The position numbers and the translations under genes were made by a program. From Microlunatus sagamiharensis (GTDB lineage: Bacteria > Actinomycetota > Actinomycetes > Propionibacteriales > Propionibacteriaceae), in contig NZ_LT629799.1 in NCBI RefSeq assembly GCF_900105785.1, positions 1,612,001 through 1,676,000 on the forward strand: a DNA stretch of 64,000 nucleotides, written 5' to 3'. Below the pieces are notes generated by a model. It had not been told where the DNA came from. It saw only the letters and a program-made list of their open reading frames with translations, and made no database searches. This document shows, piece by piece, positions 1-64,000 of the stretch (positions are counted from its first letter, which is position 1; each line of letters begins with the position of its first letter).

Positions 1-1
1 C

Positions 2-112
2 GAGCTGAGCCTCGCCTCGTCCCCCCTGACCCACCCCGTGCCCACCGCCAAGGTGCTGGCCGGGGCCACCGCCCTCACCCTGCTCGACCAGACGGAGCCC
101 GCCACCGCATGA
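2..112 (+). CDS. C-terminal end of an unidentified protein (partial)
   Basis: The first 111 bases hold an open frame ending in TGA at 110-112. It encodes about 36 residues, including VPTAKVLAGATALTLLDQ. The stop overlaps the ATG of the following transporter as ATGA, the usual sign of translational coupling, so this is probably the last part of a real gene in the same operon. Regulators often precede DHA2 exporters in such operons, but the fragment is too short to assign a family. Confidence 0.5.
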   Translation, partial: ELSLASSPLTHPVPTAKVLAGATALTLLDQTEPATA

Positions 113-2319
113 GTACCGCCACGCGCAGCGCCACCGCGCCTGCCTCCACCCCGGCCGCCACGGCGGCCCCGAGCGCTGCCCGGACCAGCACCAGCGTCCC
201 GCCGCCCGCGGGCGGTGCGAAGGTCTACAGCCACCGCGAGATCCTCGAGGTGATGACCGGCCTGCTGGCCGCCCTGTTCACCGCGATGCTCAGCACGACG
301 ATCGTGTCGACGGCCCTGCCGACCATCATGTCCGACCTGCACGGGACCCAGCGCCAGTACACCTGGGTCATCACCGCGTCCCTGCTGGCGCTGACCATCA
401 CCACCCCGATCTGGGGCAAGCTCTCCGACCTGTTCAGCAAGAAGCTGCTGGTCCAGATGGCCATCGTGGTCTTCGTCGCCGGGTCCGTCGGCGCGGGCCT
501 CTCGCAGACCGTCCCCCCGATGATGGCCTTCCGCGCGCTGCAGGGCGTCGGCATGGGCGGCCTCATCGCCGTGACGCAGGCGATCATGGGCTCGATGATC
601 TCCCCGCGCGAGCGGGGCCGCTACTCCGGCTACATGGGCGCGGTCATGGCCGTGAGCACCGTGTCCGGGCCGCTGCTCGGCGGGGTGCTCACCGACTCGG
701 TCGGCTGGCGCTGGTGCTTCTTCGTCTGCGTGCCGCTCGCGATGATCTCGCTCGTCGTCCTCCAGCGCACCCTCAAGCTGGTCACGATCAAGCGCCACGT
801 CACGATCGACTACGCCGGTGCCGCGCTCGTCGCCGTCGTCGCCGCGCTGCCGATGCTCTGGGTGACCTTCGCCGGCAGCGACTACGCCTGGATCTCCTGG
901 CAGTCCGGGGCCTTCCTGCTCGGCTTCCTCGCCGCCGTGGCCCTGCTGGTCGTCGTCGAGCTCCGCGCGTCCGAGCCGATGGTGCCGCTGCGCGTCCTCA
1001 ACAACCGCACCACCCTGCTGATGATCCTGGCCAGCCTCGGCGTCGGCATGGCGATGTTCGGCAGCAGCACCTTCCTCACGCAGTTCTTCCAGCTCGGCGG
1101 CGGTCACACCCCGACCCGCGCCGGCCTGATGACGATCCCGCTGATCGTCAGCCAGCTGCTCGTCTCGACCCTCGGCGGCCAGCTGGTCAGCCGCACCGGT
1201 CGCTGGAAGCCCCTCATGCTCGTCGGTGGCGTCGCCCTCGTCGCCGGTCTCGGCCTGATGGGGACCATCGACCACACCACGCCGTACTGGCAGGTCGCGC
1301 TCTACATGGTCGTCATGGGTGTCGGCATCGGTGCGCTGGTGCAGAACATCGTGCTGGCCGTGCAGAACACCGTCGACGTCAGCCAGATCGGCGCCACCTC
1401 CGCCGCGATCGCCTTCTTCCGCTCGCTCGCCGGCGCGGTCGGCGTGGCCGTGCTCGGCGCGATCCTGGCCAACCAGGTGACCGACAAGGTCGCCGCGGGG
1501 CTGCGCACCCTGGGCGTCAGCGGCGCCGGTGCGGGTGACGGTTCGCTGGACCTCGACGACCTGCCGGCCCCGGTCCAGGCCGTCGTCCGGGCCGCGTACG
1601 GCGACTCGTTCGGCGAGCTGTTCCTCATCGCCGCGGCCGCCGCCGTCCTCACCCTCGTCACCGTGCTGATCGTCAAGGAGGTCCCGCTCCGCACCACCGT
1701 CGAGATGCGGCCCGAGGCCGCGGGCGACGTCAGCGCCGCCCTGGCCGAGGACACCGGTCGCGAGGACCGCGGGCTCGAGGGCCCCAAGACCGCGCAGATC
1801 GCGAGCGACCGCGTGGCCGCCGAGCGTCTCGTCGAGACCGGGTCCGACGACGAGCAGGGCACCTGGGACGACCCCGACGCCCGTCGCGTCGTCGCCGCCC
1901 TCGACGTGCTCACCGCCGCCCAGGACCAGGCGCGCTCGCACCAGGCCACCTCGACGCGGACGCAGGCCGAGCTGGTCGGGCTGGTCGACGCGCTCGAGCA
2001 GCGCATCGACCAGGTCGCCGGCGAGTTCCGCGGGCAGATCGACCAGATCCGCGCCCGGATCGCCGAGCCGGAGGCGCAGCCCTCCCTCGGTGCCGACGGC
2101 GAGGGCGGGGACGGCGTGCGGGCGTACGAGTACCGCCTGCTGCTGGACAGCCAGCAGACCGCCGACAAGGTGACGCGGCTGGCCCGCGCGGAGGCCGAGC
2201 GCGTGCTCGCCGACGCCGAGCAGCAGGTCGCCGAGCTCCAGGGCCGCATCGCCTGGCTCAAGCAGGCCGAGGCCGAGCTGGCCGACCGCGTGGCCGAGCG
2301 GGTGCGTGCGGAGGGCTGA
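109..2319 (+). CDS. DHA2-family MFS drug exporter with long C-terminal coiled-coil tail
   Basis: This 736-residue protein is a proton-driven multidrug exporter of the EmrB/QacA (DHA2, 14-helix) type in the cytoplasmic membrane. After a 45-residue Pro/Ala/Thr-rich N-terminus, hydrophobic helices run to about residue 530. The TM2-TM3 loop motif is GKLSDLFSKK (about 103-112) and a TM5 antiporter motif GPLLGGVL is visible. The TM1 motif reads LSTTIVSTALP, where the family usually has LDxTIV, so the common acidic residue is replaced by Ser. The last 200 residues are hydrophilic and Glu/Ala/Arg-rich with heptad-like stretches, making it about 200 residues longer than typical relatives. It is coupled to the upstream gene by a 4-bp overlap. 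The substrate cannot be predicted. Confidence 0.88.
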   Translation: MSTATRSATAPASTPAATAAPSAARTSTSVPPPAGGAKVYSHREILEVMTGLLAALFTAMLSTTIVSTALPTIMSDLHGTQRQYTWVITASLLALTITTPIWGKLSDLFSKKLLVQMAIVVFVAGSVGAGLSQTVPPMMAFRALQGVGMGGLIAVTQAIMGSMISPRERGRYSGYMGAVMAVSTVSGPLLGGVLTDSVGWRWCFFVCVPLAMISLVVLQRTLKLVTIKRHVTIDYAGAALVAVVAALPMLWVTFAGSDYAWISWQSGAFLLGFLAAVALLVVVELRASEPMVPLRVLNNRTTLLMILASLGVGMAMFGSSTFLTQFFQLGGGHTPTRAGLMTIPLIVSQLLVSTLGGQLVSRTGRWKPLMLVGGVALVAGLGLMGTIDHTTPYWQVALYMVVMGVGIGALVQNIVLAVQNTVDVSQIGATSAAIAFFRSLAGAVGVAVLGAILANQVTDKVAAGLRTLGVSGAGAGDGSLDLDDLPAPVQAVVRAAYGDSFGELFLIAAAAAVLTLVTVLIVKEVPLRTTVEMRPEAAGDVSAALAEDTGREDRGLEGPKTAQIASDRVAAERLVETGSDDEQGTWDDPDARRVVAALDVLTAAQDQARSHQATSTRTQAELVGLVDALEQRIDQVAGEFRGQIDQIRARIAEPEAQPSLGADGEGGDGVRAYEYRLLLDSQQTADKVTRLARAEAERVLADAEQQVAELQGRIAWLKQAEAELADRVAERVRAEG

Positions 2320-2343
2320 CCTCCCGCTCCCCCGTACGGACGA

Positions 2344-2373
2344 ACGACCCGGCACCTCACGGCGCCGGGTCGT
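2344..2373. terminator. Bidirectional hairpin terminator between convergent genes
   Basis: An inverted repeat (stem CGACCCGGC at 2345-2353 with GCCGGGTCG at 2364-2372, extended one base pair each side) lies between the MFS gene and the convergent EEP gene. There is no strong U-tract, as is common in actinobacteria. Confidence 0.65.
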
Positions 2374-2396
2374 CGTCGTTCCCGGGCTCCTCGCGC

Positions 2397-3401
2397 TCAG
2401 CCGCCGACGACGAGCGTCGCCAGCAGGCCGAGGTGGTCGGCCCCGGGCACGCGGACCGTCCGCAGCGCGGCCGCGTGGAGGCCGGACGAGACGTAGACGT
2501 GGTCGATGTCGATGAGCGGGGGCACGCGCGGGTCGCCGGCCGGGTAGGTCGGGACCCAGCCCGCCCCGGTCTGCTCGACCGCGGAGGACCAGCCGTCGGC
2601 CCGCAGGGCTCGCTGCGTCGGGTGCGAGGCGACCGCGTTGAAGTCGCCGAGCAGCACCCGCGGGCCGGAGGTCGGGAGCGCGGCGTGGAGCGCCCGCTGC
2701 TCGCGGAGCCAGCGGTCCGAGCCGTGGTAGGGCCGGGCCGGGTGCACGGCGACGACGGTGAGCGGCTCCTCGAGCCCCGGGACCGCGATCGTGGTCGTCC
2801 AGCTCTGGTGCGAGACGGCCCGCGTGAGCCGTGCGGTGCTCGTGACCGGCCAGCGCGACCACACGCCGGTGCCCGCGCCGCCCTCCGCGGGCAGCCGGCC
2901 CTCGTGGCGGTGCGGGAAGCGCTCGGCGAACCCGAGCCGGTCGAGCGCCTCGACCTGCGGTGCCGTCACCTCCGCCAGGACCACGACGTCCGCCTCCTTC
3001 GTCGCCTCGAGGACGGCCGCGGGGTCGCCCTCGCCGAGGCGCACGTTCAGCGTCAGGACCGTCACCTCGGTGCCGCCGGCCGGTGCCGGAGCGCTCGAGA
3101 AGCGCGGTGCGAGACCGGCGGCCGCGACGACGGTCGCCCCCGCGCAGAGCGCGGCGAGCACCACGCGGCCGCGCCCGGGTCGGGCGGCCAGCGCGACCCC
3201 GGACAGCACGGCCGAGAGCGCCGCACCCGGCGCCGCCGCGTCGGTGAAGGCCCCGACCATGGCCATCGTGTCCGAGGAGACCGGTGACCACGACGGCCAG
3301 CCGAGCCGCAGGGACCCGAGCGCGCCGGACAGCGCCGCCACCGACACCGCCCCCACGGTGGCGGCCTTCGCGAGCTGGTCCCTGGTCCCCGTGGTGCGCA
3401 C
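2397..3401 (-). CDS. Membrane-anchored endonuclease/exonuclease/phosphatase (EEP) family protein
   Basis: This is a 334-residue protein with three predicted N-terminal transmembrane helices (about residues 12-100) followed by an EEP-fold domain. Family motifs are clear: LTLNVRLG (metal-binding Asn), VVVLAEVT (metal-binding Glu), AVHPARP (catalytic His region), [12 protein letters not shown] (GDFNA) and the C-terminal ADHLG (SDH-like). The architecture resembles YafD-type proteins, with the catalytic domain probably facing outside. The substrate (nucleic acid, lipid or other phosphodiester) is unknown. GTG at 3401 is chosen because a TAGCGT box lies six bases upstream, consistent with a leaderless transcript. 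The gene is convergent with the MFS exporter. Confidence 0.82.
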
Positions 3402-3407
3402 GGGGCG

Positions 3408-3413
3408 ACGCTA
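3408..3413 (-). promoter_or_regulatory. -10 box for the EEP gene, leaderless type
   Basis: TAGCGT on the minus strand ends 6 nt before the GTG at 3401, placing the expected transcription start on or beside the start codon. No Shine-Dalgarno is visible. Confidence 0.45.
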
Positions 3414-3485
3414 CGAGCCCGACGCCGTCCGGCACAGCCACCCTGGTCGTGGTTCCGTCAGACCGTGGGCCCGGGTTCGTCGAGA

Positions 3486-3745
3486 CGCTCGCCGAGCTCG
3501 TCGAAAGGGCCGCGCCCCAGGACGCTCCCTGAGTTTGCCGCAGGGCTGCACCCCACGTCCCTGGGCTGCAACCCGGGACGCTCCCTGAGCTTGTCGAAGG
3601 GCCACGAAGCAGTCGGCTCCTGCCACCCGCGCGGAGAGGAACGCCACCCTCTTCGACCCTTCGACAGGCTCAGGGAGCGTTCCTCCAGCCCCTTCGACAG
3701 GCTCAGGGAGCGTTCCTCCAGCCCCTTCGACAGGCTCAGGGAGCG
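3486..3745. repeat. Cluster of six copies of a 23-bp dispersed palindromic-type repeat
   Basis: The 428-bp gap between the EEP and M6 genes holds six copies of a repeat with core CGCTCCCTGAGCTTGTCGAA plus GGG. On the minus sense are two degenerate copies (3486-3510 and 3523-3545) and one good copy (3579-3601). On the plus sense are three copies at 3657, 3690 and 3723 that form a tandem array with an exact 33-bp period. The same repeat appears beside the IS30 element at about 33.3 and 34.7 kb. Related REP-like repeats are widespread in high-GC genomes. Nothing else is visible in this gap apart from the terminator at its end. Confidence 0.85.
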
Positions 3746-3777
3746 ATCCTCCTGTGCCCCTCGGGGACCTCCGGACG

Positions 3778-3815
3778 CACGAACGCCCGGGCGGTGACCC
3801 GCCCGGGCGTTCGTG
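3778..3815. terminator. Strong hairpin terminator downstream of the M6 protease
   Basis: A perfect 17-bp stem (3778-3794 with 3799-3815) closes a 4-nt loop (TGAC). It lies 16 bp past the stop of the minus-strand protease gene and is almost entirely G-C paired. Confidence 0.8.
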
Positions 3816-3830
3816 AGGCTGCTCAGCCGG

Positions 3831-6340
3831 TCAGCTCGCGCGGACCGCCTTCTTGGCCGCGGCGAGCGTGGCGCTCGCCGAGGTCGACTTGCTGGTGCCG
3901 AGCTTGACCTTCATCGAGGTCTTGCCCTGCTTCACGACGGTCAGCTTGACGCCGGCGCCGGCGACCTTCACCCCGGAGCCCGGGATCGCGGCGTTGAAGT
4001 AGGACTTCGTGTCGTCGAAGGTCGGGACGGCCTTCTGCCCACGGATGTAGCTCGCCTGGCCGTTCACGTGGAGGGTGAACGAGTCCGCCTTCTGACGACC
4101 GAAGGTCGCGTCGTAGATCTGCACCCGCGCGCGCCACGGCTTGCCGTCGATGCGGTAGATGGGCGCGGGGTGCGCGTCCACCGTGAGGATCTGACCGTTG
4201 CCCGGGTGCACCGACACGTTGTTGTCGGTGTACCGGCCGTCCCAGAAGGTCACCTGCAGACCGTCCTGGTACGGGAAGTGGTCGACCTTGTCCGGCAGCG
4301 AGGCGCCGTAGCCGAAGTCGTACGGACCCGTCTTGAGGTACTTGTCGTACGAGGTGTAGCTGCGGTGGCTCGCGATGTAGTACTGCGGGTAGTCCTGGCT
4401 GCTCGTCGCACCGATGGTGCTGAAGCCGTCGGCGGTCCACCCGTTGTCACCCTGCTCCGCGCCGTCGGCGAAGACCGTGGTGCTGCCGCTGACGAGCTTG
4501 ATGTCGTCGACGAACAGGCCCGAGGGCTTGGTGGTGTCCTGACCCTGCACGGCCGCGTCGCTGCTGTAGCGGAAGCGCAGGTTGACCGTCTTGCCCGCGT
4601 ACGCCGACATGTCGAAGGTCGCCGGGACGTAGCCGTCCGAGAGACCCGAGATGCCGTTGCCCGAGGAGGCGTCGGTGATGCTGCCCGGGACGGACTTCCA
4701 GCCCGACCCGTCGTCGACCTGCACGAAGGCGAAGTCGTAGCCAGACTCGATGTTGTAGCTGGCCTGGAAGCTCAGCGTCGAGGTGCCCGCGGGCACCGTG
4801 ACGCGACGGCTCAGGGACGCGTTGTACTCGTCCCCCGCGCCGCTCCACCACTGGAGCTCACCCTCGGGGGCGTCGGCAGCGTGGTCGTGACCGCCTTGGG
4901 CGGCAGGACGGTGACGAGGGCCTGCGCCTTCTTGCTGTTGTACTCGTGCGGGCCGAGGTTGTAGGTCTTCTTCTGACCCGCGACCGCGATCTCGTAGTCG
5001 AGCCAGCCGAGCTGGAGCTTCTCCCACGCGCCGAGGTCGCCCGGACGGGTGCCGATGCCCTGGTCCTTGGCGGCCGAGAGGCGGCTCTGGGCCATCAGGC
5101 TCCAGAACTCGACCGGCTGGTCGCCGCCGACCGTGTCGTAGAGGTCCGGCAGACCGAGGTCGTGGCCGTACTCGTGGGTGAAGACCGACAGGCCGCCGTT
5201 CTCCGGCTGGATCGTGTAGTTGCCGACCCAGAGCCCGCTGTCGCCGATCTCCGTGCCACCGAGCTTGTTCTCCTCGGGGCCGGTCACGCCCTGCTGGTCG
5301 GCGAAGGCGTACCACTTGTGCGACCAGATGGCGTCCTCGCCCTGGATCGGGTCGCCGTCGGCCTGGTCGCCGCCGGAGTGGACGATCTGGAAGTGGTCGA
5401 TGTAGCCGTCGGGCTCGTTGAAGTCGCCGTCACCGTCGTAGTCATAGCGGTCCTGCTGGTCGTAGCTGGCCAGCTGCTCCTTGATCTCGGCGTCGGTGCG
5501 CCCCGCGGCCTTCTGGTCGGCGACCCACTGGGTGACGCCGTCCTTGATGAGGTCCCAGGTGTTGTCGCAGACGTTGTCGCCGCAGACGTTGGGGTCGTCG
5601 CCGGCCTTGCCCTCGTTCGGGTCGTCCGAACGGCCGTAGCGCGCCTCGTTGTAGGGGACCTTGACCCAGTCGGTCACGGTGCCGTCGACGGAGTAGCGCC
5701 CCGAGGACTGCTTCTCGTAGTAGCTCTTGACCGACTCGACGCCCTTGCCCTCGCCGAAGTAGAGCTGGCGGAAGTAGTCCGCGGAGTAGTCCTGCTGCCA
5801 GACCGTGCTGTTGTCCTTGGAGCGGTCGGGCTCGGGGATCTGGTTGTGCTGCGGACCGTCGAAGGACGTCGGCCCCGCGATGTCGGGGTTGATGTCCTCG
5901 TCAGGGAAGTCCGGGCTGCGCTGGTCGCCGAACTCGGTCAGGACCACGAAGATCTTGTCGGTCTTCTCGCGGCTGAGCTCGACGTACTGGTCGACCATCT
6001 TGGCGGCCTTGGCCGGACCGGCGGCGCGAGCGCTGCGACGGTTGGCGTCGGCGGGGCCCGCGGTGGCGGGCTTGGTGCCCACCTTGACCACGTAGGAGCC
6101 GTTGATCTTCTCGACCTTGCTCTGGCCGGTGAGCACCAGGTTCAGCGCCTGCTTCTGCAGGGCCTCCTGCTTCTGGCTCAGCGGGTCGGTCTGGGCGTCG
6201 GACTTCTGGGGCACCTCGTTGACGGCCGGGGCCGCCTTGGGTGCCTGCGGGGTCGGTGCTGCGGCGGCGGTCATGGCCCCCGTCAGCATCAACCCCGATG
6301 CCAGGCCGAGGCCCAGCACTGCTCTCACGTCTCTGCGCAC
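3831..6340 (-). pseudogene. Secreted M6 metalloprotease, immune inhibitor A type, split by a frameshift
   Basis: The full product would be about 836 residues: a zinc-dependent secreted protease like Bacillus InhA. The N-terminal frame (6340 to about 4870) has a signal peptide (residues 1-27), a propeptide, and the zinc motif HEYGH at 389-393 in context HEYGHDLGLPDLYD. The remainder (PEGELQWWSGAGDEYN onward, with a lectin/MAM-like beta domain and a Lys-rich tail) continues in another frame to 3831. The break falls in a run of five G at 4866-4870 (five C on the coding strand), where six would restore the frame. It is therefore either a recent mutation or a homopolymer sequencing error. GTG at 6340 has GAGGAG upstream. 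The catalytic domain lies entirely before the break. Confidence 0.85.
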
Positions 6341-6392
6341 GTGTTCTCTCCTCGGCCCTCGTGGGGCTGTCGGCGGGTAGGTCAGGGACGTG

Positions 6393-6422
6393 AACGTAGG
6401 CGGGCTACGAGAAGTCTGGCAA
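6393..6422 (-). promoter_or_regulatory. Candidate sigma-70 promoter for the M6 protease
   Basis: On the minus strand TTGCCA (6417-6422) is followed after 18 bp by TACGTT (6393-6398), about 55 bp before the GTG start. The gap to nusB (6341-6483) shows no other clear feature. Confidence 0.35.
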
Positions 6423-6483
6423 TGACCTGTGCACCTCGGAGAAGAGTTTCTTGCTCAATCCTCAGGAAGTACGGGAACTCTTA

Positions 6484-6972
6484 TCACGCGGGGTCATCGA
6501 GGCCCGGGGCGGGCTCGGGCTTGCTGTCGACGACCGCACCGAGCACCCCGCCGACGAAGGACGGGGAGTCGTCGGTGGAGAGGTCGGCGACCAGTCGGAC
6601 GGCCTCCGAGACCGCCACCGCGTCGGGGACCTCGAGGTGGTCGATCTCCAGCACCGCGATGCGCAGGGCGCTGCGGTCGACCCGCGGGGTGCGCGGCAGC
6701 GTCCAGCCCTTGGCGAGGGCCGCGGAGATGCGGGCGTCGATGGCGTCGCGGTGGTCGGCGACGCCCTCGACGAGGGTGCGGGTGTAGTCGCGCAGCGGCG
6801 GGTCGGCCTCGGCCGCGCGCTCGGCGAGCGTCTCGAGCGGGTCGCGTCCGCGCAGCTCGGACTCGAAGAGGATGTCGAGCGCCCGCTTGCGGGCCTTGCT
6901 GCGCGACGAGACCCGCGTGCTCGAGCGGCCGGACGCGGGCTCGGGGCTGGTCTGGGGCTGGGTCTCGCTCAC
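6484..6972 (-). CDS. nusB: Transcription antitermination factor NusB
   Basis: This is a 162-residue all-helical protein. NusB binds NusE (S10) at boxA RNA to prevent premature termination in rRNA operons. Recognisable family segments are SKARKRALDILFESELRG near the N-terminus, the central LPRTPRVDRSALRIAVLEI and the C-terminal PDAVAVSEAVRLVADLST followed by SFVGGVLGAV. The N-terminus carries about 25 Ser/Thr/Pro-rich residues. GTG at 6972 begins one base after the stop of efp, so the two are probably cotranslated. The efp-nusB pair is a common actinobacterial arrangement. Confidence 0.95.
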   Translation of the reverse strand: MSETQPQTSPEPASGRSSTRVSSRSKARKRALDILFESELRGRDPLETLAERAAEADPPLRDYTRTLVEGVADHRDAIDARISAALAKGWTLPRTPRVDRSALRIAVLEIDHLEVPDAVAVSEAVRLVADLSTDDSPSFVGGVLGAVVDSKPEPAPGLDDPA

Positions 6973-6973
6973 C

Positions 6974-7534
6974 TCAGCCGACGCGGCCGAGGTAGCTGCC
7001 GTCGCGCGTGTCGACCTTGACCCGCTCGCCCGTGGTCAGGAACAGGGGCACCTGGATCTGCAGGCCGGTCTCGACGGTGGCCGGCTTGGTCCCGCCCGTG
7101 CTGCGGTCGCCCTGGAGGCCCGGCTCGGTGTAGGTGACCTCGAGCTCGACCGACGCGGGCAGGTCGAGGTAGAGCGGCGTGTCCTCGTGGATCGCCACGG
7201 TCGCCATGTGCTCGGGGAGGAGGTAGTTCTTCGCGTCGCCGACGGTGTCGTCGGAGATGGTCATCTGCTCGTAGGTCGAGGTGTCCATGAAGACGTAGCC
7301 GGAGCCGTCGTGGTAGAGGTACTGCATCTCGCGGCGGTCGACGCTGGCCGTGTCGACCTTGGTGTCGGAGTTGAAGGTCCGGTCGACGACCTTGCCCGAC
7401 AGCACGTGCTTGAGCTTGGTGCGGACGACGGTGTTGCCCTTGCCCGGCTTGTGGTGCTGGAACCAGATCACCGACCACAGCTGGCCGTCGAGGTCCAGGA
7501 CCATGCCGTTCTTCAGATCGTTCGTGGAGGCCAC
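6974..7534 (-). CDS. efp: Translation elongation factor P
   Basis: This 186-residue protein relieves ribosome stalling at polyproline sequences by binding between the P and E sites. The three-domain EF-P fold is recognisable: an N-terminal KOW-like domain with the loop KPGKGN (Lys32 at the tip that reaches the peptidyl-transferase centre), then two OB domains ending in [17 protein letters not shown]. Length is normal. It sits between aroB and nusB on the minus strand, the usual order in actinobacteria. No dedicated lysine-modification enzyme is present in the window. Confidence 0.97.
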
Positions 7535-7578
7535 GCCTTCAAACCCTTCGTCGTCTTCTTTTCGAGCAGTGGGAGAGT

Positions 7579-8709
7579 CTAGTCGCGCGGTCGGGCGACG
7601 GACGCCGCGTACGCCCGCCGCAGCAGGTCCTCAGGGGGGCCGGCCAGGATCTGCGCGCTGGCCACCCCGTCGAGGAGCACGAAGCGCAGCGTCGAGCCGC
7701 GCGTCTTCTTGTCCAGGGCCATGGCGGCGAGCAGGTCGTCGAAGGCGTCCGGCTCGTACGCGGTCGGCAGCCCGAGCGAGGTGAGCACCGCCCGGTGCCG
7801 GTCGGCCGTCGCGTCGTCCAGCAGGCCGGCCGCGCGCGCCAGCTCGGCGGCGAAGACCATCCCGACGCTCACCGCGTCGCCGTGGCGCCAGCGGAAGTGC
7901 TCGCGGCGCTCCACGGCGTGGCCGAGGGTGTGGCCGTAGTTGAGCAGCTCCCGGCCCACCCGGCCACCGACCGAGGTCGTCTCGCGCAGGTCGGCGGACA
8001 CGACCCGCGCCTTGACCGCGACCGAGCGCTCCACGAGCTCGCGCAGCACCGGTGAGGCCGGGTCGAGCGCGGCCTGGGGGTCCTGCTCGAGCAGCTCCAG
8101 CACCCGCGGGTCGGCGATGAACCCGCACTTCACGACCTCGCCGAGCCCGGCCCGCAGGTCGGTGGGCGGCAGCGTCGCCAGCAGGTCGAGGTCGCACACG
8201 ACGCCGACGGGCTCGTGGAAGACCCCGACGAGGTTCTTGCCCTCGGCGGTGTTGATGCCGGTCTTGCCGCCCACGGCCGCGTCGACCATGGCCAGCAGGC
8301 TCGTCGGGACCGTCACCAGGTCCACGCCGCGCAGCCAGGTCGCGGCGACGAAGCCTGCGAGGTCGGTGGTCGCTCCCCCGCCGACGCCGACGACCGCGTC
8401 GTTGCGGGTGAAGCCGGCGTGCCCGAGCACCGCCCAGCAGCGGGCGGCCACCTCGACGGTCTTCGCCGCCTCCGCGTCGGGCACGTCGATGCGGACGACC
8501 TGGTGGCCGGCGCGCTCCAGGTCGGCCACGACGCGCACGGCGACGTCGATCAGGGCGGCCGGGTGCAGCACGGCGACGCGGTCGGCACCGGCGACCAGCC
8601 CGCTGACCGCACCGAGGACGCCGCGGCCGACGACGACCTCGTACGGGCGCTCGGCGGCGACCCGGATGCGGGTCGGTGCGGGTGCGGGTTCAGGCACAGG
8701 TTCAGGCAC
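7579..8709 (-). CDS. aroB: 3-dehydroquinate synthase
   Basis: This 376-residue cytoplasmic NAD+/Zn2+ enzyme converts DAHP to 3-dehydroquinate, the second shikimate-pathway step. Family signatures include [22 protein letters not shown] (nucleotide binding), [19 protein letters not shown] and the zinc ligands around [11 protein letters not shown]. The N-terminus begins with a Pro-Glu repeat ([11 protein letters not shown]) encoded by a short imperfect DNA repeat, so the exact start is soft. The GTG at 8709 overlaps the aroK stop by 8 bp, consistent with one operon aroE-nramp-aroC-aroK-aroB. Confidence 0.96.
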
Positions 8710-9205
8710 GGGTCAGCGCCTCCTCGACGCGGTCGGCGACCTCAACGGGCTCCAGCCCGTCGGTCTCCACGGTCACGGTGGCCACCGCGGCGTACAGCGG
8801 GGCGCGCTCGGCCAGCAGCCGCACCAGGCGGCCGCGGACGTTGCCGAGCAGCAGCGGCCGGGCCTCGTTGAGCCCGACGCGACCGGCCGCGTGCGCGACC
8901 GAGACCTGCAGCCAGGCGACCGGGTGGTCGGCGAGCGCCTGGCGGGTGGCCGCGGACATGACCGCGCCCCCACCCAGCGCGAGCACGCCCGCGCCGTCGA
9001 GCAGCTCGGCCGTGGTGCCCTCCTCCAGCGCCCGGAAGGCGGGTTCGCCCTCGTCCGCGAAGATCTCGGCGATGCTGCGGCCCGTCCGGGCCTCGATCAC
9101 CGCGTCGACGTCGGCGAAGGGCTCGCCCCACCGCTGGGCGAGCAGGGCGCCGACGGTCGACTTGCCCGACCCGGGCGCGCCGACCAGCACGAGCCGGGCG
9201 GTCAC
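8702..9205 (-). CDS. aroK: Shikimate kinase
   Basis: This is a 167-residue P-loop kinase that phosphorylates shikimate at O3 using ATP. The Walker A motif GAPGSGKST is at residues 9-17, the substrate-binding DVD of [13 protein letters not shown] follows, and LALGGGAV is the conserved Gly-rich shikimate-binding loop. The lid region around NEARPLLLG is also conserved. Start GTG at 9205 overlaps the aroC stop by 4 bp (GTGA) and the end overlaps aroB by 8 bp, indicating tight translational coupling. Confidence 0.96.
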
Positions 9206-10404
9206 CGGCCGGGGGCGAGGCGCAGCCCGCGGCGTTCGACGTCGGCGAGGTAGGACTCGGCGTTGCGCCGGGTCTCCGCGACCGAGTCGCCGCCGAACTT
9301 CTCCAGCGCGGCCTCGGCGAGCACCAGGGCGGCCATGGCCTCGGCCACCACGCCGGCCGCGGGCACGGCGCAGACGTCGGAGCGCTGGTGGTGCGCGACC
9401 GCGGCCTCGCCCGTGGAGGTGTCGATGGTGCGCAGCGCACGCGGGATGGTGGCGATCGGCTTCATGGCCACCCGCACGCGCAGGACCTCGCCGGTGCTCA
9501 TGCCGCCCTCGGTGCCACCGCTGCGACCCGAGACGCGGGCGATGCCGCCCTCGCCCGGGGTGATCTCGTCGTGGGCCAGGCTGCCGCGGGTGCGGGCGAG
9601 CTCGAAGCCGTCGCCGATCTCCACGCCCTTGATCGCCTGGATGCCCATCATCGCGCCCGCGAGCCGCGCGTCGAGGCGCCGGTCGCCGTGCACGTGGGAG
9701 CCGAGGCCCGGGGGCAGGCCCCAGACGACGACCTCGACGACCCCGCCGAGCGTGTCGCCGTCCTTCTGGGCAGCCTCGACCTCGGCCTTCATCGCGGCGG
9801 CCGCCCCGGGGTCGAAGCAGCGCAGCGGGTCGGCGTCGATCGCCGCGAGGTCGTCGGGGCCCGGGACGACGCCGGCGGGCGCCCTGACCGGACCGAGCTC
9901 GACCACGTGGCTGAGGACCTGCACCCCGTACGCCTGCTCGAGGAAGCGCCGGGCGACGCAGCCGAGCGCCACACGGGCGGCGGTCTCACGGGCGCTGGCC
10001 CGCTCGAGGACCGGGCGGGCCTCGTCGAAGTCGTACTTCTGCATGCCGACGAGGTCGGCGTGGCCCGGCCGCGGCCGGGTCAGCTTGGCGTTGCGCGCCT
10101 GGGCCTCGAGGACCTCGGCGTCGACCGGGTCCGCCGCCATCACGGTCTGCCACTTGGGCCACTCCGTGTTGGCCACCTGGATCGCGACCGGGCCCCCCTG
10201 GGTCTCGCCGTGGCGGACCCCACCGAGCAGCGTGACCGCGTCGGCCTCGAACTTCATCCGGGCGCCCCGGCCGAAGCCGAGCCGTCGCCGGGCGAGCGCC
10301 TCCTGGACGTCGGTCGTCGTCACCTGCACGTGGGCGGGCAGCCCCTCCAGCACCGCGACGAGCGCGGGGCCGTGGGACTCGCCTGCGGTCAGCCAGCGGA
10401 GCAC
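9202..10404 (-). CDS. aroC: Chorismate synthase
   Basis: This 400-residue FMN-dependent enzyme makes chorismate from EPSP, the last common step to aromatic amino acids, folate and menaquinone. Family motifs are [19 protein letters not shown] at the N-terminus, the [13 protein letters not shown] segment, the [10 protein letters not shown] helix, [12 protein letters not shown] and the C-terminal [15 protein letters not shown]. Length is typical. It is the first of three overlapping genes aroC-aroK-aroB. The step-five enzyme AroA, AroF/G/H and AroQ/D are not in this window. Confidence 0.97.
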
Positions 10405-10464
10405 GCGGGCCAGTGTTCCACGCGCACGCCGACCGGACGCCGACGTCCCGTCGCCGTCGGCGCC

Positions 10465-11901
10465 TCAGCCGAGGAGCTTGCCGAGCTGGTCCTTGAAGGT
10501 GAGGACCGAGAGGGTCCCGAAGAGCAGGAACGCCCAGACCAGCGCGCCGAGCCGGAAGCCCCGCACCCGGATGGCCGCCGGCAGGCTGCGCCGGTTGATC
10601 AGGACGAGCAGCCCCGAGTAGAGGAACATCATGAAGCCGCCGACCACCGCGGCGATGATCAGCAGCACGAGGGGCTGGTCGAAGCCGGCGGCGAGCACGA
10701 TGATGCCGATGCCCACCAGGCCCCAGACGAGCCCGGCGTAGACCTTCGACTCGTTGGCGTCGCGCTTGTAGCTCGTCTTGATCACGTCCGCGGCGAGCCG
10801 GCTCGTGTAGTCGACGATCCCGAGCGCCGCGCCGAAGAGCGAGAACGAGCCGACGATCCAGAAGAAGAACTTGAACCACGACCCGACGCGCTCGGCCAGC
10901 ACCTCGCCCTCGGTGCGCACGAAGGCGATGCCGTTGGTCAGGTCGTCGCGGCCGTAGACGGTCGAGTAGGCCAGCAGCGAGGTGAACATGATCGTCAGGA
11001 AGGTGATCAGCACGAAGGTGAAGAGCTGCTCGAGGTTGGCGAACTTCCACCAGCCCTTCCAGCGGCCCAGGTTCTGCTGCGTCGGCTCGAAGATGTAGCC
11101 GGGCGAGGGCTTGGCCTCCGGCTGCCCGGTGACCGGGCTGACGAGCCGCGGGACCAGGGAGCCCATGCCGAAGCCCTTGTCCCGGATCCAGTTCGACTGC
11201 ACGAGGTTCTGCCCGCCGCCCGCACCGGCGAAGGCGAGCGCCCCGAGCAGCGTGGCGAAGCCGAGCTGCTCGTACGGGATGCCCGGCCGGGTGACGATCT
11301 GCGGGACGTCGCTCCAGGCGTCCGCGCCGACGGCGACGATCGCGCCGATGACGAAGAGCAGGATCACCGCCGCGACCTTGAGCATCTGCGCCCGTTCGAG
11401 GGCCACGTAGACCACCGGGGCGAGGGTGAGGATGAGCCCGATCGCCAGCAGCATGCCGATGGCGATGAAGGTCGGCTTGCCGCCGAAGACGTACGAGGCG
11501 AGGGTCGCGCTGCTGGTCGCCCAGCCGGGCCAGAGGTTGGCGAAGTAGGCCAGGATCGCGAAGACCAGCCCCCAGTGGCGCCAGTAGCGGCTGAAGCCGG
11601 TCAGCGCCGTCTCCCCCGTCGCCAGCGTGTAGCGCTCGATCTCGAGGTTGAGGAAGTACTGCGTGACGAGGCCGACGAGCGCCGCCCACACGAAGATCAG
11701 CCCCACCTGGCTGGCGATGTAGGGGAAGAGCACGAACTCCCCGGACGACAGCCCCACCCCGGCGGCGATGATGCCGGGACCGATCAGGCGCCGGTACTTC
11801 TTCGGCGGGTCGGGCAGGTCGCGCACCTCCGGGCGCGGGAGCGTCCTGGTCGGGAAGCTGTCTGCGGCGGAACGGCTGGTCGCGTCGTCGGTGACTGCCA
11901 T
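10465..11901 (-). CDS. Nramp-superfamily transporter lacking canonical metal-site motifs
   Basis: This is a 478-residue membrane protein with about 11 predicted helices. It matches Nramp relatives through GPGIIAAGVGLSSGEF at TM1 (about residue 41 onward) and the TM6 region AFAGAGGGQNLVQSNWIRDKG. Classical Nramp Mn2+/Fe2+ importers have DPGN in TM1 and MPH in TM6. Here those positions read IGPGI and GAGGGQ, so the transition-metal ligands Asp, Asn and Met appear absent. Related divergent clades are known to carry Mg2+ or unknown substrates. It lies between aroE and aroC on the same strand (45-bp and 60-bp gaps), splitting the shikimate genes without an obvious functional link. Confidence 0.72.
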   Translation of the reverse strand: MAVTDDATSRSAADSFPTRTLPRPEVRDLPDPPKKYRRLIGPGIIAAGVGLSSGEFVLFPYIASQVGLIFVWAALVGLVTQYFLNLEIERYTLATGETALTGFSRYWRHWGLVFAILAYFANLWPGWATSSATLASYVFGGKPTFIAIGMLLAIGLILTLAPVVYVALERAQMLKVAAVILLFVIGAIVAVGADAWSDVPQIVTRPGIPYEQLGFATLLGALAFAGAGGGQNLVQSNWIRDKGFGMGSLVPRLVSPVTGQPEAKPSPGYIFEPTQQNLGRWKGWWKFANLEQLFTFVLITFLTIMFTSLLAYSTVYGRDDLTNGIAFVRTEGEVLAERVGSWFKFFFWIVGSFSLFGAALGIVDYTSRLAADVIKTSYKRDANESKVYAGLVWGLVGIGIIVLAAGFDQPLVLLIIAAVVGGFMMFLYSGLLVLINRRSLPAAIRVRGFRLGALVWAFLLFGTLSVLTFKDQLGKLLG

Positions 11902-11946
11902 GACGGCATGTTTCCAGGTGCGCGTGCCGCCCGTCGGGGCGCCCCC

Positions 11947-12780
11947 TCAGGCGCGCTCGGCCAGGGCCCTGTCCCCCGCCGCCCGCAGGACCTCCGGCGA
12001 GGGCCTGCGCCCGGTCATCAGCTCGACCTGCTCGACGGCCTGCCCGACCAGCAGGTCGAGCCCGTCGAGCACGCGTACGCCCGCCCGCCCGGCCGCGTCG
12101 GCGAGGGCCGTGGGCCACGGGTCGTAGACCACGTCGAAGACGACCCCGGCGCTGGCCGCCAGCGCCTCGGCCTGGTCGTCGACCGCCCCGGCCGTGACCG
12201 TCGACACCAGCAGCCCGGCCTCGGGCGGGGCACTGCCCCAGCGCGGCACGGCGAGCTCGACGCCCACCGCCTCGGCGAGGGGCGCCAGGGACCGGGCCTT
12301 CGCCGGGTCCCGCGCCAGCACCTGCACGGTGGTCGCGCCGAGCCGGGGTGCCGCGACGAGCGCCGAGCGGGCGGTGGCCCCCGAGCCGACGACGGACACC
12401 GTGGCCACTGGGTCCTGCGTGATCGAGCGGACCGCCCAGACCAGCCCGGCGACGTCGGTGTTCTCGACGCGCCGTTCGTCCAGCAGGAGCGTGTTGCCCG
12501 CCCCGGCCAGCCGCGCGGTCTCGGAGACCTCGACCCCGTCGAGCTCGAGGACGGCGACCTTCAGCGGCATGGTCAGGCTCAGCCCACGCCACGTCTCGTC
12601 GAGCCCGTCCACGAAAGCGGCGAGCCCGTCCGCCTCCACCTCCGCCAGCCCGTACGACCAGCCCGCCATGCCCAGCTCGGCGTACGCCGCGGCGTGCAGG
12701 GCCGGCGACAGCGAGTGGGCGATCGGCGAGCCGAGGACGGCCGCCCGGTGCCGGACGAGGCTCCCGGGCTCAGCTGTCAC
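11947..12780 (-). CDS. aroE: Shikimate dehydrogenase
   Basis: This 277-residue enzyme reduces 3-dehydroshikimate with NADPH. The substrate domain has LGSPIAHSLSPALHAAAY (Ser pair binding the carboxylate) and the catalytic-Lys segment SLTMPLK. The signatures AGAGNTLL and ENTDVAG contain the conserved Asn and Asp. The nucleotide loop VVGSGATARSAL replaces the usual GxGGxx with GSGATA, as in a number of actinobacterial AroE proteins. GTG at 12780 overlaps the mltG stop by 11 bp, so it is coupled to mltG, the conserved mltG-aroE arrangement. Confidence 0.94.
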   Translation of the reverse strand: MTAEPGSLVRHRAAVLGSPIAHSLSPALHAAAYAELGMAGWSYGLAEVEADGLAAFVDGLDETWRGLSLTMPLKVAVLELDGVEVSETARLAGAGNTLLLDERRVENTDVAGLVWAVRSITQDPVATVSVVGSGATARSALVAAPRLGATTVQVLARDPAKARSLAPLAEAVGVELAVPRWGSAPPEAGLLVSTVTAGAVDDQAEALAASAGVVFDVVYDPWPTALADAAGRAGVRVLDGLDLLVGQAVEQVELMTGRRPSPEVLRAAGDRALAERA

Positions 12781-13891
12781 AACGGCCGGGGTTGCTCTGG
12801 CAGTAGGCCTGGAACTCCTTGACGATCTGCTGGAACTCCGCGTCCGTCTCGGCGAACTTGGTCTCGCCCGTGTCGAAGTTCACGGTGGTGAAGTACAGCC
12901 ACTTGCCGGGCTCGGGGTTGGCCGCCGCCTCCAGCGCGGCCTTGCCGGGCGCCGAGATCGGGCCGGGCGGCAGGCCCTTGCGCAGGTAGGTGTTGTACTT
13001 CGACTTGCTCGCCCGGTCCTTCGGCGTCGTCGTGTTGGTGTTCAGGTTCTCGGCGTAGATGACCGTCGAGTCGAGGCCGAGCGGGATGCCCTGGTCGAGC
13101 CGGTTGTAAAGCACCTGCGCGACCTTGGCGCGGTACTGGTCCTGGTTGACCTCGCGCTCGATGATGCTGGCGACGATGAGGACCTCGTACGGGCTCCGGT
13201 CGAGCTTCTTGGCCGCGGCCTGGAGGTCGATGTCGTCGGCGACCGACTTGTACTCGTCCACCATCTGCTTGAGCGTCGAGGTCGCCGTCGCGTCGGCCGT
13301 GAGCTCGTAGGTGTCGGGGAAGAGGAACCCCTCCGGGTTGCCCTTGGCGTAGGAGGGCAGGCCGATCGACTTGGGGTTGTCGAGGGCCTTCTCGAACGCC
13401 GAGCGCTTGATCTTGGTGCCCTTGACGAGCGCGTCTACCTGCTTGCTGAGCCGCAGGCCCTCCGGGATCGTGAACTGCGCGCGCACGCGCGACTCCCCCG
13501 GGTTGATCAGCAGGCGGAGGGCGTCGATGGCCGGCATCTGCGTCCGCATGATGTAGCGGCCGGGCTGGATGCTGGTCGCGCGCTCCTCGGAGGCGACCGC
13601 GGAGTCCCAGGCCTGCGTCGACTTGATGACGTCGTCCTTGAGGAGCACCCCGCCGATCTCGTCGAGCGTCGCGCCGTTCGGCACGGTGACGGTGATCGAG
13701 GCCTTGCCGGCGCCCGTGTAGTCGGGCTCCTCGCCGAAGTTGCTCATGAGCGACTTGCCCTGGCTGTAGACGAACCAGCCGCCGCCGACGAGCACCGCGA
13801 TCGCCAGGAGGACCGCCAGGCAGCCCTTGCCCTGGTGGACGATCTCCTTGGCGGCGCTCGGCCTGGTGTCGGGATCGAGCATCGACGACAC
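12770..13891 (-). CDS. mltG: Endolytic peptidoglycan transglycosylase MltG
   Basis: The predicted product is about 373 residues. MltG is an inner-membrane enzyme that cleaves nascent glycan strands and terminates their polymerisation. A short cytoplasmic N-terminus precedes one transmembrane helix (GCLAVLLAIAVLVGGGWFVY), a LysM-like segment (VTVPNGATLDEIGGVL) and the YceG catalytic domain with the Glu in VASIIEREVN and the downstream LDSTVIYA and SPYNTY-like KYNTYLRKGLPPGPI segments. GTG at 13891 is chosen because GAGGAG lies nine bases upstream; the ATG nine bases further in is the alternative. It precedes aroE with an 11-bp overlap and follows ruvX. Confidence 0.92.
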   Translation of the reverse strand: MSSMLDPDTRPSAAKEIVHQGKGCLAVLLAIAVLVGGGWFVYSQGKSLMSNFGEEPDYTGAGKASITVTVPNGATLDEIGGVLLKDDVIKSTQAWDSAVASEERATSIQPGRYIMRTQMPAIDALRLLINPGESRVRAQFTIPEGLRLSKQVDALVKGTKIKRSAFEKALDNPKSIGLPSYAKGNPEGFLFPDTYELTADATATSTLKQMVDEYKSVADDIDLQAAAKKLDRSPYEVLIVASIIEREVNQDQYRAKVAQVLYNRLDQGIPLGLDSTVIYAENLNTNTTTPKDRASKSKYNTYLRKGLPPGPISAPGKAALEAAANPEPGKWLYFTTVNFDTGETKFAETDAEFQQIVKEFQAYCQSNPGRCDS

Positions 13892-13956
13892 GGTCGGGGT
13901 CTCCTCGGGTCGGGTGCTCGACCCGGGGGCGGTCGAGAGGGTCTGGACCAGCCGGG

Positions 13957-14418
13957 TCAGGCGGTCGGTCCCGGCAAGACTAACTCGCCGGGCGGCTGGT
14001 CCCTGGAACGTTCGACGCCCAGCGCGTGCTCGAGGATGGCCGCGGCCGCCGCGGCGTCGATGACCGAGCGCTGCGCCTTCGCCGAGCGGCCACCCTCGCG
14101 CATCCGCCGTGACACCTCCACCGTGGTGAGCCGCTCGTCGACCAGCCGCACCGGCACGGAGGTCCGCGCGGCGAGCGCGGCGGCGCACCGACGCACCTTC
14201 ACCGCGGCCGGACCCTCGGTCCCGGCGAGCGTCGTCGGCAGCCCGACGACGACCTCCAGCGGCTCCAGCTCGGCCAGCACCGCGAGCAGGTCGTCGACCT
14301 CGCGCTCCCCCGCCTTGACCGTCGCGTACGGCGTGGCCAGCACGCCGTCGGGGTCGCACCGGGCGACCCCGATCCGCGCGTCGCCCCAGTCGACCCCGAC
14401 CCTGACGCCCCTTCTCAT
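13957..14418 (-). CDS. ruvX: Putative pre-16S rRNA nuclease / Holliday junction resolvase-like protein (YqgF)
   Basis: This is a 153-residue RNase H-fold protein. YqgF/RuvX family members process the 5' end of 16S rRNA and resemble RuvC resolvases. Visible motifs are the N-terminal Asp strand VGVDWGDARIGVA, the PLEVVVGLPTTLAGTEG segment, VDERLTTVE and the C-terminal IDAAAAAAILEHAL containing the second catalytic Asp. Length is typical. It sits between alaS and mltG, a conserved order in Gram-positives. ATG at 14418 has GGAG eight bases upstream. Confidence 0.93.
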   Translation of the reverse strand: MRRGVRVGVDWGDARIGVARCDPDGVLATPYATVKAGEREVDDLLAVLAELEPLEVVVGLPTTLAGTEGPAAVKVRRCAAALAARTSVPVRLVDERLTTVEVSRRMREGGRSAKAQRSVIDAAAAAAILEHALGVERSRDQPPGELVLPGPTA

Positions 14419-14490
14419 CGTCCTCGCTCCGCTCGAACGCGTTTGCGACCCGACCGACGCCGGTCCGGGCGCCGACGAACGGAGGAGGAA

Positions 14491-14522
14491 CCGGTGACGA
14501 CACGTTCTTCCGTCGTCACCGG
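14491..14522. terminator. Hairpin terminator downstream of alaS
   Basis: A perfect 11-bp stem (CCGGTGACGAC at 14491-14501 with its complement at 14512-14522) encloses a 10-nt loop, 57 bp past the alaS stop and before ruvX. There is no U-tract. The remaining bases of this 160-bp gap show only GAC/GTC-rich low complexity. Confidence 0.55.
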
Positions 14523-14578
14523 CGACGACGACGTCGTCGGGTTGGAGCCCGGAACGCGCCGGAGCGAAGCGGAGGCCA

Positions 14579-17251
14579 TCAACTCTGGAGCACGTGGCCG
14601 ATCGCGTGCTCGACCGCGGTGAGGGCCTCCTGGCTCTTCGAGCCGTCGGAACCGCCGCCCTGCGCGATGTCGGGCTTGCCGCCGCCGCGCCCGCCGAGGG
14701 TCTCGCTCGCCACCCGGACGAGGTCGCCAGCGGAGAGGCGACGGTGGCGGGCGCCCTCGGTCGTCACGACCACGACGCTCGGCTTGTCGGCGCTGCCGCC
14801 GACCACGGCCACGACCGCCGCGCGGTCCTGCACGCGGTTGCGCACCTCGAGGGCGAGCGAGCGCAGGTCGTTGCCGGCCACGCCGGGCGCGGCGTGGCCG
14901 ATGTAGTCGACGCCCCACATCTCGTGCGCCCGTGCGACGATGCTGCCGGCCTCGGCCAGCACCTGGCGGCTGCGCAGCTCGGCGATCTGGCGCTCGGCGT
15001 CCTTGAGCTGGGCGACGAGCCGGCCGACGCGGTCGACGAGCTGGTCGGGCTGCACCTTGAGCGTCTCGGTGAGCCCGTGGACGAGGCTGCGCTCGGCCGC
15101 GAGGTAACGGAAGGCCTCGATGCCGACGAAGGCCTCGACGCGCCGCACGCCCGAGCCCACGCTCGACTCGGTCGTGATGGTGACCAGGCCGACCTGCGAG
15201 GAGTGCTGCACGTGCGTGCCGCCGCAGAGCTCGCGCGACCAGGGGCCGCCCATCTCGACGACGCGCACCTCCTCGTCGTAGGTCTCGCCGAACAGCGCCA
15301 GCGCACCGATCTCGCGCGCGGTCGCCAGCGGCATGTACGTCGCGGAGACGTCCAGGTCGGCGCGGATCGCGCGGTTGGCCGCCTCCTCCACGTCGCTGCG
15401 CGTGGCCTGCGAGAGCCCGCCCTGCCACGCGAAGTCGAGCCGCAGGTAGCCGGGCTTGTTGTACGAGCCGCTCTGCAGGGCGGTCGGGCCGAGCACCTGG
15501 CGCAGCGCCGCGTGCATGACGTGCGTGCCCGAGTGCGCCTGGCAGGCGCCGAGGCGCCACTCGCCGTCGACCTGCGCGAGCACGTCGGTGCCCGACTGCA
15601 GCTCGCCGCGGGCGACGCGGACGCGGTGCACGACCAGGCCCTTGACCGGGCGCTGCACGTCGACGACCTCGAGCTCGAAGCCGTCGCCGGTGATGGTGCC
15701 CGCGTCGGAGTCCTGACCACCTGACTCGGCGTAGAAAGGGGTGCGCTCGAGGACGACCTCGACCACGTCGCCCTCGGCCGCCGAGGCGACCAGGTCGCCG
15801 TCGAGGACGATGCCGCGGATGCTCGTGTCGCTGGCCAGCTCGGAGTAGCCGGTGAACGGCGTGACGCCGGTCGCCCGCAGCTCGCGGTAGACCTCGACCG
15901 CCTGCGCACCCGCCTTCTTGCTCTTGGCGTCGGCCTTGGCCCGCGCCTTCTGCTCGGCCATCAGCCGACGGAACCCGTCGGCGTCGACGCTCAGCCCCTG
16001 CTCCGAGGCCATCTCCAGCGTCAGGTCGATCGGGAAGCCGTACGTGTCGTGCAGCTGGAACGCGCGGTCGCCGCTGAGCGTCGAGCCGCCGCCCTTGCGG
16101 GTGTCCGCGACCGCGACGTCGAAGATCTGAGTGCCGGAGACGAGGGTGCGGCGGAACGCCTCCTCCTCCGCGTACGCGATCCCCGCGATGCGGTCCCAGT
16201 CGCGCTCGACCTCGGGGTAGGACGCCTTCATGACGTCGCGGCTGACCGGCAGCAGCTCGGGCAGCACCGGGTCGGTGACGCCGAGCAGGCGCATCGACCG
16301 GACGACGCGGCGCAGCAGGCGGCGCAGCACGTAGCCGCGCGCCTCGTTGCCCGGCGTGACGCCGTCGGCGATGAGCATCAGCCCGGAGCGGACGTGGTCG
16401 GCGACGACGCGCATGCGGACGTCGTCGTCGTGCCCGCCCTCGGCGCCGTAGGTCCTGCCCGACAGCTCGGCGGCCTTGCGCAGCACGCCGACGACCTCGT
16501 CGATCTCGTAGAGGTTGTCGACGCCCTGGAGCAGCGTCGCGACCCGCTCGAGGCCCATGCCGGTGTCGATGTTCTTGCGCGGCAGGTCGGCGAGCACGTC
16601 GAAGTCGTCCTTGGCGCGGACGGTCGACAGCTCCTCCTGCATGAACACGAGGTTCCAGATCTCGAGGTAGCGGTCCTCGTCGACGACCGGGCCGCCCTCG
16701 CGCCCGTACTCGGGGCCGCGGTCGTAGTAGATCTCGCTGCAGGGACCGCCGGGACCCGGGATGCCCATGTTCCAGTAGTTGTCGAGCAGGCCGCGGCGCT
16801 GGATCCGCTCCGGCGGGAGACCGGCGATGTTCTCCCAGAGCCGGGCCGCCTCGTCGTCGGAGTGCAGCACGGTGACCCAGACCCGGTTGGGGTCGAAGCC
16901 GAGGAACCCGTCGTCCTGGCTCCCGGTGACGAGCTCCCAGGCGAAGCGGATCGCCTCGGCCTTGAAGTAGTCGCCGAAGGAGAAGTTGCCGTTCATCTGG
17001 AAGAAAGTGCCGTGGCGCGTGGTCTTGCCGACCTCCTCGATGTCGAGGGTGCGCACGCACTTCTGCACCGAGGTGGCGCGGTCGTACGGCGGGGTCTCGG
17101 CGCCGGTGAAGTACGGCTTGAAGGGCACCATGCCGGCGTTGACGAACAGCAGCGTGGGGTCGTTGTAGAGCAGGGGCGCCGACGGGACGACCTGGTGTCC
17201 GCGCGCGGCGAAGTAGTCCAGGAAGCGGCGCCGGATCTCGGCGGTTCTCAT
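14579..17251 (-). CDS. alaS: Alanyl-tRNA synthetase
   Basis: This 890-residue class II synthetase attaches Ala to tRNA-Ala and clears mischarged Ser/Gly. The catalytic domain starts at MRTAEIRRRFLDYF, with motif 1/2 regions LLFVNAGMVPFKPYF and RHGTFFQMNGNFSFGDYF. The editing-domain zinc motif HSGTHVMH and the later CGGTHV are present, followed by a C-terminal coiled coil and a Gly-rich C-Ala domain ending GGRGGGKPDIAQGG. Upstream in-frame sequence lacks family homology. ATG at 17251 is preceded by GAGGAA at a spacing of seven. It lies in the usual alaS-ruvX-mltG-aroE order. Confidence 0.97.
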   Translation of the reverse strand: MRTAEIRRRFLDYFAARGHQVVPSAPLLYNDPTLLFVNAGMVPFKPYFTGAETPPYDRATSVQKCVRTLDIEEVGKTTRHGTFFQMNGNFSFGDYFKAEAIRFAWELVTGSQDDGFLGFDPNRVWVTVLHSDDEAARLWENIAGLPPERIQRRGLLDNYWNMGIPGPGGPCSEIYYDRGPEYGREGGPVVDEDRYLEIWNLVFMQEELSTVRAKDDFDVLADLPRKNIDTGMGLERVATLLQGVDNLYEIDEVVGVLRKAAELSGRTYGAEGGHDDDVRMRVVADHVRSGLMLIADGVTPGNEARGYVLRRLLRRVVRSMRLLGVTDPVLPELLPVSRDVMKASYPEVERDWDRIAGIAYAEEEAFRRTLVSGTQIFDVAVADTRKGGGSTLSGDRAFQLHDTYGFPIDLTLEMASEQGLSVDADGFRRLMAEQKARAKADAKSKKAGAQAVEVYRELRATGVTPFTGYSELASDTSIRGIVLDGDLVASAAEGDVVEVVLERTPFYAESGGQDSDAGTITGDGFELEVVDVQRPVKGLVVHRVRVARGELQSGTDVLAQVDGEWRLGACQAHSGTHVMHAALRQVLGPTALQSGSYNKPGYLRLDFAWQGGLSQATRSDVEEAANRAIRADLDVSATYMPLATAREIGALALFGETYDEEVRVVEMGGPWSRELCGGTHVQHSSQVGLVTITTESSVGSGVRRVEAFVGIEAFRYLAAERSLVHGLTETLKVQPDQLVDRVGRLVAQLKDAERQIAELRSRQVLAEAGSIVARAHEMWGVDYIGHAAPGVAGNDLRSLALEVRNRVQDRAAVVAVVGGSADKPSVVVVTTEGARHRRLSAGDLVRVASETLGGRGGGKPDIAQGGGSDGSKSQEALTAVEHAIGHVLQS

Positions 17252-17294
17252 GATCAGGTTCCTCGTGGGGTGGTGGTGCGGTCGGCGGGTGGGG

Positions 17295-17828
17295 TCAGTC
17301 CTCGCGGCTCGGCCGCCCGCTAGCTCGCTCGTCGGGGCCGGCGCCGGGCCGGCCGGGCTCGCCGGTGAGGGCACGCAGCTCGGCCTCGCGCTCGGCCATG
17401 GCGACCTTGATCCGGGCCCGGCGGGCACGGCGCTCGCTGCGGCGCCCGTCCGGGTCGTCGGTGGAGCTGCGCCGGACCGCCTGGCGCAGGCCGTGGCCCA
17501 GGGCCGCGGTCTTGACGAGCGGCTTGGCCACCGTCGCGTTGACGATGCCCGAGAGCTGGGCGGCGTTGTCGCTGACCAGGGTCGCGTTGGCGCTGACCTT
17601 GGCGACGTCGGCGGTGACCAGGCTGAGCTTGCCCAGCTCCTCGTTGGTCGCGCGCACCGTGCCCTGCAGCTCGGTGAGGATCGGGACGGTCTCCTGGCCC
17701 AGGTCGCGCACGGTGACGCGCAGCTCGTCGAGCACGCGGCCGAGCTTGAGCAGCGGCACGGCGAGGAAGACGACCAGCCCGACGCACGCGAGCGCGGCCA
17801 CCAGTCCGGCGACCTGACCGAGCGTCAT
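17295..17828 (-). CDS. DUF948 domain-containing membrane-anchored protein
   Basis: This is a 177-residue protein with one N-terminal transmembrane helix (VAGLVAALACVGLVVFLAVPLLKLG), then a long amphipathic helical region (LDELRVTVRDLGQETVPILTELQGTV) typical of DUF948, and a basic, disordered C-terminus rich in Arg. Related proteins sit immediately before alaS in many actinobacteria. Function is unknown; the coiled-coil anchored shape suggests an envelope-associated or scaffolding role. ATG at 17828 has GAGGAG just upstream. The gene is followed after 43 bp by alaS and may share its transcript. Confidence 0.8.
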   Translation of the reverse strand: MTLGQVAGLVAALACVGLVVFLAVPLLKLGRVLDELRVTVRDLGQETVPILTELQGTVRATNEELGKLSLVTADVAKVSANATLVSDNAAQLSGIVNATVAKPLVKTAALGHGLRQAVRRSSTDDPDGRRSERRARRARIKVAMAEREAELRALTGEPGRPGAGPDERASGRPSRED

Positions 17829-17896
17829 GGCTGCTCCTCGTTGCGGCGTGGGGTTGCGGCGTGGGCGTCCGGCGACGGCCGGCGGCGCGACCGACC

Positions 17897-18811
17897 TTAT
17901 CGCGGTCCTCGCGCCGTCCCCTCCCCTTTCGTGCCCGGTGCCGCCGTCGTCGAGGCGGTGGTGGTCGACGACGGGCGGCGGCCGACGACGCCGGTGAGGG
18001 CGAGCCCGAGCGCCAGCAGCGCCAGGAGGGCCCAGCCGGTCGGGCCGAGCAGCGTGAGCCCGGTCCCGTGGGCCGGGTCGGGGCTGAGGACCAGGATCAC
18101 GGTCGAGGCGGCGGTGTTCAGCGAGCCGTGCGCCACCGCGCCCGGCCAGACGCAGCCCGAGCGGCGCCGCAGGGCCCCGAGGCCCACGCCGGTCAGGACG
18201 GTGAAGCCGGTCATCAGCAGGACCCCGAGCAGGTCCGTGCGGCCGTAGTCGTAGCCGAGCAGCACCAGCGGCGCGTGCCACACGCCCCAGACGACCCCGG
18301 TGACCAGCAGCGCCGGCCAGGTCCCGAGCGGCAGGAGGCGCGGCAGCAGGAAGCCCCGCCAGCCGATCTCCTCGGCCGCCGCCGGCACCGCGCTCACGAG
18401 CGCGTTGACGGGCACGGCGACGAGCGCGACCAGGGCGAGCGTCCTCGCGGGCACGGTGGGCGGGAGCGGCGTGCCGCTGGCGGCGAGATTGGTGGCGTAC
18501 GCGCCGAGGGACCAGTCCACCCGCGCCAGCCCGAGCAGGGCGGCGACGAGGACGGTCAGGGCGCTGAGCACGACCGGCGCGAGCAGCCCGACGAGCACCA
18601 GGACGACGAGCCGGCGCCACCCCACGGTCGGGACCAGCCCCAGCGAGCGCCACGGAGCTGCCGGCCTCACCAGGACGAGCGTCACCGCCAGCGCCGCGAC
18701 GCTCGGCGTGAGCATCATGACGAGCGCGACGGTGCGGAACCTCGGGTCGGCGAGCCCGCCGCCGGCCCACAAGGGCAGCGCGACGAGCCACGCCAGGCCC
18801 AGCGCGAGCAC
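17897..18811 (-). CDS. CPBP-family intramembrane glutamic endopeptidase
   Basis: This is a 304-residue multi-helix protein. The CPBP (Abi/Rce1-like) motifs are present: AAAEEIGWRGFLLPRL (catalytic Glu pair and Arg), TGVVWGVWHAPL (Trp-His) and the third-helix HGSLNT. Members are intramembrane proteases involved in CAAX-type processing, bacteriocin immunity or regulation. The start at 18811 begins inside a hydrophobic segment that extends slightly upstream, and no in-frame start exists before it, so the N-terminus is uncertain. It lies 64 bp downstream of a PPOX-fold gene. Confidence 0.82.
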   Translation of the reverse strand: MLALGLAWLVALPLWAGGGLADPRFRTVALVMMLTPSVAALAVTLVLVRPAAPWRSLGLVPTVGWRRLVVLVLVGLLAPVVLSALTVLVAALLGLARVDWSLGAYATNLAASGTPLPPTVPARTLALVALVAVPVNALVSAVPAAAEEIGWRGFLLPRLLPLGTWPALLVTGVVWGVWHAPLVLLGYDYGRTDLLGVLLMTGFTVLTGVGLGALRRRSGCVWPGAVAHGSLNTAASTVILVLSPDPAHGTGLTLLGPTGWALLALLALGLALTGVVGRRPSSTTTASTTAAPGTKGEGTARGPR

Positions 18812-18875
18812 GACGTACGCCCCGACGGCCCCGGGCCCGCGTGCCCCCGGCCCCGCCTCGCCGGTCGTGGTGGTC

Positions 18876-19316
18876 CTACTCGTCGTCGCCGTGCGTGCCC
18901 GTCTGGTCGACCACGGTCTGCCGCTCCGGGGTGATGTAGAGGATGACGCGCTCGGACTTGATCCCCTCGGCCGGGTAGTCCGTCCCGTTGTACTTCTGCG
19001 AGAGCGCGTCGATGTCGGCCCGCGCGTCGGGGCCCGTCCGGGTCTCCGTGACGTGGCCGCGGACCTCGGCGTAGTGGTACGGGTCGGTGGCGTCGGTGAT
19101 CAGCAGCGTCACGCGGTCGTCGCGCTCGACGTTCCTGTACTTGGCGCGGTGCACCTCGGTGTTCACCGTCACGCGGTCGCCGTCGGTGTGCACCCAGATG
19201 ACCTGGTTCTGGATGGCGCCGCTCGGCAGCAAGGTGGCGATCGAGCCGAAGTTGCGTCCCTCGGCGAGCCGGCGGGTCCCCGGCAGAAGTCCTGGTCCGT
19301 CCTTGGTGGCTGGCAT
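18876..19316 (-). CDS. PPOX-class (pyridoxamine oxidase-like) F420/flavin oxidoreductase
   Basis: The product is about 146 residues with a split beta-barrel fold. NFGSIATLLPSGAIQNQVIWVHTDGDRVTVNTEVHRAKYRNVERDDRVTLL follows the pattern of actinobacterial F420-dependent PPOX proteins (only short pieces are quoted as evidence: FGSIATLLPSG, HRAKYRNVERDDRV). A C-terminal stretch GTDYPAEGIKSERVILYITPER completes the barrel. Physiological substrate is unknown. An in-frame GTG at 19340 would add eight residues; ATG 19316 better matches family N-termini. It is transcribed divergently from a DUF3253 gene. Confidence 0.8.
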   Translation of the reverse strand: MPATKDGPGLLPGTRRLAEGRNFGSIATLLPSGAIQNQVIWVHTDGDRVTVNTEVHRAKYRNVERDDRVTLLITDATDPYHYAEVRGHVTETRTGPDARADIDALSQKYNGTDYPAEGIKSERVILYITPERQTVVDQTGTHGDDE

Positions 19317-19345
19317 GGCGCCAGTCTCGTCCTCGTCCACCGCTC

Positions 19346-19351
19346 TACCGT
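19346..19351 (+). promoter_or_regulatory. -10 box for DUF3253 gene, leaderless type
   Basis: TACCGT ends 6 nt before the GTG at 19358. The 41-bp divergent gap to the PPOX start holds no Shine-Dalgarno for this gene. Confidence 0.45.
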
Positions 19352-19357
19352 GGGTGG

Positions 19358-19651
19358 GTGGCCGAGGCAGCGGGAGCGGATGACGAGGAGCTCGAGGAGC
19401 GCCTGCGCCGGGCCGTGCTCGACCTGCTCGGGCGCCGTGCGCCGACCAGCACGATCTGCCCGAGCGACGCGGCGCGGGCGGTCGGCGGGGACACCTGGCG
19501 CGACGCGATGCCGCTGGCCCGCGTCGTGGCCGCCCGGCTGGCCGACGCCGGCGTCGTCGAGGTGCGCCAGCACGGGGAGCGGGTCGACGTGCGCACGGCG
19601 CGCGGGCCGGTCCGCATCGCCCGCGCCGGCGGATTCGACGCGGCGAGCTGA
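19358..19651 (+). CDS. DUF3253 domain-containing protein
   Basis: This is a 97-residue protein with a predicted winged-helix-like fold. The DUF3253 pattern is recognisable: LRRAVLDLLGRRAPTSTICPSDAARAV, then GDTWRDAMPLARVVAARLADAG and RGPVRIARA. Function of the family is unknown, although the fold suggests nucleic acid binding. The gene is divergent from the PPOX oxidoreductase and convergent with a RibD/DHFR-like gene 12 bp downstream. Confidence 0.75.
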   Translation: MAEAAGADDEELEERLRRAVLDLLGRRAPTSTICPSDAARAVGGDTWRDAMPLARVVAARLADAGVVEVRQHGERVDVRTARGPVRIARAGGFDAAS

Positions 19652-19663
19652 GCCCTCGGCCGC

Positions 19664-20305
19664 TCAGTCGCGACGCGCGGCGTCCGCACCCTGCTCCGGC
19701 GCCGTCATGTCCCCGGTCCGGGGCTCGCCCTCGGCGCGGGCGTAGCGCAGCAGGACGGTCCCCCGGCTGCCGGCCGCCGGCGGTTCGAGCAGGGTCAGGC
19801 TCGTCGGCACCGCACCGCCGGCGAAGACCGTCTTGCCGGTGCCCAGCAGGACCGGGTGCACCCAGAGGTCGAGGCGGTCGAAGAGGCGCTCGCGCAGCAG
19901 GGTCTGAACGAGGTCGACGCTGCCGACGACGGTGACGTGCTCGTGGCGCTCGCGGACCTCGCGGACCGCGGCGCCCAGGTCGGGCCCGAGCAGCGACGAG
20001 CCGCGCCAGGACAGGTCGGGCGTGCCGCGGGAGGCGACGTACTTGGGGATGCGGTTGAACAGCGCGCCGAACGTGTCGTCCTGGTGGGGCCAGTAGGCGG
20101 CGAAGATGTCGTAGGTCCGCCGCCCGAGCAGCAGGGCGTCCGTTCCCTCGTACGCCGCCGTGACCTGCGCGCCGGACACCTCGTCGAGCAGCGGGGCCTG
20201 CCAGCCGCCGTACGCGAAGCCGCCGGCGGTGTCCTCCTCGGGCCCGCCCGGCGCCTGCGCGACGAGGTCGAGGGTCGCGAACATCTCGATGTGGATGAGT
20301 CCCAT
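19664..20305 (-). CDS. Dihydrofolate reductase / RibD C-terminal family protein
   Basis: The product is about 213 residues of the RibD_C (DHFR-like) superfamily. It starts IHIEMFATLDLVAQAPGG and contains DALLLGRRTYDIFAAYWP, VVGSVDLVQTLLRERLFDRLDLWVHP (quoted in part: LVQTLLRERLFD) and GTGKTVFAGG. Such proteins are NADPH-dependent reductases related to riboflavin biosynthesis but usually of unknown substrate. ATG at 20305 is preferred over one 33 bp upstream because homologues start near MGxIxxxM. A perfect palindrome CCGACCCGGGTCGG (20312-20325) lies just before the start and could be an operator. Confidence 0.8.
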   Translation of the reverse strand: MGLIHIEMFATLDLVAQAPGGPEEDTAGGFAYGGWQAPLLDEVSGAQVTAAYEGTDALLLGRRTYDIFAAYWPHQDDTFGALFNRIPKYVASRGTPDLSWRGSSLLGPDLGAAVREVRERHEHVTVVGSVDLVQTLLRERLFDRLDLWVHPVLLGTGKTVFAGGAVPTSLTLLEPPAAGSRGTVLLRYARAEGEPRTGDMTAPEQGADAARRD

Positions 20306-20357
20306 GCCTGACCGACCCGGGTCGGGCGGCGGAATCATCGGACCGACGCGCTGCGTC

Positions 20358-21731
20358 CTACGACGAAGGCCGCCCGCGCCCGAGGAGCTCCTCGATCCGC
20401 GCCAGGCGGGCCGCGACCGCGGCTTCGTTGCCGTGGTCGGTGGGCACGTAGTAGGTCGCGTCGACCAGCTCGTCGGGCAGGTACTGCTGGCGGGCGATGC
20501 CGCGCGGCTCGTCGTGGGCGTAGCGGTAGCCCTGCCCGTGCCCGTACGTCTTCGCCCCTGCGTAGTGCGCGTCGCGCAGGTGCGGCGGGACCAGCCCGAC
20601 CCGGCCGGCGGCGACGTCGGCCGACGCCGCCCCGATCGCGGTGGTGACGGCGTTGGACTTGGGCGCGAGGGCGAGCGCGATGGTCGCGTGGGCCAGGGTC
20701 AGGCGGCCCTCCGGCATCCCGATCATGGCCACGGCCTCGGCGGCGGCGACGGCCGTGGTCAGGGCGGTGGGGTCGGCGAGCCCGATGTCCTCGCTGGCCA
20801 GGATGATCAGCCGGCGCGCGATGAAGCGCGGGTCCTCGCCGGCGCCCATCATCCGGGCCAGGTAGTGCAGCGCGGCCTGGACGTCGGAGCCGCGCACCGA
20901 CTTGATGAAGGCGCTGATGACGTCGTAGTGCTGGTCGCCGTCGCGGTCGTAGCGGATGGCCGCGCGGTCGACGGCCCGCTCGACCACCTCGGTCGTGATC
21001 ACGCTCGACCTCGTCGCCGCCGCGCCCGCGGCCGACTCCTCGAGGTAGGTGAGCGCCCGCCGCGCGTCGCCGCCGGCCAGCCGCAGCAGCGTGTCGCGGG
21101 CGTCGTCGTCGAGCGTGCTCGCCCCGGCGAGCCCACGCTCGTCGGCCAGGGCCCGGTCGAGCAGGCCCGAGACGTCGGCGTCGGTCAGCGGCTTGAGGGT
21201 GAGCAGCAGCGAGCGCGACAGCAGCGGCGAGATGACCGAGAAGCTCGGGTTCTCCGTGGTCGCGGCCACGAGGGTGACCAGGCGGTTCTCCACCGCGGGC
21301 AGCAGCACGTCCTGCTGGGTCTTGGAGAAGCGGTGCACCTCGTCGACGAAGAGCACGGTGCGCTCGCCGCGCGCGAGCTCGCGCCGCGCCTGGTCGAGGA
21401 CGGCGCGGACCTCCTTGACCCCGGCGGTCACCGCGGAGACCTCGACGAACCGCGCCCCGCTCTGGCGCGACACCACCGAGGCGATGGTCGTCTTGCCGGT
21501 GCCGGGCGGGCCCCAGAGGAACACCGACATCGGCTCGCCGGAGGCGAGCCGGCGCAGCGGCGACCCGGTCGCCAGAAGGTGCGCCTGCCCCACCACCTCG
21601 TCGAGCGTGCGCGGCCGCATCCGCACCGCGAGCGGCAGACCCGTCCGGTCCGAGGCGTCCGACAGGCTGCCGCCGCCCGTCCCCGACGGCGCCGCCACGT
21701 CCACGCCACCGCCGAACAGGTCCTCGCTCAC
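20358..21731 (-). CDS. rarA: Replication-associated recombination protein A (MgsA/RarA)
   Basis: This is a 457-residue AAA+ ATPase of the RarA/WRNIP1 family, which acts at stalled replication forks with SSB. It begins SEDLFGGG and has a conserved N-terminal [17 protein letters not shown], Walker [10 protein letters not shown], Walker [13 protein letters not shown], sensor 1 AATTENPSF and the MgsA C-terminal tetramerisation region ([35 protein letters not shown] in part). GTG at 21731 is chosen because the family N-terminus begins there and a TACGCT -10 box ends 6 nt upstream; sequence further upstream is not homologous. Confidence 0.95.
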
Positions 21732-21737
21732 GGCGTC

Positions 21738-21743
21738 AGCGTA
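21738..21743 (-). promoter_or_regulatory. -10 box for rarA, leaderless type
   Basis: TACGCT on the minus strand ends 6 nt before the GTG start at 21731, with no Shine-Dalgarno. Confidence 0.4.
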
Positions 21744-21799
21744 CGGAGGTGCTCCGACGTCGCGGCCCTCGTCCGGGCCCGCCGCGGTGACGACCGTCC

Positions 21800-22345
21800 T
21801 CAGCGCGTGCGCACCACGCGGTCGGTGTACGTGAGGCGATCCCACACCAGGGGGCGGGCATCGCGGTCGTACCAGCCGAGAGGTTTGCCGCACCCGTCGA
21901 CGGGGATCGTGGGGTAGACGAATCTCGCGGCGTCGTCGACGAGCACCATCGGGGGCATGACCCAGCCGTCGAGGGTGCACGGGTCGGGCGAGGGACGTTC
22001 GTCCGGCTGCGCGAGGTAGGTCAGGAGTGGCCTGACCTCGGTCGAGGTCCGCTCCACACCGCGCAGGACGACAACCTTGCCGTCGGCGTCGACGCCCGTC
22101 TCGGCCTCGCAGAGCACCACGGACGTCGCCGTGAAGCCTGACGGGACGCCACCCGAGGGCGGGGGCGGCGCGTCAGCCTCGGGGTCGGCGAAGGCGCCGG
22201 CGTGCTCGCACCCCTGCCAGCCGGTCTGGATCGGGGCCGCCTTCCGTGGAGCAGCGGGCCGAGGAGAGCTCGAGCAACCCCCGCCGAGCAGGGCGAGGAC
22301 AAGCGCGGCGGCACCAGCCGTCAGCACCCGCCCCGCCCCACCCAC
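21800..22345 (-). CDS. Putative secreted lipoprotein of unknown function
   Basis: This is a 181-residue protein that I do not recognise. It begins with a signal peptide ([21 protein letters not shown]) with a lipobox-like LGGGC, followed by a Pro/Ala linker and a domain with four further Cys residues ([30 protein letters not shown]) that could form disulfides outside the cell. Its GTG at 22345 begins one base after the aspS stop, so it is probably translated from the same mRNA. Linked regulation with a tRNA synthetase is likely accidental. Confidence 0.65.
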
Positions 22346-22346
22346 G

Positions 22347-24164
22347 TCAGCTCGCGGACTGGCCTGCAGGCTTCTCGGCCTGCTTCTCGCCCTTGACGTC
22401 CGGCTTGGCGTCCACACCCGCCTCCTTGCGCTGCGCGGCCGTGATCGGCGCCGGCGCCTCGGTCAGCGGGTCGAACCCGCCGCCGCTCTTCGGGAAGGCG
22501 ATGACCTCGCGGATCGACTCCTCGCCGGACAGCAGCATGCAGATGCGGTCCCAGCCGAAGGCGATGCCGCCGTGCGGCGGCGGGCCGAAGTCGAAGGCGT
22601 CGAGCAGGAAGCCGAACTTGGTCCGCGCCTCCTCCTCGGTGAGCCCCATGACCGCGAAGACGCGCTCCTGGATGTCACGGCGGTGGATACGGATCGAGCC
22701 GCCGCCGATCTCGTTGCCGTTGCAGACGACGTCGTACGCGTACGCCGTCGCGGAGCCGGGGTCGGTGTCGAAGGTGTCGTAGAACTCCGGCTTCGGCGAG
22801 GTGAAGGCGTGGTGGACCGCGGTCCACGCGCCCGCACCGACGGCGACGTCACCCGCGGCGACGGCCTTGTCGGCCGGCTCGAAGAGCGGCGCGTCGACGA
22901 CCCAGCAGAACTTCCAGTCACCCTCGACGATCAGCTCACCGCGCCGGGCGACCTCGAGCCGGGTGGCGCCGAGCAGGGCCTGGGCCTGGCTGCGCGCGCC
23001 GGCGGCGAAGAAGACGCAGTCGCCGGGCTTCGCGCCGACCGCGGCGACGAGGCCCTCACGCTCGGACTCGGACAGGTTCTTCGCGACCGGACCGCCGAGC
23101 GTGCCGTCCTCGGCGACCGTGACGTACGCCAGCCCGCGGTGACCGCGCTGCTTGGCGAACTCCTGCCAGGCGTCGAACGTCCGCCGCGGCTGGCTGCCGC
23201 CGCCGGGCATGACCACCGCACCGACGTAGTCGGCCTGGAAGACGCGGAACGGCGTCTCGGCGAAGTACGAGGTCAGCTCGACGAGCTCGAGGCCGAAGCG
23301 CAGGTCGGGCTTGTCGGACCCGTACCGGTCCATCGCCTCGGCGTAGGTGAGCCGCGGGAACGGCGTCGGGACGTCGACCCCGATCAGCGCCCAGATGTTG
23401 CGCAGGAGGGTCTCGGTCAGCTCGATGATGTCGTCCTGGTCGACGAAGCTCATCTCGACGTCGAGCTGGGTGAACTCCGGCTGGCGGTCGGCGCGGAAGT
23501 CCTCGTCGCGGTAGCAGCGCGCGATCTGGAAGTAGCGCTCCATGCCCGACACCATGAGCAGCTGCTTGAACAGCTGCGGGCTCTGCGGCAGCGCGTACCA
23601 GGAGCCCGGGCGCAGCCGCGCGGGCACGAGGAAGTCGCGGGCGCCCTCCGGCGTCGAGCGGGTCAGCGTCGGGGTCTCGAGCTCGACGAAGTCGCGGTCG
23701 AGCAGGGTCTCGCGGGCGACCCGGTTGACCTTGCTGCGCAGCCGGAGCGCGGCACCCGGGCCCGACCGGCGCAGGTCGAGGTAGCGGTAGCGCAGGCGGG
23801 TCTCCTCGCCGACGTTGACGCGGTCGTCGATCGGGAACGGCAGCGGCGCGGCGGTGCTCAGCACGTCGAGCGAGGTGGCCGTGACCTCGATCTCGCCCGT
23901 CGGGAGGTCGGCGTTGGCGTTGCCCTCGGGCCGCGGCGCGACCTCGCCGGTCACGGTCACGCAGTACTCGTTGCGCAGGTCGTGCGCGCCGGACGAGTCG
24001 AGCAGCTCGTCGCGGACGACCACCTGGGCGATGCCCGAGGCGTCGCGGAGATCGAGGAAGGCGACTCCGCCGTGGTCGCGGCGGCGGGCCACCCAGCCCG
24101 CCAGGGTCACGGTCGTGCCGGCGTCCGAGGAACGGAGCGTGCCGGCACCGTGGGTGCGCATCAC
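22347..24164 (-). CDS. aspS: Aspartyl-tRNA synthetase (bacterial type)
   Basis: This is a 605-residue class IIb synthetase. The N-terminal OB anticodon domain ([19 protein letters not shown]) is followed by motif 1/2 ([22 protein letters not shown], quoted in part, and [20 protein letters not shown]), the bacterial GAD insertion, and motif 3 [14 protein letters not shown] Lys/Glu-rich tail of about 25 residues follows the usual end. Whether it discriminates tRNA-Asn cannot be judged because no gatCAB is in the window. GTG 24164 followed by ATG 24161 are both possible starts; the M-x-RTH family pattern favours 24164. Confidence 0.95.
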
Positions 24165-24277
24165 GGAGGTGCAGCCTTTCGGTGGGAGTCAGGAGGGTGC
24201 TCGAAGGAGCGACCCCTCATCCTAGGCGTGCGCCGCGGAGGCGCCTGCAGGGCTTTTCCGCGCGGGCGACGCCGTCG

Positions 24278-24733
24278 TCAGTCGTCCCACCGACGGCGGC
24301 GCTGGGCCTTCACGCTCGCCCGCACGGCCTTGGCGCCGAGCCTGCGCTCGACCGAGCCGCGGGTCGGGCGGGTCGGCCGCCGCGACCGCGGCGGCGGGGC
24401 GAGCCCGGCACGGAGCTGCCCGGCGAGCCGCGTCCGGGCCTCCTCGCGGTTGCGCAGCTGCGCGCGGTGCTCGGAGGCGGCGATGGTGATGGTTCCGTTG
24501 ACGAGGGACGGCCCGAGCCGGGCCAGCAGCCTCTCGCGCTGCGCCTCGGGCAGCGCGAGGACGGCTGGCGACGCACCGGGCTCCCAGACGAGCTCGACCC
24601 GGCTGTCGGCCGTGTTGACGCCCTGCCCGCCCGGCCCGGACGAGCGCGAGAAGCGCCACCGGAGCTCGTCGGCGCCGAGCACCAGCGCGTCGGTCACCCG
24701 GAGGGCGCCGTACGCCGAGTCGCTCGCGCTCAC
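24278..24733 (-). CDS. arfB: Alternative ribosome-rescue factor ArfB (peptidyl-tRNA hydrolase, YaeJ)
   Basis: This is a 151-residue protein with the release-factor catalytic loop GPGGQGVNT (GGQ), so it hydrolyses peptidyl-tRNA on stalled ribosomes. The core is RWRFSRSSGPGGQGVN then SRVELVW, followed by a basic C-terminal tail (RNREEAR..., RRLGAKAVRASVKAQRRRR) that in ArfB occupies the empty mRNA channel. It lacks the codon-recognition domains of RF1/RF2. GTG 24733 is chosen because the family N-terminus starts there. It is divergent from the secreted Ig-like gene. Confidence 0.92.
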   Translation of the reverse strand: MSASDSAYGALRVTDALVLGADELRWRFSRSSGPGGQGVNTADSRVELVWEPGASPAVLALPEAQRERLLARLGPSLVNGTITIAASEHRAQLRNREEARTRLAGQLRAGLAPPPRSRRPTRPTRGSVERRLGAKAVRASVKAQRRRRWDD

Positions 24734-24916
24734 GGCCCCAGTATCGGGCCGGATGCACGTCGGACACCGGTGTCCCCCGTGCGGGTGACTCGAGAAGGAT
24801 AGTTCGCCTGAGGTATTGCTGAACGCAGCCTGAGTGCTCTTGACTGACGCCGCTCCGCTCCCGTCCGGCACCCCCGTGACGCGACGCGCAGGGCGGACGA
24901 ACACGAGGGAGTGGGC

Positions 24917-26437
24917 GTGAAGAAGGCTTGGGGGGCGACGGCGGCAGCCGTCGCAGCGGGTCTGGTGATGGCGGCGGTGCCGGGGGCGGCACAGGCGGCC
25001 GAGCGGACCGTCGTGGTGCCGGGTGACTTCGTGAAGGCACTGAGCGACACGAGGGCGACTGGCCACTACGAGGTGGTCGGCAGCGGGCTCCGGATCTACA
25101 CGACAGGGTCCACCGGCACGGACAAGGTGGCCGAGTACGTGGCGTCGAACGCGCCGCTGGCCGTCGTCGGCGAGCCCTCGCTCGACTACAGCAGCACCTT
25201 CGGCACGATCCCGCCGGGCTTCCAGCTCGTCGTGGACGACGACGCCGATGGCATCGCCGACGGGATCCTCATCGGCGAGAAGGTCTACGACGGCGACTGG
25301 TGGGCGTCAGGGGGTTCGAAGCAGTTCGTCAAGGACGGTGCGCCGTCGCACGACCCGGGGTCGGGCAGCGCGAACCATGGAACGCTCGACCAGTGGCGCG
25401 CGAGCTTCCCGAAGGCCCAGGTGCTCGCCTTCGGCTTCTCGCTCGGCTCGGGCGTCTACGGCGACTGGACGATCGACGCGATCAGCTACGCCGGCGACCG
25501 CTACACGTTCAGCGACAAGGTGCCCGACACGACGCCTCCTGTGGTGACCTGCGACGTCGCGGCCCCCGGCCCGTCGTTCGCGTACGGCACCACGGGTGAG
25601 GTCACCGCGTCGGTCACCGATGCGGACTCGGGTGTCAGCTCCCCGACGGTGTCCGCGGCGGCCGCCACCGGCTCGGTCGGCGCGAAGACGGTGACGCTCA
25701 CCGTGACCGACGACGCCGGCAACCCGGCGTCGCAGACCTGCCCCTACACGGTCGTCGCCGGGGCGCCCGCCTCGGTCACGGTGGTCTCCGGCACCGGCCA
25801 GTCGGCCCCGGTCGGCACCGCGTTCGCGCAGCCGGTCAAGGTGCGGGTCGCCGACGCCGGCGACAACCCGGTCGCGAACGTGCCGGTGACCTTCACCGCG
25901 CCGACCACGGGCGCCTCCGGGTCGTTCATGGGTGGCTCCGTCGTGACCGATGCAGACGGCGTCGCCGCGGTCACCGTGACGGCGACGGGCGGCACCGGCA
26001 CCTGGACGGGATCGGCCTCGGTGACCGGTGTCTCGAAGGCGGCGACGTTCTCGCTGACGAACACCGCCGCGCCGGCCAAGCGGGCCGACCTCCGGGTCAG
26101 CCTCACCGGGCCGGCGCAGCTCAGCAAGGGCCAGGCCGGCAGCTACGTCCTCACGGTCACCAACGTCGGTCCCGATGCCGCGACCGACGTGCTCAGCTCG
26201 TTGGCGCTGCCGTGCGGCGTGAGCATCACCTCGACCGGCGGCGGTGCCCGGGTGGGCAACCTCGTCGTCTGGCCGACGCTGAAGTCGCTCGCGTCGGGCT
26301 CCTCGACGTCGTACACGGTCACGGTGAAGGCGACGGCCAAGGGCACCTGGAAGGCCGTGGGTGGAGCGGCGTCGCTCAAGACCGCCGACCCGGCGCTGAC
26401 GAACAACCTCGCGGCGACGACGGTCAGCGTGCACTGA
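24917..26437 (+). CDS. Secreted or surface Ig-like domain protein (Big-1/DUF11 type repeats)
   Basis: The 506-residue product has a Sec signal peptide (KKAWGATAAAVAAGLVMAAV...AQA, cleavage near residue 30). An N-terminal domain of about 180 residues that I do not recognise (VVVPGDFVKALSDTRATGHY; Asp-rich VVDDDADGIADG) is followed by a HYR-like module (DTTPPVVTCDV), a Big-1 invasin-like Ig domain (VTFTAPTTGASGSF...TDADGVAAVTV) and a DUF11-like domain (ADLRVSLTGPAQLSKGQ...YVLTVTNVGPDAATDV). No LPxTG motif or C-terminal anchor is seen, so it may be released. GTG 24917 has GAGGGA at a good distance; GTG 24911 is too close to it. The 180-bp upstream gap is shared with arfB. Confidence 0.78.
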   Translation: MKKAWGATAAAVAAGLVMAAVPGAAQAAERTVVVPGDFVKALSDTRATGHYEVVGSGLRIYTTGSTGTDKVAEYVASNAPLAVVGEPSLDYSSTFGTIPPGFQLVVDDDADGIADGILIGEKVYDGDWWASGGSKQFVKDGAPSHDPGSGSANHGTLDQWRASFPKAQVLAFGFSLGSGVYGDWTIDAISYAGDRYTFSDKVPDTTPPVVTCDVAAPGPSFAYGTTGEVTASVTDADSGVSSPTVSAAAATGSVGAKTVTLTVTDDAGNPASQTCPYTVVAGAPASVTVVSGTGQSAPVGTAFAQPVKVRVADAGDNPVANVPVTFTAPTTGASGSFMGGSVVTDADGVAAVTVTATGGTGTWTGSASVTGVSKAATFSLTNTAAPAKRADLRVSLTGPAQLSKGQAGSYVLTVTNVGPDAATDVLSSLALPCGVSITSTGGGARVGNLVVWPTLKSLASGSSTSYTVTVKATAKGTWKAVGGAASLKTADPALTNNLAATTVSVH

Positions 26438-26470
26438 CCGAGAACCCGCGGGAGCCGGACATGGTGTGAG

Positions 26471-26498
26471 GGGTGGGGAGCCTGCAGGCTCCCCACCC
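26471..26498. terminator. Perfect palindromic bidirectional terminator
   Basis: Arms GGGTGGGGAGCCTG and CAGGCTCCCCACCC abut with no spacer, giving a 28-bp perfect palindrome between the convergent Ig-like and DUF2252 genes. It lies 34 bp past the first stop and 9 bp past the second. Confidence 0.85.
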
Positions 26499-26506
26499 TG
26501 CTGCGC

Positions 26507-28024
26507 TCAGGACGGCCGGAACGCCGAACCCACCCGCTCCAACGAACCCTCCGGCGCGGGGACGCGGCCGCTGCGGACGGCGGCGACCAGCAGGGCGTGG
26601 TCGGCCTCGGTCTGGTCGGCGTAGGCGCGGGCGAAGCGGGCGAACGACTCCCCCAACTTGTCGCCCTTGCCGGCGTAGCCGGCGATCATCGACGCGCCGC
26701 TCGTCCGGGCGTGGCCCTTGGCGAGCAGGTGCCCGACGATGCCGGCGTAGTCGGTGAGGGCCGCGGGGTCGATCGCGTCGAGCGGGATCGTGCCCTTGGA
26801 GTTGCGGAACTGGCGGACGTAGAAGTCGAGGCGGCTCTCCCCGGGCAGGTCGACCGTCGTCCAGCCGAGCAGCGGGTCGCTCACCGTCTGCAGCGCCTGC
26901 TGGTACTCGACCACCCGCTGGCCCTGGTGGTCGTGCCAGGCCGAGCCGCCGTGCACGTACGGGGCGAGCACCGAGCGCCGCGCCTGCTTGAGCTGAAGGA
27001 ACACGACGTCGTCGGGCGCGCTGCCCTCGAGCAGGGCCACGTACGCGCGCAGCCCGACGCTGCCGACCCCGACGACCTTGTGCGCCACGTCGACGAGGGT
27101 GTAACCGCCGATCGCGCGGCGCCAGTGCGGCGCGAGGGTCATCAGGTAGGCGTCGAGGGCCTCGGCGACGGCGTCGCGCTCGGCCGGCGGCAGCCGGGTG
27201 ATGAGCGGTGGCTCCTGGACGATCCGACGCTGCCCGTGGTGGCTCGTCGTGAACCGCGGCAGCGCGCGGTCCGACGTCCGCTGCCGGGCCCGGCGCACCG
27301 AGCGTTCGATCTCGTCGCGCAGCGACTTCTCCGTCGCGGTCTCGTGCAGGCGCCCGACGTCGAGGCGGTTGTAGCTGCGGGCCAGCAGCGGCATGTCCGC
27401 CAGCAGCCGCACCTCGTCGCGGTAGGCCGCGACGCAGGCCAGCACCGCGTCGCGGCACTGGTCCTCCGAGCTCCCGTTCTCCCGGCCCGCGACCCAGATG
27501 CTGGCCACGAGCCGGCGCAGGTCCCACTCCCAGGCGCCGGGGTGGGCCTCGTCGAAGTCGTTGAGGTCGATGACCAGCTCGCCCTCGGGCGAGGCGTAGA
27601 AGCCGAAGTTGCCGAGGTGCGCGTCGCCGCAGGCCACCGGCATGATCCCGGTCGAGGGCAGCGAGGCCACGTCGGCGGCCATGACCACCGCCGTGCCGCG
27701 GAGGAACCCGTACGGCGAGGAGATCATCCGCGCCACCCGCACCCCGACGAGCTCGGCGACCCGGCCGCGGTGCGACTCCTCGATGAGCGAGACCGGGTCG
27801 GGCCGGTCCGGGCGGGCGTGCCAGTCGCCGAGGCTACGTCGGGGCACGTCGTGGCGCAGCGCCTTGCCCATCGCGTAGCGCTCGGCGCGCGCGGTCGGGC
27901 GCCGGCGCAGCGAGGCGAAGGCCTCGCTGTCCGCCGTGGCGAGGACGGTGTGGCTGTGGGCGGCGCGGCTCTGGTCTGCGCGCCCGGTGTCGACCGACGG
28001 TGTCCGTCCGGCTGCTCCCGTCAT
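26507..28024 (-). CDS. DUF2252 family protein
   Basis: This is a 505-residue protein of the DUF2252 family, which shows distant similarity to the protein-kinase-like/aminoglycoside phosphotransferase fold. Recognisable stretches are RHDVPRRSLGDW, LIEESHRGRVAELVGVR, SPYGFLRGTA, ACGDAHLGNFG (HxxN-like catalytic loop), LIDLNDFDEAHPGAWEWDLRRL (DFD-like metal loop) and GVGSVGLRAYVALLEG. Substrate is unknown. ATG at 28024 is chosen because TAGCGT ends 7 nt upstream, giving a leaderless start; a GTG at 28030 would be too close. It is convergent with the Ig-like gene. Confidence 0.85.
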   Translation of the reverse strand: MTGAAGRTPSVDTGRADQSRAAHSHTVLATADSEAFASLRRRPTARAERYAMGKALRHDVPRRSLGDWHARPDRPDPVSLIEESHRGRVAELVGVRVARMISSPYGFLRGTAVVMAADVASLPSTGIMPVACGDAHLGNFGFYASPEGELVIDLNDFDEAHPGAWEWDLRRLVASIWVAGRENGSSEDQCRDAVLACVAAYRDEVRLLADMPLLARSYNRLDVGRLHETATEKSLRDEIERSVRRARQRTSDRALPRFTTSHHGQRRIVQEPPLITRLPPAERDAVAEALDAYLMTLAPHWRRAIGGYTLVDVAHKVVGVGSVGLRAYVALLEGSAPDDVVFLQLKQARRSVLAPYVHGGSAWHDHQGQRVVEYQQALQTVSDPLLGWTTVDLPGESRLDFYVRQFRNSKGTIPLDAIDPAALTDYAGIVGHLLAKGHARTSGASMIAGYAGKGDKLGESFARFARAYADQTEADHALLVAAVRSGRVPAPEGSLERVGSAFRPS

Positions 28025-28031
28025 GACCACG

Positions 28032-28037
28032 ACGCTA
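28032..28037 (-). promoter_or_regulatory. -10 box for the DUF2252 gene, leaderless type
   Basis: TAGCGT on the minus strand ends 7 nt before ATG 28024. Confidence 0.45.
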
Positions 28038-28101
28038 GGGGATCCGACGCACCGCGGCCACCGCGTCGGGCGTCCGTGGGCGGGCCGCTTCCCCGAACGC
28101 C

Positions 28102-29169
28102 TCAGCGCCGCTCGAGCTCACGGCCCAGGAAGGCCGCGAGGCGGCGGGCCTGCTCCTCGGCCCCGGCGCGCACCTCCTCGGGGGTGCTCGGTGCGAGGTC
28201 CAGCGCCACCTCGACCACGCGTCCGCGGACCTCGCGACGCCACGTCCCGAGGTCGGCCCCACCGGCGACGACGCTGCCGACGAACCGGTCGGCGCCCGGC
28301 GGGTGCGGGTGGTCGGGCGGCCGGGGGTGCGCGAGGTCGCGGTAGGACCGCGGCAGCTCGTCGTAGAGCGGCAGCAGCAGCACCGTCGGGACCGCCGCGG
28401 AGGTGGCGGCGGGTCCGTCGGGCACGGAGAAGTACGTCTCCCCCGCCACCTCGACCTCGGCCAGCTCGTCACGGACCTCGGCCAGGGCTGCCCGGACCAC
28501 CGCCAAGGTCAGCGACGACCAGCGGGCCACGTCCCGCACGCTGGCCGGGCCGTGCCCGGCGAAGAAGCGGCGCAGCAGGCGTACGGGGTCCGCGTCGTCG
28601 GCCGCGCCGTGGGGCACCCGGTCGTCCATCAGCACGTGGGTTTGCGCGGCGCCGCGGGCGGGACCGCTGACGACCACCTGCTCGAGCTCGGCGTGCATCA
28701 CCAGGCTGGCCAGGGCGACGCCCGCGCTGGGCAGCCCCGCGTCGGCGAGCACGGCGGCCAGCTCGAGCCGGGTGCGGGGCGTGCCGTCGGCGAGCGCGGC
28801 CGCGAGGGCGGCGGCCCCCCGGTCGCGGACGGCCGCGTCGAGACCCTGGGCCCGGTAGATCGAGGCGTTCGCCTGGTGCACGCGAGCGGCCGTGGTGGCG
28901 AGCAGCCAGCGCACGTCCTCGGCGGCCACGAGGTGCCAGGTCGGCCGGAGGACGTGCGTGCGGACGACGTCGCCGGCGTCGAGCGGCGCGCGTACCTCGT
29001 CCTCGGTCGTGGCGTCGGAGCGCAGCGCGAGCGACCAGCACGCGTGCGCGAGCTCCTGGGACTGCACCGCGAGGAGCAGCCGGACGGCCCCCACGGGCCT
29101 CCGGTGGGCCGGCACGCCGAGTCCCTGCGCCAACAGGCGCTGCTCGCGGACCTCGTCGGCACCGGCCAT
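28102..29169 (-). CDS. Winged-helix DNA-binding protein, YcaQ/AlkZ-like family
   Basis: This is a 355-residue protein of the winged-helix DNA-binding (HTH_42, formerly DUF1006) family that includes the glycosylases AlkZ and YcaQ. The family VQ-x-Q signature appears as LLAVQSQELAHACWSLALR. Further landmarks are VVRTHVLRPTWHLVAAEDVRWLL (in part RTHVLRPTWHLV), FAGHGPASVRDVARWS and LLPLYDELPRSYRDL. AlkZ unhooks DNA crosslinks. Whether this divergent member is a glycosylase is unproven. The ATG at 29169 gives MAGADEVREQRLLAQGL. Confidence 0.8.
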   Translation of the reverse strand: MAGADEVREQRLLAQGLGVPAHRRPVGAVRLLLAVQSQELAHACWSLALRSDATTEDEVRAPLDAGDVVRTHVLRPTWHLVAAEDVRWLLATTAARVHQANASIYRAQGLDAAVRDRGAAALAAALADGTPRTRLELAAVLADAGLPSAGVALASLVMHAELEQVVVSGPARGAAQTHVLMDDRVPHGAADDADPVRLLRRFFAGHGPASVRDVARWSSLTLAVVRAALAEVRDELAEVEVAGETYFSVPDGPAATSAAVPTVLLLPLYDELPRSYRDLAHPRPPDHPHPPGADRFVGSVVAGGADLGTWRREVRGRVVEVALDLAPSTPEEVRAGAEEQARRLAAFLGRELERR

Positions 29170-29204
29170 GGGTGCATGGTGCCGCAGGACGGCGCCGCGC
29201 GGAA

Positions 29205-29276
29205 CGGTTTTCTGCGGCTCGACGTGCGGGACGGGCGCGGAGAGCGGTTCGGCACGCGACGAACCGCAGGAAACCG
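29205..29276. promoter_or_regulatory. Two overlapping inverted repeats before the P-loop gene (possible attenuator or operator)
   Basis: CGGTTTTCTGCGG (29205-29217) can pair with CCGCAGGAAACCG (29264-29276) with one mismatch. The latter overlaps the right arm of a perfect inner 8-bp hairpin (29244-29251 with 29260-29267), so the two pairings exclude each other. Located in the 131-bp gap between divergent genes. Confidence 0.35.
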
Positions 29277-29300
29277 TGCGGAGCAGGAGGCTGGACCTGC

Positions 29301-29843
29301 TTGGCTGGGCGCGTGGAGGACTACGACGCCGTCCTGCTGAGCGGCACGGTCGGGGCGGGCAAGACCACGACCGCGCACGCGCTGTCCGACCTGCTCAGCG
29401 CCGAGGACGTGCCGCACGCGGTCGTCGACCTCGACGAGGTCCGGCTGCTGCGCCCGCCCCCGCTCGGTGACCCGTTCCAGCACGAGGTCGAGCTGGCGAA
29501 CCTCCGTGACCTGGCCCGCAACTACCGGGCGGCCGGAGCGAGCCGCCTCGTCGTCGCCGGGGTGGTCGAGGAGGCGGCGGAGGTCGCCCGCTACCGCGAG
29601 GCGCTGGCCGGCGCCCGGTTGCTGCTCGTCCGGCTGGCCGTCGACCTCGACCACGCGGCCGTACGCCTCCGCGCGCGCCACGCCGACGATCCCGGGGCGC
29701 TGGCCTGGCACCTCGACCGCGTCGGCGAGCTCACGCAGGTGCTCGACGTCGCGCCCTTCGAGGACGCGCGGATCGACACGACCGGCCGCACCCCCGCAGA
29801 CGTCGCGGTCGAGGTACGGCGGCTGGCGGGCTGGGCGCCCTAG
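29301..29843 (+). CDS. Small P-loop NTPase / putative nucleotide or metabolite kinase
   Basis: The product is about 180 residues with Walker A SGTVGAGKTTTAHAL near the N-terminus and an acidic strand AVVDLDEVRLLRP, as in AAA_33/adenylylsulfate kinase-like kinases. A later R-x-RH segment (VRLRARHADD) could be a lid. The substrate is unknown. TTG 29301 is chosen because AGGAGG lies ten bases upstream; GTG 29313 is the alternative. The stop codon interlocks with that of the convergent hisS at CTAG (29840-29843). Confidence 0.72.
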   Translation: MAGRVEDYDAVLLSGTVGAGKTTTAHALSDLLSAEDVPHAVVDLDEVRLLRPPPLGDPFQHEVELANLRDLARNYRAAGASRLVVAGVVEEAAEVARYREALAGARLLLVRLAVDLDHAAVRLRARHADDPGALAWHLDRVGELTQVLDVAPFEDARIDTTGRTPADVAVEVRRLAGWAP

Positions 29844-31186
29844 GCGGGTTCGCCCGGCACGACCCGCGGGTGCAGGTCCTCGGCCGGCGGTGCCCAGGAC
29901 TCCGGGTCCGCCGCGACCTGGTCGCCCGAGCGGATGTCCTTGACCTCGTCGGCCTCGCCCTCCCCCGCGCCGAACCACACGAAGGGGATCCCGCGCCGGT
30001 CGGCGTAGCGGATCTGACGACCGAACTTCGCCGCCTCCGGCGCCACCTCGGTCGGGATCCCCCGGGCACGCAGCCGCGCCGCGACGGCGGTCGCCGCGGG
30101 CCGCTGCTCCTCGCTGGTGACCGCGACGACGACGGCCGTCGGTACCGAACGTGTCGCCCGGAGCACGCCGCGCCCGAGCAGCGGCACGAGCAGCCGGGTC
30201 ACGCCGATCGAGAGCCCGACACCGGGGTAGGTCGTCTTCCCGTCGCTGGCGAGGGAGTCGTAGCGCCCGCCGGAGGAGATCGAGCCCATGCCCTCGTGCC
30301 CGACGAGCTCGGTCTCGTAGACCGTGCCGGTGTAGTAGTCGAGCCCGCGGGCGATCTTGAGGTCGGCCACGAGGCGCCCGGGCACGTACGCCGAGGCCGT
30401 CGTGACCACGTCGGCCAGCAGCTCCAGGCCCTCGTCGAGCATCGGGTCGGACACGCCGAGCGCGCGGACCCGATCCACGAAGGACGCGTCGGCGCTGGAG
30501 ATGCCGGCCAGCCGTACGCACGCCTGCGCCTGGGCCGGCGTCACGCCGACCTCGTCGACGAGCAGCGTGGTCACGCGGTCGGGCCCGATCTTGTCGAGCT
30601 TGTCGACCTGGCGCAGCACGGCGACGGTGTCCTCGATGCCGAGCCCGGCGTAGAAGCCCTGGGCCAGGCGCCGGTTGTTGACCCGCATCAGCACCGGCGG
30701 CAGGCCGAGGTCGACGTGCAGCCGCTCGAGCGCGGCGAGAGTGACCAGCGGCAGCTCGACGTCGAAGTGCGGCGCGAGGGTGCCCGGGTTGACGATGTCG
30801 ACGTCGGCCTGGGTGAACTCGCGGTAGCGGCCCTCCTGCGGCCGCTCGCCGCGCCACACCTTCTGGACCTGGTAGCGCCGGAAGGGGAAGGCGAGCTGGT
30901 GGGCGTGCTCGAGGACGTAGCGCGCGAAGGGCACCGTCAGGTCGAAGTGCAGGCCCAGGTCGGCCCGGCTGCCCGGCTCGGCGGCGACGCGCTGGACCGC
31001 GTACACCTCCTTGTCGATCTCGCCCTGCTTGGCCAGGGTGTCGAGCGGCTCGACGGCGCGGGTCTCGACGGAGGCGAAGCCGTACAGCTCGAAGACGTCG
31101 CGCAGGCGGTCGAGGACCTGCTGCTCGACGATCCGCTGCTCAGGGGTCAGCTCCGGGAAGCCCGACAGGGCACGGGGGCGGCTCAC
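29840..31186 (-). CDS. hisS: Histidyl-tRNA synthetase
   Basis: This is a 448-residue class II synthetase. Motif 1 lies around ASVETRAVEPLDTL, motif 2 around KVWRGERPQEGRYREFTQADVDI, and the histidine-specific loops ARGLDYYTGTVYE and SGGRYDSL are present, followed by the Rossmann-like anticodon domain. Length is normal. GTG at 31186 overlaps the stop of the upstream MBL gene by 4 bp. The hisS plus glyoxalase-II-like pair near relA is conserved in actinobacteria, including mycobacteria. Confidence 0.96.
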   Translation of the reverse strand: MSRPRALSGFPELTPEQRIVEQQVLDRLRDVFELYGFASVETRAVEPLDTLAKQGEIDKEVYAVQRVAAEPGSRADLGLHFDLTVPFARYVLEHAHQLAFPFRRYQVQKVWRGERPQEGRYREFTQADVDIVNPGTLAPHFDVELPLVTLAALERLHVDLGLPPVLMRVNNRRLAQGFYAGLGIEDTVAVLRQVDKLDKIGPDRVTTLLVDEVGVTPAQAQACVRLAGISSADASFVDRVRALGVSDPMLDEGLELLADVVTTASAYVPGRLVADLKIARGLDYYTGTVYETELVGHEGMGSISSGGRYDSLASDGKTTYPGVGLSIGVTRLLVPLLGRGVLRATRSVPTAVVVAVTSEEQRPAATAVAARLRARGIPTEVAPEAAKFGRQIRYADRRGIPFVWFGAGEGEADEVKDIRSGDQVAADPESWAPPAEDLHPRVVPGEPA

Positions 31187-31887
31187 GCGAGGACTTCCTC
31201 AAGGTAGGACGGCTGGAGGTAGGGGTTGCGGGCACGCTCGGCGGCCATCGTCGTCTGCGGGCCGTGGCCGGGCAGGACGACGACGCCGTCGGGCAGGGGC
31301 AGGACCTTGTCGCGCAGGCTGCGCGCCATGGCCGTCGGGTCACCGCCGGGCAGATCGGTGCGCCCGACCGAGCCGGCGAAGAGCACGTCGCCGGCGAAGA
31401 GCAGCGAGTCGACGTCGGGCTCGGGCGGGTAGTCGCAGCGGAACATCGTCGAGCCGGCGGTGTGACCGGGGGCGTGCAGAGCGTCGAGCGCGAGGCCCGC
31501 CACCTCGACGGTCGCCCCGTCGACGAGCAGGCGGACGTCGTCGGGCTCGGTGAACGCCGTGCCCGCGCCGCCGAGCCGGGCCAGCAGCGCCTCGGTGTCC
31601 TCGCTCATCCCGGCCAGCGGGTCGGCGAGCAGGTGCCGGTCGTCGGGGTGGACCCAGCAGGTCGCGTCGTAGCCCGCGCACAGCGGCGCCACGGAGAACA
31701 TGTGGTCGAGGTGGCCGTGGGTCAGCACGGCCGCGACCGGTTTGAGGTGGTGCTCGGCCACCACATCGCGGACACCGTCGAGGGCTCCCATCCCGGGGTC
31801 GACGACCACGCACTCCGCCCGGGAGGAGGTGGCGAGGACGTAGCAGCTGGTCTGCCACGGCCCGGCCGGGAACGACGCGATGAACAC
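31183..31887 (-). CDS. Metallo-beta-lactamase fold hydrolase (glyoxalase II-like)
   Basis: This 234-residue protein carries the full MBL zinc signature: THGHLDH (motif 2), ALHAPGHTAGS (His ligand), FAGDVLF (bridging Asp) and VLPGHGPQTT (last His). It is most like hydroxyacylglutathione-hydrolase relatives, thought to cleave thioesters such as S-lactoyl-thiols; actinobacteria use mycothiol, so the true substrate is open. GTG at 31887 gives FIASFPAGPWQTSCYV, the family N-terminus, and TATCCT ends 7 nt upstream. It is divergent from the DUF349 gene and coupled to hisS. Confidence 0.9.
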   Translation of the reverse strand: MFIASFPAGPWQTSCYVLATSSRAECVVVDPGMGALDGVRDVVAEHHLKPVAAVLTHGHLDHMFSVAPLCAGYDATCWVHPDDRHLLADPLAGMSEDTEALLARLGGAGTAFTEPDDVRLLVDGATVEVAGLALDALHAPGHTAGSTMFRCDYPPEPDVDSLLFAGDVLFAGSVGRTDLPGGDPTAMARSLRDKVLPLPDGVVVLPGHGPQTTMAAERARNPYLQPSYLEEVLA

Positions 31888-31894
31888 TCGGCGC

Positions 31895-31922
31895 AGGATA
31901 TCGGGAGAGCATCGGGCAGGAT
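31895..31922. promoter_or_regulatory. Divergent leaderless -10 boxes for the MBL and DUF349 genes
   Basis: On the minus strand TATCCT (31895-31900) ends 7 nt before the MBL GTG. On the plus strand CAGGAT (31917-31922) ends 7 nt before the DUF349 ATG at 31930. The divergent promoters share a 42-bp gap and their polymerase footprints must overlap. Confidence 0.45.
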
Positions 31923-31929
31923 GGGTCGC

Positions 31930-33174
31930 ATGAGTGAGGGCGACGCTCCGACCACCTGGGGACGGGTGGAAGCGGACGGCACCGTGTACGTACGGACCGC
32001 TGACGGCGAGCGCGCCGTGGGGCAGGTGCCCGACGTGCCCGAGTCCGAGGCCCTGGCCTTCTTCACCCGGCGCTACGACGCCCTCGAGCTCGAGGTCTCC
32101 CTGCTCGAGCGGCGCGTCCGCTCCGGGGCGCTGTCCCCCGACGACGCGGCGGGCTCCATCAAGACCGTGCGCAAGGCGGTCACCGACGCGAACGCGGTCG
32201 GCGACCTCGACTCTCTGCTGACCCGGCTCCAGGGCTTGCAGCCGGTCGTCGACGAGGCGCGCGCCGCGGCCCGCGCCGAGAAGACCAAGCAGCTGGAGGA
32301 GGTCCGCGCGGCCAAGGATAAGGCCGTCGTCGAGGCCGAGGCCCTGGCCACCGGCAACGACTGGCGCGGCGGGGTCAACCGCTTCCGCTCGCTGCTCGAC
32401 GACTGGAAGGCGCTGCCCCGCCTCGACCGGGCCACCGACGACGCCCTGTGGCACCGCTTCTCCACCGCCCGGACGACCTACACCCGCCGGCGCAAGCAGC
32501 AGTTCGCGCAGCAGAACGAGCAGCGCGACGGCGCCCGCGTGGCCAAGGAGCAGCTCGTCGAGGAGGCCGAGGCGCTCGCCACCTCGACCGAGTGGGGACC
32601 CACGACGGGGGCGTACCGCGACCTGATGACCCGCTGGAAGGCGGCCGGTTCGGCGCCGCGCGGCGTCGACGAGGCGCTGTGGCGACGGTTCCGGGCGGCG
32701 CAGGACACCTTCTTCTCGGCCAAGCAGACGGCGAACGCCGCGATGGACGCGGAGTTCCAGGTCAACGCCGACGCCAAGACCGCCCTGCTCGACGAGGCCG
32801 AGGCGCAGATCCTCCCGGTCACCGACCTGGGCAAGGCCCGCGTCGCGTACCGCGAGCTGCTCGAGCGTTGGTCGGCGCTGGGCAAGGTGCCGAGGGACGC
32901 GATCCGCCCGCTCGACGCCCGGCTGCGCGCCATCGAGACCGCGGTCACCGAGGCCGAGGAGCACCGCTGGCGCCGGACCAACCCCGAGGCGCGCGCCCGG
33001 GCCGAGGACACCGCGTCCAAGCTCGAGGCCCAGATCGCCAACCTCGAGGAGCAGGCGGCCAAGGCCGACGCCCGCGGCGACGAGAAGAAGGCCCAGCAGG
33101 CCCGCGACTCCGCCGCGACGTACCGCGAGTGGCTCGCGCAGGCGCAGCAGGCGGCGAGCGACTTCAGCGGCTGA
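31930..33174 (+). CDS. DUF349 domain-containing protein
   Basis: This is a 414-residue, highly helical protein made of repeated DUF349 modules, visible as recurring W/F-rich blocks: WRGGVNRFRSLLDDWKALPR, PTTGAYRDLMTRWKAAGSAPR and KARVAYRELLERWSALGKVPR, each followed by LWxRFxxA-like or related segments. The C-terminus is a coiled coil (ANLEEQAAKADARGDEKKAQ). The biochemical role is unknown; the family is often linked to stress physiology. ATG 31930 is used; ATG 31921 overlaps the -10-like box. It lies upstream of the IS30 element. Confidence 0.88.
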   Translation: MSEGDAPTTWGRVEADGTVYVRTADGERAVGQVPDVPESEALAFFTRRYDALELEVSLLERRVRSGALSPDDAAGSIKTVRKAVTDANAVGDLDSLLTRLQGLQPVVDEARAAARAEKTKQLEEVRAAKDKAVVEAEALATGNDWRGGVNRFRSLLDDWKALPRLDRATDDALWHRFSTARTTYTRRRKQQFAQQNEQRDGARVAKEQLVEEAEALATSTEWGPTTGAYRDLMTRWKAAGSAPRGVDEALWRRFRAAQDTFFSAKQTANAAMDAEFQVNADAKTALLDEAEAQILPVTDLGKARVAYRELLERWSALGKVPRDAIRPLDARLRAIETAVTEAEEHRWRRTNPEARARAEDTASKLEAQIANLEEQAAKADARGDEKKAQQARDSAATYREWLAQAQQAASDFSG

Positions 33175-33274
33175 GCTCGCGGCGCTCGGGTCTCCCGTCT
33201 TGGGGTCCGCCGGGGTGCGGGGCCCACCACCCGGCTTTGCGTGCGTTCCGCGCGCCCTCCCACCGAGCGCGAGA

Positions 33275-33380
33275 CGCTCCCCGAGCTGGTTGAGAACCCG
33301 GGCGGACCACGCTCCCTCCGCCTGCCGGAGCATGAGCTGCAAGCGCGAGCCGATCAACGCTCCCTGAGCTTGTCGAAGGG
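33275..33380 (-). repeat. Dispersed 23-bp repeat copies left of the IS30 element
   Basis: A perfect-type copy lies at 33358-33380 (CGCTCCCTGAGCTTGTCGAA then GGG) and a degenerate copy at 33275-33296. They occupy the 250-bp gap after the DUF349 gene, which otherwise shows no gene. Confidence 0.7.
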
Positions 33381-33394
33381 CCCGGTGGGTTCTC

Positions 33395-34629
33395 GTGATC
33401 GTCGCAACGCTCTTCGAGGTGGAGGTCGTTGATGGTGTTTGCGGTGGGGGTTCGTCAGCAGGTCTTCGCGTTGCTGGGTGCGGGGTGGTCGCAGAAGCAG
33501 ACCGCGTTGGTGACGGGTGTGTCGGCGCGGGCGATCGGTCGATGGCGGGCCGAGGTTGGCGGGGTGCAGTTCGAACCGTGCCAGGTCCAGCGCTACCTCA
33601 GCCGTGACGAGCGCTACGAGATCGCCCGGCTGCACGACAGCGGGCTCGGGGTGCGCGAGATCGGGCGCCGGCTGGGCCGCTCGGGTTCGACGATCAGCCG
33701 CGAGCTACGCCGTCCCGAGCGTGATGCGGGGGTGCCGGGGCGTCCGAGCGGGCGCACGCCGGGCTACCAGCCCGAGGCCTGCCACCAGGCCGCGGTCCGG
33801 GCCCGGAACCGGCCACGGGCCTCGAGGTTGGCCAGCGACGCGCGGCTGCGGGTGTGGGTCCAGGCCAGGCTGGACCTCGGCTTGTCTCCCGAGCAGATCA
33901 GCGGACGGCTGCGCGTGGAGTTCGAGGATGATGAGCAGATGCGGATCAGCCACGAGGCGATCTACCGCGCGATCTACGTCCTGCCTCGAGGTGAGCTGCG
34001 TCGCGAGCTCCGCGCCCACCTGCGCACCGGCCGGTCTCAACGCAAGACCCGTCAGAGCCGGACCCCGCGCAACCGGCCGGGCCAGATCGTGGGCGCGGTC
34101 TCGATCCACGAGCGGCCCGAGGAGGTCGAGGGCCGCCTCGTGCCCGGTCACCACGAGGGCGACCTGGTCTGCGGCCCGGCCGGGACGACGGCGGCGATCG
34201 GCACGCTGGTCGAGCGGACCAGCGGGTTCTTGACCGCGTTCTTGCTGCCCGAACGTCACACCGCCGAGGCGACCCTGGCCGGGCTCAGCGAGGCTGTGAA
34301 CCGGACCGGGTGGCCGATGGCCTCGCTGACCTGGGACCGCGGCTCGGAGATGGCCCGCCACGCCGAGTTCAGCACAGCGACCGGGATCCAGGTCTACTTC
34401 GCCGACCCGCACGCCCCCTTGGCAGCGCGGCTCGAACGAGAGCACGAACGGCTTGCTGCGCGAGTACGTCCCCAAAGGACGCGACATCGCCACCGTCACC
34501 GACAACGAACTCCAACACGCCGTCGAGCTGCTCAACAACCGGCCCCGCAAACGCCACAGCTTCCTCACACCCACCGAAGTCCTCGCCGCCATACTCAAAG
34601 ACCAAACCGGTGTTGCGACCACCCCATAA
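33395..34629 (+). mobile_element. IS30-family insertion sequence (degenerate or frameshifted)
   Basis: The element is defined by its transposase and by a short inverted match GTCGCAAC at 33401-33408 and GTTGCGAC at 34612-34619, which I take as part of the terminal repeats. Outer boundaries are uncertain and no target duplication was identified. Inverted copies of the dispersed 23-bp repeat flank it (33358-33380 and 34698-34720), suggesting insertion into or between such repeats. Confidence 0.7.
33432..34629 (+). pseudogene. IS30-family transposase with frameshift before the catalytic glutamate
   Basis: The first frame encodes an N-terminal HTH (QKQTALVTGVSARAIGRWR), a second HTH (VREIGRRLGRSGSTISREL) and the integrase core with the first Asp in HHEGDLVCG and the second in LTWDRGSE. 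It reaches FADPHAP at about 34417 and then loses homology. One base further along, another frame continues WQRGSNESTNGLLREYVPKG to ELLNNRPRK and TPTEVLAAIL, ending at TAA 34627-34629. An extra base in GCCCCCTTGG therefore separates the DD part from the catalytic Glu. ATG 33432 has GGAGG upstream; the TTG three bases before is an alternative. Confidence 0.88.
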
Positions 34630-34697
34630 ATCTGGGCCCGGAACGGGTTGGCGTTCTCGCCAGACCGCACTGAGAGCGGACGCCAACCTCTTCGAGG

Positions 34698-34720
34698 CCC
34701 TTCGACAGGCTCAAGGAGCG
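34698..34720 (+). repeat. Dispersed 23-bp repeat copy right of the IS30 element
   Basis: CCCTTCGACAGGCTCAAGGA plus GCG matches the consensus with one change and is inverted relative to the copy at 33358. It supplies the stop codon of the small ORF behind relA. Confidence 0.75.
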
Positions 34721-35082
34721 TTGTCCTCGGTACCTACCTCAGCGTCGGATCCGCGATCGAGGTAGACCCACCAGATGTTCGCTGGGCCAGAGATGTCACG
34801 CTCGGTCTGGACCTCCACGACTCGATCGATCTCGAGGAGGAAGCCCGTCAGCTCGTCGAGATCCTGCTGGATCTCCTCGATGTCCTCGAGGTCTGTGTCC
34901 GCGAGCTCGCTCAGCTGGAAGCGAAGGACGACCTCGAGCCGGTCGATCTCCACGCCGAGGGCCAAGAGGTGCACAGGCAGTCGAGCCAGGCTCGCCTGCA
35001 CGAGCTGGACGTTGACGTACAGCTCCCAGAGCGGAGCTCGGGCCAAGTCGTCCGGGCGGGGCATCCCGTCCGTTGACGGCAT
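34711..35082 (-). CDS. Small acidic protein of unknown function directly behind relA
   Basis: This is a 123-residue ORF starting three bases after the relA stop. I do not recognise it. It is predicted to be mostly helical (LARAPLWELYVNVQLVQASL, VEIDRLEVVLRFQL, LEDIEEIQQDLDELTGFLLE) and ends with NIWWVYLDRG and an acidic tail. Codon use is like its neighbours and spacing implies coupling to relA. Its last codons and TGA stop lie inside a dispersed repeat (34698-34720), so the native C-terminus may have been altered by that repeat. Confidence 0.55.
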   Translation of the reverse strand: MPSTDGMPRPDDLARAPLWELYVNVQLVQASLARLPVHLLALGVEIDRLEVVLRFQLSELADTDLEDIEEIQQDLDELTGFLLEIDRVVEVQTERDISGPANIWWVYLDRGSDAEVGTEDNAP

Positions 35083-35085
35083 CGG

Positions 35086-37434
35086 CTACTGCGAGACGCG
35101 GTAGACGTCGAAGACCGAGGGGACCTGGCGTACGGCGCCGAGGACGTGGTCGAGGTGGGTTGGGTCGCCGGTCTGGAAGGTGAACTTCGCCTTGCAGATC
35201 CGATCCTTCGTCGTGGCCAGGGCCGCCGACAGGATGTTGACGTGCTGGTCGGACAGGCACCGGGTGATGTCGGAGAGGAGCCGGTTGCGGTCGAGCGCCT
35301 CGACCTGGATGGCCACGAGGAAGGAGCTGAGCGTCGTCGGGGCCCAGGCGACCTCGACGATCCGCTCCGGCGCTTTGAGCAGCTCGGCGGCGTTCGAGCA
35401 GTCGGTGCGGTGCACCGACACCCCGGAACCACGGGTGACGAAGCCCAGGATCGGGTCGCCGGGGACCGGGGTGCAGCACTTTGCGAGCTTGACCAGCAGG
35501 TCGTCGGCGCCCTTGACCACGACCCCGGTCGAGGTGCCGCTGCCCGCGCGCCGGCTGCGGCGCCCGGTGATCAGGCGGTCCTCGCCGACCTCGTCGGCGA
35601 CGGCCTCCTCGCCGCCCTCGACCACGGTCAGGTGGTTGAGCACGGCCTGGGCCCCGACGGTGCCCTCGCCGATCGCGGCGTACAGGGCGCTGACGTCGGC
35701 CAGCTTGAAGTGCGTCGCGACTGCGGTCAGGTGCTCGAGGGTCAGGAGCCGCTGCAGCGGGAGCCCGGCCTTGCGGAGCTGGCGGGCCAGCGCCTCCTTG
35801 CCGTTCTCGATCGACTCCTCGCGGCGCTCGCGCGTGAAGTGGTGCTTGATCTTGTTGCGCGCCCGCGGGCTGCGGACGAAGCCGAGCCAGTCGCGGCTGG
35901 GGCCGGCGTTCTCGGCCTTGGAGGTGAAGATCTCGACGACGTCGCCGTTGTGCAGCTCCGACTCCAGCGGCACGAGCTTGCCGTTGACGCGGGCGCCGAT
36001 CGTGCGGTTGCCGACCTCGGTGTGGACCGAGTAGGCGAAGTCGACCGGCGTCGAGCCCTGCGGGAGGGCCTTGACCTCGCCGCGCGGGGTGAAGGCGTAC
36101 ACCTCGGTGGAGTTGATCTCGAACCGCAGCGAGTCGAGGAACTCCCCCGGGTCGGCGGTCTCGCGCTGCCAGTCGAGGAGCTGGCGCACCCAGACCAGCT
36201 CGTCGTCGGCGCCGTCCGCCGCGACGACGGGGCCGCCGTTCTTGGCGCCCTCCTTGTACTTCCAGTGCGCGGCGACGCCGAACTCCGCGCGCCGGTGCAT
36301 CTCCTCGGTGCGGATCTGCAGCTCGACCGGCTTGCCGCCTGGCCCGACGACCGAGGTGTGCAGCGACTGGTAGAGGTTGAACTTGGGCATCGCGATGTAG
36401 TCCTTGAACCGCCCCGGCAGGGGGGTCCAGCGGACGTGCATGACGCCCATCGCGGCGTAGCAGTCGGACTGGTTCTCCACGAGGATCCGCAGGCCCACGA
36501 GGTCGTAGATGTCGGAGAACTCGCGGCCGCGCACGACCATCTTCTGGTAGATCGAGTAGTAGTGCTTGGGCCGGCCGGTGACGCTCGCGCGGATCTTGGC
36601 GTTCTTGAGGTCGGTCTGCGCCTGGGCGACGACCGTGGCCAGGAACTCGTCGCGGCTGGGCGCCGCCTCCGCCACGAGGCGCACGATCTCGTCGTAGACC
36701 TTGGGGTGCATCGTGGCGAAGGCGAGGTCCTCGAGCTCCCACTTGATCGTGTTCATGCCGAGTCGGTGGGCCAGCGGCGCGTAGATCTCGAGGGTCTCCA
36801 GCGCGATGCGCGACTGCTTGTCCGGGCGCAGGTAGTGCAGCGTGCGCATGTTGTGCAGCCGGTCGGCCAGCTTGATGACGAGCACGCGGATGTCGCGGCT
36901 CATCGCCACGACCATCTTGCGGATGGTGTCGGACTTCGCCGACTCGCCGAACTTGATCTTGTCGACCTTGGTGCAGCCGTCGACCAGGAGGGCGACCTCC
37001 TCGCCGAAGTCCTTGGTCAGCTCCTTCAGCGTGTACGGCGTGTCCTCGACCGTGTCGTGCAGCAGCGCCGCGCACAGGGTCGCCTCGGTCATGCCCAGCT
37101 CGGCGAGGATCGTCGTCACCGCGAGCGGGTGGGTGATGTAGGCGTCGCCGCTCTTGCGGCGCTGCTCGCGGTGGTAGCGCTCCGCGGTGTGGAAGGCGCG
37201 CTCGACGAGCGACAGGTCGGCCTTGGGGTGGTTGGCCCGGATGACCTGGAAGAGCGGGTCGAGCGCCGCGGTCTGCGGCCGGGCGGACCCGAAGCGCGCG
37301 AGGCGCTGGCGCATCCGTACGCGGGGCGGTTCGCTCGCGGGCGGGCTCGGCGCGGGCGCGACCGGCGGCGCCTCCGTCACGACCGGGGGCGTCCCCACGA
37401 CTGAGCTCTGGTCCACCACGCTTCGATCCACCAC
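35086..37434 (-). CDS. relA: Bifunctional (p)ppGpp synthetase/hydrolase (Rel)
   Basis: This is an approximately 782-residue RelA/SpoT protein. It contains the HD hydrolase domain ([13 protein letters not shown]), the synthetase domain (around [21 protein letters not shown] and [19 protein letters not shown], in part), a TGS domain ([24 protein letters not shown]), and zinc-finger/CC and ACT domains ending FDVYRVSQ. The intact HD motif and actinobacterial context indicate a bifunctional enzyme. The start is uncertain: tandem GTG at 37434/37431 is chosen, because upstream open frame has no homology. Conserved neighbours apt and secDF lie upstream. Confidence 0.94.
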
Positions 37435-37475
37435 ACCCGTCGTCCGCGTCCTTGCCCGGAGTCTAGTGCGTCGTC

Positions 37476-38540
37476 CTACCCGTCCTGCGCCCGTCGGACC
37501 ACGACGACCTGGTCGCCGGTCTGCAGCTCGGCCACGGCGGGGTCGTAGAAGCGGCGCAGGGTCTTGTTGCGCACCACGGCGATCACCCGCTCGCCGCTGA
37601 TCTCGCCCGGCGACCGGCCCGCCTCTGACGCCGTCACCTGACGCTCGCCGACCTCCAGGCCCTCGCGGGAGGACAGCAGGTCCTCGATGACGGTGCCGAT
37701 GTTCGGGCTCGTGGCCGACAGCCCGAGGAGCCGGCCCACCGCCTCCGACGAGGTGACGACCACGTTGGCCCCGCACTGGCGCAGCAGGGAGGCGTTGTCG
37801 TCCTCGCGCACGGCGACGACCACGTGCGCGCTCGGGTTGAGCTGGCGCACGGTGAGCATCGTGAGGATCGCGGAGTCGTCGCGGTCGAGGGTGATGACGA
37901 TCTCGCGGGCCTTGGCGATCTCGGCGCGCCGCAGGATGTCGCGACGCGTCGCGTCGCCCTCGATGGCGGCGTACCCGCGGGCGTTGGCGTCGGCGACCGC
38001 GGTGGCGCGGCCGTCGATGATGACCACCTGCGCGGCGGTCGTGCCGTTGGTCTCGAGCGTCTCGACGGCGCTGCGGCCCTTGGTGCCGTAGCCGACGACG
38101 ACCACGTGGTTGCGCATGCCTCTCCTCCACCGGGAGTCCCGGTACATCTGCCGGCCCTGGTTGGCCAGCACCTCGAGGGTCGTGCCGACCAGCAGGACCA
38201 GGAAGCCGATCCGCAGCGGCGTCACGAAGATCGCGTTGAGCACGCGGGCGTGCGGCGCCACCGGGGTGATGTCGCCGTAGCCGGTGGTCGTGATGGTGAC
38301 CGTCGCGTAGTAGATCGCGTCGATCAGGCTGACCTCACCGTCGTAGCTGTCGGTGTAGGAGTCCCGGTCGAACCAGACCAGCGCCACCACGAGCGCGAGC
38401 AGCAGCAGGGCGAGCCCGCCGCGCCGGGCGAGCTCGACGGCCGGTGTCGCGCTGCGCGCCGGCAGCGACACGAGCGCCTCGCTGGTCCAGCGCCGCTCGT
38501 GGTCCAGGCGCCGCAGCCGGCTCACCGCCACCTCAGGCAC
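37476..38540 (-). CDS. Two-helix potassium channel with RCK/TrkA-N domain
   Basis: This is a 354-residue channel. The transmembrane pore has one helix at residues 42-57, the selectivity filter TTTGYGD at 84-90 and a second helix around 98-125. A cytoplasmic RCK domain follows with [17 protein letters not shown] and [18 protein letters not shown], which bind nucleotides or ions, then a TrkA-C-like end ([16 protein letters not shown]). It probably conducts K+ under ligand control. It overlaps apt by 8 bp and is followed by relA 41 bp later, an insertion into the usual apt-relA pair. Confidence 0.9.
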
Positions 38541-39111
38541 CCCCGGTCGAGACCAGCGCGCGGACGTCGTCCAGGCCCGCGGCGCGCAGCCGGTCGCGGC
38601 CCCCGAGGAAGTCGAGCTCGAGGACGACGGCGACCGCGGCCACCTCGGCCCCCAGCCGGCGGACGAGGCCCGCCGTCGAGGCCACGGTCCCGCCGGTCGC
38701 GAGCACGTCGTCGACGACGAGCACGCGCTGCCCGGGGGCGAGCGCGTCGACGTGCATGGCGAGCGTCTCTTCGCCGTACTCGAGGTCGTAGGTGACGTCG
38801 ACGTGATCGCGCGGGAGCTTGTTCGGCTTGCGGACCGGCACCAGCCCGACGCCCAGCGCGAGCGCCACGGGCGCGCCGAAGAGGAAGCCTCGCGCCTCGA
38901 GCGCGACGACGGCGTCGATCCCCTCGGGCGCCAGCGCCGCGAGCCCTCGGACCGCGGTCGCGAGGCCGTCGGGCGAGGCGAGCAGCGGGGTGATGTCCTT
39001 GAACGTCACTCCCGGCTGGGGGAAGTCGGGCACGTCGACCACGAGGTCCGCCAGCGCGGAGACCTCGACGGGCCCCGCGCGACCCGCAGCCGGTGCGCCC
39101 GTCACGCCCAC
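38533..39111 (-). CDS. apt: Adenine phosphoribosyltransferase
   Basis: This 192-residue enzyme salvages adenine with PRPP to AMP. Landmarks are VPDFPQPGVTFKDITPLL, VALEARGFLFGAPVALALGVG, PVRKPNKLPR and the PRPP-binding loop VLVVDDVLATGGT. Length is normal. It lies between secF (4 bp upstream in the transcript) and the K+ channel, in the conserved secD-secF-apt-relA order of actinobacteria. Confidence 0.95.
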   Translation of the reverse strand: MGVTGAPAAGRAGPVEVSALADLVVDVPDFPQPGVTFKDITPLLASPDGLATAVRGLAALAPEGIDAVVALEARGFLFGAPVALALGVGLVPVRKPNKLPRDHVDVTYDLEYGEETLAMHVDALAPGQRVLVVDDVLATGGTVASTAGLVRRLGAEVAAVAVVLELDFLGGRDRLRAAGLDDVRALVSTGGA

Positions 39112-39115
39112 CGAC

Positions 39116-40351
39116 CTACTTCTTCCGCTCGCTGCGCGTCGAGCTCTGCGGCTGCGGACGCTTCGCCGCGCCCTCGACCACCGGTCGCACGGACGCCCGC
39201 GGGCTCGTCGGCACCGCGGTCACCCGGGTCCCGCCCTTGACCCCGACCGGCACCGCGTCACCGCCCTCGGCACCGACGCCCACGAGGCCGTCCGGGTCCG
39301 CGAGCCGGTCGTCGTCACGGGTCGGCTCGGCGACGCTGGCGCCCGCCGAGCGGGCGTCGCTCTTCTCCCGCTTGCCCTCGACCCGCGAGCGGTGCCGGCG
39401 CATGTCCGGCTCCCGCTCCTTGAGCTGGGCCAGGATCGGCGTGGCGATGAAGATCGAGGAGTACGCACCCGAGACCATGCCGACGAAGAGGGCCAGCGAG
39501 AGGTCCTTGAGCGGGCCCTCGCCGAGGATGAACGTGCCCGCGAAGAGCAGCGCCGCCACCGGCAGGACGCCGATCACCGTGGTGTTGATCGAGCGGACCA
39601 GCACCTGGTTGACCGCGAGGTTGGCCGCGTCGGAGTACGTCTTGGTCGTGCTCGAGCGCACGCCCTTCACGTTCTCGCGCACCTTATCGAAGACGACGAC
39701 GGTGTCGTAGAGCGAGTAGCCGAGGATCGTCAGGACACCGATCAGCGTCGCCGGGGTGACCGTGAAGCCGACCAGCGCGTAGATGCCGACCGTGAGCAGG
39801 AGGTCGTGCAGCAGCGCGATCAGCGCCGCCGCCGACATCTTGGCGTCGCGGAAGTAGATCCAGATGACCAGCGTGACCAGGACGAGGAAGACCACCAGGG
39901 CGATCAGCGCGCGCTCGGTGATCTGGCCGCCCCACGAGGCGCCGATCAGGCTGTAGTTGACCTGGTCGCCGGGCACGCCCACGGCCTGGCCGATCGCCGC
40001 CCGGACGGCCGGCACCTCGGTCGTGGTGTCCAGGGTGCGGGTCTGCACCCGCACCTGGTTGGACCCGATCGTGTTGATCGTGGCCTCGTTGAGGTCGGGC
40101 ACGCCCGACGCCTCGATGGCCTGCCGGACCGGCTCGACAATCTGCGAGGCGCTGACGCTCGTCGGCGCCTGGAAGTCGGCGCCGCCCTCGAACTCGATGC
40201 CGAGGGTCAGGCCCTTCAGCAGCAGTGCCAGGATCGAGACGGTCAGCAGGACCCCGGAGATGACGTACCAGCGGCGCCGGTGGCCGATGAAGTCGTAGGA
40301 GACCTCGCCGGTGTAGAGCCGGTGACCCAGCTGGGAGAACTTGCTCGCCAT
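39116..40351 (-). CDS. secF: Protein translocase subunit SecF
   Basis: This is a 411-residue membrane protein of the RND-like SecDF complex, which uses the proton gradient to pull preproteins through SecYEG. It has TM1 around RRRWYVISGVLLTVSILALL, the family segment GIEFEGGADFQ, five further C-terminal helices (including TPATLIGVLTILGYSLYDTVVVFDKVREN in part and LALFVGMVSGAYSSIFIATPIL in part), and an Arg/Ser-rich tail. The ATG at 40351 overlaps the secD TGA by one base. The 75-residue cytoplasmic tail is longer than in E. coli. Confidence 0.96.
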   Translation of the reverse strand: MASKFSQLGHRLYTGEVSYDFIGHRRRWYVISGVLLTVSILALLLKGLTLGIEFEGGADFQAPTSVSASQIVEPVRQAIEASGVPDLNEATINTIGSNQVRVQTRTLDTTTEVPAVRAAIGQAVGVPGDQVNYSLIGASWGGQITERALIALVVFLVLVTLVIWIYFRDAKMSAAALIALLHDLLLTVGIYALVGFTVTPATLIGVLTILGYSLYDTVVVFDKVRENVKGVRSSTTKTYSDAANLAVNQVLVRSINTTVIGVLPVAALLFAGTFILGEGPLKDLSLALFVGMVSGAYSSIFIATPILAQLKEREPDMRRHRSRVEGKREKSDARSAGASVAEPTRDDDRLADPDGLVGVGAEGGDAVPVGVKGGTRVTAVPTSPRASVRPVVEGAAKRPQPQSSTRSERKK

Positions 40352-42093
40352 CAGACCCTCGTTCCGGCCGCGACGGCCCGCCGTGTGCGCGTGCCCGGCA
40401 GGTTCTTGACCCCGAGGTGCTCGGGGTCGAGACCGGACAGCTTGTGCCCGCCGCCGAAGAACTTGGTGCGCGCGAGCAGCGACATCAGCGGCTTGGTGAA
40501 GAAGAAGACGATGAACACGTCGATGAGCGTGGTCAGGCCCAGGGTGAAGGCGAAGCCCCGCACCGAGCCGATCGCCAGGATGAACAGCACGATCGCCGAC
40601 AGCATCGACACCGCGTCGGCGATCAGCACCGTCTGGCGTGCTCGCAGCCAGCCGGTCTCGACCGCGGTGCGCAGGCTGCGCCCGTCGCGCACCTCGTCCC
40701 GGATGCGTTCGAAGTAGATGACGAAGCTGTCGGCGGTGACGCCGATGGCGACGATCGCGCCGGCGATGCCGGGCAGGTTGAGCGCGAAGCCCACCGAGCT
40801 GCCGAGCAGCACCATGCACGCGTACGTGATCACCGCCGCGATCGCCAGCGAGGCGACGACCACGATGCCCAGGCCGCGGTAGTAGGCGAAGCAGAACAGC
40901 ACGACCAGCGCGAGGCCGATGATGCCGGCGATGATGCCCGCCTGCAGCTGCTCGCCACCCAGGGTCGCCGAGACGTTGTTGACCTGCGAGATGTCGAAGG
41001 CCAGCGGCAGCGCGCCGTACTTGAGCACGTTGGCGAGGTCGGTCGCCGACTGCTGGGTGAAGCCGCCGGAGATCTGCGCGGCGCCGCCGGGGATCGCGGT
41101 GCTGACCGACGGGGCCGAGATCGACTTGCCGTCCAGCACGATCGAGAAGCGGTTCATCGGGTCGCTCTTGGCGGCCAGCGCGCGGGTGGCGTTCTCGAAG
41201 GCGGTCGAGCCGTCGCCGTTGAACTGCAGGTTGACGACCCACTCGATCCCGTTCTGCGGGATCCCGGCGTTGGCGCTGGTGAGCTGGTTGCCCTCGATCA
41301 GGGTCGGGCCGAGCAGGTACTTCTCGGTCCCGGTCCGGTCGCAGGAGAACAGCGGCTGGTCGGAGACGTCGACCTGCGGGTCGCCGCAGCTGAAGCTGGC
41401 GAAGTCGGTCGTGTCGGCCTGGCTGGGCTGCCAGTCGATCGCCTTGTCCGGCGGCGTGCCCTGGCCGGGCTCGGTCGGACGCGGCGCGGAGGGGGTCGGC
41501 GGAGCCGTCGGCAGCGCCGGCTGCGGCATCATCGGCCGGTTGTTGCCCGCGGGCACCTGGCCGGAGCCGCCGCGCGGCGTCGAGGACGGCGTCCCCGGTG
41601 CGGCCGTCTCCGAGGCCGCCGGGACGGACGCGCCCGTCGTGGGCTCGCCGCTCGGGGCCGGGGTCGGCGTCGCCGCACCGGACTCGGTCGCCGACGGGAC
41701 GGGCGTGGTCGGCTGGACCTGCTCGGCCGCGTACACGGCCCGGAAGCGGAGCACGGCGGTCTGGCCGACCTGCTGGACCAGCTGGTCCTGCTGCACGTTC
41801 GGGACGCTGACGATGATCTGGCGGTCACCGGAGACGGTGACCTCGCTCTCGCCCACGCCGAGGGCGTTGACGCGCTGCTCGATGATCGTGCGCGCCTGCT
41901 GGAGGCTGTTCGGGTCGATCGACCCGCTGCCGCTGGTGTTCCGGGCGGTCAGCGTGACGGTGGTGCCGCCCCGCAGGTCGAGACCCAGCTTGGGGGTCCA
42001 GGTCTTGCCCACGGCCATCAGGGTGATCAGACCCGCGGTGATGATCGCCAGGGCGATCAGCATCCGCAGGGGTCGACCGGTCATCGCTGCCAC
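40351..42093 (-). CDS. secD: Protein translocase subunit SecD
   Basis: This is a 580-residue SecDF partner. TM1 (LRMLIALAIITAGLITLMAV) is followed by LGLDLRGGTTVTL, then a periplasmic P1 domain interrupted by a Pro/Ala/Thr/Ser-rich insertion at about residues 140-225, typical of actinobacterial SecD. Five C-terminal helices carry GLALVVLFCFAYYRGLGIVV and TADSFVIYFERIRDEVRDG (in part). GTG at 42093 is favoured by GAGGT at 11 bases; an ATG three codons later is possible. It is the middle gene of yajC-secD-secF. Confidence 0.96.
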   Translation of the reverse strand: MAAMTGRPLRMLIALAIITAGLITLMAVGKTWTPKLGLDLRGGTTVTLTARNTSGSGSIDPNSLQQARTIIEQRVNALGVGESEVTVSGDRQIIVSVPNVQQDQLVQQVGQTAVLRFRAVYAAEQVQPTTPVPSATESGAATPTPAPSGEPTTGASVPAASETAAPGTPSSTPRGGSGQVPAGNNRPMMPQPALPTAPPTPSAPRPTEPGQGTPPDKAIDWQPSQADTTDFASFSCGDPQVDVSDQPLFSCDRTGTEKYLLGPTLIEGNQLTSANAGIPQNGIEWVVNLQFNGDGSTAFENATRALAAKSDPMNRFSIVLDGKSISAPSVSTAIPGGAAQISGGFTQQSATDLANVLKYGALPLAFDISQVNNVSATLGGEQLQAGIIAGIIGLALVVLFCFAYYRGLGIVVVASLAIAAVITYACMVLLGSSVGFALNLPGIAGAIVAIGVTADSFVIYFERIRDEVRDGRSLRTAVETGWLRARQTVLIADAVSMLSAIVLFILAIGSVRGFAFTLGLTTLIDVFIVFFFTKPLMSLLARTKFFGGGHKLSGLDPEHLGVKNLPGTRTRRAVAAGTRV

Positions 42094-42162
42094 GTCAGTG
42101 CTCTACCTCGTTCGTACGCACGCCGGCCGCGTGCAGCGGCCGGCGTCGGGGGGTGGTGTGGT

Positions 42163-42585
42163 TCAGCGCAGGTTGCTGCGGTCGCCGTCGGCGCCGTACG
42201 TGCCCGTGGGGGCGTCCGCGTCGGCACGGACGACCGGCTGCACGTCGCCCGTGTCGTAGGTCGCGGTGGCCTCGGCCTCGAGCTCCTCGCCGACCTCGTC
42301 CTCGGTCACCGAGTCCTCGTCGGCCTCGGTCGCACGGCGCACGATCGCCTGCTTGAGCACGGTCAGCTCGACGCCGGGCGAGATCTCCATGACGGCCTGC
42401 TTGTCACCGATCGAGACCAGGGTGCCGAAGAGCCCGCTGCCCAGGAGCACACGGTCGCCCGGCTCCAGCTCGCGCATGACCTTCTGCATGGCCTGCTGGC
42501 GCTTCTTCTGCGGCCGCAGGATCAGGAAGTAGAACGCGACCACCATCAGCAGGACGAGGATCAGGGTGCTGGATTGCTGTGACAT
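42163..42585 (-). CDS. yajC: Preprotein translocase subunit YajC
   Basis: This is a 140-residue single-span membrane protein associated with SecDF. The N-terminal helix (TLILVLLMVVAFYFLILRPQKKRQQ) ends in the hallmark RPQKKRQ, followed by the small SH3-like domain LEPGDRVLLGSGLFGTLVSI and a variable acidic C-terminal tail. It lies 69 bp upstream of secD and 70 bp downstream of ruvB in the conserved ruv-yajC-sec cluster. A weak 6-bp hairpin (CGTGAG/CTCACG, 42641-42660) overlaps the ruvB end. Confidence 0.93.
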   Translation of the reverse strand: MSQQSSTLILVLLMVVAFYFLILRPQKKRQQAMQKVMRELEPGDRVLLGSGLFGTLVSIGDKQAVMEISPGVELTVLKQAIVRRATEADEDSVTEDEVGEELEAEATATYDTGDVQPVVRADADAPTGTYGADGDRSNLR

Positions 42586-42655
42586 CGACTCGTCAATCTC
42601 ATCGGGTACGGGCGGACCGCTGCACTCTACTTGCCGAAACCGTGAGAACCCGCCC

Positions 42656-43711
42656 TCACGCGAACAGGTCGGGGTCGGGCGTGGCGCCCGGGACGCCCGC
42701 GCCGGCGTCGCGCGGCGGCCTGAGGCCCAGGTGCTGCCAGGCGGCGGGGGTGGCGACGCGACCCCGCGGCGTCCGCATCAGGAAGCCCTCGCGCACCAGG
42801 AAGGGTTCGGCGACCTCCTCGACCGTCTCGCGCTCCTCCCCCACCGAGATGGCCAGGGTGGACAGCCCCACGGGGCCGCCGGCGAAGCGCTTGCAGACGG
42901 CCGTGAGCACCGCCCGGTCGAGCCGGTCGAGGCCGATGGCGTCGACCTCGTAGAGCTCGAGGGCGGCCGCCGCGACGGCCTGCGTCAGGCGCCCGGAGCC
43001 GCGGACCTCGGCGAAGTCGCGCACCCGGCGCAGCAGCCGGTTGGCGATGCGGGGCGTGCCCCGCGAGCGCCGCGCGATCTCGGCGGCACCCTCGGGGTCG
43101 AGGTCGACGCCGAGCAGCACCGCGGAGCGGCGCACGATGTGGTCGAGGTCGGCCGCGGCGTAGAAGTCGAGCTGGCCGGTGAACCCGAACCGGTCGCGAA
43201 GCGGCCCGGGCAGCAGCCCGGCGCGGGTCGTCGCGCCGACGAGGGTGAAGCGCGGGATCTCGATGGGGATGGCCGTGGCACCCGGGCCCTTGCCGACGAC
43301 GACGTCGACCCGGAAGTCCTCCATCGCCAGGTAGAGCATCTCCTCGGCCGGCCGGGAGAGGCGGTGGATCTCGTCGAGGAAGAGCACCTCGCCCTCGACC
43401 AGGCCGGAGAGGATCGCGGCCAGGTCGCCGGCGTGCTGGATGGCCGGGCCGCTGGAGATGCGCAGCGGGGCCGTCATCTCGGTCGCGATGATCATCGCCA
43501 GGGTCGTCTTGCCCAGCCCCGGGGGACCGGAGAGCAGCACGTGGTCGGGGACGCCGCCGCGCCCCCGGGCGGCGGCGAGGACCAGCCCGAGCTGCTCGGC
43601 GACCCGCGGCTGGCCCTCGAACTCCTCGAGCGAGGTCGGGCGCAGCGCCGACTCCGCGGCCCGCTCGTCGGGGTCGGCCACGGCGCGCACGTCCACGGGG
43701 TCGACGCTCAC
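42656..43711 (-). CDS. ruvB: Holliday junction branch migration helicase RuvB
   Basis: This is a 351-residue AAA+ motor that drives branch migration with RuvA. The N-terminus ([20 protein letters not shown]) is followed by Walker [10 protein letters not shown], Walker [12 protein letters not shown], the RuvA-contact beta-hairpin, sensor 1 [11 protein letters not shown], the arginine-finger segment [17 protein letters not shown] and the C-terminal winged helix. The GTG at 43711 overlaps the ruvA stop by 4 bp. It is the third gene of the ruvC-ruvA-ruvB operon. Confidence 0.97.
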
Positions 43712-44316
43712 CGGCGGGCCAGGGTGAGCAGCGCGGCCCGCATCAGGGCCGGGACGCCGAGGTCGGGCTGCTCGGCGAGCATCGGCTCCACCTCGTCGCA
43801 CGCCGCCTCCGCGTCCTTGGGCGCCCAGCCCAGGCCGATGAGCCCCTGCGCGACCTGGTTGCGCCAGACCGCGTGGCCGGGCAGCGTCGGCGCGCCGGGC
43901 TCGGCGACGAGCCCGACCGCGTTGATCTTGTCCTTCAGCTCGAGCACGATCCGCTGCGCGCCCTTGCGGCCGATGCCGGGCACCTTGCAGAGCACGACGA
44001 GGTTCTCGGTGGCGATCGCGTGGCGCAGCTCGTCGGGGCTGAGCACGGCGAGCGCGGCCTGCGCCAGCTTGGGTCCGACGCCGGTCGCGGTCAGCAGCAG
44101 CTCGAAGAACTCGCGCTCGTCGGCGCTCGCGAAGCCGAACAGCGTGAGCGAGTCCTCGCGGACGACGAGGGCGGTGAACAGCGTGGTCCGCTGCCCGATC
44201 CGGAGGTGGGCCAGGGTGCCGGGGCTGCAGAGGGCGAGCAGGCCCACCCCGCCGGTCTCGACGACGGCGGACGTCGGGCCGAGGGCGGCGACGTTCCCGC
44301 TGACCTGGGCGATCAC
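43708..44316 (-). CDS. ruvA: Holliday junction DNA-binding protein RuvA
   Basis: This is a 202-residue tetrameric junction-binding protein. Domain I is an OB fold ([43 protein letters not shown] in part), domain II has tandem helix-hairpin-helix motifs ([12 protein letters not shown] and [13 protein letters not shown]), and domain III ([19 protein letters not shown]) contacts RuvB. GTG 44316 overlaps the ruvC stop by 4 bp and the end overlaps ruvB by 4 bp. Confidence 0.96.
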
Positions 44317-44921
44317 TTCGGCATCACGGGGCGTGCTCCTCTGCTGGTGCTGGTCGCGCTGGTGGCGGCGCGCGCGGCGGCGTACGCCCGCTGCTGCCGC
44401 GCGGCGACGCCCGAGGCGGCCTGGCGCGCCGCGTCGAGACGGTCGGTGGTCTGGCCGCGCCACACGTGGCAGATCGCCAGCGCGAGGGCGTCGGCTGCGT
44501 CGGCCGGCTTGGGGACGGAGTCGAGCTGGAGGATGCGGGCGACCATCGCGCCCACCTGCTCCTTGCCCGCGCGACCCGAGCCGGTGATCGCCGCCTTCAC
44601 CTCGCTGGGCGTGTGCAGCGCGGTGGGGATGCCGTGCCGGGCCGCGACGAGCAGCGCGACGCCAGCGGCCTGCGCCGTGCCCATCACCGTGCCGACGTTG
44701 TGCTGGGCGAAGACGCGCTCGACGGCGACGGCGGCGGGGCGGTAGCGCCGCACCCACTCCTCCATCGCCTCCTCGAGGACGGCGAGGCGGGCACCGGTCT
44801 CCTCGTGCGGGGAGGTGCGGACGACGTCGACCCCGAGCACGAAGGGCGGCCGGCCCGGCACGCCGTCGACCATGCCGAACCCGCAGCGCGTCAGACCCGG
44901 GTCGATGCCGAGCACGCGCAC
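44313..44921 (-). CDS. ruvC: Holliday junction resolvase RuvC
   Basis: This is a 202-residue endonuclease. RuvC nicks Holliday junctions symmetrically using four acidic residues: Asp in [14 protein letters not shown], Glu in [15 protein letters not shown], Glu in [22 protein letters not shown] and Asp in [16 protein letters not shown] Ser/Thr/Arg-rich C-terminal extension of about 30 residues is atypical but common in actinobacteria. It is the first gene of the ruv operon and has a LexA box upstream. Confidence 0.96.
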
Positions 44922-44957
44922 GCGGACCCCTGACTGCTCGGGTGGAACGCGCCCGGT

Positions 44958-44979
44958 TCGAACACGCGTTCGTACGCTA
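44958..44979 (-). promoter_or_regulatory. LexA (SOS) box at the ruvCAB promoter
   Basis: TCGAACACGCGTTCGT (44958-44973) matches the actinobacterial/Bacillus-type SOS operator TCGAAC-N4-GTTCGA at all but one base. It directly abuts a TAGCGT -10 hexamer on the minus strand (44974-44979), so bound LexA would cover the transcription start of ruvC. The rest of the 156-bp gap shows nothing else. Confidence 0.8.
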
Positions 44980-45077
44980 ACCCGACCCGGGCGGGCAGCG
45001 CACGCCCGACACGCGGCGCTAGCTCAGCCGCGAGCGTCGGCAGCCGGGCGGTCGAGCGCCCGGCGCGCGAGCGGCTC

Positions 45078-45839
45078 CTAGGAAGAGGGCACCAGGGCGT
45101 CGTCGGGAGCCTCGACGTTGGTGAAGACGTTCTGCACGTCGTCGGAGTCCTCGAGGGCGTCGACGAGCTTCTCGAGCTTCTCGAGGGTCGGGAGGTCGGC
45201 CGGCTGGGTGAACTCCGGCACGAACGACACCTCGGCGGAGTCGTAGTCGAGCCCGGCCTCCTGCACGGCGGTGCGCACGGCCACGGTGTCGTTCGGGTCG
45301 CTGATGACCTCGAAGGCGTCGCCCAGGTCGTTGACCTCGTCGGGCCCGGCGTCGAGCGTCGCCTCGAGGACGTCGTCCTCGGTGAGCTCGCGCGACTCCT
45401 GCTTCTTGGGCAGGAGCACCACGCCCTTGCGGCTGAAGACCCGGGCGGTGGAGCCGACGTCGGCCATCGTCCCGCCGTTGCGGGTCACGGCGATGCGGAC
45501 CTCGGACGCCGAGCGGTTCCGGTTGTCGGTCAGGCACTCGATGAGGATCGCGATGCCGGCCGGGCCGTACGCCTCGTAGAACAGCGTCTCGTAGTCCGAG
45601 CCGCCGCCCTCGGCGCCGGAGCCGCGCTTGATGGCGCGCTCGATGTTGTCCTTGGGGACCGAGGTCTTGCGCGCCTTCTGCACGGCGTCGTACAGGGTCG
45701 GGTTGCCGTCGAGGTCACCCCCGCCGATCCGTGCCGCCACCTCGATGTTCTTGATGAGCTTGGCGAACGACTTGGCGCGGCGCGCGTCGACGACCGCCTT
45801 CTGGTGCTTGGTGGTTGCCCACTTGGAGTGACCCGACAT
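45078..45839 (-). CDS. yebC: YebC/PmpR family protein (TACO1-like translation/transcription factor)
   Basis: This is a 253-residue protein. The family N-terminus [29 protein letters not shown] is diagnostic (first residues [13 protein letters not shown]), followed by [36 protein letters not shown] and [15 protein letters not shown]. YebC proteins were named as transcriptional regulators, and recent work links them to relieving ribosome stalling. The C-terminal dozen residues are acidic. A TAGGAT box ends 8 nt before ATG 45839. It precedes ruvC in the conserved yebC-ruvCAB order. Confidence 0.95.
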
Positions 45840-45847
45840 GGTTCAGA

Positions 45848-45853
45848 ATCCTA
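45848..45853 (-). promoter_or_regulatory. -10 box for yebC, leaderless or very short leader
   Basis: TAGGAT on the minus strand ends 8 nt before the ATG at 45839. Confidence 0.45.
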
Positions 45854-45924
45854 GTCCCGCCCTGCGGTGCACCCCCAACGGAGCCCGGGCTCTCCGGTTC
45901 CTGGCTCGCACCCCAGCGGCAGAC

Positions 45925-45989
45925 CCGCGAACCGCTGACAGACGACAGCCGATTCGTCGAATCGGCTGTCGGGCGTCAGCGGTTCGCGG
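45925..45989. repeat. 65-bp near-perfect palindrome (copy A) at the 3' end of the DUF559 gene
   Basis: Outer arms of 15 bp (45925-45939 with 45975-45989, CCGCGAACCGCTGAC and complement) and inner arms of 14 bp (45943-45956 with 45958-45971, CGACAGCCGATTCG and complement) pair perfectly, separated by a symmetric 3x3 internal loop and one central T. The stop codon of the DUF559 gene (45976-45978) lies in the right outer arm. It could terminate that transcript, and it also sits upstream of yebC. Confidence 0.9.
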
Positions 45990-46884
45990 AGGACCACCGG
46001 CGGAGAGCGCGCTGCCGGCCGGTGGAGCCGTAGAGCGACAGGGCGACCAACGAGCGCCAGGCGTCGAGTCGCGCCGGCACCCAGGGACGTCCGAGCGCGG
46101 CGTCGGCGGCGGCGATGACGTCGCCGCCACGTCTCAGCACCTCCCGCGCCGTGTAGCCGCAGCGCTCCCAGCCCTCGTCGACGAGCCGGCGCTCGCGGGC
46201 GAGGTCCGTCCGGTGCGTCTCCGCCTCGCGGTGGTCGGCCCCGTCGTACTCGTGGATGCGGCGCGTCCCGACGAGCCAGAGGTCGGCGCGGGCGACGAAG
46301 GTTCCGTGCGTAGTCCAGATCTCGCGCTGCGGCTCGACCTCGACGTCGGCTGTCCGGTGGAGCACGCGCAGGACCGACTCCCACGCGGACTCGCTCCGTG
46401 CGTCGAGCAGCGGCAGCACGGCCCTCAGCAACGGTGTGCCCCGACGCCTGGCCCCGGTCGCGTCCCACAGCTCGTCCAGCGTGCAGTGCCCGAGCCGGAG
46501 GGCGGAGTCCCCGAGCGGGACGAGGTCGAGGACGTGGAGGTCGGCGGCGCAGGCCAGCAGCGTCTCGGCCGGTGTGGCCAGCCGGAGACCGTCGACCTCC
46601 TCGTACGCGGGCGGCGCAGCCAGGCGTACGACCTTCAGCCCCCGTCGCTGAGGATGCCGCTCGCGCTCGTCGACGGAGGCGAGCACGGGATGGGGCACCG
46701 AAGACGGGAGCCACCATCCCCGCGCCTCGGCTGCGGTCAGGTGGGTGAGGACCGCGCTGTCCGGCAGCACCTCGCACCAGCCGAGCAGCCGCTCGCGCAG
46801 GTCCGGTTCGGCGCTGCCGACGTGCACCCCGTGGGCCACACGGGCCCAGCCGGTCCGACGAACTCGTCCGCGTACGACCTCCAC
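45976..46884 (-). CDS. DUF559 (Vsr-like) endonuclease domain protein, flanked by palindromes
   Basis: This is a 302-residue protein. The N-terminal half resembles AbiEi-type antitoxin/winged-helix proteins common in actinobacteria (RTGWARVAHGVHV, SAVLTHLTAAEARGWWLP), and the C-terminal third is a DUF559/PD-(D/E)xK-like domain with ARADLWLVGTRRIHEYDGADH and DLARERRLVDEGWERCGYTAREVL (in part). Asp in ADLW and the EYDG Glu are the likely catalytic acids. The start lacks an obvious Shine-Dalgarno and the N-terminus looks short for the family, so it may be truncated. Related palindromes lie at its stop and 100 bp upstream of its start. Confidence 0.75.
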   Translation of the reverse strand: MEVVRGRVRRTGWARVAHGVHVGSAEPDLRERLLGWCEVLPDSAVLTHLTAAEARGWWLPSSVPHPVLASVDERERHPQRRGLKVVRLAAPPAYEEVDGLRLATPAETLLACAADLHVLDLVPLGDSALRLGHCTLDELWDATGARRRGTPLLRAVLPLLDARSESAWESVLRVLHRTADVEVEPQREIWTTHGTFVARADLWLVGTRRIHEYDGADHREAETHRTDLARERRLVDEGWERCGYTAREVLRRGGDVIAAADAALGRPWVPARLDAWRSLVALSLYGSTGRQRALRRWSSANR

Positions 46885-46986
46885 GCCGAAGCATTGCTGC
46901 GGCCGCGCTCGTCGTGCCGCTCGTCAGCGCCCCTTGTGCAGAACGCGCTCCGGTTCCGTCGGGGTTGTGGACAGCCCCATCCCCCG

Positions 46987-47047
46987 GCGAACCGCTGACG
47001 GACGACAGCGATCTGGCTCGATCTTCTGTCTTTCGTCAGCGTTTCGC
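46987..47047. repeat. 61-bp palindrome (copy B) upstream of the DUF559 gene
   Basis: Outer arms GCGAACCGCTGACG (46987-47000) and CGTCAGCGTTTCGC (47034-47047) pair with one mismatch. The interior pairs imperfectly (ACAG/CTGT, GATC/GATC). It shares the left sequence GCGAACCGCTGAC-x-GACGACAGC and the right CGTCAGCG-x-TTCGCGGAGG with copy A in the same orientation, so it is a diverged direct copy. It lies 58 bp past the stop of the FAR-HAD gene. The remaining bases of the 220-bp gap show no gene. Confidence 0.85.
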
Positions 47048-47104
47048 GGAGGTGAGGCTGCGCGCGAGCCGAGGAGGCCTGTGGGGTGAGCGGGGCGGGC
47101 GAGC

Positions 47105-49471
47105 TCAGGAGGAGGGCAGGTGCCAGCGGGGGCTCGGCGACTTCGTCCTCCACTCCACGATCGACCACTGGTTGCGCTGGGCGGCGCGCATCAGCGAGAT
47201 GTCCGGGCTCACCGCGACCGGGTTGCCGACCGTGGAGAGCATCGGCAGGTCGGAGTGGCTGTCGGCGTAGGCGAAGCTCTTGGTCAGGTCGACCCCGTGC
47301 AGGGACGCGTAGTGGCGCAACCACGCCGAGCGCGACTCCCCCACCAGCGGCGGCGTCTTGAGGAAGCCGGTCGCGCGGCCCTCGGCGTCGGTCCCGAGCT
47401 CGGCGGCCAGGATCACGTCGAAGAGCTCGCGCAGCGGCCGGGTCAGCACCGAGACCGCACCGGTGATGAGGATCGTCGTGTGCCCGGCGGCCCGGTGCTC
47501 CTCGATGCGCTGGAGGGCGTCCGGCGCGACCCGGCTGAGGATGAAGTCGTTCATCGTCGTGTCGACGCGCTGCTCGAGCTCGGCGAGGTCGAGCCCGCGG
47601 TAGCGGCGGTAGACGGCGCGCAGGAAGCTGCCGCGGTCGCGCTGCTCGGTGAGCAGGTAGCCGGGCAGCCGTCCCAGCACCCCGCCGACCTCGACGAGCT
47701 GCTCCACCGGCGAGAGCTCCGGAAGGCGGGCCCACAGGTACTGCTCGATGACGTTGGTCGACATGATCGTGCCGTCGAGGTCGAAGACCGCGACCGCCGA
47801 CGAACCGGCCGTGTTGGCCGAGAGGTCGCGCATCGTCGTCGGCCGTGACCCGCGACGCTTGCGCAGCGCGTCCATCCGGCGTACGGAGGCGGTCACCGAG
47901 GGGCAGTGGACCTCCTCGATGTAGGTCGTCCAGTCGTAGCCGGCCGTGTCGAAGGCGAAGGCGTCGACGTCGGCCGCGTCGAGCGAGCGCGACAGCGCGA
48001 GCGTGTTGTCGTCGACGAAGTGCAGCTCCGACTGGGCGTACTCGTTGTAGAGCGTGTGGTAGCGCCGCCAGAAGTCGAGGCGCCCGCGCAGCTTGTCGAG
48101 GTCGCGGGCCAGCTTGCGGCTCCGGTTGGACCGCGGGGCGCGCGAGACGATCCGCTCGGCCACCCCGTGGGCGCGCTCGGAGGTCGACAGCAGCCGCTCC
48201 ACCGACACCGCGCCGGGGAACGTCCACTCGGGAAGCGGGGCGCCCGGCTTGGTGACGTTCTCCAGCGGGTGCGCGGTGAAGTACGAGCGGATGTGGCCGT
48301 ACATGTCGTGGAAGGTCAGCGGGTTCCGGGCGCCGGAGCTGACGTGGTAGTACTCCGGCTCCCCCGGCGTCGGGTCCGTGGCGCAGACGGCGAGGATCGC
48401 GTTGACGACCAGGTCGCAGGGCACGATGTCGAGCACCGAGTCGGCCGAGGCCGGGAACTCCGGCAGCTCGCCGCGGCCGTAGGCCAGGATCAGCGGCTCG
48501 GCCATCTTGAAGCCCTCGATCCAGCCCGGGTACGGGTGGAGCCAGCTCGACTCGACGATGGCGGGGCGGACGATCGAGACCTCGATGTCGGCGCCGAGGT
48601 CGGTGACCACGCGCTCGCCGAGGGCCTTGGTGAAGGTGTAGACGTCGGTCCAGCCGAGCGAGCGGGCCCGCTCGGTGCCGGCGGCGACGAGCTCGGCGGT
48701 CACCCACTCCTGGCGGCGGCGCTCGGTGTCGGCCGCCGTGGTCAGGTAGCCGGCCTGGCGGTGCTGGCGCTCGGCCTGGTGGCGCAGCGCGGTCAGCTGC
48801 TCCGGCATCCGCGAGGCCGCCTCGACCTGCTCGCGCATGGCCAGCCCGGCGCGGGTCTCGGCCTCGTAGTCGATGCCGTGCACGTGGCCGGCCTCGGGGA
48901 TCGCGCCGCGACGACGGCCCGCGGTGTACGCGGTGGAGATGTGGACGTAGTGCGGGACCTTGGTGCGCTCGCCGTCGGGTCCGGTGACGGCCTCGAGCAT
49001 CCGCTCCATGAGCCGCTGCGTGCCGACGACGTTCGTCGTGAACGCCTGGTCGATCGGCGGGTCGAAGGACACGTCGCCCGCGCAGTGCACGACGACGTCG
49101 AGGTCGGCGGGCAGCTCGGGGACGTTCGGCAGGTCGCCCTCGATGACCTCGACGCGCGCCAGCAGCGCGTCGAGACCCCCGGCCTCCTCGGCCAGCGGGG
49201 CGAAGATCTTCTTCTTCAGCAGGCTGCGGACACGGGCCTCGGCGCCGGCCGAGCCCTTGCGTCGCACCAGCACCGACGGGGTCGTGCCGGGCAGCTCGGT
49301 CAGCATCTTCCACAGCAGCTGCTCGCCGATGAAGCCGGTCACCCCGGTCATGACGATCTTCTTGCCGTCGAGGAGGTCGCGCAGGCGCCCGTCCAGGAGC
49401 GGGCCGTGGACCGGCTCGCGCAGCTCGCTCAGCGCGGGCCCGCGGTGGAAGGTGTCGGCGGGGACGCTCAT
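47105..49471 (-). CDS. Fused fatty acyl-CoA reductase-like dehydrogenase and HAD-IB phosphatase
   Basis: This is a 788-residue two-domain protein. Residues about 35-400 form an extended SDR of the fatty acyl-CoA reductase (male-sterility NAD_binding_4) type: [15 protein letters not shown] (NADP loop), [30 protein letters not shown] (active-site YxxxK) and [22 protein letters not shown], with a FAR_C-like linker. Residues about 560-780 form a HAD-IB hydrolase: [11 protein letters not shown] (nucleophile Asp563), ILITGAV and [13 protein letters not shown]. It may reduce acyl thioesters while hydrolysing a phosphorylated lipid or intermediate. ATG 49471 overlaps the hisA stop by 4 bp. Confidence 0.8.
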
Positions 49472-50244
49472 GCGCGGGCCTCTCGTCGGCTCGTGACGGC
49501 CAGCGCCTCGGGCAGCGTGAAGCTGCCGACGTACAGCGCGGTGCCGATGATGGCGCCCTCGACGCCGCGGTCGACCAGCCCGGACAGGGCCTCGAGGTCG
49601 GCCAGGCTGCTGATGCCGCCGCTCGCCACGACGGGGGCGTCGGTGCGGGAGCAGACGTGCTCGAGGAGGGCGAGGTTGGGGCCGGAGAGCATGCCGTCGC
49701 TGGCGACGTCGGTGACCACGAAGCGCGCGCAGCCAGCCGCGACGAGGCGGGCCAGCGTCTCGTCGAGCTCGCCGCCCTCCTGCGTCCAGCCGCGGGCCGC
49801 CAGGCGGGTGCCGCGCACGTCGAGCCCGATCGCGACCTGGTCGCCGTGCCGGGCGATCACCCGCTCGCACCACTCGGGCGACTCCAGCGCCGCGGTACCG
49901 ATGTTGACGCGGGCGCACCCGGTGGACAGGGCACGCTCCAGGCTCGCGTCGTCGCGGATGCCGCCGGACAGCTCGACCTGGACCCCGGCCGCCGCGACGG
50001 CGGAGACGATCGGCGCGAGCACCGCGGCGTTGCTGCCCCGACCGAAGGCCGCGTCGAGGTCGACGAGGTGGATCCACTCCGCGCCCTCGTCGACCCAGCG
50101 CCGGGCCGCGGCCATGGGGTCGCCGAACACCTTCTCCGACCCGGCCACGCCCTGCACGAGCTGGACGGCCTGGCCGCCCGCCACGTCGACGGCGGGGAGG
50201 AGGACGAGGTGGTCGTTCTCGACCGCGGGATCGCTCGGGAGCAC
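49468..50244 (-). CDS. priA: Phosphoribosyl isomerase HisA/PriA
   Basis: This is a 258-residue TIM barrel. HisA isomerises ProFAR to PRFAR in histidine synthesis; in many actinobacteria the same enzyme (PriA) also replaces TrpF. Landmarks are [18 protein letters not shown] (catalytic Asp), [44 protein letters not shown] and [15 protein letters not shown]. Bifunctionality cannot be decided from sequence by eye, though no trpF is nearby. GTG 50244 adds about ten residues before the barrel. It is followed by the FAR-HAD gene instead of the usual hisF. Confidence 0.92.
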
Positions 50245-50282
50245 CGGACGACTCTACCGGAGCAGCGAGGGCCTCCCCCGCC

Positions 50283-52946
50283 TCAGCGGGTGGTGACCAC
50301 GAGGCGCGAGGTGCCCCGCAGGCCCCGGGCCTTGACGCTCACCTCCAGCCCGCGGCTCGTCGGGGTCAGCGCCGTACGGACCTTGCGGCCGTCGAGCGTC
50401 GCGGTCGCGACCTTGCTCCCCTTCGGCACCACGGTCCCGACGACGAGGTCGGTCCCGCCGTGCCGGGTCACGGTGGTGGTGTAGCGCGTCCTCGCCCCGA
50501 CGCGAGTCCGCTCGGCGCTCACGTCGACGCTGCCCTCGCCGACCCGGATGCGCTTCGCCGAGGCGGAGCGCTGGTCCGGCGGGAGCTGGGGGACGACGGC
50601 GAGGCGGTCACGGCCCATGTCCGGCGAGACGCCGAGCCACTGGTGCACGACCGGCCAGAGCGTCCCGTACGCGCCCCACGCCTGCATGACCATCGAGCGC
50701 TCGGTCAGCAGCTTGTCGATGTTCGCGCCGAAGGAGCCGCCGGGGACGATCTCAGGCATCGCGCCGGGCATCTCCCACAGGTCGGGGTCGAGCTGGCTGC
50801 GCGCGTTGCCGTGGACGTAGACGCCCTGCTGGTCGGCGGCGAGGCGGCCGTAGTTGCCCTCGCTGACCCCGGCGATCGCGCTGTTGAGCGTGAAGATCGA
50901 CGTCTCGTTGGTCACCGACGACACGACGTCGTCACAGCTCTGCCCGTCGGTGTCGCCGGCGACGCTGTTCGCCCCGGTACCCGTGTGGTAGAGCCCGAGC
51001 GGCCCGGTGAAGCACGGCCGCTCGTGCTGGGCCAGCGTGGTGCGGGCGTGGCCGGCGGAGGCCAGCGGCCCGGCCTTGCGGCCCCTGATCGCCGGCAGGA
51101 CCGCGTCGGTCGGGGTCAGCCCGATCCAGTGGCGCTGGAAGATCCTGGTGTTCGCCCCGCCCACCGGGCTCGGGTCGAGCGAGTCGGCGTACGAGCGGGC
51201 CCCGTCCCGGCCGTACCACCAGGCCTTCTCGAACTTCGTGGCGAGCCGCAGCGCCTGCCCTGTGGCCCAGCGCTCCGTCTTCGTGTCGTGGCGCGCCTTG
51301 GCCAGGTCGGCCAGGTCGGCGTAGCCGCGGATCGTGTAGACGGTGTTGTCGAGCTTCTCCTCGCCCATCCCGTTCCGCTCGACGTTGCCGAGGCCCTCGG
51401 GCCAGCCGTCGGTGTCGAGCGAGGCGACGTGGCGCATCGCCCTGACGCTCGCCGGGTAGAGGTCGCGCAGGAACCGCTGGTCGCCGGACCAGCGCCAGAC
51501 CAGGGCGACGGCGGAGGGGTACTTCGCCGACTCGTCGGTGTTGCCCTCGTCGGCGTTGGCGCCGAAGTAGACCGCGCCGTCCGGCGTCACCTCGTGGACG
51601 ATCTTGCCGCTGCCGCCGTTGACCGCCTCGGACACGTCGCGGAGGGTGCGCAGGTGCGCCTTGATCGGGCCGAACTGCCCCGCGGCGACGGAGGCGAAGG
51701 CCGTGAACTCGCCGTCGGTGCCGAAGAGCCAGGTGTAGTCGGGCCAGCCGGCCCCGAGCCAGCGCATCGAGTCGAGCGTGGCCACGGGCGCGGGGTACTG
51801 CTTACCCGCGTCCACCACCCGGAGCGCGACGTCGTCCGCGCGCTGCACGGACGCGGCCAGCATCTGCTTGGACCAGGCGACGCTCTGCTCGGTGAGCTCG
51901 TCGTCGGGCAGCGAGACGACAGTGCGCCGGTCGACCTTCTCCCGGGCCGCGACCTTGGCCGCGAGGGCGGCGTCGGGGTCGGCGAGGAGCGTCGAGAGCG
52001 CGGCCTTCGCGCCGTCGGGCCCGGAGCGCGAGCCCCCGACACCGAACCAGACCGTCGTCGGGGTGTCCTTGGTCAGGCGCAGCTCGTAGGAGAGCTGGCC
52101 GCCCGTCCCCCGGCCGTACTCGGTGTCGTCGCAGCGCTTCGGCTGGGTCGGAGCGTCCGGCCCGGAGGCCGGGCAGACCACGGCCGGGTCCTGCGGCCCG
52201 CGGTGGTCGGGGCCGAGGTCGGTGGCGCTGGGCTGGACGGCGGAGCCGAAGGCCGCGGCCCAGTCGTGCGCCGTCTGGTTGGGGCCGGGCGGCGTGCCGC
52301 GGTCGCGGAAGAGCAGCGCCCTGCCCTCGACCGCGGCGGTGTCGGGCAGGTTGACCGTCGTCTGGCTCGGGGTGGTCTCGCCCCACGGGTAGGAGCCCAT
52401 CAGCTCGGAGTGGGCGTCGGCGCGCAGCGTGACGGTCTTCGTCGTCGAGGACTGCAGGGTCAGCCCGACCAGGGCGCCCGGCACGCCGTCGGGGACGAAG
52501 TCGGTGCGGCTCGCCGCGACGCCGTCGGTCGCCGGCAGGTCGGTGCGGACGTAGCCCCAGCCCGAGGTCGTCCTCGTGCCCTCGCCGATCCACTGGTCGT
52601 CGAGGCCGAACCACATCCCGTCGAGCAGCTTGAGGCTCGGCGTCCAGAAGCCGCCCATCTCGCCGCGGGTGTGGAAGCCGGCCGCGGGGAACCGGCCGTC
52701 GGCCGTGCCGAGCACCCAGGCCTCGTCGCCGGTGACCACCGTGCGGCGGTCGGCGAGCCGGCTCGTCTCGGAGAGCTCGGTCGAGCGCGCGAGCGCCGGG
52801 TCGGAAGCGGCGCCGGGGGCAGCCTGCGCGGCCGGCGCCACGGCGGCGAGACCGCTGCCCGTCAGCGCCACGGTGACGAGCAGCGCGGCCGACCTGCTGC
52901 CGGTGCTGCTGGACCGCCTGCGCGGCGTCTTCGGGGTCTCGACCAC
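50283..52946 (-). CDS. Secreted six-hairpin glycosidase-like protein
   Basis: This is an 887-residue exported protein with an N-terminal twin-Arg/Lys-rich leader and signal peptide (PKTPRRRSSSTGSRSAALL... to APAAQA, cleavage near 43). A beta-rich N-domain is followed by an (alpha/alpha)6-barrel-like region with MRWLGAGWPDYTWLFGTDGEFTAF, EVTPDGAVYFGANADEGNTDES, DGWPEGLGNVERNGMGEEKLDN and WGAYGTLWPVVHQWLG (all in part), as in glycogen-debranching/GH15/GH63/GH78-type six-hairpin enzymes. The Asp and Glu of FGTDGE and WPEGLG are candidate catalytic acids. It lies on the same strand between hisH and hisA but has its own promoter and GGAGGAG site. Confidence 0.72.
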   Translation of the reverse strand: MVETPKTPRRRSSSTGSRSAALLVTVALTGSGLAAVAPAAQAAPGAASDPALARSTELSETSRLADRRTVVTGDEAWVLGTADGRFPAAGFHTRGEMGGFWTPSLKLLDGMWFGLDDQWIGEGTRTTSGWGYVRTDLPATDGVAASRTDFVPDGVPGALVGLTLQSSTTKTVTLRADAHSELMGSYPWGETTPSQTTVNLPDTAAVEGRALLFRDRGTPPGPNQTAHDWAAAFGSAVQPSATDLGPDHRGPQDPAVVCPASGPDAPTQPKRCDDTEYGRGTGGQLSYELRLTKDTPTTVWFGVGGSRSGPDGAKAALSTLLADPDAALAAKVAAREKVDRRTVVSLPDDELTEQSVAWSKQMLAASVQRADDVALRVVDAGKQYPAPVATLDSMRWLGAGWPDYTWLFGTDGEFTAFASVAAGQFGPIKAHLRTLRDVSEAVNGGSGKIVHEVTPDGAVYFGANADEGNTDESAKYPSAVALVWRWSGDQRFLRDLYPASVRAMRHVASLDTDGWPEGLGNVERNGMGEEKLDNTVYTIRGYADLADLAKARHDTKTERWATGQALRLATKFEKAWWYGRDGARSYADSLDPSPVGGANTRIFQRHWIGLTPTDAVLPAIRGRKAGPLASAGHARTTLAQHERPCFTGPLGLYHTGTGANSVAGDTDGQSCDDVVSSVTNETSIFTLNSAIAGVSEGNYGRLAADQQGVYVHGNARSQLDPDLWEMPGAMPEIVPGGSFGANIDKLLTERSMVMQAWGAYGTLWPVVHQWLGVSPDMGRDRLAVVPQLPPDQRSASAKRIRVGEGSVDVSAERTRVGARTRYTTTVTRHGGTDLVVGTVVPKGSKVATATLDGRKVRTALTPTSRGLEVSVKARGLRGTSRLVVTTR

Positions 52947-52953
52947 GGGTCCG

Positions 52954-53023
52954 CTCCTCCCCCAGCCCTCGCCGTCGAGGTCTGAGGAGGGTGACGCTAG
53001 AGCCCCCCTACGACAGTCCTCAA
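52954..53023 (-). promoter_or_regulatory. Promoter and ribosome-binding site of the secreted glycosidase
   Basis: On the minus strand TTGAGG (53018-53023) is followed after 18 bp by TAGCGT (52994-52999). GGAGGAG (52954-52960) lies seven bases before the GTG at 52946. This shows the gene is transcribed separately inside the his cluster. The 113-bp gap otherwise holds nothing. Confidence 0.55.
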
Positions 53024-53059
53024 GAGGGGTGGCGCCGCCGGGTTCGTGCGCCCGCCGGA

Positions 53060-53692
53060 TCAGATCGTGGCGACCCAGTTGGCCACGAGCCGGGCGCCCG
53101 CGTCGCCGCTCTTCTCCGGGTGGAACTGGGTCGACCAGAGCGGCCCCTCCTCCACCCCGGCGACGAACCGGTCACCGGCGTGCTCGGCCCACGTCACGAG
53201 CCGGCCCTCGGGCTCGTCGAGCTCGCGCACGCCGTAGCTGTGCACGAAGTAGAAGCGCTCGTCGGCCACGCCGTCGAAGAGGCGGGTGCCCGAGGGCGCC
53301 TCGACGGTGTTCCAGCCCATGTGCGGCAGCCGTTCGGCGTGCAGCCGCTCGACGACGCCGGGCCAGACGCCCACGCCGTCGGCCTCGACGCCGTGCTCGA
53401 TGCCCGAGCCGAAGAGGATCTGGTGGCCCACGCAGATGGCCAGCGTCGGCCGTCCGGCGGCGACCCGGGCGGCGATGACGTCGGGTCCGCCCACCGCGCG
53501 CAGCCCCGCCATGCAGGCCGCGTACGCACCCACGCCCGGCACGACCAGCCCGGGTGCCTCGAGCGCGGCCTCGGCGTCGTCGGTCAGCAGCACGCTCGCG
53601 CCCGTGCGCGCTACCGCCCGCTCCGCGGAGCGGAGGTTGCCCGACCCGTAGTCGAGGACCACGACGTCGGGCGAGGAGGGACCCGGGCTCAC
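53060..53692 (-). CDS. hisH: Imidazole glycerol phosphate synthase subunit HisH
   Basis: This is a 210-residue class I glutamine amidotransferase that supplies ammonia to HisF. It begins [18 protein letters not shown]; the oxyanion strand is [13 protein letters not shown], the catalytic Cys lies in [13 protein letters not shown] (family usually GICLGMQ) and the His-Glu pair in [15 protein letters not shown] 53692 overlaps the hisB stop by 4 bp. Its partner hisF is not in the window. Confidence 0.95.
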
Positions 53693-54363
53693 AGCGAACC
53701 CTTCGTGCTCGGCACCCCGACCACGCGCTCGTCGTAGGCGACCGCCTCGCGCAGCGCGCGGGCGACGGCCTTGAACTGCGCCTCGACGACGTGGTGCGGG
53801 TCGCGGCCGGCCAGCACGCGGACGTGCAGGCAGAGGTGGGCGTGGAAGGCGAGGGACTCGAACGCGTGCCGGGTCAGCGAACCCGTGTACGGCACGCTCG
53901 TGCGCCCGTCCGGGGCCAGGTCCCCGCCGCCGATCCGGGCGTACACCTGGCCCTCGGGCTCGCCGGTGCACACCGCGTACGGGCGCCCCGACACGTCGAC
54001 GACGGCCTGAGCGAGCGCCTCGTCGAGGGGCACGAGCGCGTCGCCGAAGCGGCGGATGCCGGTCTTGTCGCCGAGCGCCTGCCGCAGCGCCTGCCCGATG
54101 GTGATCGCGACGTCCTCGACGGTGTGGTGCGCGTCGATGTAGGTGTCGCCGGTGGCGTGGACCTCGAGGTCGACCAGGGAGTGACGGGCCAGCGCGGTGA
54201 GCATGTGGTCGTAGAAGCCGACCCCGGTGGAGATGCTCGAGGCGCCGCTGCCGTCGAGGTCGAGGCTGACGCGGATGCTCGACTCGCTGGTCGCGCGCTC
54301 GAGGCTCGCCCGTCGAGCCGGCCGGCCGGTGCTGCCGGGGGTCGCGGTGTGGGGCTGGGTCAC
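53689..54363 (-). CDS. hisB: Imidazoleglycerol-phosphate dehydratase
   Basis: This is a 224-residue Mn2+ enzyme for the sixth histidine-pathway step. Family motifs are [16 protein letters not shown] (metal His), [46 protein letters not shown] and [17 protein letters not shown]. It is the single-domain actinobacterial form without the phosphatase domain, so histidinol-phosphatase is encoded elsewhere. GTG 54363 overlaps hisC by 4 bp and the end overlaps hisH by 4 bp. Confidence 0.96.
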
Positions 54364-55463
54364 GGCATCCTCGCGCTCACGTCGTCGTCGGCCAGGACCT
54401 CGTCGAGGGCCTGGGTGAAGGCGGTCATCTCCTCGGGCGTGCCCGCGGAGACCCGTAGCCAGCCGGCGGGCCCGACCTCGCGGATCAGCACGCCCCGGTC
54501 GAGCAGGCCCTGCCACACCGCGTGGCGGTCGGCGAAGCGGCCGAACAGGACGAAGTTCGCGTCGGAGTCGGCGACCTCGAGCCCGCGGCCGGCGAGCCAG
54601 GCGGCGACCTCGTCGCGGGCGACCCGGAGCCGGTCGACGGCGGCGAGCATCTCTGTCGCGTTGGCCAGGGCGACCCGGGCGACGGCCTGGGTGACGGCGG
54701 AGAGGTGGTACGGCAGCCGGACGACGCGCAGCGCGTCGACGAAGGCCGGGTCGGCGGCCAGGTAGCCGAGCCGGCCGCCGGCGAAGGCGAACGCCTTCGA
54801 CATCGTGCGGCTCACCGCGAGGCGGGAACGCCCGGGCAGCAGCTCGAGCGCGCTCGGCGTGCCCGTGCGGGCGAACTCGTGGTAGGCCTCGTCGACCACG
54901 ACGACCCCCGGGCTCGCGTCGACCAGCGCCACGACGACCTCGAGCGGCAGGGCCGTCCCGGTCGGGTTGTTGGGGCTGGTCACGAGGACCACGTCGGGCC
55001 GGGTCTGCTCGATGGCCGCGAGCGCCGCGTCGACGTCGATCGTGAAGTCGTGCTCGCGCGGGAAGGTCACGAAGCCCGAGTGGGTGTCGCGGGCGTACTC
55101 GGGGTACATCGAGTAGGTCGGCGCGAAGCTCAGCACGGTGCGTCCCGGTCCGGCGAAGGCCTGCAGCACGTGCAGCATCACCTCGTTGCTGCCGTTCGCC
55201 GCCCACACGTGGTCGGCGGTCAGCCCGTGGCCGAGGTAGGCCGCGAGGTCGCCGCGCAGGGCGACGGCGTCGCGCTCGGGGTAGCGGTTCAGGTCGCGCG
55301 CCACCTCGGTCACCGCGGCGGCGATCTGGGCGATGACCGCCTCGCTCGGGCCGTACGGGTTCTCGTTGACGTTGAGCCGCACGGCGACGTCGAGCTGGGG
55401 CGCGCCGTACGGCTGCTCCCCCACCAGCTCGGGCCGCAGGGGGAGCTCGGCGAGGCCCGTCAC
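54360..55463 (-). CDS. hisC: Histidinol-phosphate aminotransferase
   Basis: This is a 367-residue PLP-dependent fold-type I enzyme. Key segments are [52 protein letters not shown] and the PLP lysine in [18 protein letters not shown]; the C-terminus has ANFVLFGRF and VSAGTPEEM. Length is typical. GTG 55463 overlaps the hisD stop by 4 bp and its own stop overlaps hisB by 4 bp, giving an uninterrupted hisDCBH unit. Confidence 0.95.
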
Positions 55464-56776
55464 CGGTCGGACCGGACCGTCTGGAAGCGCGCGGAGACCG
55501 CGGCCCCGTGGCCGGGCAGGTCCTCCGCCTCGGCGAAGACCTCGACGTGGCGGGCCACCGCCTCCAGCGCGTCGCGGTCGTAGGTCACGACGTGCATCGC
55601 CTTGAGGAACGACTTCACGTTGAGCCCCGAGGAGTGGCAGGCGCAGCCGCCGGTGGGCAGCACGTGGGTGCTGCCGGCGGAGTAGTCGCCGAGCGAGACC
55701 GGCGAGAACGACCCGACGAAGATCGCGCCGGCGTTGTGCACCCGCGCGGCCACGGCCGGCGCGTCGGCGGTCTGGATCTCGAGGTGCTCGGCGGCGTAGC
55801 CGTTGACGACCAGCAGGCCCTGCTCGAGGTCGTCGACGAGCACGACGGCGGACTGCCGCCCGCCCATGGAGGTGCGGACGCGCTCGGAGTGCTTGGCCGC
55901 CGCGACGAGGTCGGGCAGCACCGCCTGCACGCGCTCGGCGAGCGCCGTCGAGGCGGTGACGAGCACGGAGGCGGCCAGCGGGTCGTGCTCGGCCTGGGAC
56001 AGCAGGTCGGCGGCGACCAGGTCGGCGTCGGCGGTCTCGTCGGCCAGCACGACGATCTCGGTCGGACCCGCCTCGGAGTCGATGCTCACGCGCCCGCGCA
56101 GCAGCCGCTTGGCCGCGACGACGTAGATGTTGCCCGGTCCGGTGACCATGTCGACCGGTTCGCACAGCCCGGGCACCCCGTACGCGAACATCGCCACGGC
56201 CTGCGCGCCGCCGACGGCGTACACCTCCTCGACGCCGAGCAGCCGGCAGACCGCGAGGATCGAGGGGTGCGGCAGGCCGCCGAACTCGCGCTGCGGCGGC
56301 GAGGTCACCGCGATCGACGTGCAGCCCGCGACCTGGGCCGGGACCACGTTCATGATCACGCTGGAGGCGAGCGGCGCCAGGCCGCCGGGCACGTAGAGGC
56401 CCACGCGCTCGACGGGCACCATCCGCTGCGTGACCCGCGCCCCGGGCGCGACGTCCACGTCGACGGCGAGCGGGCCGAGCTCGGCCTCGCAGACCTCGCG
56501 GCGCCGGGCGATCGACACCTCGAACGCCGCGCGCAGCTCGGGGTCGAGCCGCTCCACGGCCTCGTCGAGGGCCGCCGCGGGCACCCGGAACGACGCGGGG
56601 ACCACCCGGTCGAAGCGCTCGGACAGCTCGCGCAGCGCCTCTTCGCCCCGGGCCGCGACGTCGTCGCAGACGGGCTTGACGACGGCCAGCGCCGCCTCGA
56701 CGTCCACCGCCGCGCGCGGCACGACGGTCCGGGGGTCGAGGTCGGTCCGGCCCCGCAGGTCGATGGTCGCCAGCAC
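55460..56776 (-). CDS. hisD: Histidinol dehydrogenase
   Basis: This 438-residue zinc/NAD+ enzyme oxidises L-histidinol to histidine in two steps. Diagnostic motifs are [31 protein letters not shown] (in part), [57 protein letters not shown] (zinc ligands) and [14 protein letters not shown]-like [14 protein letters not shown]. It leads the hisDCBH operon. GTG 56776 follows a TAGGAT box by six bases and has no Shine-Dalgarno, suggesting a leaderless transcript. It is divergent from azlC. Confidence 0.96.
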
Positions 56777-56782
56777 GGGGCA

Positions 56783-56829
56783 ATCCTAGGTGAGCAGGAC
56801 GGTCCGCCCCCTCGCGTTCTGCGTAGGGT
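56783..56829. promoter_or_regulatory. Divergent leaderless -10 boxes for hisD and azlC
   Basis: TAGGAT on the minus strand (56783-56788) ends 6 nt before the hisD GTG, and TAGGGT on the plus strand (56824-56829) ends 7 nt before the azlC GTG at 56837. Both genes share a 60-bp gap and neither has a Shine-Dalgarno. Confidence 0.5.
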
Positions 56830-56836
56830 CCCCCGC

Positions 56837-57526
56837 GTGCCCACCGCGCCGCGCGACACCGCCCGAGCCGCGATCTGGCGCGCCTCGGCCGGCATCGGGG
56901 TGTACGCGGGCGCCTTCGGCCTGACCTTCGGCGCGGTGGCCGTCGCCTCGGGCCTGACCCGCGGCCAGGCGCAGGCGCTCAGCGCGGTGCTCTTCTCCGG
57001 GGCGTCGCAGTTCGCGCTGGCCGGGGTGGTCGGCGCGGGCGGCTCGGCCTGGGCCGCGCTCGGCCCCGTGCTGCTGCTCGCCCTGCGCAACGGGTTCTAC
57101 GGCGTCACCCTCGCGCCGGTCCTCGACAGCCACGGAGCCCGGCGGCTGCTCACCGCCCACCTGGTCATCGACGAGACGACGGCCATGGCCACCGCCCAGA
57201 CCACCCGGCCCGAGCAGCGCCTCGCCTTCTTCTCGACCGGCGTGGTGCTCTTCGCCTGCTGGAACGCGGGCACCTTCGTCGGGGCGCTGGTCGGCTCGGC
57301 CGTCGACACCGACGTCCTCGGGCTCGACGCGGCGGGCCCGGCGGTCTTCCTCGCCCTGGTCTGGCCCGCGCTGCGCCGCTCGGTGCGCGCCCGCTGGGTC
57401 GCCCTGGCCGGGGCCGCGATCGCGCTGGCCCTCGTCCCGGTCGCGCCCGGCGGCATCCCGGTCCTCGCCGCCGCGACCGCGGCGGTCGTGGGCGGGCTGC
57501 TGCCGCAGCAGCAGGAGGCCGCATGA
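56837..57526 (+). CDS. azlC: AzlC-family branched-chain amino acid exporter, large subunit
   Basis: This is a 229-residue membrane protein. AzlC works with AzlD to export branched-chain amino acids and analogues. The AzlC signature runs [38 protein letters not shown] and [16 protein letters not shown]; a conserved [11 protein letters not shown] segment follows. About seven hydrophobic segments are visible. GTG 56837 is favoured by the TAGGGT box 7 nt before it. The stop overlaps azlD by 4 bp (ATGA). Confidence 0.9.
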
Positions 57527-57846
57527 ACCTCTGGGTCCCCGTCCTCGTGGCCTGCGTCGGCTCCTACCTGATCAAGCTCGCGGGGCTCTCGCTGCCGGAG
57601 TCCGTCCTCGCCGACCGTCGCGTGCAGCGCGTCACGACCCTGCTGCCCGTGGCCATGCTGGCCGCCCTCGTCGCCGTGCAGCTCGTGGAGTCGGGCGACG
57701 GCCCCGGCCCGTACGCGCTGGACTGGCGGGTGCTCGCCGGGGTGGCCGCCGGGGCCGCGGCGCTGGTGCTGCGCCGCGGCTTCCTGGTCGTCTTCGTCGT
57801 CGCGGTCGCCGTGACCGCCCTGCTGCGCCTGCTGGTGCCGGTCTAG
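57523..57846 (+). CDS. azlD: AzlD-family branched-chain amino acid exporter, small subunit
   Basis: This is a 107-residue membrane protein with four hydrophobic helices. The AzlD pattern VACVGSYLIKLAGLSLPESVL and VQRVTTLLPVAMLAALVAVQLV is clear. It is coupled to azlC by ATGA. Its TAG stop (57844-57846) is completed by the first G of a MITE inserted at this TA dinucleotide; the codons before it are unaffected. Confidence 0.88.
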   Translation: MNLWVPVLVACVGSYLIKLAGLSLPESVLADRRVQRVTTLLPVAMLAALVAVQLVESGDGPGPYALDWRVLAGVAAGAAALVLRRGFLVVFVVAVAVTALLRLLVPV

Positions 57847-58004
57847 GCCGTGTCTCTCAGTTCCGGCAGGTGGTGGCGGGGCCTCCGCGCCCGGTCCGGC
57901 AAGCCGGAGGAGCGAGAGCGCAGCGGGCTGCGCCGAGCGAGGCCGGCGCCGCCGGTCGGGATGCGGGGCCGCGCCAGCACCCGTCGGAATTGAGAGACAC
58001 GGCC
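57846..58004. mobile_element. 159-bp foldback MITE inserted at a CTAG site between convergent genes
   Basis: Terminal inverted repeats begin GGCCGTGTCTCTCA (perfect for 14 bp) and extend with 33 of 38 matches, then further at lower similarity, so most of the element can fold on itself. It is flanked by TA on both sides (57844-57845 and 58005-58006), a probable 2-bp target duplication. There is no ORF. The ends and TA/CTAG target fit non-autonomous derivatives of DDE elements (IS630-like or an IS5-family group using CTAG); no parent transposase is in the window. Confidence 0.88.
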
Positions 58005-59545
58005 TAGCCTCGGCCCAAGCGGTCGACCGACGCGTGCATGACCGGCGCGAGCGTGTGCAGCAGGCTCTCGTAGTCGTCGTAGGTCTGCCGGTAGACCTCG
58101 TGCCGGCCCGGGTGGGGGGTCAGCGTCCGCGTGCGGGGCGCGAACCGTGCGGCCCCCTCGTCCAGGCTGCCCACGAGCCCGGCGCCGGTCGCGGCGATGA
58201 CGGCGCAGGCCCGCAGCGTGAGGTTGTCGCCGGCCACGATCTCCGCCTCGCGGCCCAGGACGTCGACGGTCACCTGCTGCCACAGCGGGTTGTGCTCGAT
58301 CCCGCCGGACAGCACCAGCCGGTCGCACACCACCCCGGCGCGCACGAAGGACTCGACGACGGCCCGGGTCCCGCAGGCCACGGCCTCGACGCTCGCCCGG
58401 TAGAGCTCCTCACGCGTGGTGCCCAGGGTCAGCCCCACGACGGCGCCCCGCAGGCGCGGGTCGCGGTGCGGCGTCCGGTTGCCCATGAAGGTGTCGAGCG
58501 CGCGCAGCCCGTGCGCGCCCGGCTCGACCGCCGCCGCACCACGGACGAGGGCGGGCAGCTCGGCCCGGCTGACGCCCATGATCGACTCCGCCGCCCAGGT
58601 GAGCACCGAGCCGCTGCTGACCTGGCCGCCCTCGACGAGCCAGCGGTCGGTCCGCAGCGCGTGCGGGTAGGGCCCCCAGACCTCGGGGCTCAGCACCGGC
58701 TCGCCGGCCGGCGCCAGCTCGGCGATGATCGCCGAGCTCGTCCCGGACACGACCGAGACCAGGCCCTCGGACCCGCCGCCGCAGGCCAGCAGGGAGACGT
58801 GCGCGTCGATCCCGCCGACCGCGACCGACGCGCCCGGCGCGATGCCGAGGGCCTCCGCGGCCTCCGTGGTCAGCGGCCCGGCGAGACCGCCGACCTCGAC
58901 GACCTCGTCGGGCAGCCGGTCGCGCAGGTCGGGCACCCCGAGCGCGGCGTACAGCTCGTGCGGGAAGCGGCCGGCGAGCGGGTCGTAGTTGTACTTGCAG
59001 ACCGCGTTCATCTGCGAGCCGACCCAGCGCCCGGTCAGCCGGAACGTCAGGTAGTCGATCGCCTCGACCACGCGCGCCGCGCGGGCGTACACCTCGGGCT
59101 CGTGCTCGGCCACCCAGACCGCCTTGGGCAGCAGCCACTCGGCCGCGTCGGACCCGCCCGACCAGGCCAGCACGGGGTGCTCCTCGGCGAGGCGCGCCGT
59201 GGCGGCCGACTGGGCCCAGGCCCGCGAGTCCATCCACAGGATGGCCGGGCGCAGCGGACGACCGGCCTCGTCGAGCACCGCGACGGTCGACGCGGTCGTG
59301 GCGCAGGCCAGCGCGACCACCGGCCCGGCGGCGGCAGCCCGCGGCTCGGCGAGCAGCGTCCGGGTCGCGTCGACGACGGCGTCCCACCACTCCTCGGGGT
59401 CCTGCTCGGCCCAGCCGGGCCGCGGGTAGGTGGTGCGGTAGCCGCGGTGCACCGAACCCAGCGGGTCGCCGTCGACGGTGAAGGCCCCGACCCGGGCACC
59501 CTCGGTGCCCAGGTCGATGGCCAGCAGGATGCCTCCGCCGATCAC
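58004..59545 (-). CDS. FGGY-family carbohydrate kinase (xylulokinase-like)
   Basis: This is a 513-residue sugar kinase of the actin-like ATPase superfamily. It starts LLAIDLGTEGARVGAFTVDGD, has PGWAEQDPEEWWDAV, MDSRAWAQSA and DYLTFRLTGRWVGS, the catalytic-base segment VAVGGIDAHVSLLACGG, and the C-terminal ATP motif RLVLSGGIEHNPLWQQ. It is closest to xylulose/ribulose kinases. GTG 59545 overlaps the stop of the dehydrogenase by 4 bp, so the pair likely oxidises a polyol to a ketose and phosphorylates it. Its TAG stop uses the terminal base of the MITE. Confidence 0.88.
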   Translation of the reverse strand: MIGGGILLAIDLGTEGARVGAFTVDGDPLGSVHRGYRTTYPRPGWAEQDPEEWWDAVVDATRTLLAEPRAAAAGPVVALACATTASTVAVLDEAGRPLRPAILWMDSRAWAQSAATARLAEEHPVLAWSGGSDAAEWLLPKAVWVAEHEPEVYARAARVVEAIDYLTFRLTGRWVGSQMNAVCKYNYDPLAGRFPHELYAALGVPDLRDRLPDEVVEVGGLAGPLTTEAAEALGIAPGASVAVGGIDAHVSLLACGGGSEGLVSVVSGTSSAIIAELAPAGEPVLSPEVWGPYPHALRTDRWLVEGGQVSSGSVLTWAAESIMGVSRAELPALVRGAAAVEPGAHGLRALDTFMGNRTPHRDPRLRGAVVGLTLGTTREELYRASVEAVACGTRAVVESFVRAGVVCDRLVLSGGIEHNPLWQQVTVDVLGREAEIVAGDNLTLRACAVIAATGAGLVGSLDEGAARFAPRTRTLTPHPGRHEVYRQTYDDYESLLHTLAPVMHASVDRLGRG

Positions 59546-60630
59546 CGGGCGGACGGGACGAACAGCACCTTGGAGGTGAACTCCGACCGGTCGCCGAGGG
59601 TCTGCATCATCTGCGGCAGCGCCGACAGCGGCAGCTCGTGGGTGATCATGAACTCCCAGCGCAGGTCCCCGCTGGCCATCTTGGCCGCGGCGGTGCGCCA
59701 CTCGTCGCCCGGGAAGGGCGCGGAGAACGAGTTCCACGCGCCGTGCAGCGTCACCTCGAGGCGCATGAAGCGGTTCCAGGTGTCCTTGGCCAGCTCGACC
59801 GGCGCGTGCGGGATGCCGACGAAGACGGCGTGGCCCTTCGGCCCGACGAGGCTCGCGGCGAGGTCGGCGGTGGTCGGTGCGCCGGCCGACTCCAGCACGA
59901 CGTCGAAGCCGGCCCCGGCGAGCTCGCGGGCCTGGTCCGCGGTCTGCACCGCGGCGGTCGCGCCGGCCTCGCGGGCCATCGCCGCCTTCTCCTCGCTGAG
60001 GTCGAGGCTGACGACCTCCGAGGCGCCGGCGAGCCGCGCCCACTGCACGGCGAAGAGCCCGATCGGGCCGGCGCCGACGACCAGCACCCGCTGGCCGGTG
60101 CGCAGGCCGGTCTTCCAGATCGCGTGCAGCGCGATGGCGGCCGGGTCGAGCATGGCGGCGGCGCGCGGGTCGAGGCCCTCGGGCATCGGCAGCAGGTTGC
60201 CGACCGGGGAGACGACGTACTCGGCGTACGCGCCGTCGCTGCGGCTGCCGAAGTAGTCGTAGGTCTCGCAGAGGCCGAAGTCGCCCTGCACGCAGTGCGC
60301 GCAGACGCGGCACGGGATCAGCGGCGGCACCGAGACGAGGTCGCCGACCGCGGTGCCCGGACCCGGCTCGACGCCCGGCCCGTGGGCCACCACGTGGCCG
60401 GAGAACTCGTGCCCGCAGATGATCGGCATGACGTAGCCGCCGTTGCGCAGCATCCGCGGGATGTCGGAGCCGCAGACCCCGCAGGCCGCGACGCGCAGCA
60501 GCACCTGACCGGGCCCCGGCGTCGGGACATCGACCTCCTCGACCCGGATGTCGCCCGGCGCGTGGAGCACGGCGGCGGTCATGCGGTCCGAGAGCGCGGT
60601 CGAGGTGGGAGCGGCGGTGGTCGCGGTCAT
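59542..60630 (-). CDS. Zinc-dependent medium-chain alcohol/polyol dehydrogenase
   Basis: This is a 362-residue MDR enzyme of the sorbitol/galactitol dehydrogenase group. Catalytic zinc ligands are in CGVCGSD and CGHEFSG, the structural zinc Cys set is CRVCAHCVQGDFGLC, and the NAD loop is VLVVGAGPIGLFAVQWA. The C-terminal lobe has GAGFDVVLESAGAP and GHAVFVGIP. With the coupled FGGY kinase it forms a polyol catabolic pair. No transporter or regulator is adjacent. ATG 60630 lies 8 nt after a TAGGGT box; an internal ATG at 60582 is the alternative start. Confidence 0.88.
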   Translation of the reverse strand: MTATTAAPTSTALSDRMTAAVLHAPGDIRVEEVDVPTPGPGQVLLRVAACGVCGSDIPRMLRNGGYVMPIICGHEFSGHVVAHGPGVEPGPGTAVGDLVSVPPLIPCRVCAHCVQGDFGLCETYDYFGSRSDGAYAEYVVSPVGNLLPMPEGLDPRAAAMLDPAAIALHAIWKTGLRTGQRVLVVGAGPIGLFAVQWARLAGASEVVSLDLSEEKAAMAREAGATAAVQTADQARELAGAGFDVVLESAGAPTTADLAASLVGPKGHAVFVGIPHAPVELAKDTWNRFMRLEVTLHGAWNSFSAPFPGDEWRTAAAKMASGDLRWEFMITHELPLSALPQMMQTLGDRSEFTSKVLFVPSAR

Positions 60631-60638
60631 GGTCCACG

Positions 60639-60664
60639 ACCCTACGCAAGGGGTGCGACAGGAT
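60639..60664. promoter_or_regulatory. Divergent leaderless -10 boxes for the dehydrogenase and ybaK
   Basis: TAGGGT on the minus strand (60639-60644) ends 8 nt before ATG 60630. CAGGAT on the plus strand (60659-60664) ends 6 nt before GTG 60671. The shared gap is 40 bp. Confidence 0.45.
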
Positions 60665-60670
60665 GGCGGG

Positions 60671-61174
60671 GTGGCGAAGAAGCAGGCCGGCGGGACCCCG
60701 GCGACCGAGGCGCTGACGCGGGCCGGGGTGGCACACACGCTGCACCCCTACGAGCACCACGACGGCGAGCGGCACTTCGGCGACGAGGCGACGGCGGCGC
60801 TCGGGCTCGACCCGGCGCGGGTGTTCAAGACCCTGGTCGCGGACGTGGCCGACACCGCCGACGGACGCTCGCAGCTGGTGGTCGCGGTGGTGCCGGTCGC
60901 GCGCCAGCTCGATCTCAAGGCGCTGGCCGCCGCGGTCGGGGCCAAGCGCGCGGTGATGGCCGACCCGGCCGCCGCGCAGCGCTCCAGCGGCTACGTGCTC
61001 GGCGGGATCTCCCCGCTCGGGCAGCGGACGCCGCTGCCCACGGTGGTCGACGCGTCCGCGCAGGACTTCGGGACCATCCACGTCTCGGGGGGCCGTCGCG
61101 GCCTTCAGGTCGAGCTCGCGCCCGCCGACCTGGTCGCCGTCACGCGGGCGACGGTGGCGCCGGTGAGCCGCTGA
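60671..61174 (+). CDS. ybaK: Cys-tRNA(Pro) deacylase, YbaK/EbsC family
   Basis: This is a 167-residue trans-editing protein that hydrolyses Cys-tRNA-Pro made by ProRS. Family pattern is AGVAHTLHPYEHHDGERHFGDEATAALGLDPARVFKTLVAD (in part HTLHPYEH, VFKTLVAD), with the catalytic Lys in FKTL, VVPVARQLDLKALAAAVGAKRAVMAD (in part) and GYVLGGISPLG. Length is normal. GTG 60671 follows CAGGAT by six bases. It overlaps the convergent membrane-protein gene by about 35 bp. Confidence 0.93.
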   Translation: MAKKQAGGTPATEALTRAGVAHTLHPYEHHDGERHFGDEATAALGLDPARVFKTLVADVADTADGRSQLVVAVVPVARQLDLKALAAAVGAKRAVMADPAAAQRSSGYVLGGISPLGQRTPLPTVVDASAQDFGTIHVSGGRRGLQVELAPADLVAVTRATVAPVSR

Positions 61175-61678
61175 CGGGCTCCTCGGGGCGTCGACCTCGG
61201 GGTCGCGGCCCAGCGAGGCGGCGAGCAGCACGGGGACGACGGCGAAGAGCGGCCAGACGGCCAGGGCGACCCGGGCGCGGACCGTGAGCTCGACGGGGAC
61301 CTGGTCGCCGGGACGGGCGGCGGCCAGCCGGACGTCGAAGGCCCCGGGCCCCAGCTCGTAGCCCACCCACCAGCACACCAGCCCGGCCGCGGCGCCGACG
61401 ACGACGGCGACGAGCACGACGGGCCACCCCGCGCGTCCGAACCAGCGCCAGGCGAGCAGACCCAGGACGAGCCCGACCACGACCCCGCAGACGACGAACC
61501 ACGCGTCGGCCGCGATGTAGCCGGCCAGGCCGCGCTCGGAGGTCACCGCCCCGCCGCCGTTGACGACGCGGAAGGTCGGGAGGTCGGTCACCGCCCACCA
61601 GACCACGCCCGCCGCCGCACCGAGGCCGAGGGCCAGGGCGAGGAAGGCGCCGAAGCGGCGCGCGTCCGGGCTGGTCAC
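61140..61678 (-). CDS. DUF2567-like membrane protein with no in-frame stop (probable frameshift near the end)
   Basis: The N-terminal 155 residues form four predicted helices (FLALALGLGAAAGVVWWAV, DAWFVVCGVVVGLVLGLLAW, VVLVAVVVGAAAGLVCWWVG and VALAVWPLFAVVPVLLA) with family-like TSERGLAGYIAADAWFVV. After LGRDPEVDAPRS (about 61195) the frame has no stop until 58004, running antisense through ybaK and out of frame through the dehydrogenase. A neighbouring frame ends PVSGSPAPPSPA at 61140, so a one-base shift around 61180-61220 would give a normal 180-residue protein. The gene starts 7 bp after dnaE and is probably cotranscribed. The DUF2567 assignment is tentative. Confidence 0.55.
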
Positions 61679-61685
61679 GGGGGCG

Positions 61686-64000
61686 TCACGAGGCCAGGCA
61701 GGAGGGGCCGAGCAGGGCCTTGAGGTCGGCCATCAGCGGTCCGGAGGGGCTGACGCTGAGGTGGGAGTCGAGCCGCATCAGCGTCGATCGCCCCGAGCTC
61801 TGCAGCCGCAGCCGCACCTCCGTCGTGCCGGGGTAGGCCGACAGCACCGTCTTGAGCTGGGCGACGACCGGCGGGGTGCAGCGCACCGCGGGCAGCGAGA
61901 TGACGACCGGGCCGGTCGGCGCCTCGCTGACGTCGGGCAGCGTGAGCTCGGAGGCGTTGAGCGACACGGAGTCGTCGTCGGACTTGATCCGGCCCTTGAC
62001 CCGGACGACGACGTCGCTGGCCAGCACCGTCGACACCAGGTCGTACGCCTTGGGGAACAGCAGCACCTCGATCGAGGCCTCGAGGTCCTCGACGGTCAGC
62101 ACCGCCCACAGGTCGCCCCGCTTGGTCGTCTTGCGGTTGACGTTGGTGATCATCCCGGCGATCGTCACCTGGCCCTCGCGGGGGCCGTCGTCGGAGAGCA
62201 GCTCGCCGATGCTGATGTCGCGCTCGGTGGAGAGGATGTGCTCCAGCCCGAAGAGCGGGTGGTCGCTGACGTAGAGCCCGAGCATCTCCCGCTCGAAGGC
62301 GAGCTTGGTCCGCTTGTCCCACTCCGGCAGGTCGGGCACGACGCCGGTGATGTGCGAGGAACCGGCCTCGTCGTCGTCGGGGTCGAAGCCGAAGTCGAAG
62401 GCGTCCTGGCCGCGCGCGGAGTTGCGCTTGAGGTCGAGCACGCCGTCGACCGCCGACTCGTAGATGCTCATCAGCGCGCGGCGGGTGTGGCCCATCGAGT
62501 CGAAGGCGCCGGCCTTGACCAGCGACTCGATGAGCCGCTTGTTGCACACGACGAGGTCGGCGACGTCGAGGAAGGAGTAGAAGTCGGGCGCCTTGCCCTG
62601 CTCGAGGCGGGCGACGACGATCTTGTCGACCGCGTTCGCGCCGACGTTGCGCACGGCGGTGAGGCCGAAGCGGATGTCGGTCCCGACCGGGGTGAAGTTC
62701 GCCTCCGACTCGTTGACGTCGGGCGGCAGCACCTGGATGCCCATCCGCCGGCACTCGCCGAGGTAGATGGCCATCTTGTCCTTGTCGTCGCCGACCGAGG
62801 TCAGCAGCGCGGCCATGAACTCGGCCCGGAAGTTGGCCTTGAGGTAGGCGGTCCAGTAGGAGACGAGCCCGTACGCCGCCGTGTGCGCCTTGTTGAACGC
62901 GTAGTCGGAGAAGGGGACCAGCACGTCCCACAGCGCCTTGATGGCCGCGTCGGAGTAGCCGTTGGCCTTCATCCCGGCCGAGAACGGCTTGAACTCCGCG
63001 TCGAGGATCTCCTTCTTCTTCTTGCCCATCGCCCGGCGCAGCAGGTCGGCCTGGCCCAGGGTGTAGCCGGCGACCTTCTGCGCGGTCGCCATCACCTGCT
63101 CCTGGTAGACGATCAGGCCGTGCGTCGTGCCGAGGATCTCCTTCAGGGGCTCCTCGAGCTCAGGGTGGATCGGCGTGATGTCCTGGCGCCCGTTCTTGCG
63201 CAGGGCGTAGTTCGTGTGGCTGTCCACACCCATCGGGCCGGGACGGTAGAGCGCGAGGACCGCGGAGATGTCCTCGAAGTTGTCCGGGCGCATCAGGCGC
63301 AGCAGCGAGCGCATCGGCCCGCCGTCGAGCTGGAAGACCCCGAGCGTGTCGCCGTGGCCCAGCAGCGCGTACGTGGCCGGGTCGTCGAGCGCGAGGTCCT
63401 CCAGCACCAGGTCGACGCCGCGGTTGAGCTTGATGTTCTTGACGGCGTCGTCGAGCACGGTGAGGTTCCGCAGCCCGAGGAAGTCCATCTTGATCAGACC
63501 CAGCGACTCGCAGGTCGGGTAGTCGAACTGGGTGATGATCGCGCCGTCCTGCTCGCGGCGCATGATCGGGATGATGTCGATGAGCGGTTCGCTGCTCATG
63601 ATCACGCCGGCCGCGTGCACGCCCCACTGGCGCTTGAGGCCCTCGAGGTCGCGGGCGGTGTCGACGACCTTCTGCACGTCGGCGTCGGACTCGTAGATCG
63701 AGCGGAACTCCCCGCCCTCGCCGTAGCGGGGGTGCTCCTTGTCGAAGAGCTTGCCCAGCGGCACGTCCTTGCCCATGACGGGCGGGGGCATCGCCTTGGT
63801 CAGCCGCTCCCCCATCCCGAAGGGGTAGCCGAGCACGCGGGAGGCGTCCTTGACGGCCTGCTTGGCCTTGATCGTGCCGTAGGTGACGATCTGGCTGACG
63901 CGGTCCTCGCCGTACTTCTGCGTGACGTAGCGGATCACCTCGCCGCGGCGGCGCTCGTCGAAGTCGATGTCGAAGTCGGGCATCGAGACGCGGTCGGGGT
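61686..64000 (-). CDS. dnaE: DNA polymerase III alpha subunit DnaE (N-terminus beyond window)
   Basis: The visible 770 residues are the C-terminal two thirds of the replicative polymerase. They begin at PDRVSMPDFDIDFDE, the palm motif with catalytic Asp residues, and continue with GVHAAGVIMSSEPL, MRLLRPDNFED-like LMRPDNFEDISAVLALYRPGPMG, QEQVMATAQKVAGYTLGQADLLRRAMGKKK (in part), the tandem HhH region, the OB domain (GQVTIAGMITNVNRKTTKRGDLWAVLTVED in part) and the Ala/Val-rich C-terminus. PHP and the first part of palm lie upstream of 64000. The frame is intact to the window edge. Confidence 0.97.
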   Translation of the reverse strand, partial: PDRVSMPDFDIDFDERRRGEVIRYVTQKYGEDRVSQIVTYGTIKAKQAVKDASRVLGYPFGMGERLTKAMPPPVMGKDVPLGKLFDKEHPRYGEGGEFRSIYESDADVQKVVDTARDLEGLKRQWGVHAAGVIMSSEPLIDIIPIMRREQDGAIITQFDYPTCESLGLIKMDFLGLRNLTVLDDAVKNIKLNRGVDLVLEDLALDDPATYALLGHGDTLGVFQLDGGPMRSLLRLMRPDNFEDISAVLALYRPGPMGVDSHTNYALRKNGRQDITPIHPELEEPLKEILGTTHGLIVYQEQVMATAQKVAGYTLGQADLLRRAMGKKKKEILDAEFKPFSAGMKANGYSDAAIKALWDVLVPFSDYAFNKAHTAAYGLVSYWTAYLKANFRAEFMAALLTSVGDDKDKMAIYLGECRRMGIQVLPPDVNESEANFTPVGTDIRFGLTAVRNVGANAVDKIVVARLEQGKAPDFYSFLDVADLVVCNKRLIESLVKAGAFDSMGHTRRALMSIYESAVDGVLDLKRNSARGQDAFDFGFDPDDDEAGSSHITGVVPDLPEWDKRTKLAFEREMLGLYVSDHPLFGLEHILSTERDISIGELLSDDGPREGQVTIAGMITNVNRKTTKRGDLWAVLTVEDLEASIEVLLFPKAYDLVSTVLASDVVVRVKGRIKSDDDSVSLNASELTLPDVSEAPTGPVVISLPAVRCTPPVVAQLKTVLSAYPGTTEVRLRLQSSGRSTLMRLDSHLSVSPSGPLMADLKALLGPSCLAS

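Follow-up and report, generated by a model that had tools for sequence, protein, structure and literature searches.

A gene for a probable DUF559 nuclease in Microlunatus sagamiharensis lies between two copies of one palindrome, and we think it probable that the gene and its two palindromes form a single evolutionary unit, one case of a large actinobacterial family that resembles the REP/RAYT system but is built on an unrelated PD-(D/E)xK nuclease. In such a unit the nuclease gene (~300 aa, Vsr-like, DUF559) has a copy of its private palindrome (~55–95 bp) on either side, and solo palindromes occur elsewhere in the genome, mostly between genes. What argues for this reading is the bracketing of the genes, the private matching of their ends, the joint change of both ends, the dispersed solos, the presence or absence of units and solos at the same sites, the inversion of units in place and the conserved active site. 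DUF559 proteins are found in many copies in actinobacteria and are, to our knowledge, nearly uncharacterised. Private end palindromes with dispersed cognates give each enzyme a concrete candidate substrate, which makes its function directly testable. Taken as a whole, this looks like a previously undescribed self-spreading repeat system.

A nuclease gene between two palindromes

The stretch of DNA analyzed here (the window, 64,000 nucleotides, G000:C1:1612001-1676000) belongs to a genome of 4.405 Mb in a single contig. The nuclease gene lies on the minus strand at 45976..46884 and encodes 302 aa, with an alternative open start 13 codons further upstream; by ORF reading, the unit has yebC-like and HAD-type-like genes as neighbors. 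At its downstream end is palindrome A (45927..45987, 61 bp, no strand assigned), with outer arms GCGAACCGCTGAC / GTCAGCGGTTCGC, and at its upstream end palindrome B (46987..47047, 61 bp, likewise without strand), which belongs to the same family and is less perfectly symmetric. The original prediction had described copy A as a nearly perfect foldback with the stop codon of the gene in its right arm. This is what we see: palindrome A widens to a 65-bp dyad (45925-45989) with 32-nt arms that are 91% complementary, and the right arm holds the stop codon. Copy B, placed by the prediction about 100 bp upstream of the gene, ends 102 bp before the annotated start, and a simple scan of this spacer (46885..46986, no strand assigned), the presumed promoter region, returned no sigma-70-type promoter-like site.

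The starts of the two palindromes are 1060 bp apart and each palindrome is followed by GCGGAGG in the same orientation. A 22-nt outer pattern with up to three mismatches allowed occurs four times in the window, and these are the four arms, in agreement with the predicted sharing of outer arms and GCGGAGG; 0.02 occurrences were expected and none of 100 shuffles reached four. By this count and the shuffles, chance does not account for the A/B pair. Palindrome A has a dyad score of 47 bits and palindrome B of 30 bits, and both are among the 10 dyads of at least 28 bits in 184 kb of control sequence (window included).

Matched ends in the genus and the phylum

A genus set was assembled from 93 PF04480 matches in 20 genomes (own genome included), of which G004:C6 (internal stop), G014:C140 and G013:C380 (contig ends) and G017:C140 (an oversight) were omitted; the 89 used and four paralogs from the own genome gave 93 loci, and the statistics refer to 92 of these, one without a readable stop being left out. 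Dyads of at least 24 bits are concentrated at the gene ends, with 45 in the 100-bp bin after the stop vs. 1.05 expected from the control rate, 32 in the bins from -1200 to -900 vs. 3.1 expected, and two in the gene body (-900 to -100). With a threshold of 22 bits, 55 loci have a stop-side dyad (spanning the stop codon in 34), 38 an upstream dyad, 28 both and 65 either, and the 27 loci that are dyad-free at both ends count against the unit reading. Among 63 control genes, 10 have a dyad at the stop, eight upstream and two at both ends; gene-end dyads are therefore not rare as such.

A stronger test than dyad counts was to search each upstream flank against all 92 downstream flanks. The own downstream flank was the best match in 38 of the 92 loci, compared with two of 63 control genes; the remaining 54, where it was not, count against the unit reading. 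Own pairs reached 35 bits or more in 39 of 92 loci, vs. 0.4% of the 8372 cross pairs and two of 63 controls. The pair in the window is one case of a general pattern. One control gene, the aminotransferase-like L141:16503-17363, has dyad-free flanks that match each other at 99 bits. Downstream of the nuclease gene of L076 there are two dyads of 85 bp, at +20 and +321 relative to the stop, and L111 has two of 59 bp at -10 and +405; these paired dyads of equal length are perhaps repeated copies of a unit end.

In an even sample of 119 genomes from the phylum, 37 had a match at E ≤ 1e-5. Beyond the genus, 29 new loci were read from the matches listed, 26 were testable, and the own ends were the best match in 12. 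Four of these 12 rest on matches of 18–32 bp (L189, L192, L204 and L211), and L189 is AT-rich, where chance dyads are abundant. The strong cases include L200 (98% over 54 bp) and L212 (84% over 146 bp). Of the proteins with the highest DUF559 scores, L185-L188 (open frames of 126–254 aa), L185 fell outside the test and the other three are without matched ends. In the Nocardioides relatives L055 and L056, own related flank pairs seem, by eye, to be present.

The genome of M. sagamiharensis itself contains several such units, and 10 of its 11 DUF559 loci have a dyad of at least 24 bits at one or both ends. The closest paralog (637966-638868, 52% identity) is bracketed by two 61-nt repeats beginning GACCACTGGTC that are 72% alike and quite unlike the window family in sequence. 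The only DUF559 locus here without an end dyad is L012, a 148-aa frame at 2936295-2936495 of the genome.

The nuclease

The identification of the protein as DUF559 holds through its relatives, which exceed the Pfam cut-off for PF04480 (20.6 bits), and through the active-site residues that it keeps, but the window protein itself scores 15 bits, below that cut-off. We aligned 89 of 95 proteins (230–345 aa; six were left out by length). E169, D201 and E212 (302-aa numbering) are invariant in all 89, while D214 is found in 84, G215 in 88, D227 in 86 and R230 in 82; E169, D201, E212, D214, D227 and R230 are the active-site residues of the window protein. An acidic pattern of this kind is that of a working PD-(D/E)xK nuclease. 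Since these residues are conserved, catalysis, beyond mere DNA binding, seems to be under selection. An H-U-H at any one column was present in at most one of the 89 aligned proteins, and the five members scanned had no Pfam match to a Y1 transposase.

An AlphaFold2 model from four sequences was poor (pLDDT 49.9) and went unused, the best match of a relative among PDB sequences was 3hrl, an 'endonuclease-like protein' (E 0.028), and the PDB sequences, searched by profile with A1, yielded nothing better than E 1.4. At the N-terminus there are AbiEi matches, all below cut-off: 19.5 bits for the L019 type, 13.9 for L127 and 12.8 for L009. An AbiE type IV toxin-antitoxin pair would have an AbiEii toxin gene alongside; the neighboring frames in the window read as yebC-like and HAD-type-like. 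A phage or plasmid element was rejected, as there was no phage match and the two plasmid matches had identities of 29 and 38% over 78 and 48%. A defence system was rejected likewise, the window protein and its ortholog having no PADLOC and no meaningful NCBIfam match.

Solo palindromes

Exact and relaxed searches found five copies of the window palindrome in M. sagamiharensis: the two at the nuclease gene and three solos of 61 bp at 924422-924482, 2238331-2238391 and 2864339-2864399. The third of these has a hydrolase-like gene on one side and the RNase P RNA gene on the other. Using tblastn, no DUF559 remains were found alongside the three solos. Microlunatus flavus CGMCC 4.6856 (G005), which has an ortholog of the window protein with 85% identity (L054), contains 17 window-family places at E ≤ 1e-4, two at the gene and 15 solos. 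The other 18 genomes of the genus had no match to the window-family part of the query at E ≤ 1e-4, which is weak evidence of absence since they include G001, where a diverged version of the window unit is present.

The original prediction had given the palindromes a size of 61–65 bp. Their presence is confirmed, but the size is a single one: all 24 window-family members found in three genomes are exactly 61 bp, with lengths of 58–63 bp allowed. Conservation in these members covers the outer 12 bp and an inner CGAC, and the center is variable. Of 696 symmetric cells, 511 (73%) pair, vs. 22–23% when the sequence is slid by one. Inspected by eye, none of the 24 carries a terminal GTAG or CGTC tag.

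Among 14 M. flavus solos, 12 come after at least one gene end according to crude ORF calls; L248 lies between divergent genes, and L244 within a called frame, at its end. The suggested arm search of the genome and its relatives returned palindromes that are enriched at DUF559 gene ends, yet also stand after unrelated genes. The idea that solos are the remains of whole units was rejected: when 36 solo loci were searched by tblastn with 89 nuclease proteins, nothing came up beyond two weak, short matches (39 and 52 aa; E 0.002 and 0.004).

Eight of the 10 palindrome families of this genome, the window family counted, have at least one solo. Counts for the other families come from at most 40 scored candidates and are lower bounds: at least five for D19, three for E20, six for B17 (at E ≤ 2.5e-4, one being a 30-bp match), two each for H11 and F09, and one each for I13 and J15, whereas C18 and G10 had only partial matches of 23–27 bp among those candidates. 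Two of the D19 solos are ~130 bp apart (genome 2606899-2606965 and 2607095-2607159; L262).

Occupied, empty and inverted sites

Orthologous sites in relatives were read from 26 flanks of this genome, among the matches listed. The window site is occupied in G000, G005 and G001, where the unit has diverged. It is empty, with both flanks matched, in G007 and in G002, which has a 90-bp dyad of another sequence there; six further genomes matched on the yebC side only and are uninformative. The E20 site is empty in G001 (with a 57-bp dyad of another sequence), G006 and G010, and the C18 site in G005 (~40 bp between the flanks), G008, G002 and G007. Occupied and empty sites exist as pairs. The outcome named beforehand as refuting was an absence of such pairs together with a lack of enrichment near DUF559 genes; we found both pairs and enrichment. 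With private bracketing of this gene and many relatives, and with dispersed cognate solos, the REP-like part of the prediction gains support; self-mobilisation by the nuclease and its recognition of the hairpin are conjectural.

At four sites (C18, J15, I13 and the L057 group) units occur in opposite orientations between one pair of flanks, and the E20 unit may be inverted in G007 as well, judging from one flank and a piece of 120 bp. Proteins at the same site can be far more diverged than the flanking DNA: 59% vs. 80 and 90% for L009/L061, 65% vs. 80 and 90% for L011/L080, and 68% vs. 86 and 94% for L018/L134. The window unit is unlike these pairs, its protein being 85% identical between G000 and G005. 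At the orthologous sites read, divergence of the intergenic DNA among the species is too great to define an exact junction of insertion or a duplicated target.

The solo at 924422 is also present in M. flavus, with the M. flavus version of the arms, while that at 2238331 is absent in G001 and the site at 2864339 holds other dyads in G005, G001 and G008. Conversely, all 14 M. flavus solo sites have a matching flank in this genome. At seven (L244, L248, L250, L251, L253, L254 and L256) both flanks align and the spot is dyad-free. L255 and L258 have the palindrome of another unit here (E20-like and D19, respectively), L236 the dyad of a further repeat, and L257 a diverged palindrome with both arms changed; L243, L247 and L252 aligned on one flank only. 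Movement appears to be rare for whole units, and turnover more frequent for solos. Four species each have a different palindrome at the spot immediately upstream of the RNase P RNA gene (2864339-2864399, which is L007:4340-4400; L160:407-446; L161:328-361; L172:602-685), as if it were a palindrome hot spot.

Joint change of the two ends

When only the dyads were compared, the two ends of one element were more similar to each other than to the ends of the other species' element in 10 of 11 same-site pairs from seven sites, the exception being L066/L085; five site groups dropped out because fewer than two members showed both dyads. This comparison supersedes one with wider regions reaching into the orthologous flanks, where within-element similarity was the higher in 11 of 19 pairs. 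At site D19, for example, CTCGCACC is present at both ends in this genome and GAAGTCTGCGCG at both ends in G001. Judged from these sequences, palindrome evolution is faster than protein evolution.

Dyads can be shared by homologous elements from different sites, and DNA homology then ends at or near the dyads; between L117 and L127, from the same genome, the match spans -959 to +50 relative to the stop. Near-identical copies of a unit within one genome were not seen, the best different-site pair reaching 74%. Over 1400 different-site pairs, arm similarity correlates with protein similarity at rho 0.115, a weak relation due largely to one clade, and none of 300 permutations was as high.

Alternative explanations

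The nuclease gene might only ride between two host hairpins, that is, intergenic terminators or general repeats spread or homogenized by host recombination or another transposase. The gene-end position of most M. flavus solos would agree with this, as would the dyads at 10 of 63 control stops and the intergenic spot that holds dyads of different families in different species. What host hairpins do not predict is a palindrome family of its own for each nuclease gene, and the 38 of 92 loci whose two ends match privately, vs. two of 63 controls, also speak against them, making this explanation unlikely. The original prediction had allowed that both palindromes are merely related terminators. Terminators alone are insufficient given the private matched ends, and a scan for intrinsic terminators (hairpin plus T-run), which is blind to T-less ones, found no site in 45700-47300. 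The palindromes may act as terminators as a side effect.

If the protein were an autoregulator with an AbiEi-like N-terminal part, the palindromes could be its operators and the solos its regulon. Palindromes private to each protein are what one would expect of operators, and some members do have the weak AbiEi matches noted above. However, a symmetry of 55–95 bp is long for an operator, an end is detectable more often on the stop side (55 of 92) than on the promoter side (38 of 92), the catalytic residues are invariant, and in-place inversions and solo turnover would be left unexplained; we find operators quite improbable. Homing, finally, would have the nuclease cut a solo palindrome at an unoccupied site and repair copy the unit in, in either orientation as the target is symmetric, so that solos are empty targets. 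Units present or absent at orthologous sites and in both orientations would follow, and replacement would give same-site proteins more diverged than their flanks, as in L009/L061. Yet at the few empty sites read, the dyad belongs to another family (the E20 site in G001, the A16 site in G002) or is missing, and no site was found with the unit in one genome and its cognate solo in another. We give homing only a slight chance.

Relation to known systems

The evolutionary unit proposed here is closest to the REP/RAYT system, or REPtron. RAYT genes are reported to sit between two inverted REPs, and orthologous genes to keep their position while their REPs change and stay palindromic (PMC2817692); REPs carry a GTAG tag, catalysis is of the HUH type and single-stranded REPs are processed (PMC3733652, PMC8266576). 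Both systems have a nuclease gene between two cognate palindromes (PMC2817692, PMC3733652, PMC8266576), dispersed and mostly intergenic solos (here in low copy numbers), stable gene positions between orthologs with palindromes that change and remain palindromic, and several separate gene-palindrome pairs per genome. They differ in the enzyme (PD-(D/E)xK-like here, an HUH tyrosine transposase there), in palindrome length (55–95 bp vs. 20–40 bp), in the GTAG or CGTC tag, not seen in the window family, and in copy number (up to 17 found here, usually >100 for REPs). The copies here are also direct, so far as their symmetry allows judging, whereas RAYT genes lie between inverted REPs. By this analogy the system would work like a REPtron without being one: layout and manner of evolution match, while enzyme, length, tag and copy number differ.

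IS200/IS605 elements, described in the RAYT papers, are also small single-gene units with hairpin ends, but theirs is an HUH enzyme, and we see neither an HUH motif nor near-identical copies. Caulobacter VsrA has a DUF559 domain, and its discussed role is that of a nuclease for mismatch repair linked to a cytosine methyltransferase (PMC12907096). Vsr and DUF559 proteins share with ours a probable nuclease domain whose acidic active site is of the same type (PMC12907096); the context of VsrA is mismatch repair, and the word palindrome is absent from the main text of that paper. Homing endonuclease genes are similarly present or absent at fixed sites, but the flanks here are two full palindromes rather than target halves, and no cognate empty target was found at the few sites read. 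We found no description of palindromes at DUF559 genes in the open-access literature; most subscription papers were outside this search.

A possible mechanism

The nuclease would bind the DNA of its cognate palindrome, probably extruded into a hairpin or cruciform, and would nick it. Copying from the nicked end could then spread the palindrome elsewhere, or one end of the unit could repair the other. Nicking and copying of the own palindrome would explain both the dispersal and the concerted change of the ends, and the symmetry of the ends would explain units in both orientations. Among the dyad mismatches, G:T and A:C are about equally frequent (83 vs. 100 downstream, 68 vs. 68 upstream), and this lack of wobble bias suggests that the palindrome acts as DNA and not as RNA; a sense-strand RNA hairpin was rejected on the same grounds.

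More tentatively, these units may be a new class of mobile DNA, widespread in Actinomycetota, in which PD-(D/E)xK 'palindrome nucleases' would nick their own extruded palindrome, spread it, homogenize both gene ends and flip or exchange the gene in place, with many enzyme-palindrome pairs per genome and an origin independent of HUH-driven REP systems. Mobile-repeat systems are classed by their enzyme, and this would count as a new class because we know of none that uses this one; that status would weaken if the nuclease proves idle. If the proposal is true, REP-like repeats evolved at least twice, with unrelated nucleases, one genome holds about ten separate nuclease-palindrome pairs, and there is an origin for intergenic palindromes of these genomes that are otherwise taken for terminators.

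Other palindromes

Two further observations concern palindromes away from the nuclease genes discussed above or of another sequence. A very strong dyad (L140:13121-13200, 57.5 bits) lies in a control stretch of G003, beside no gene examined. A hairpin with CCCTTCGACAGGCTCAGGG-type arms is frequent, occurring in the window at 3575-3683, at L179:440-486, in the upstream dyad of L107 and at L270:684-730, and may be a separate repeat family.
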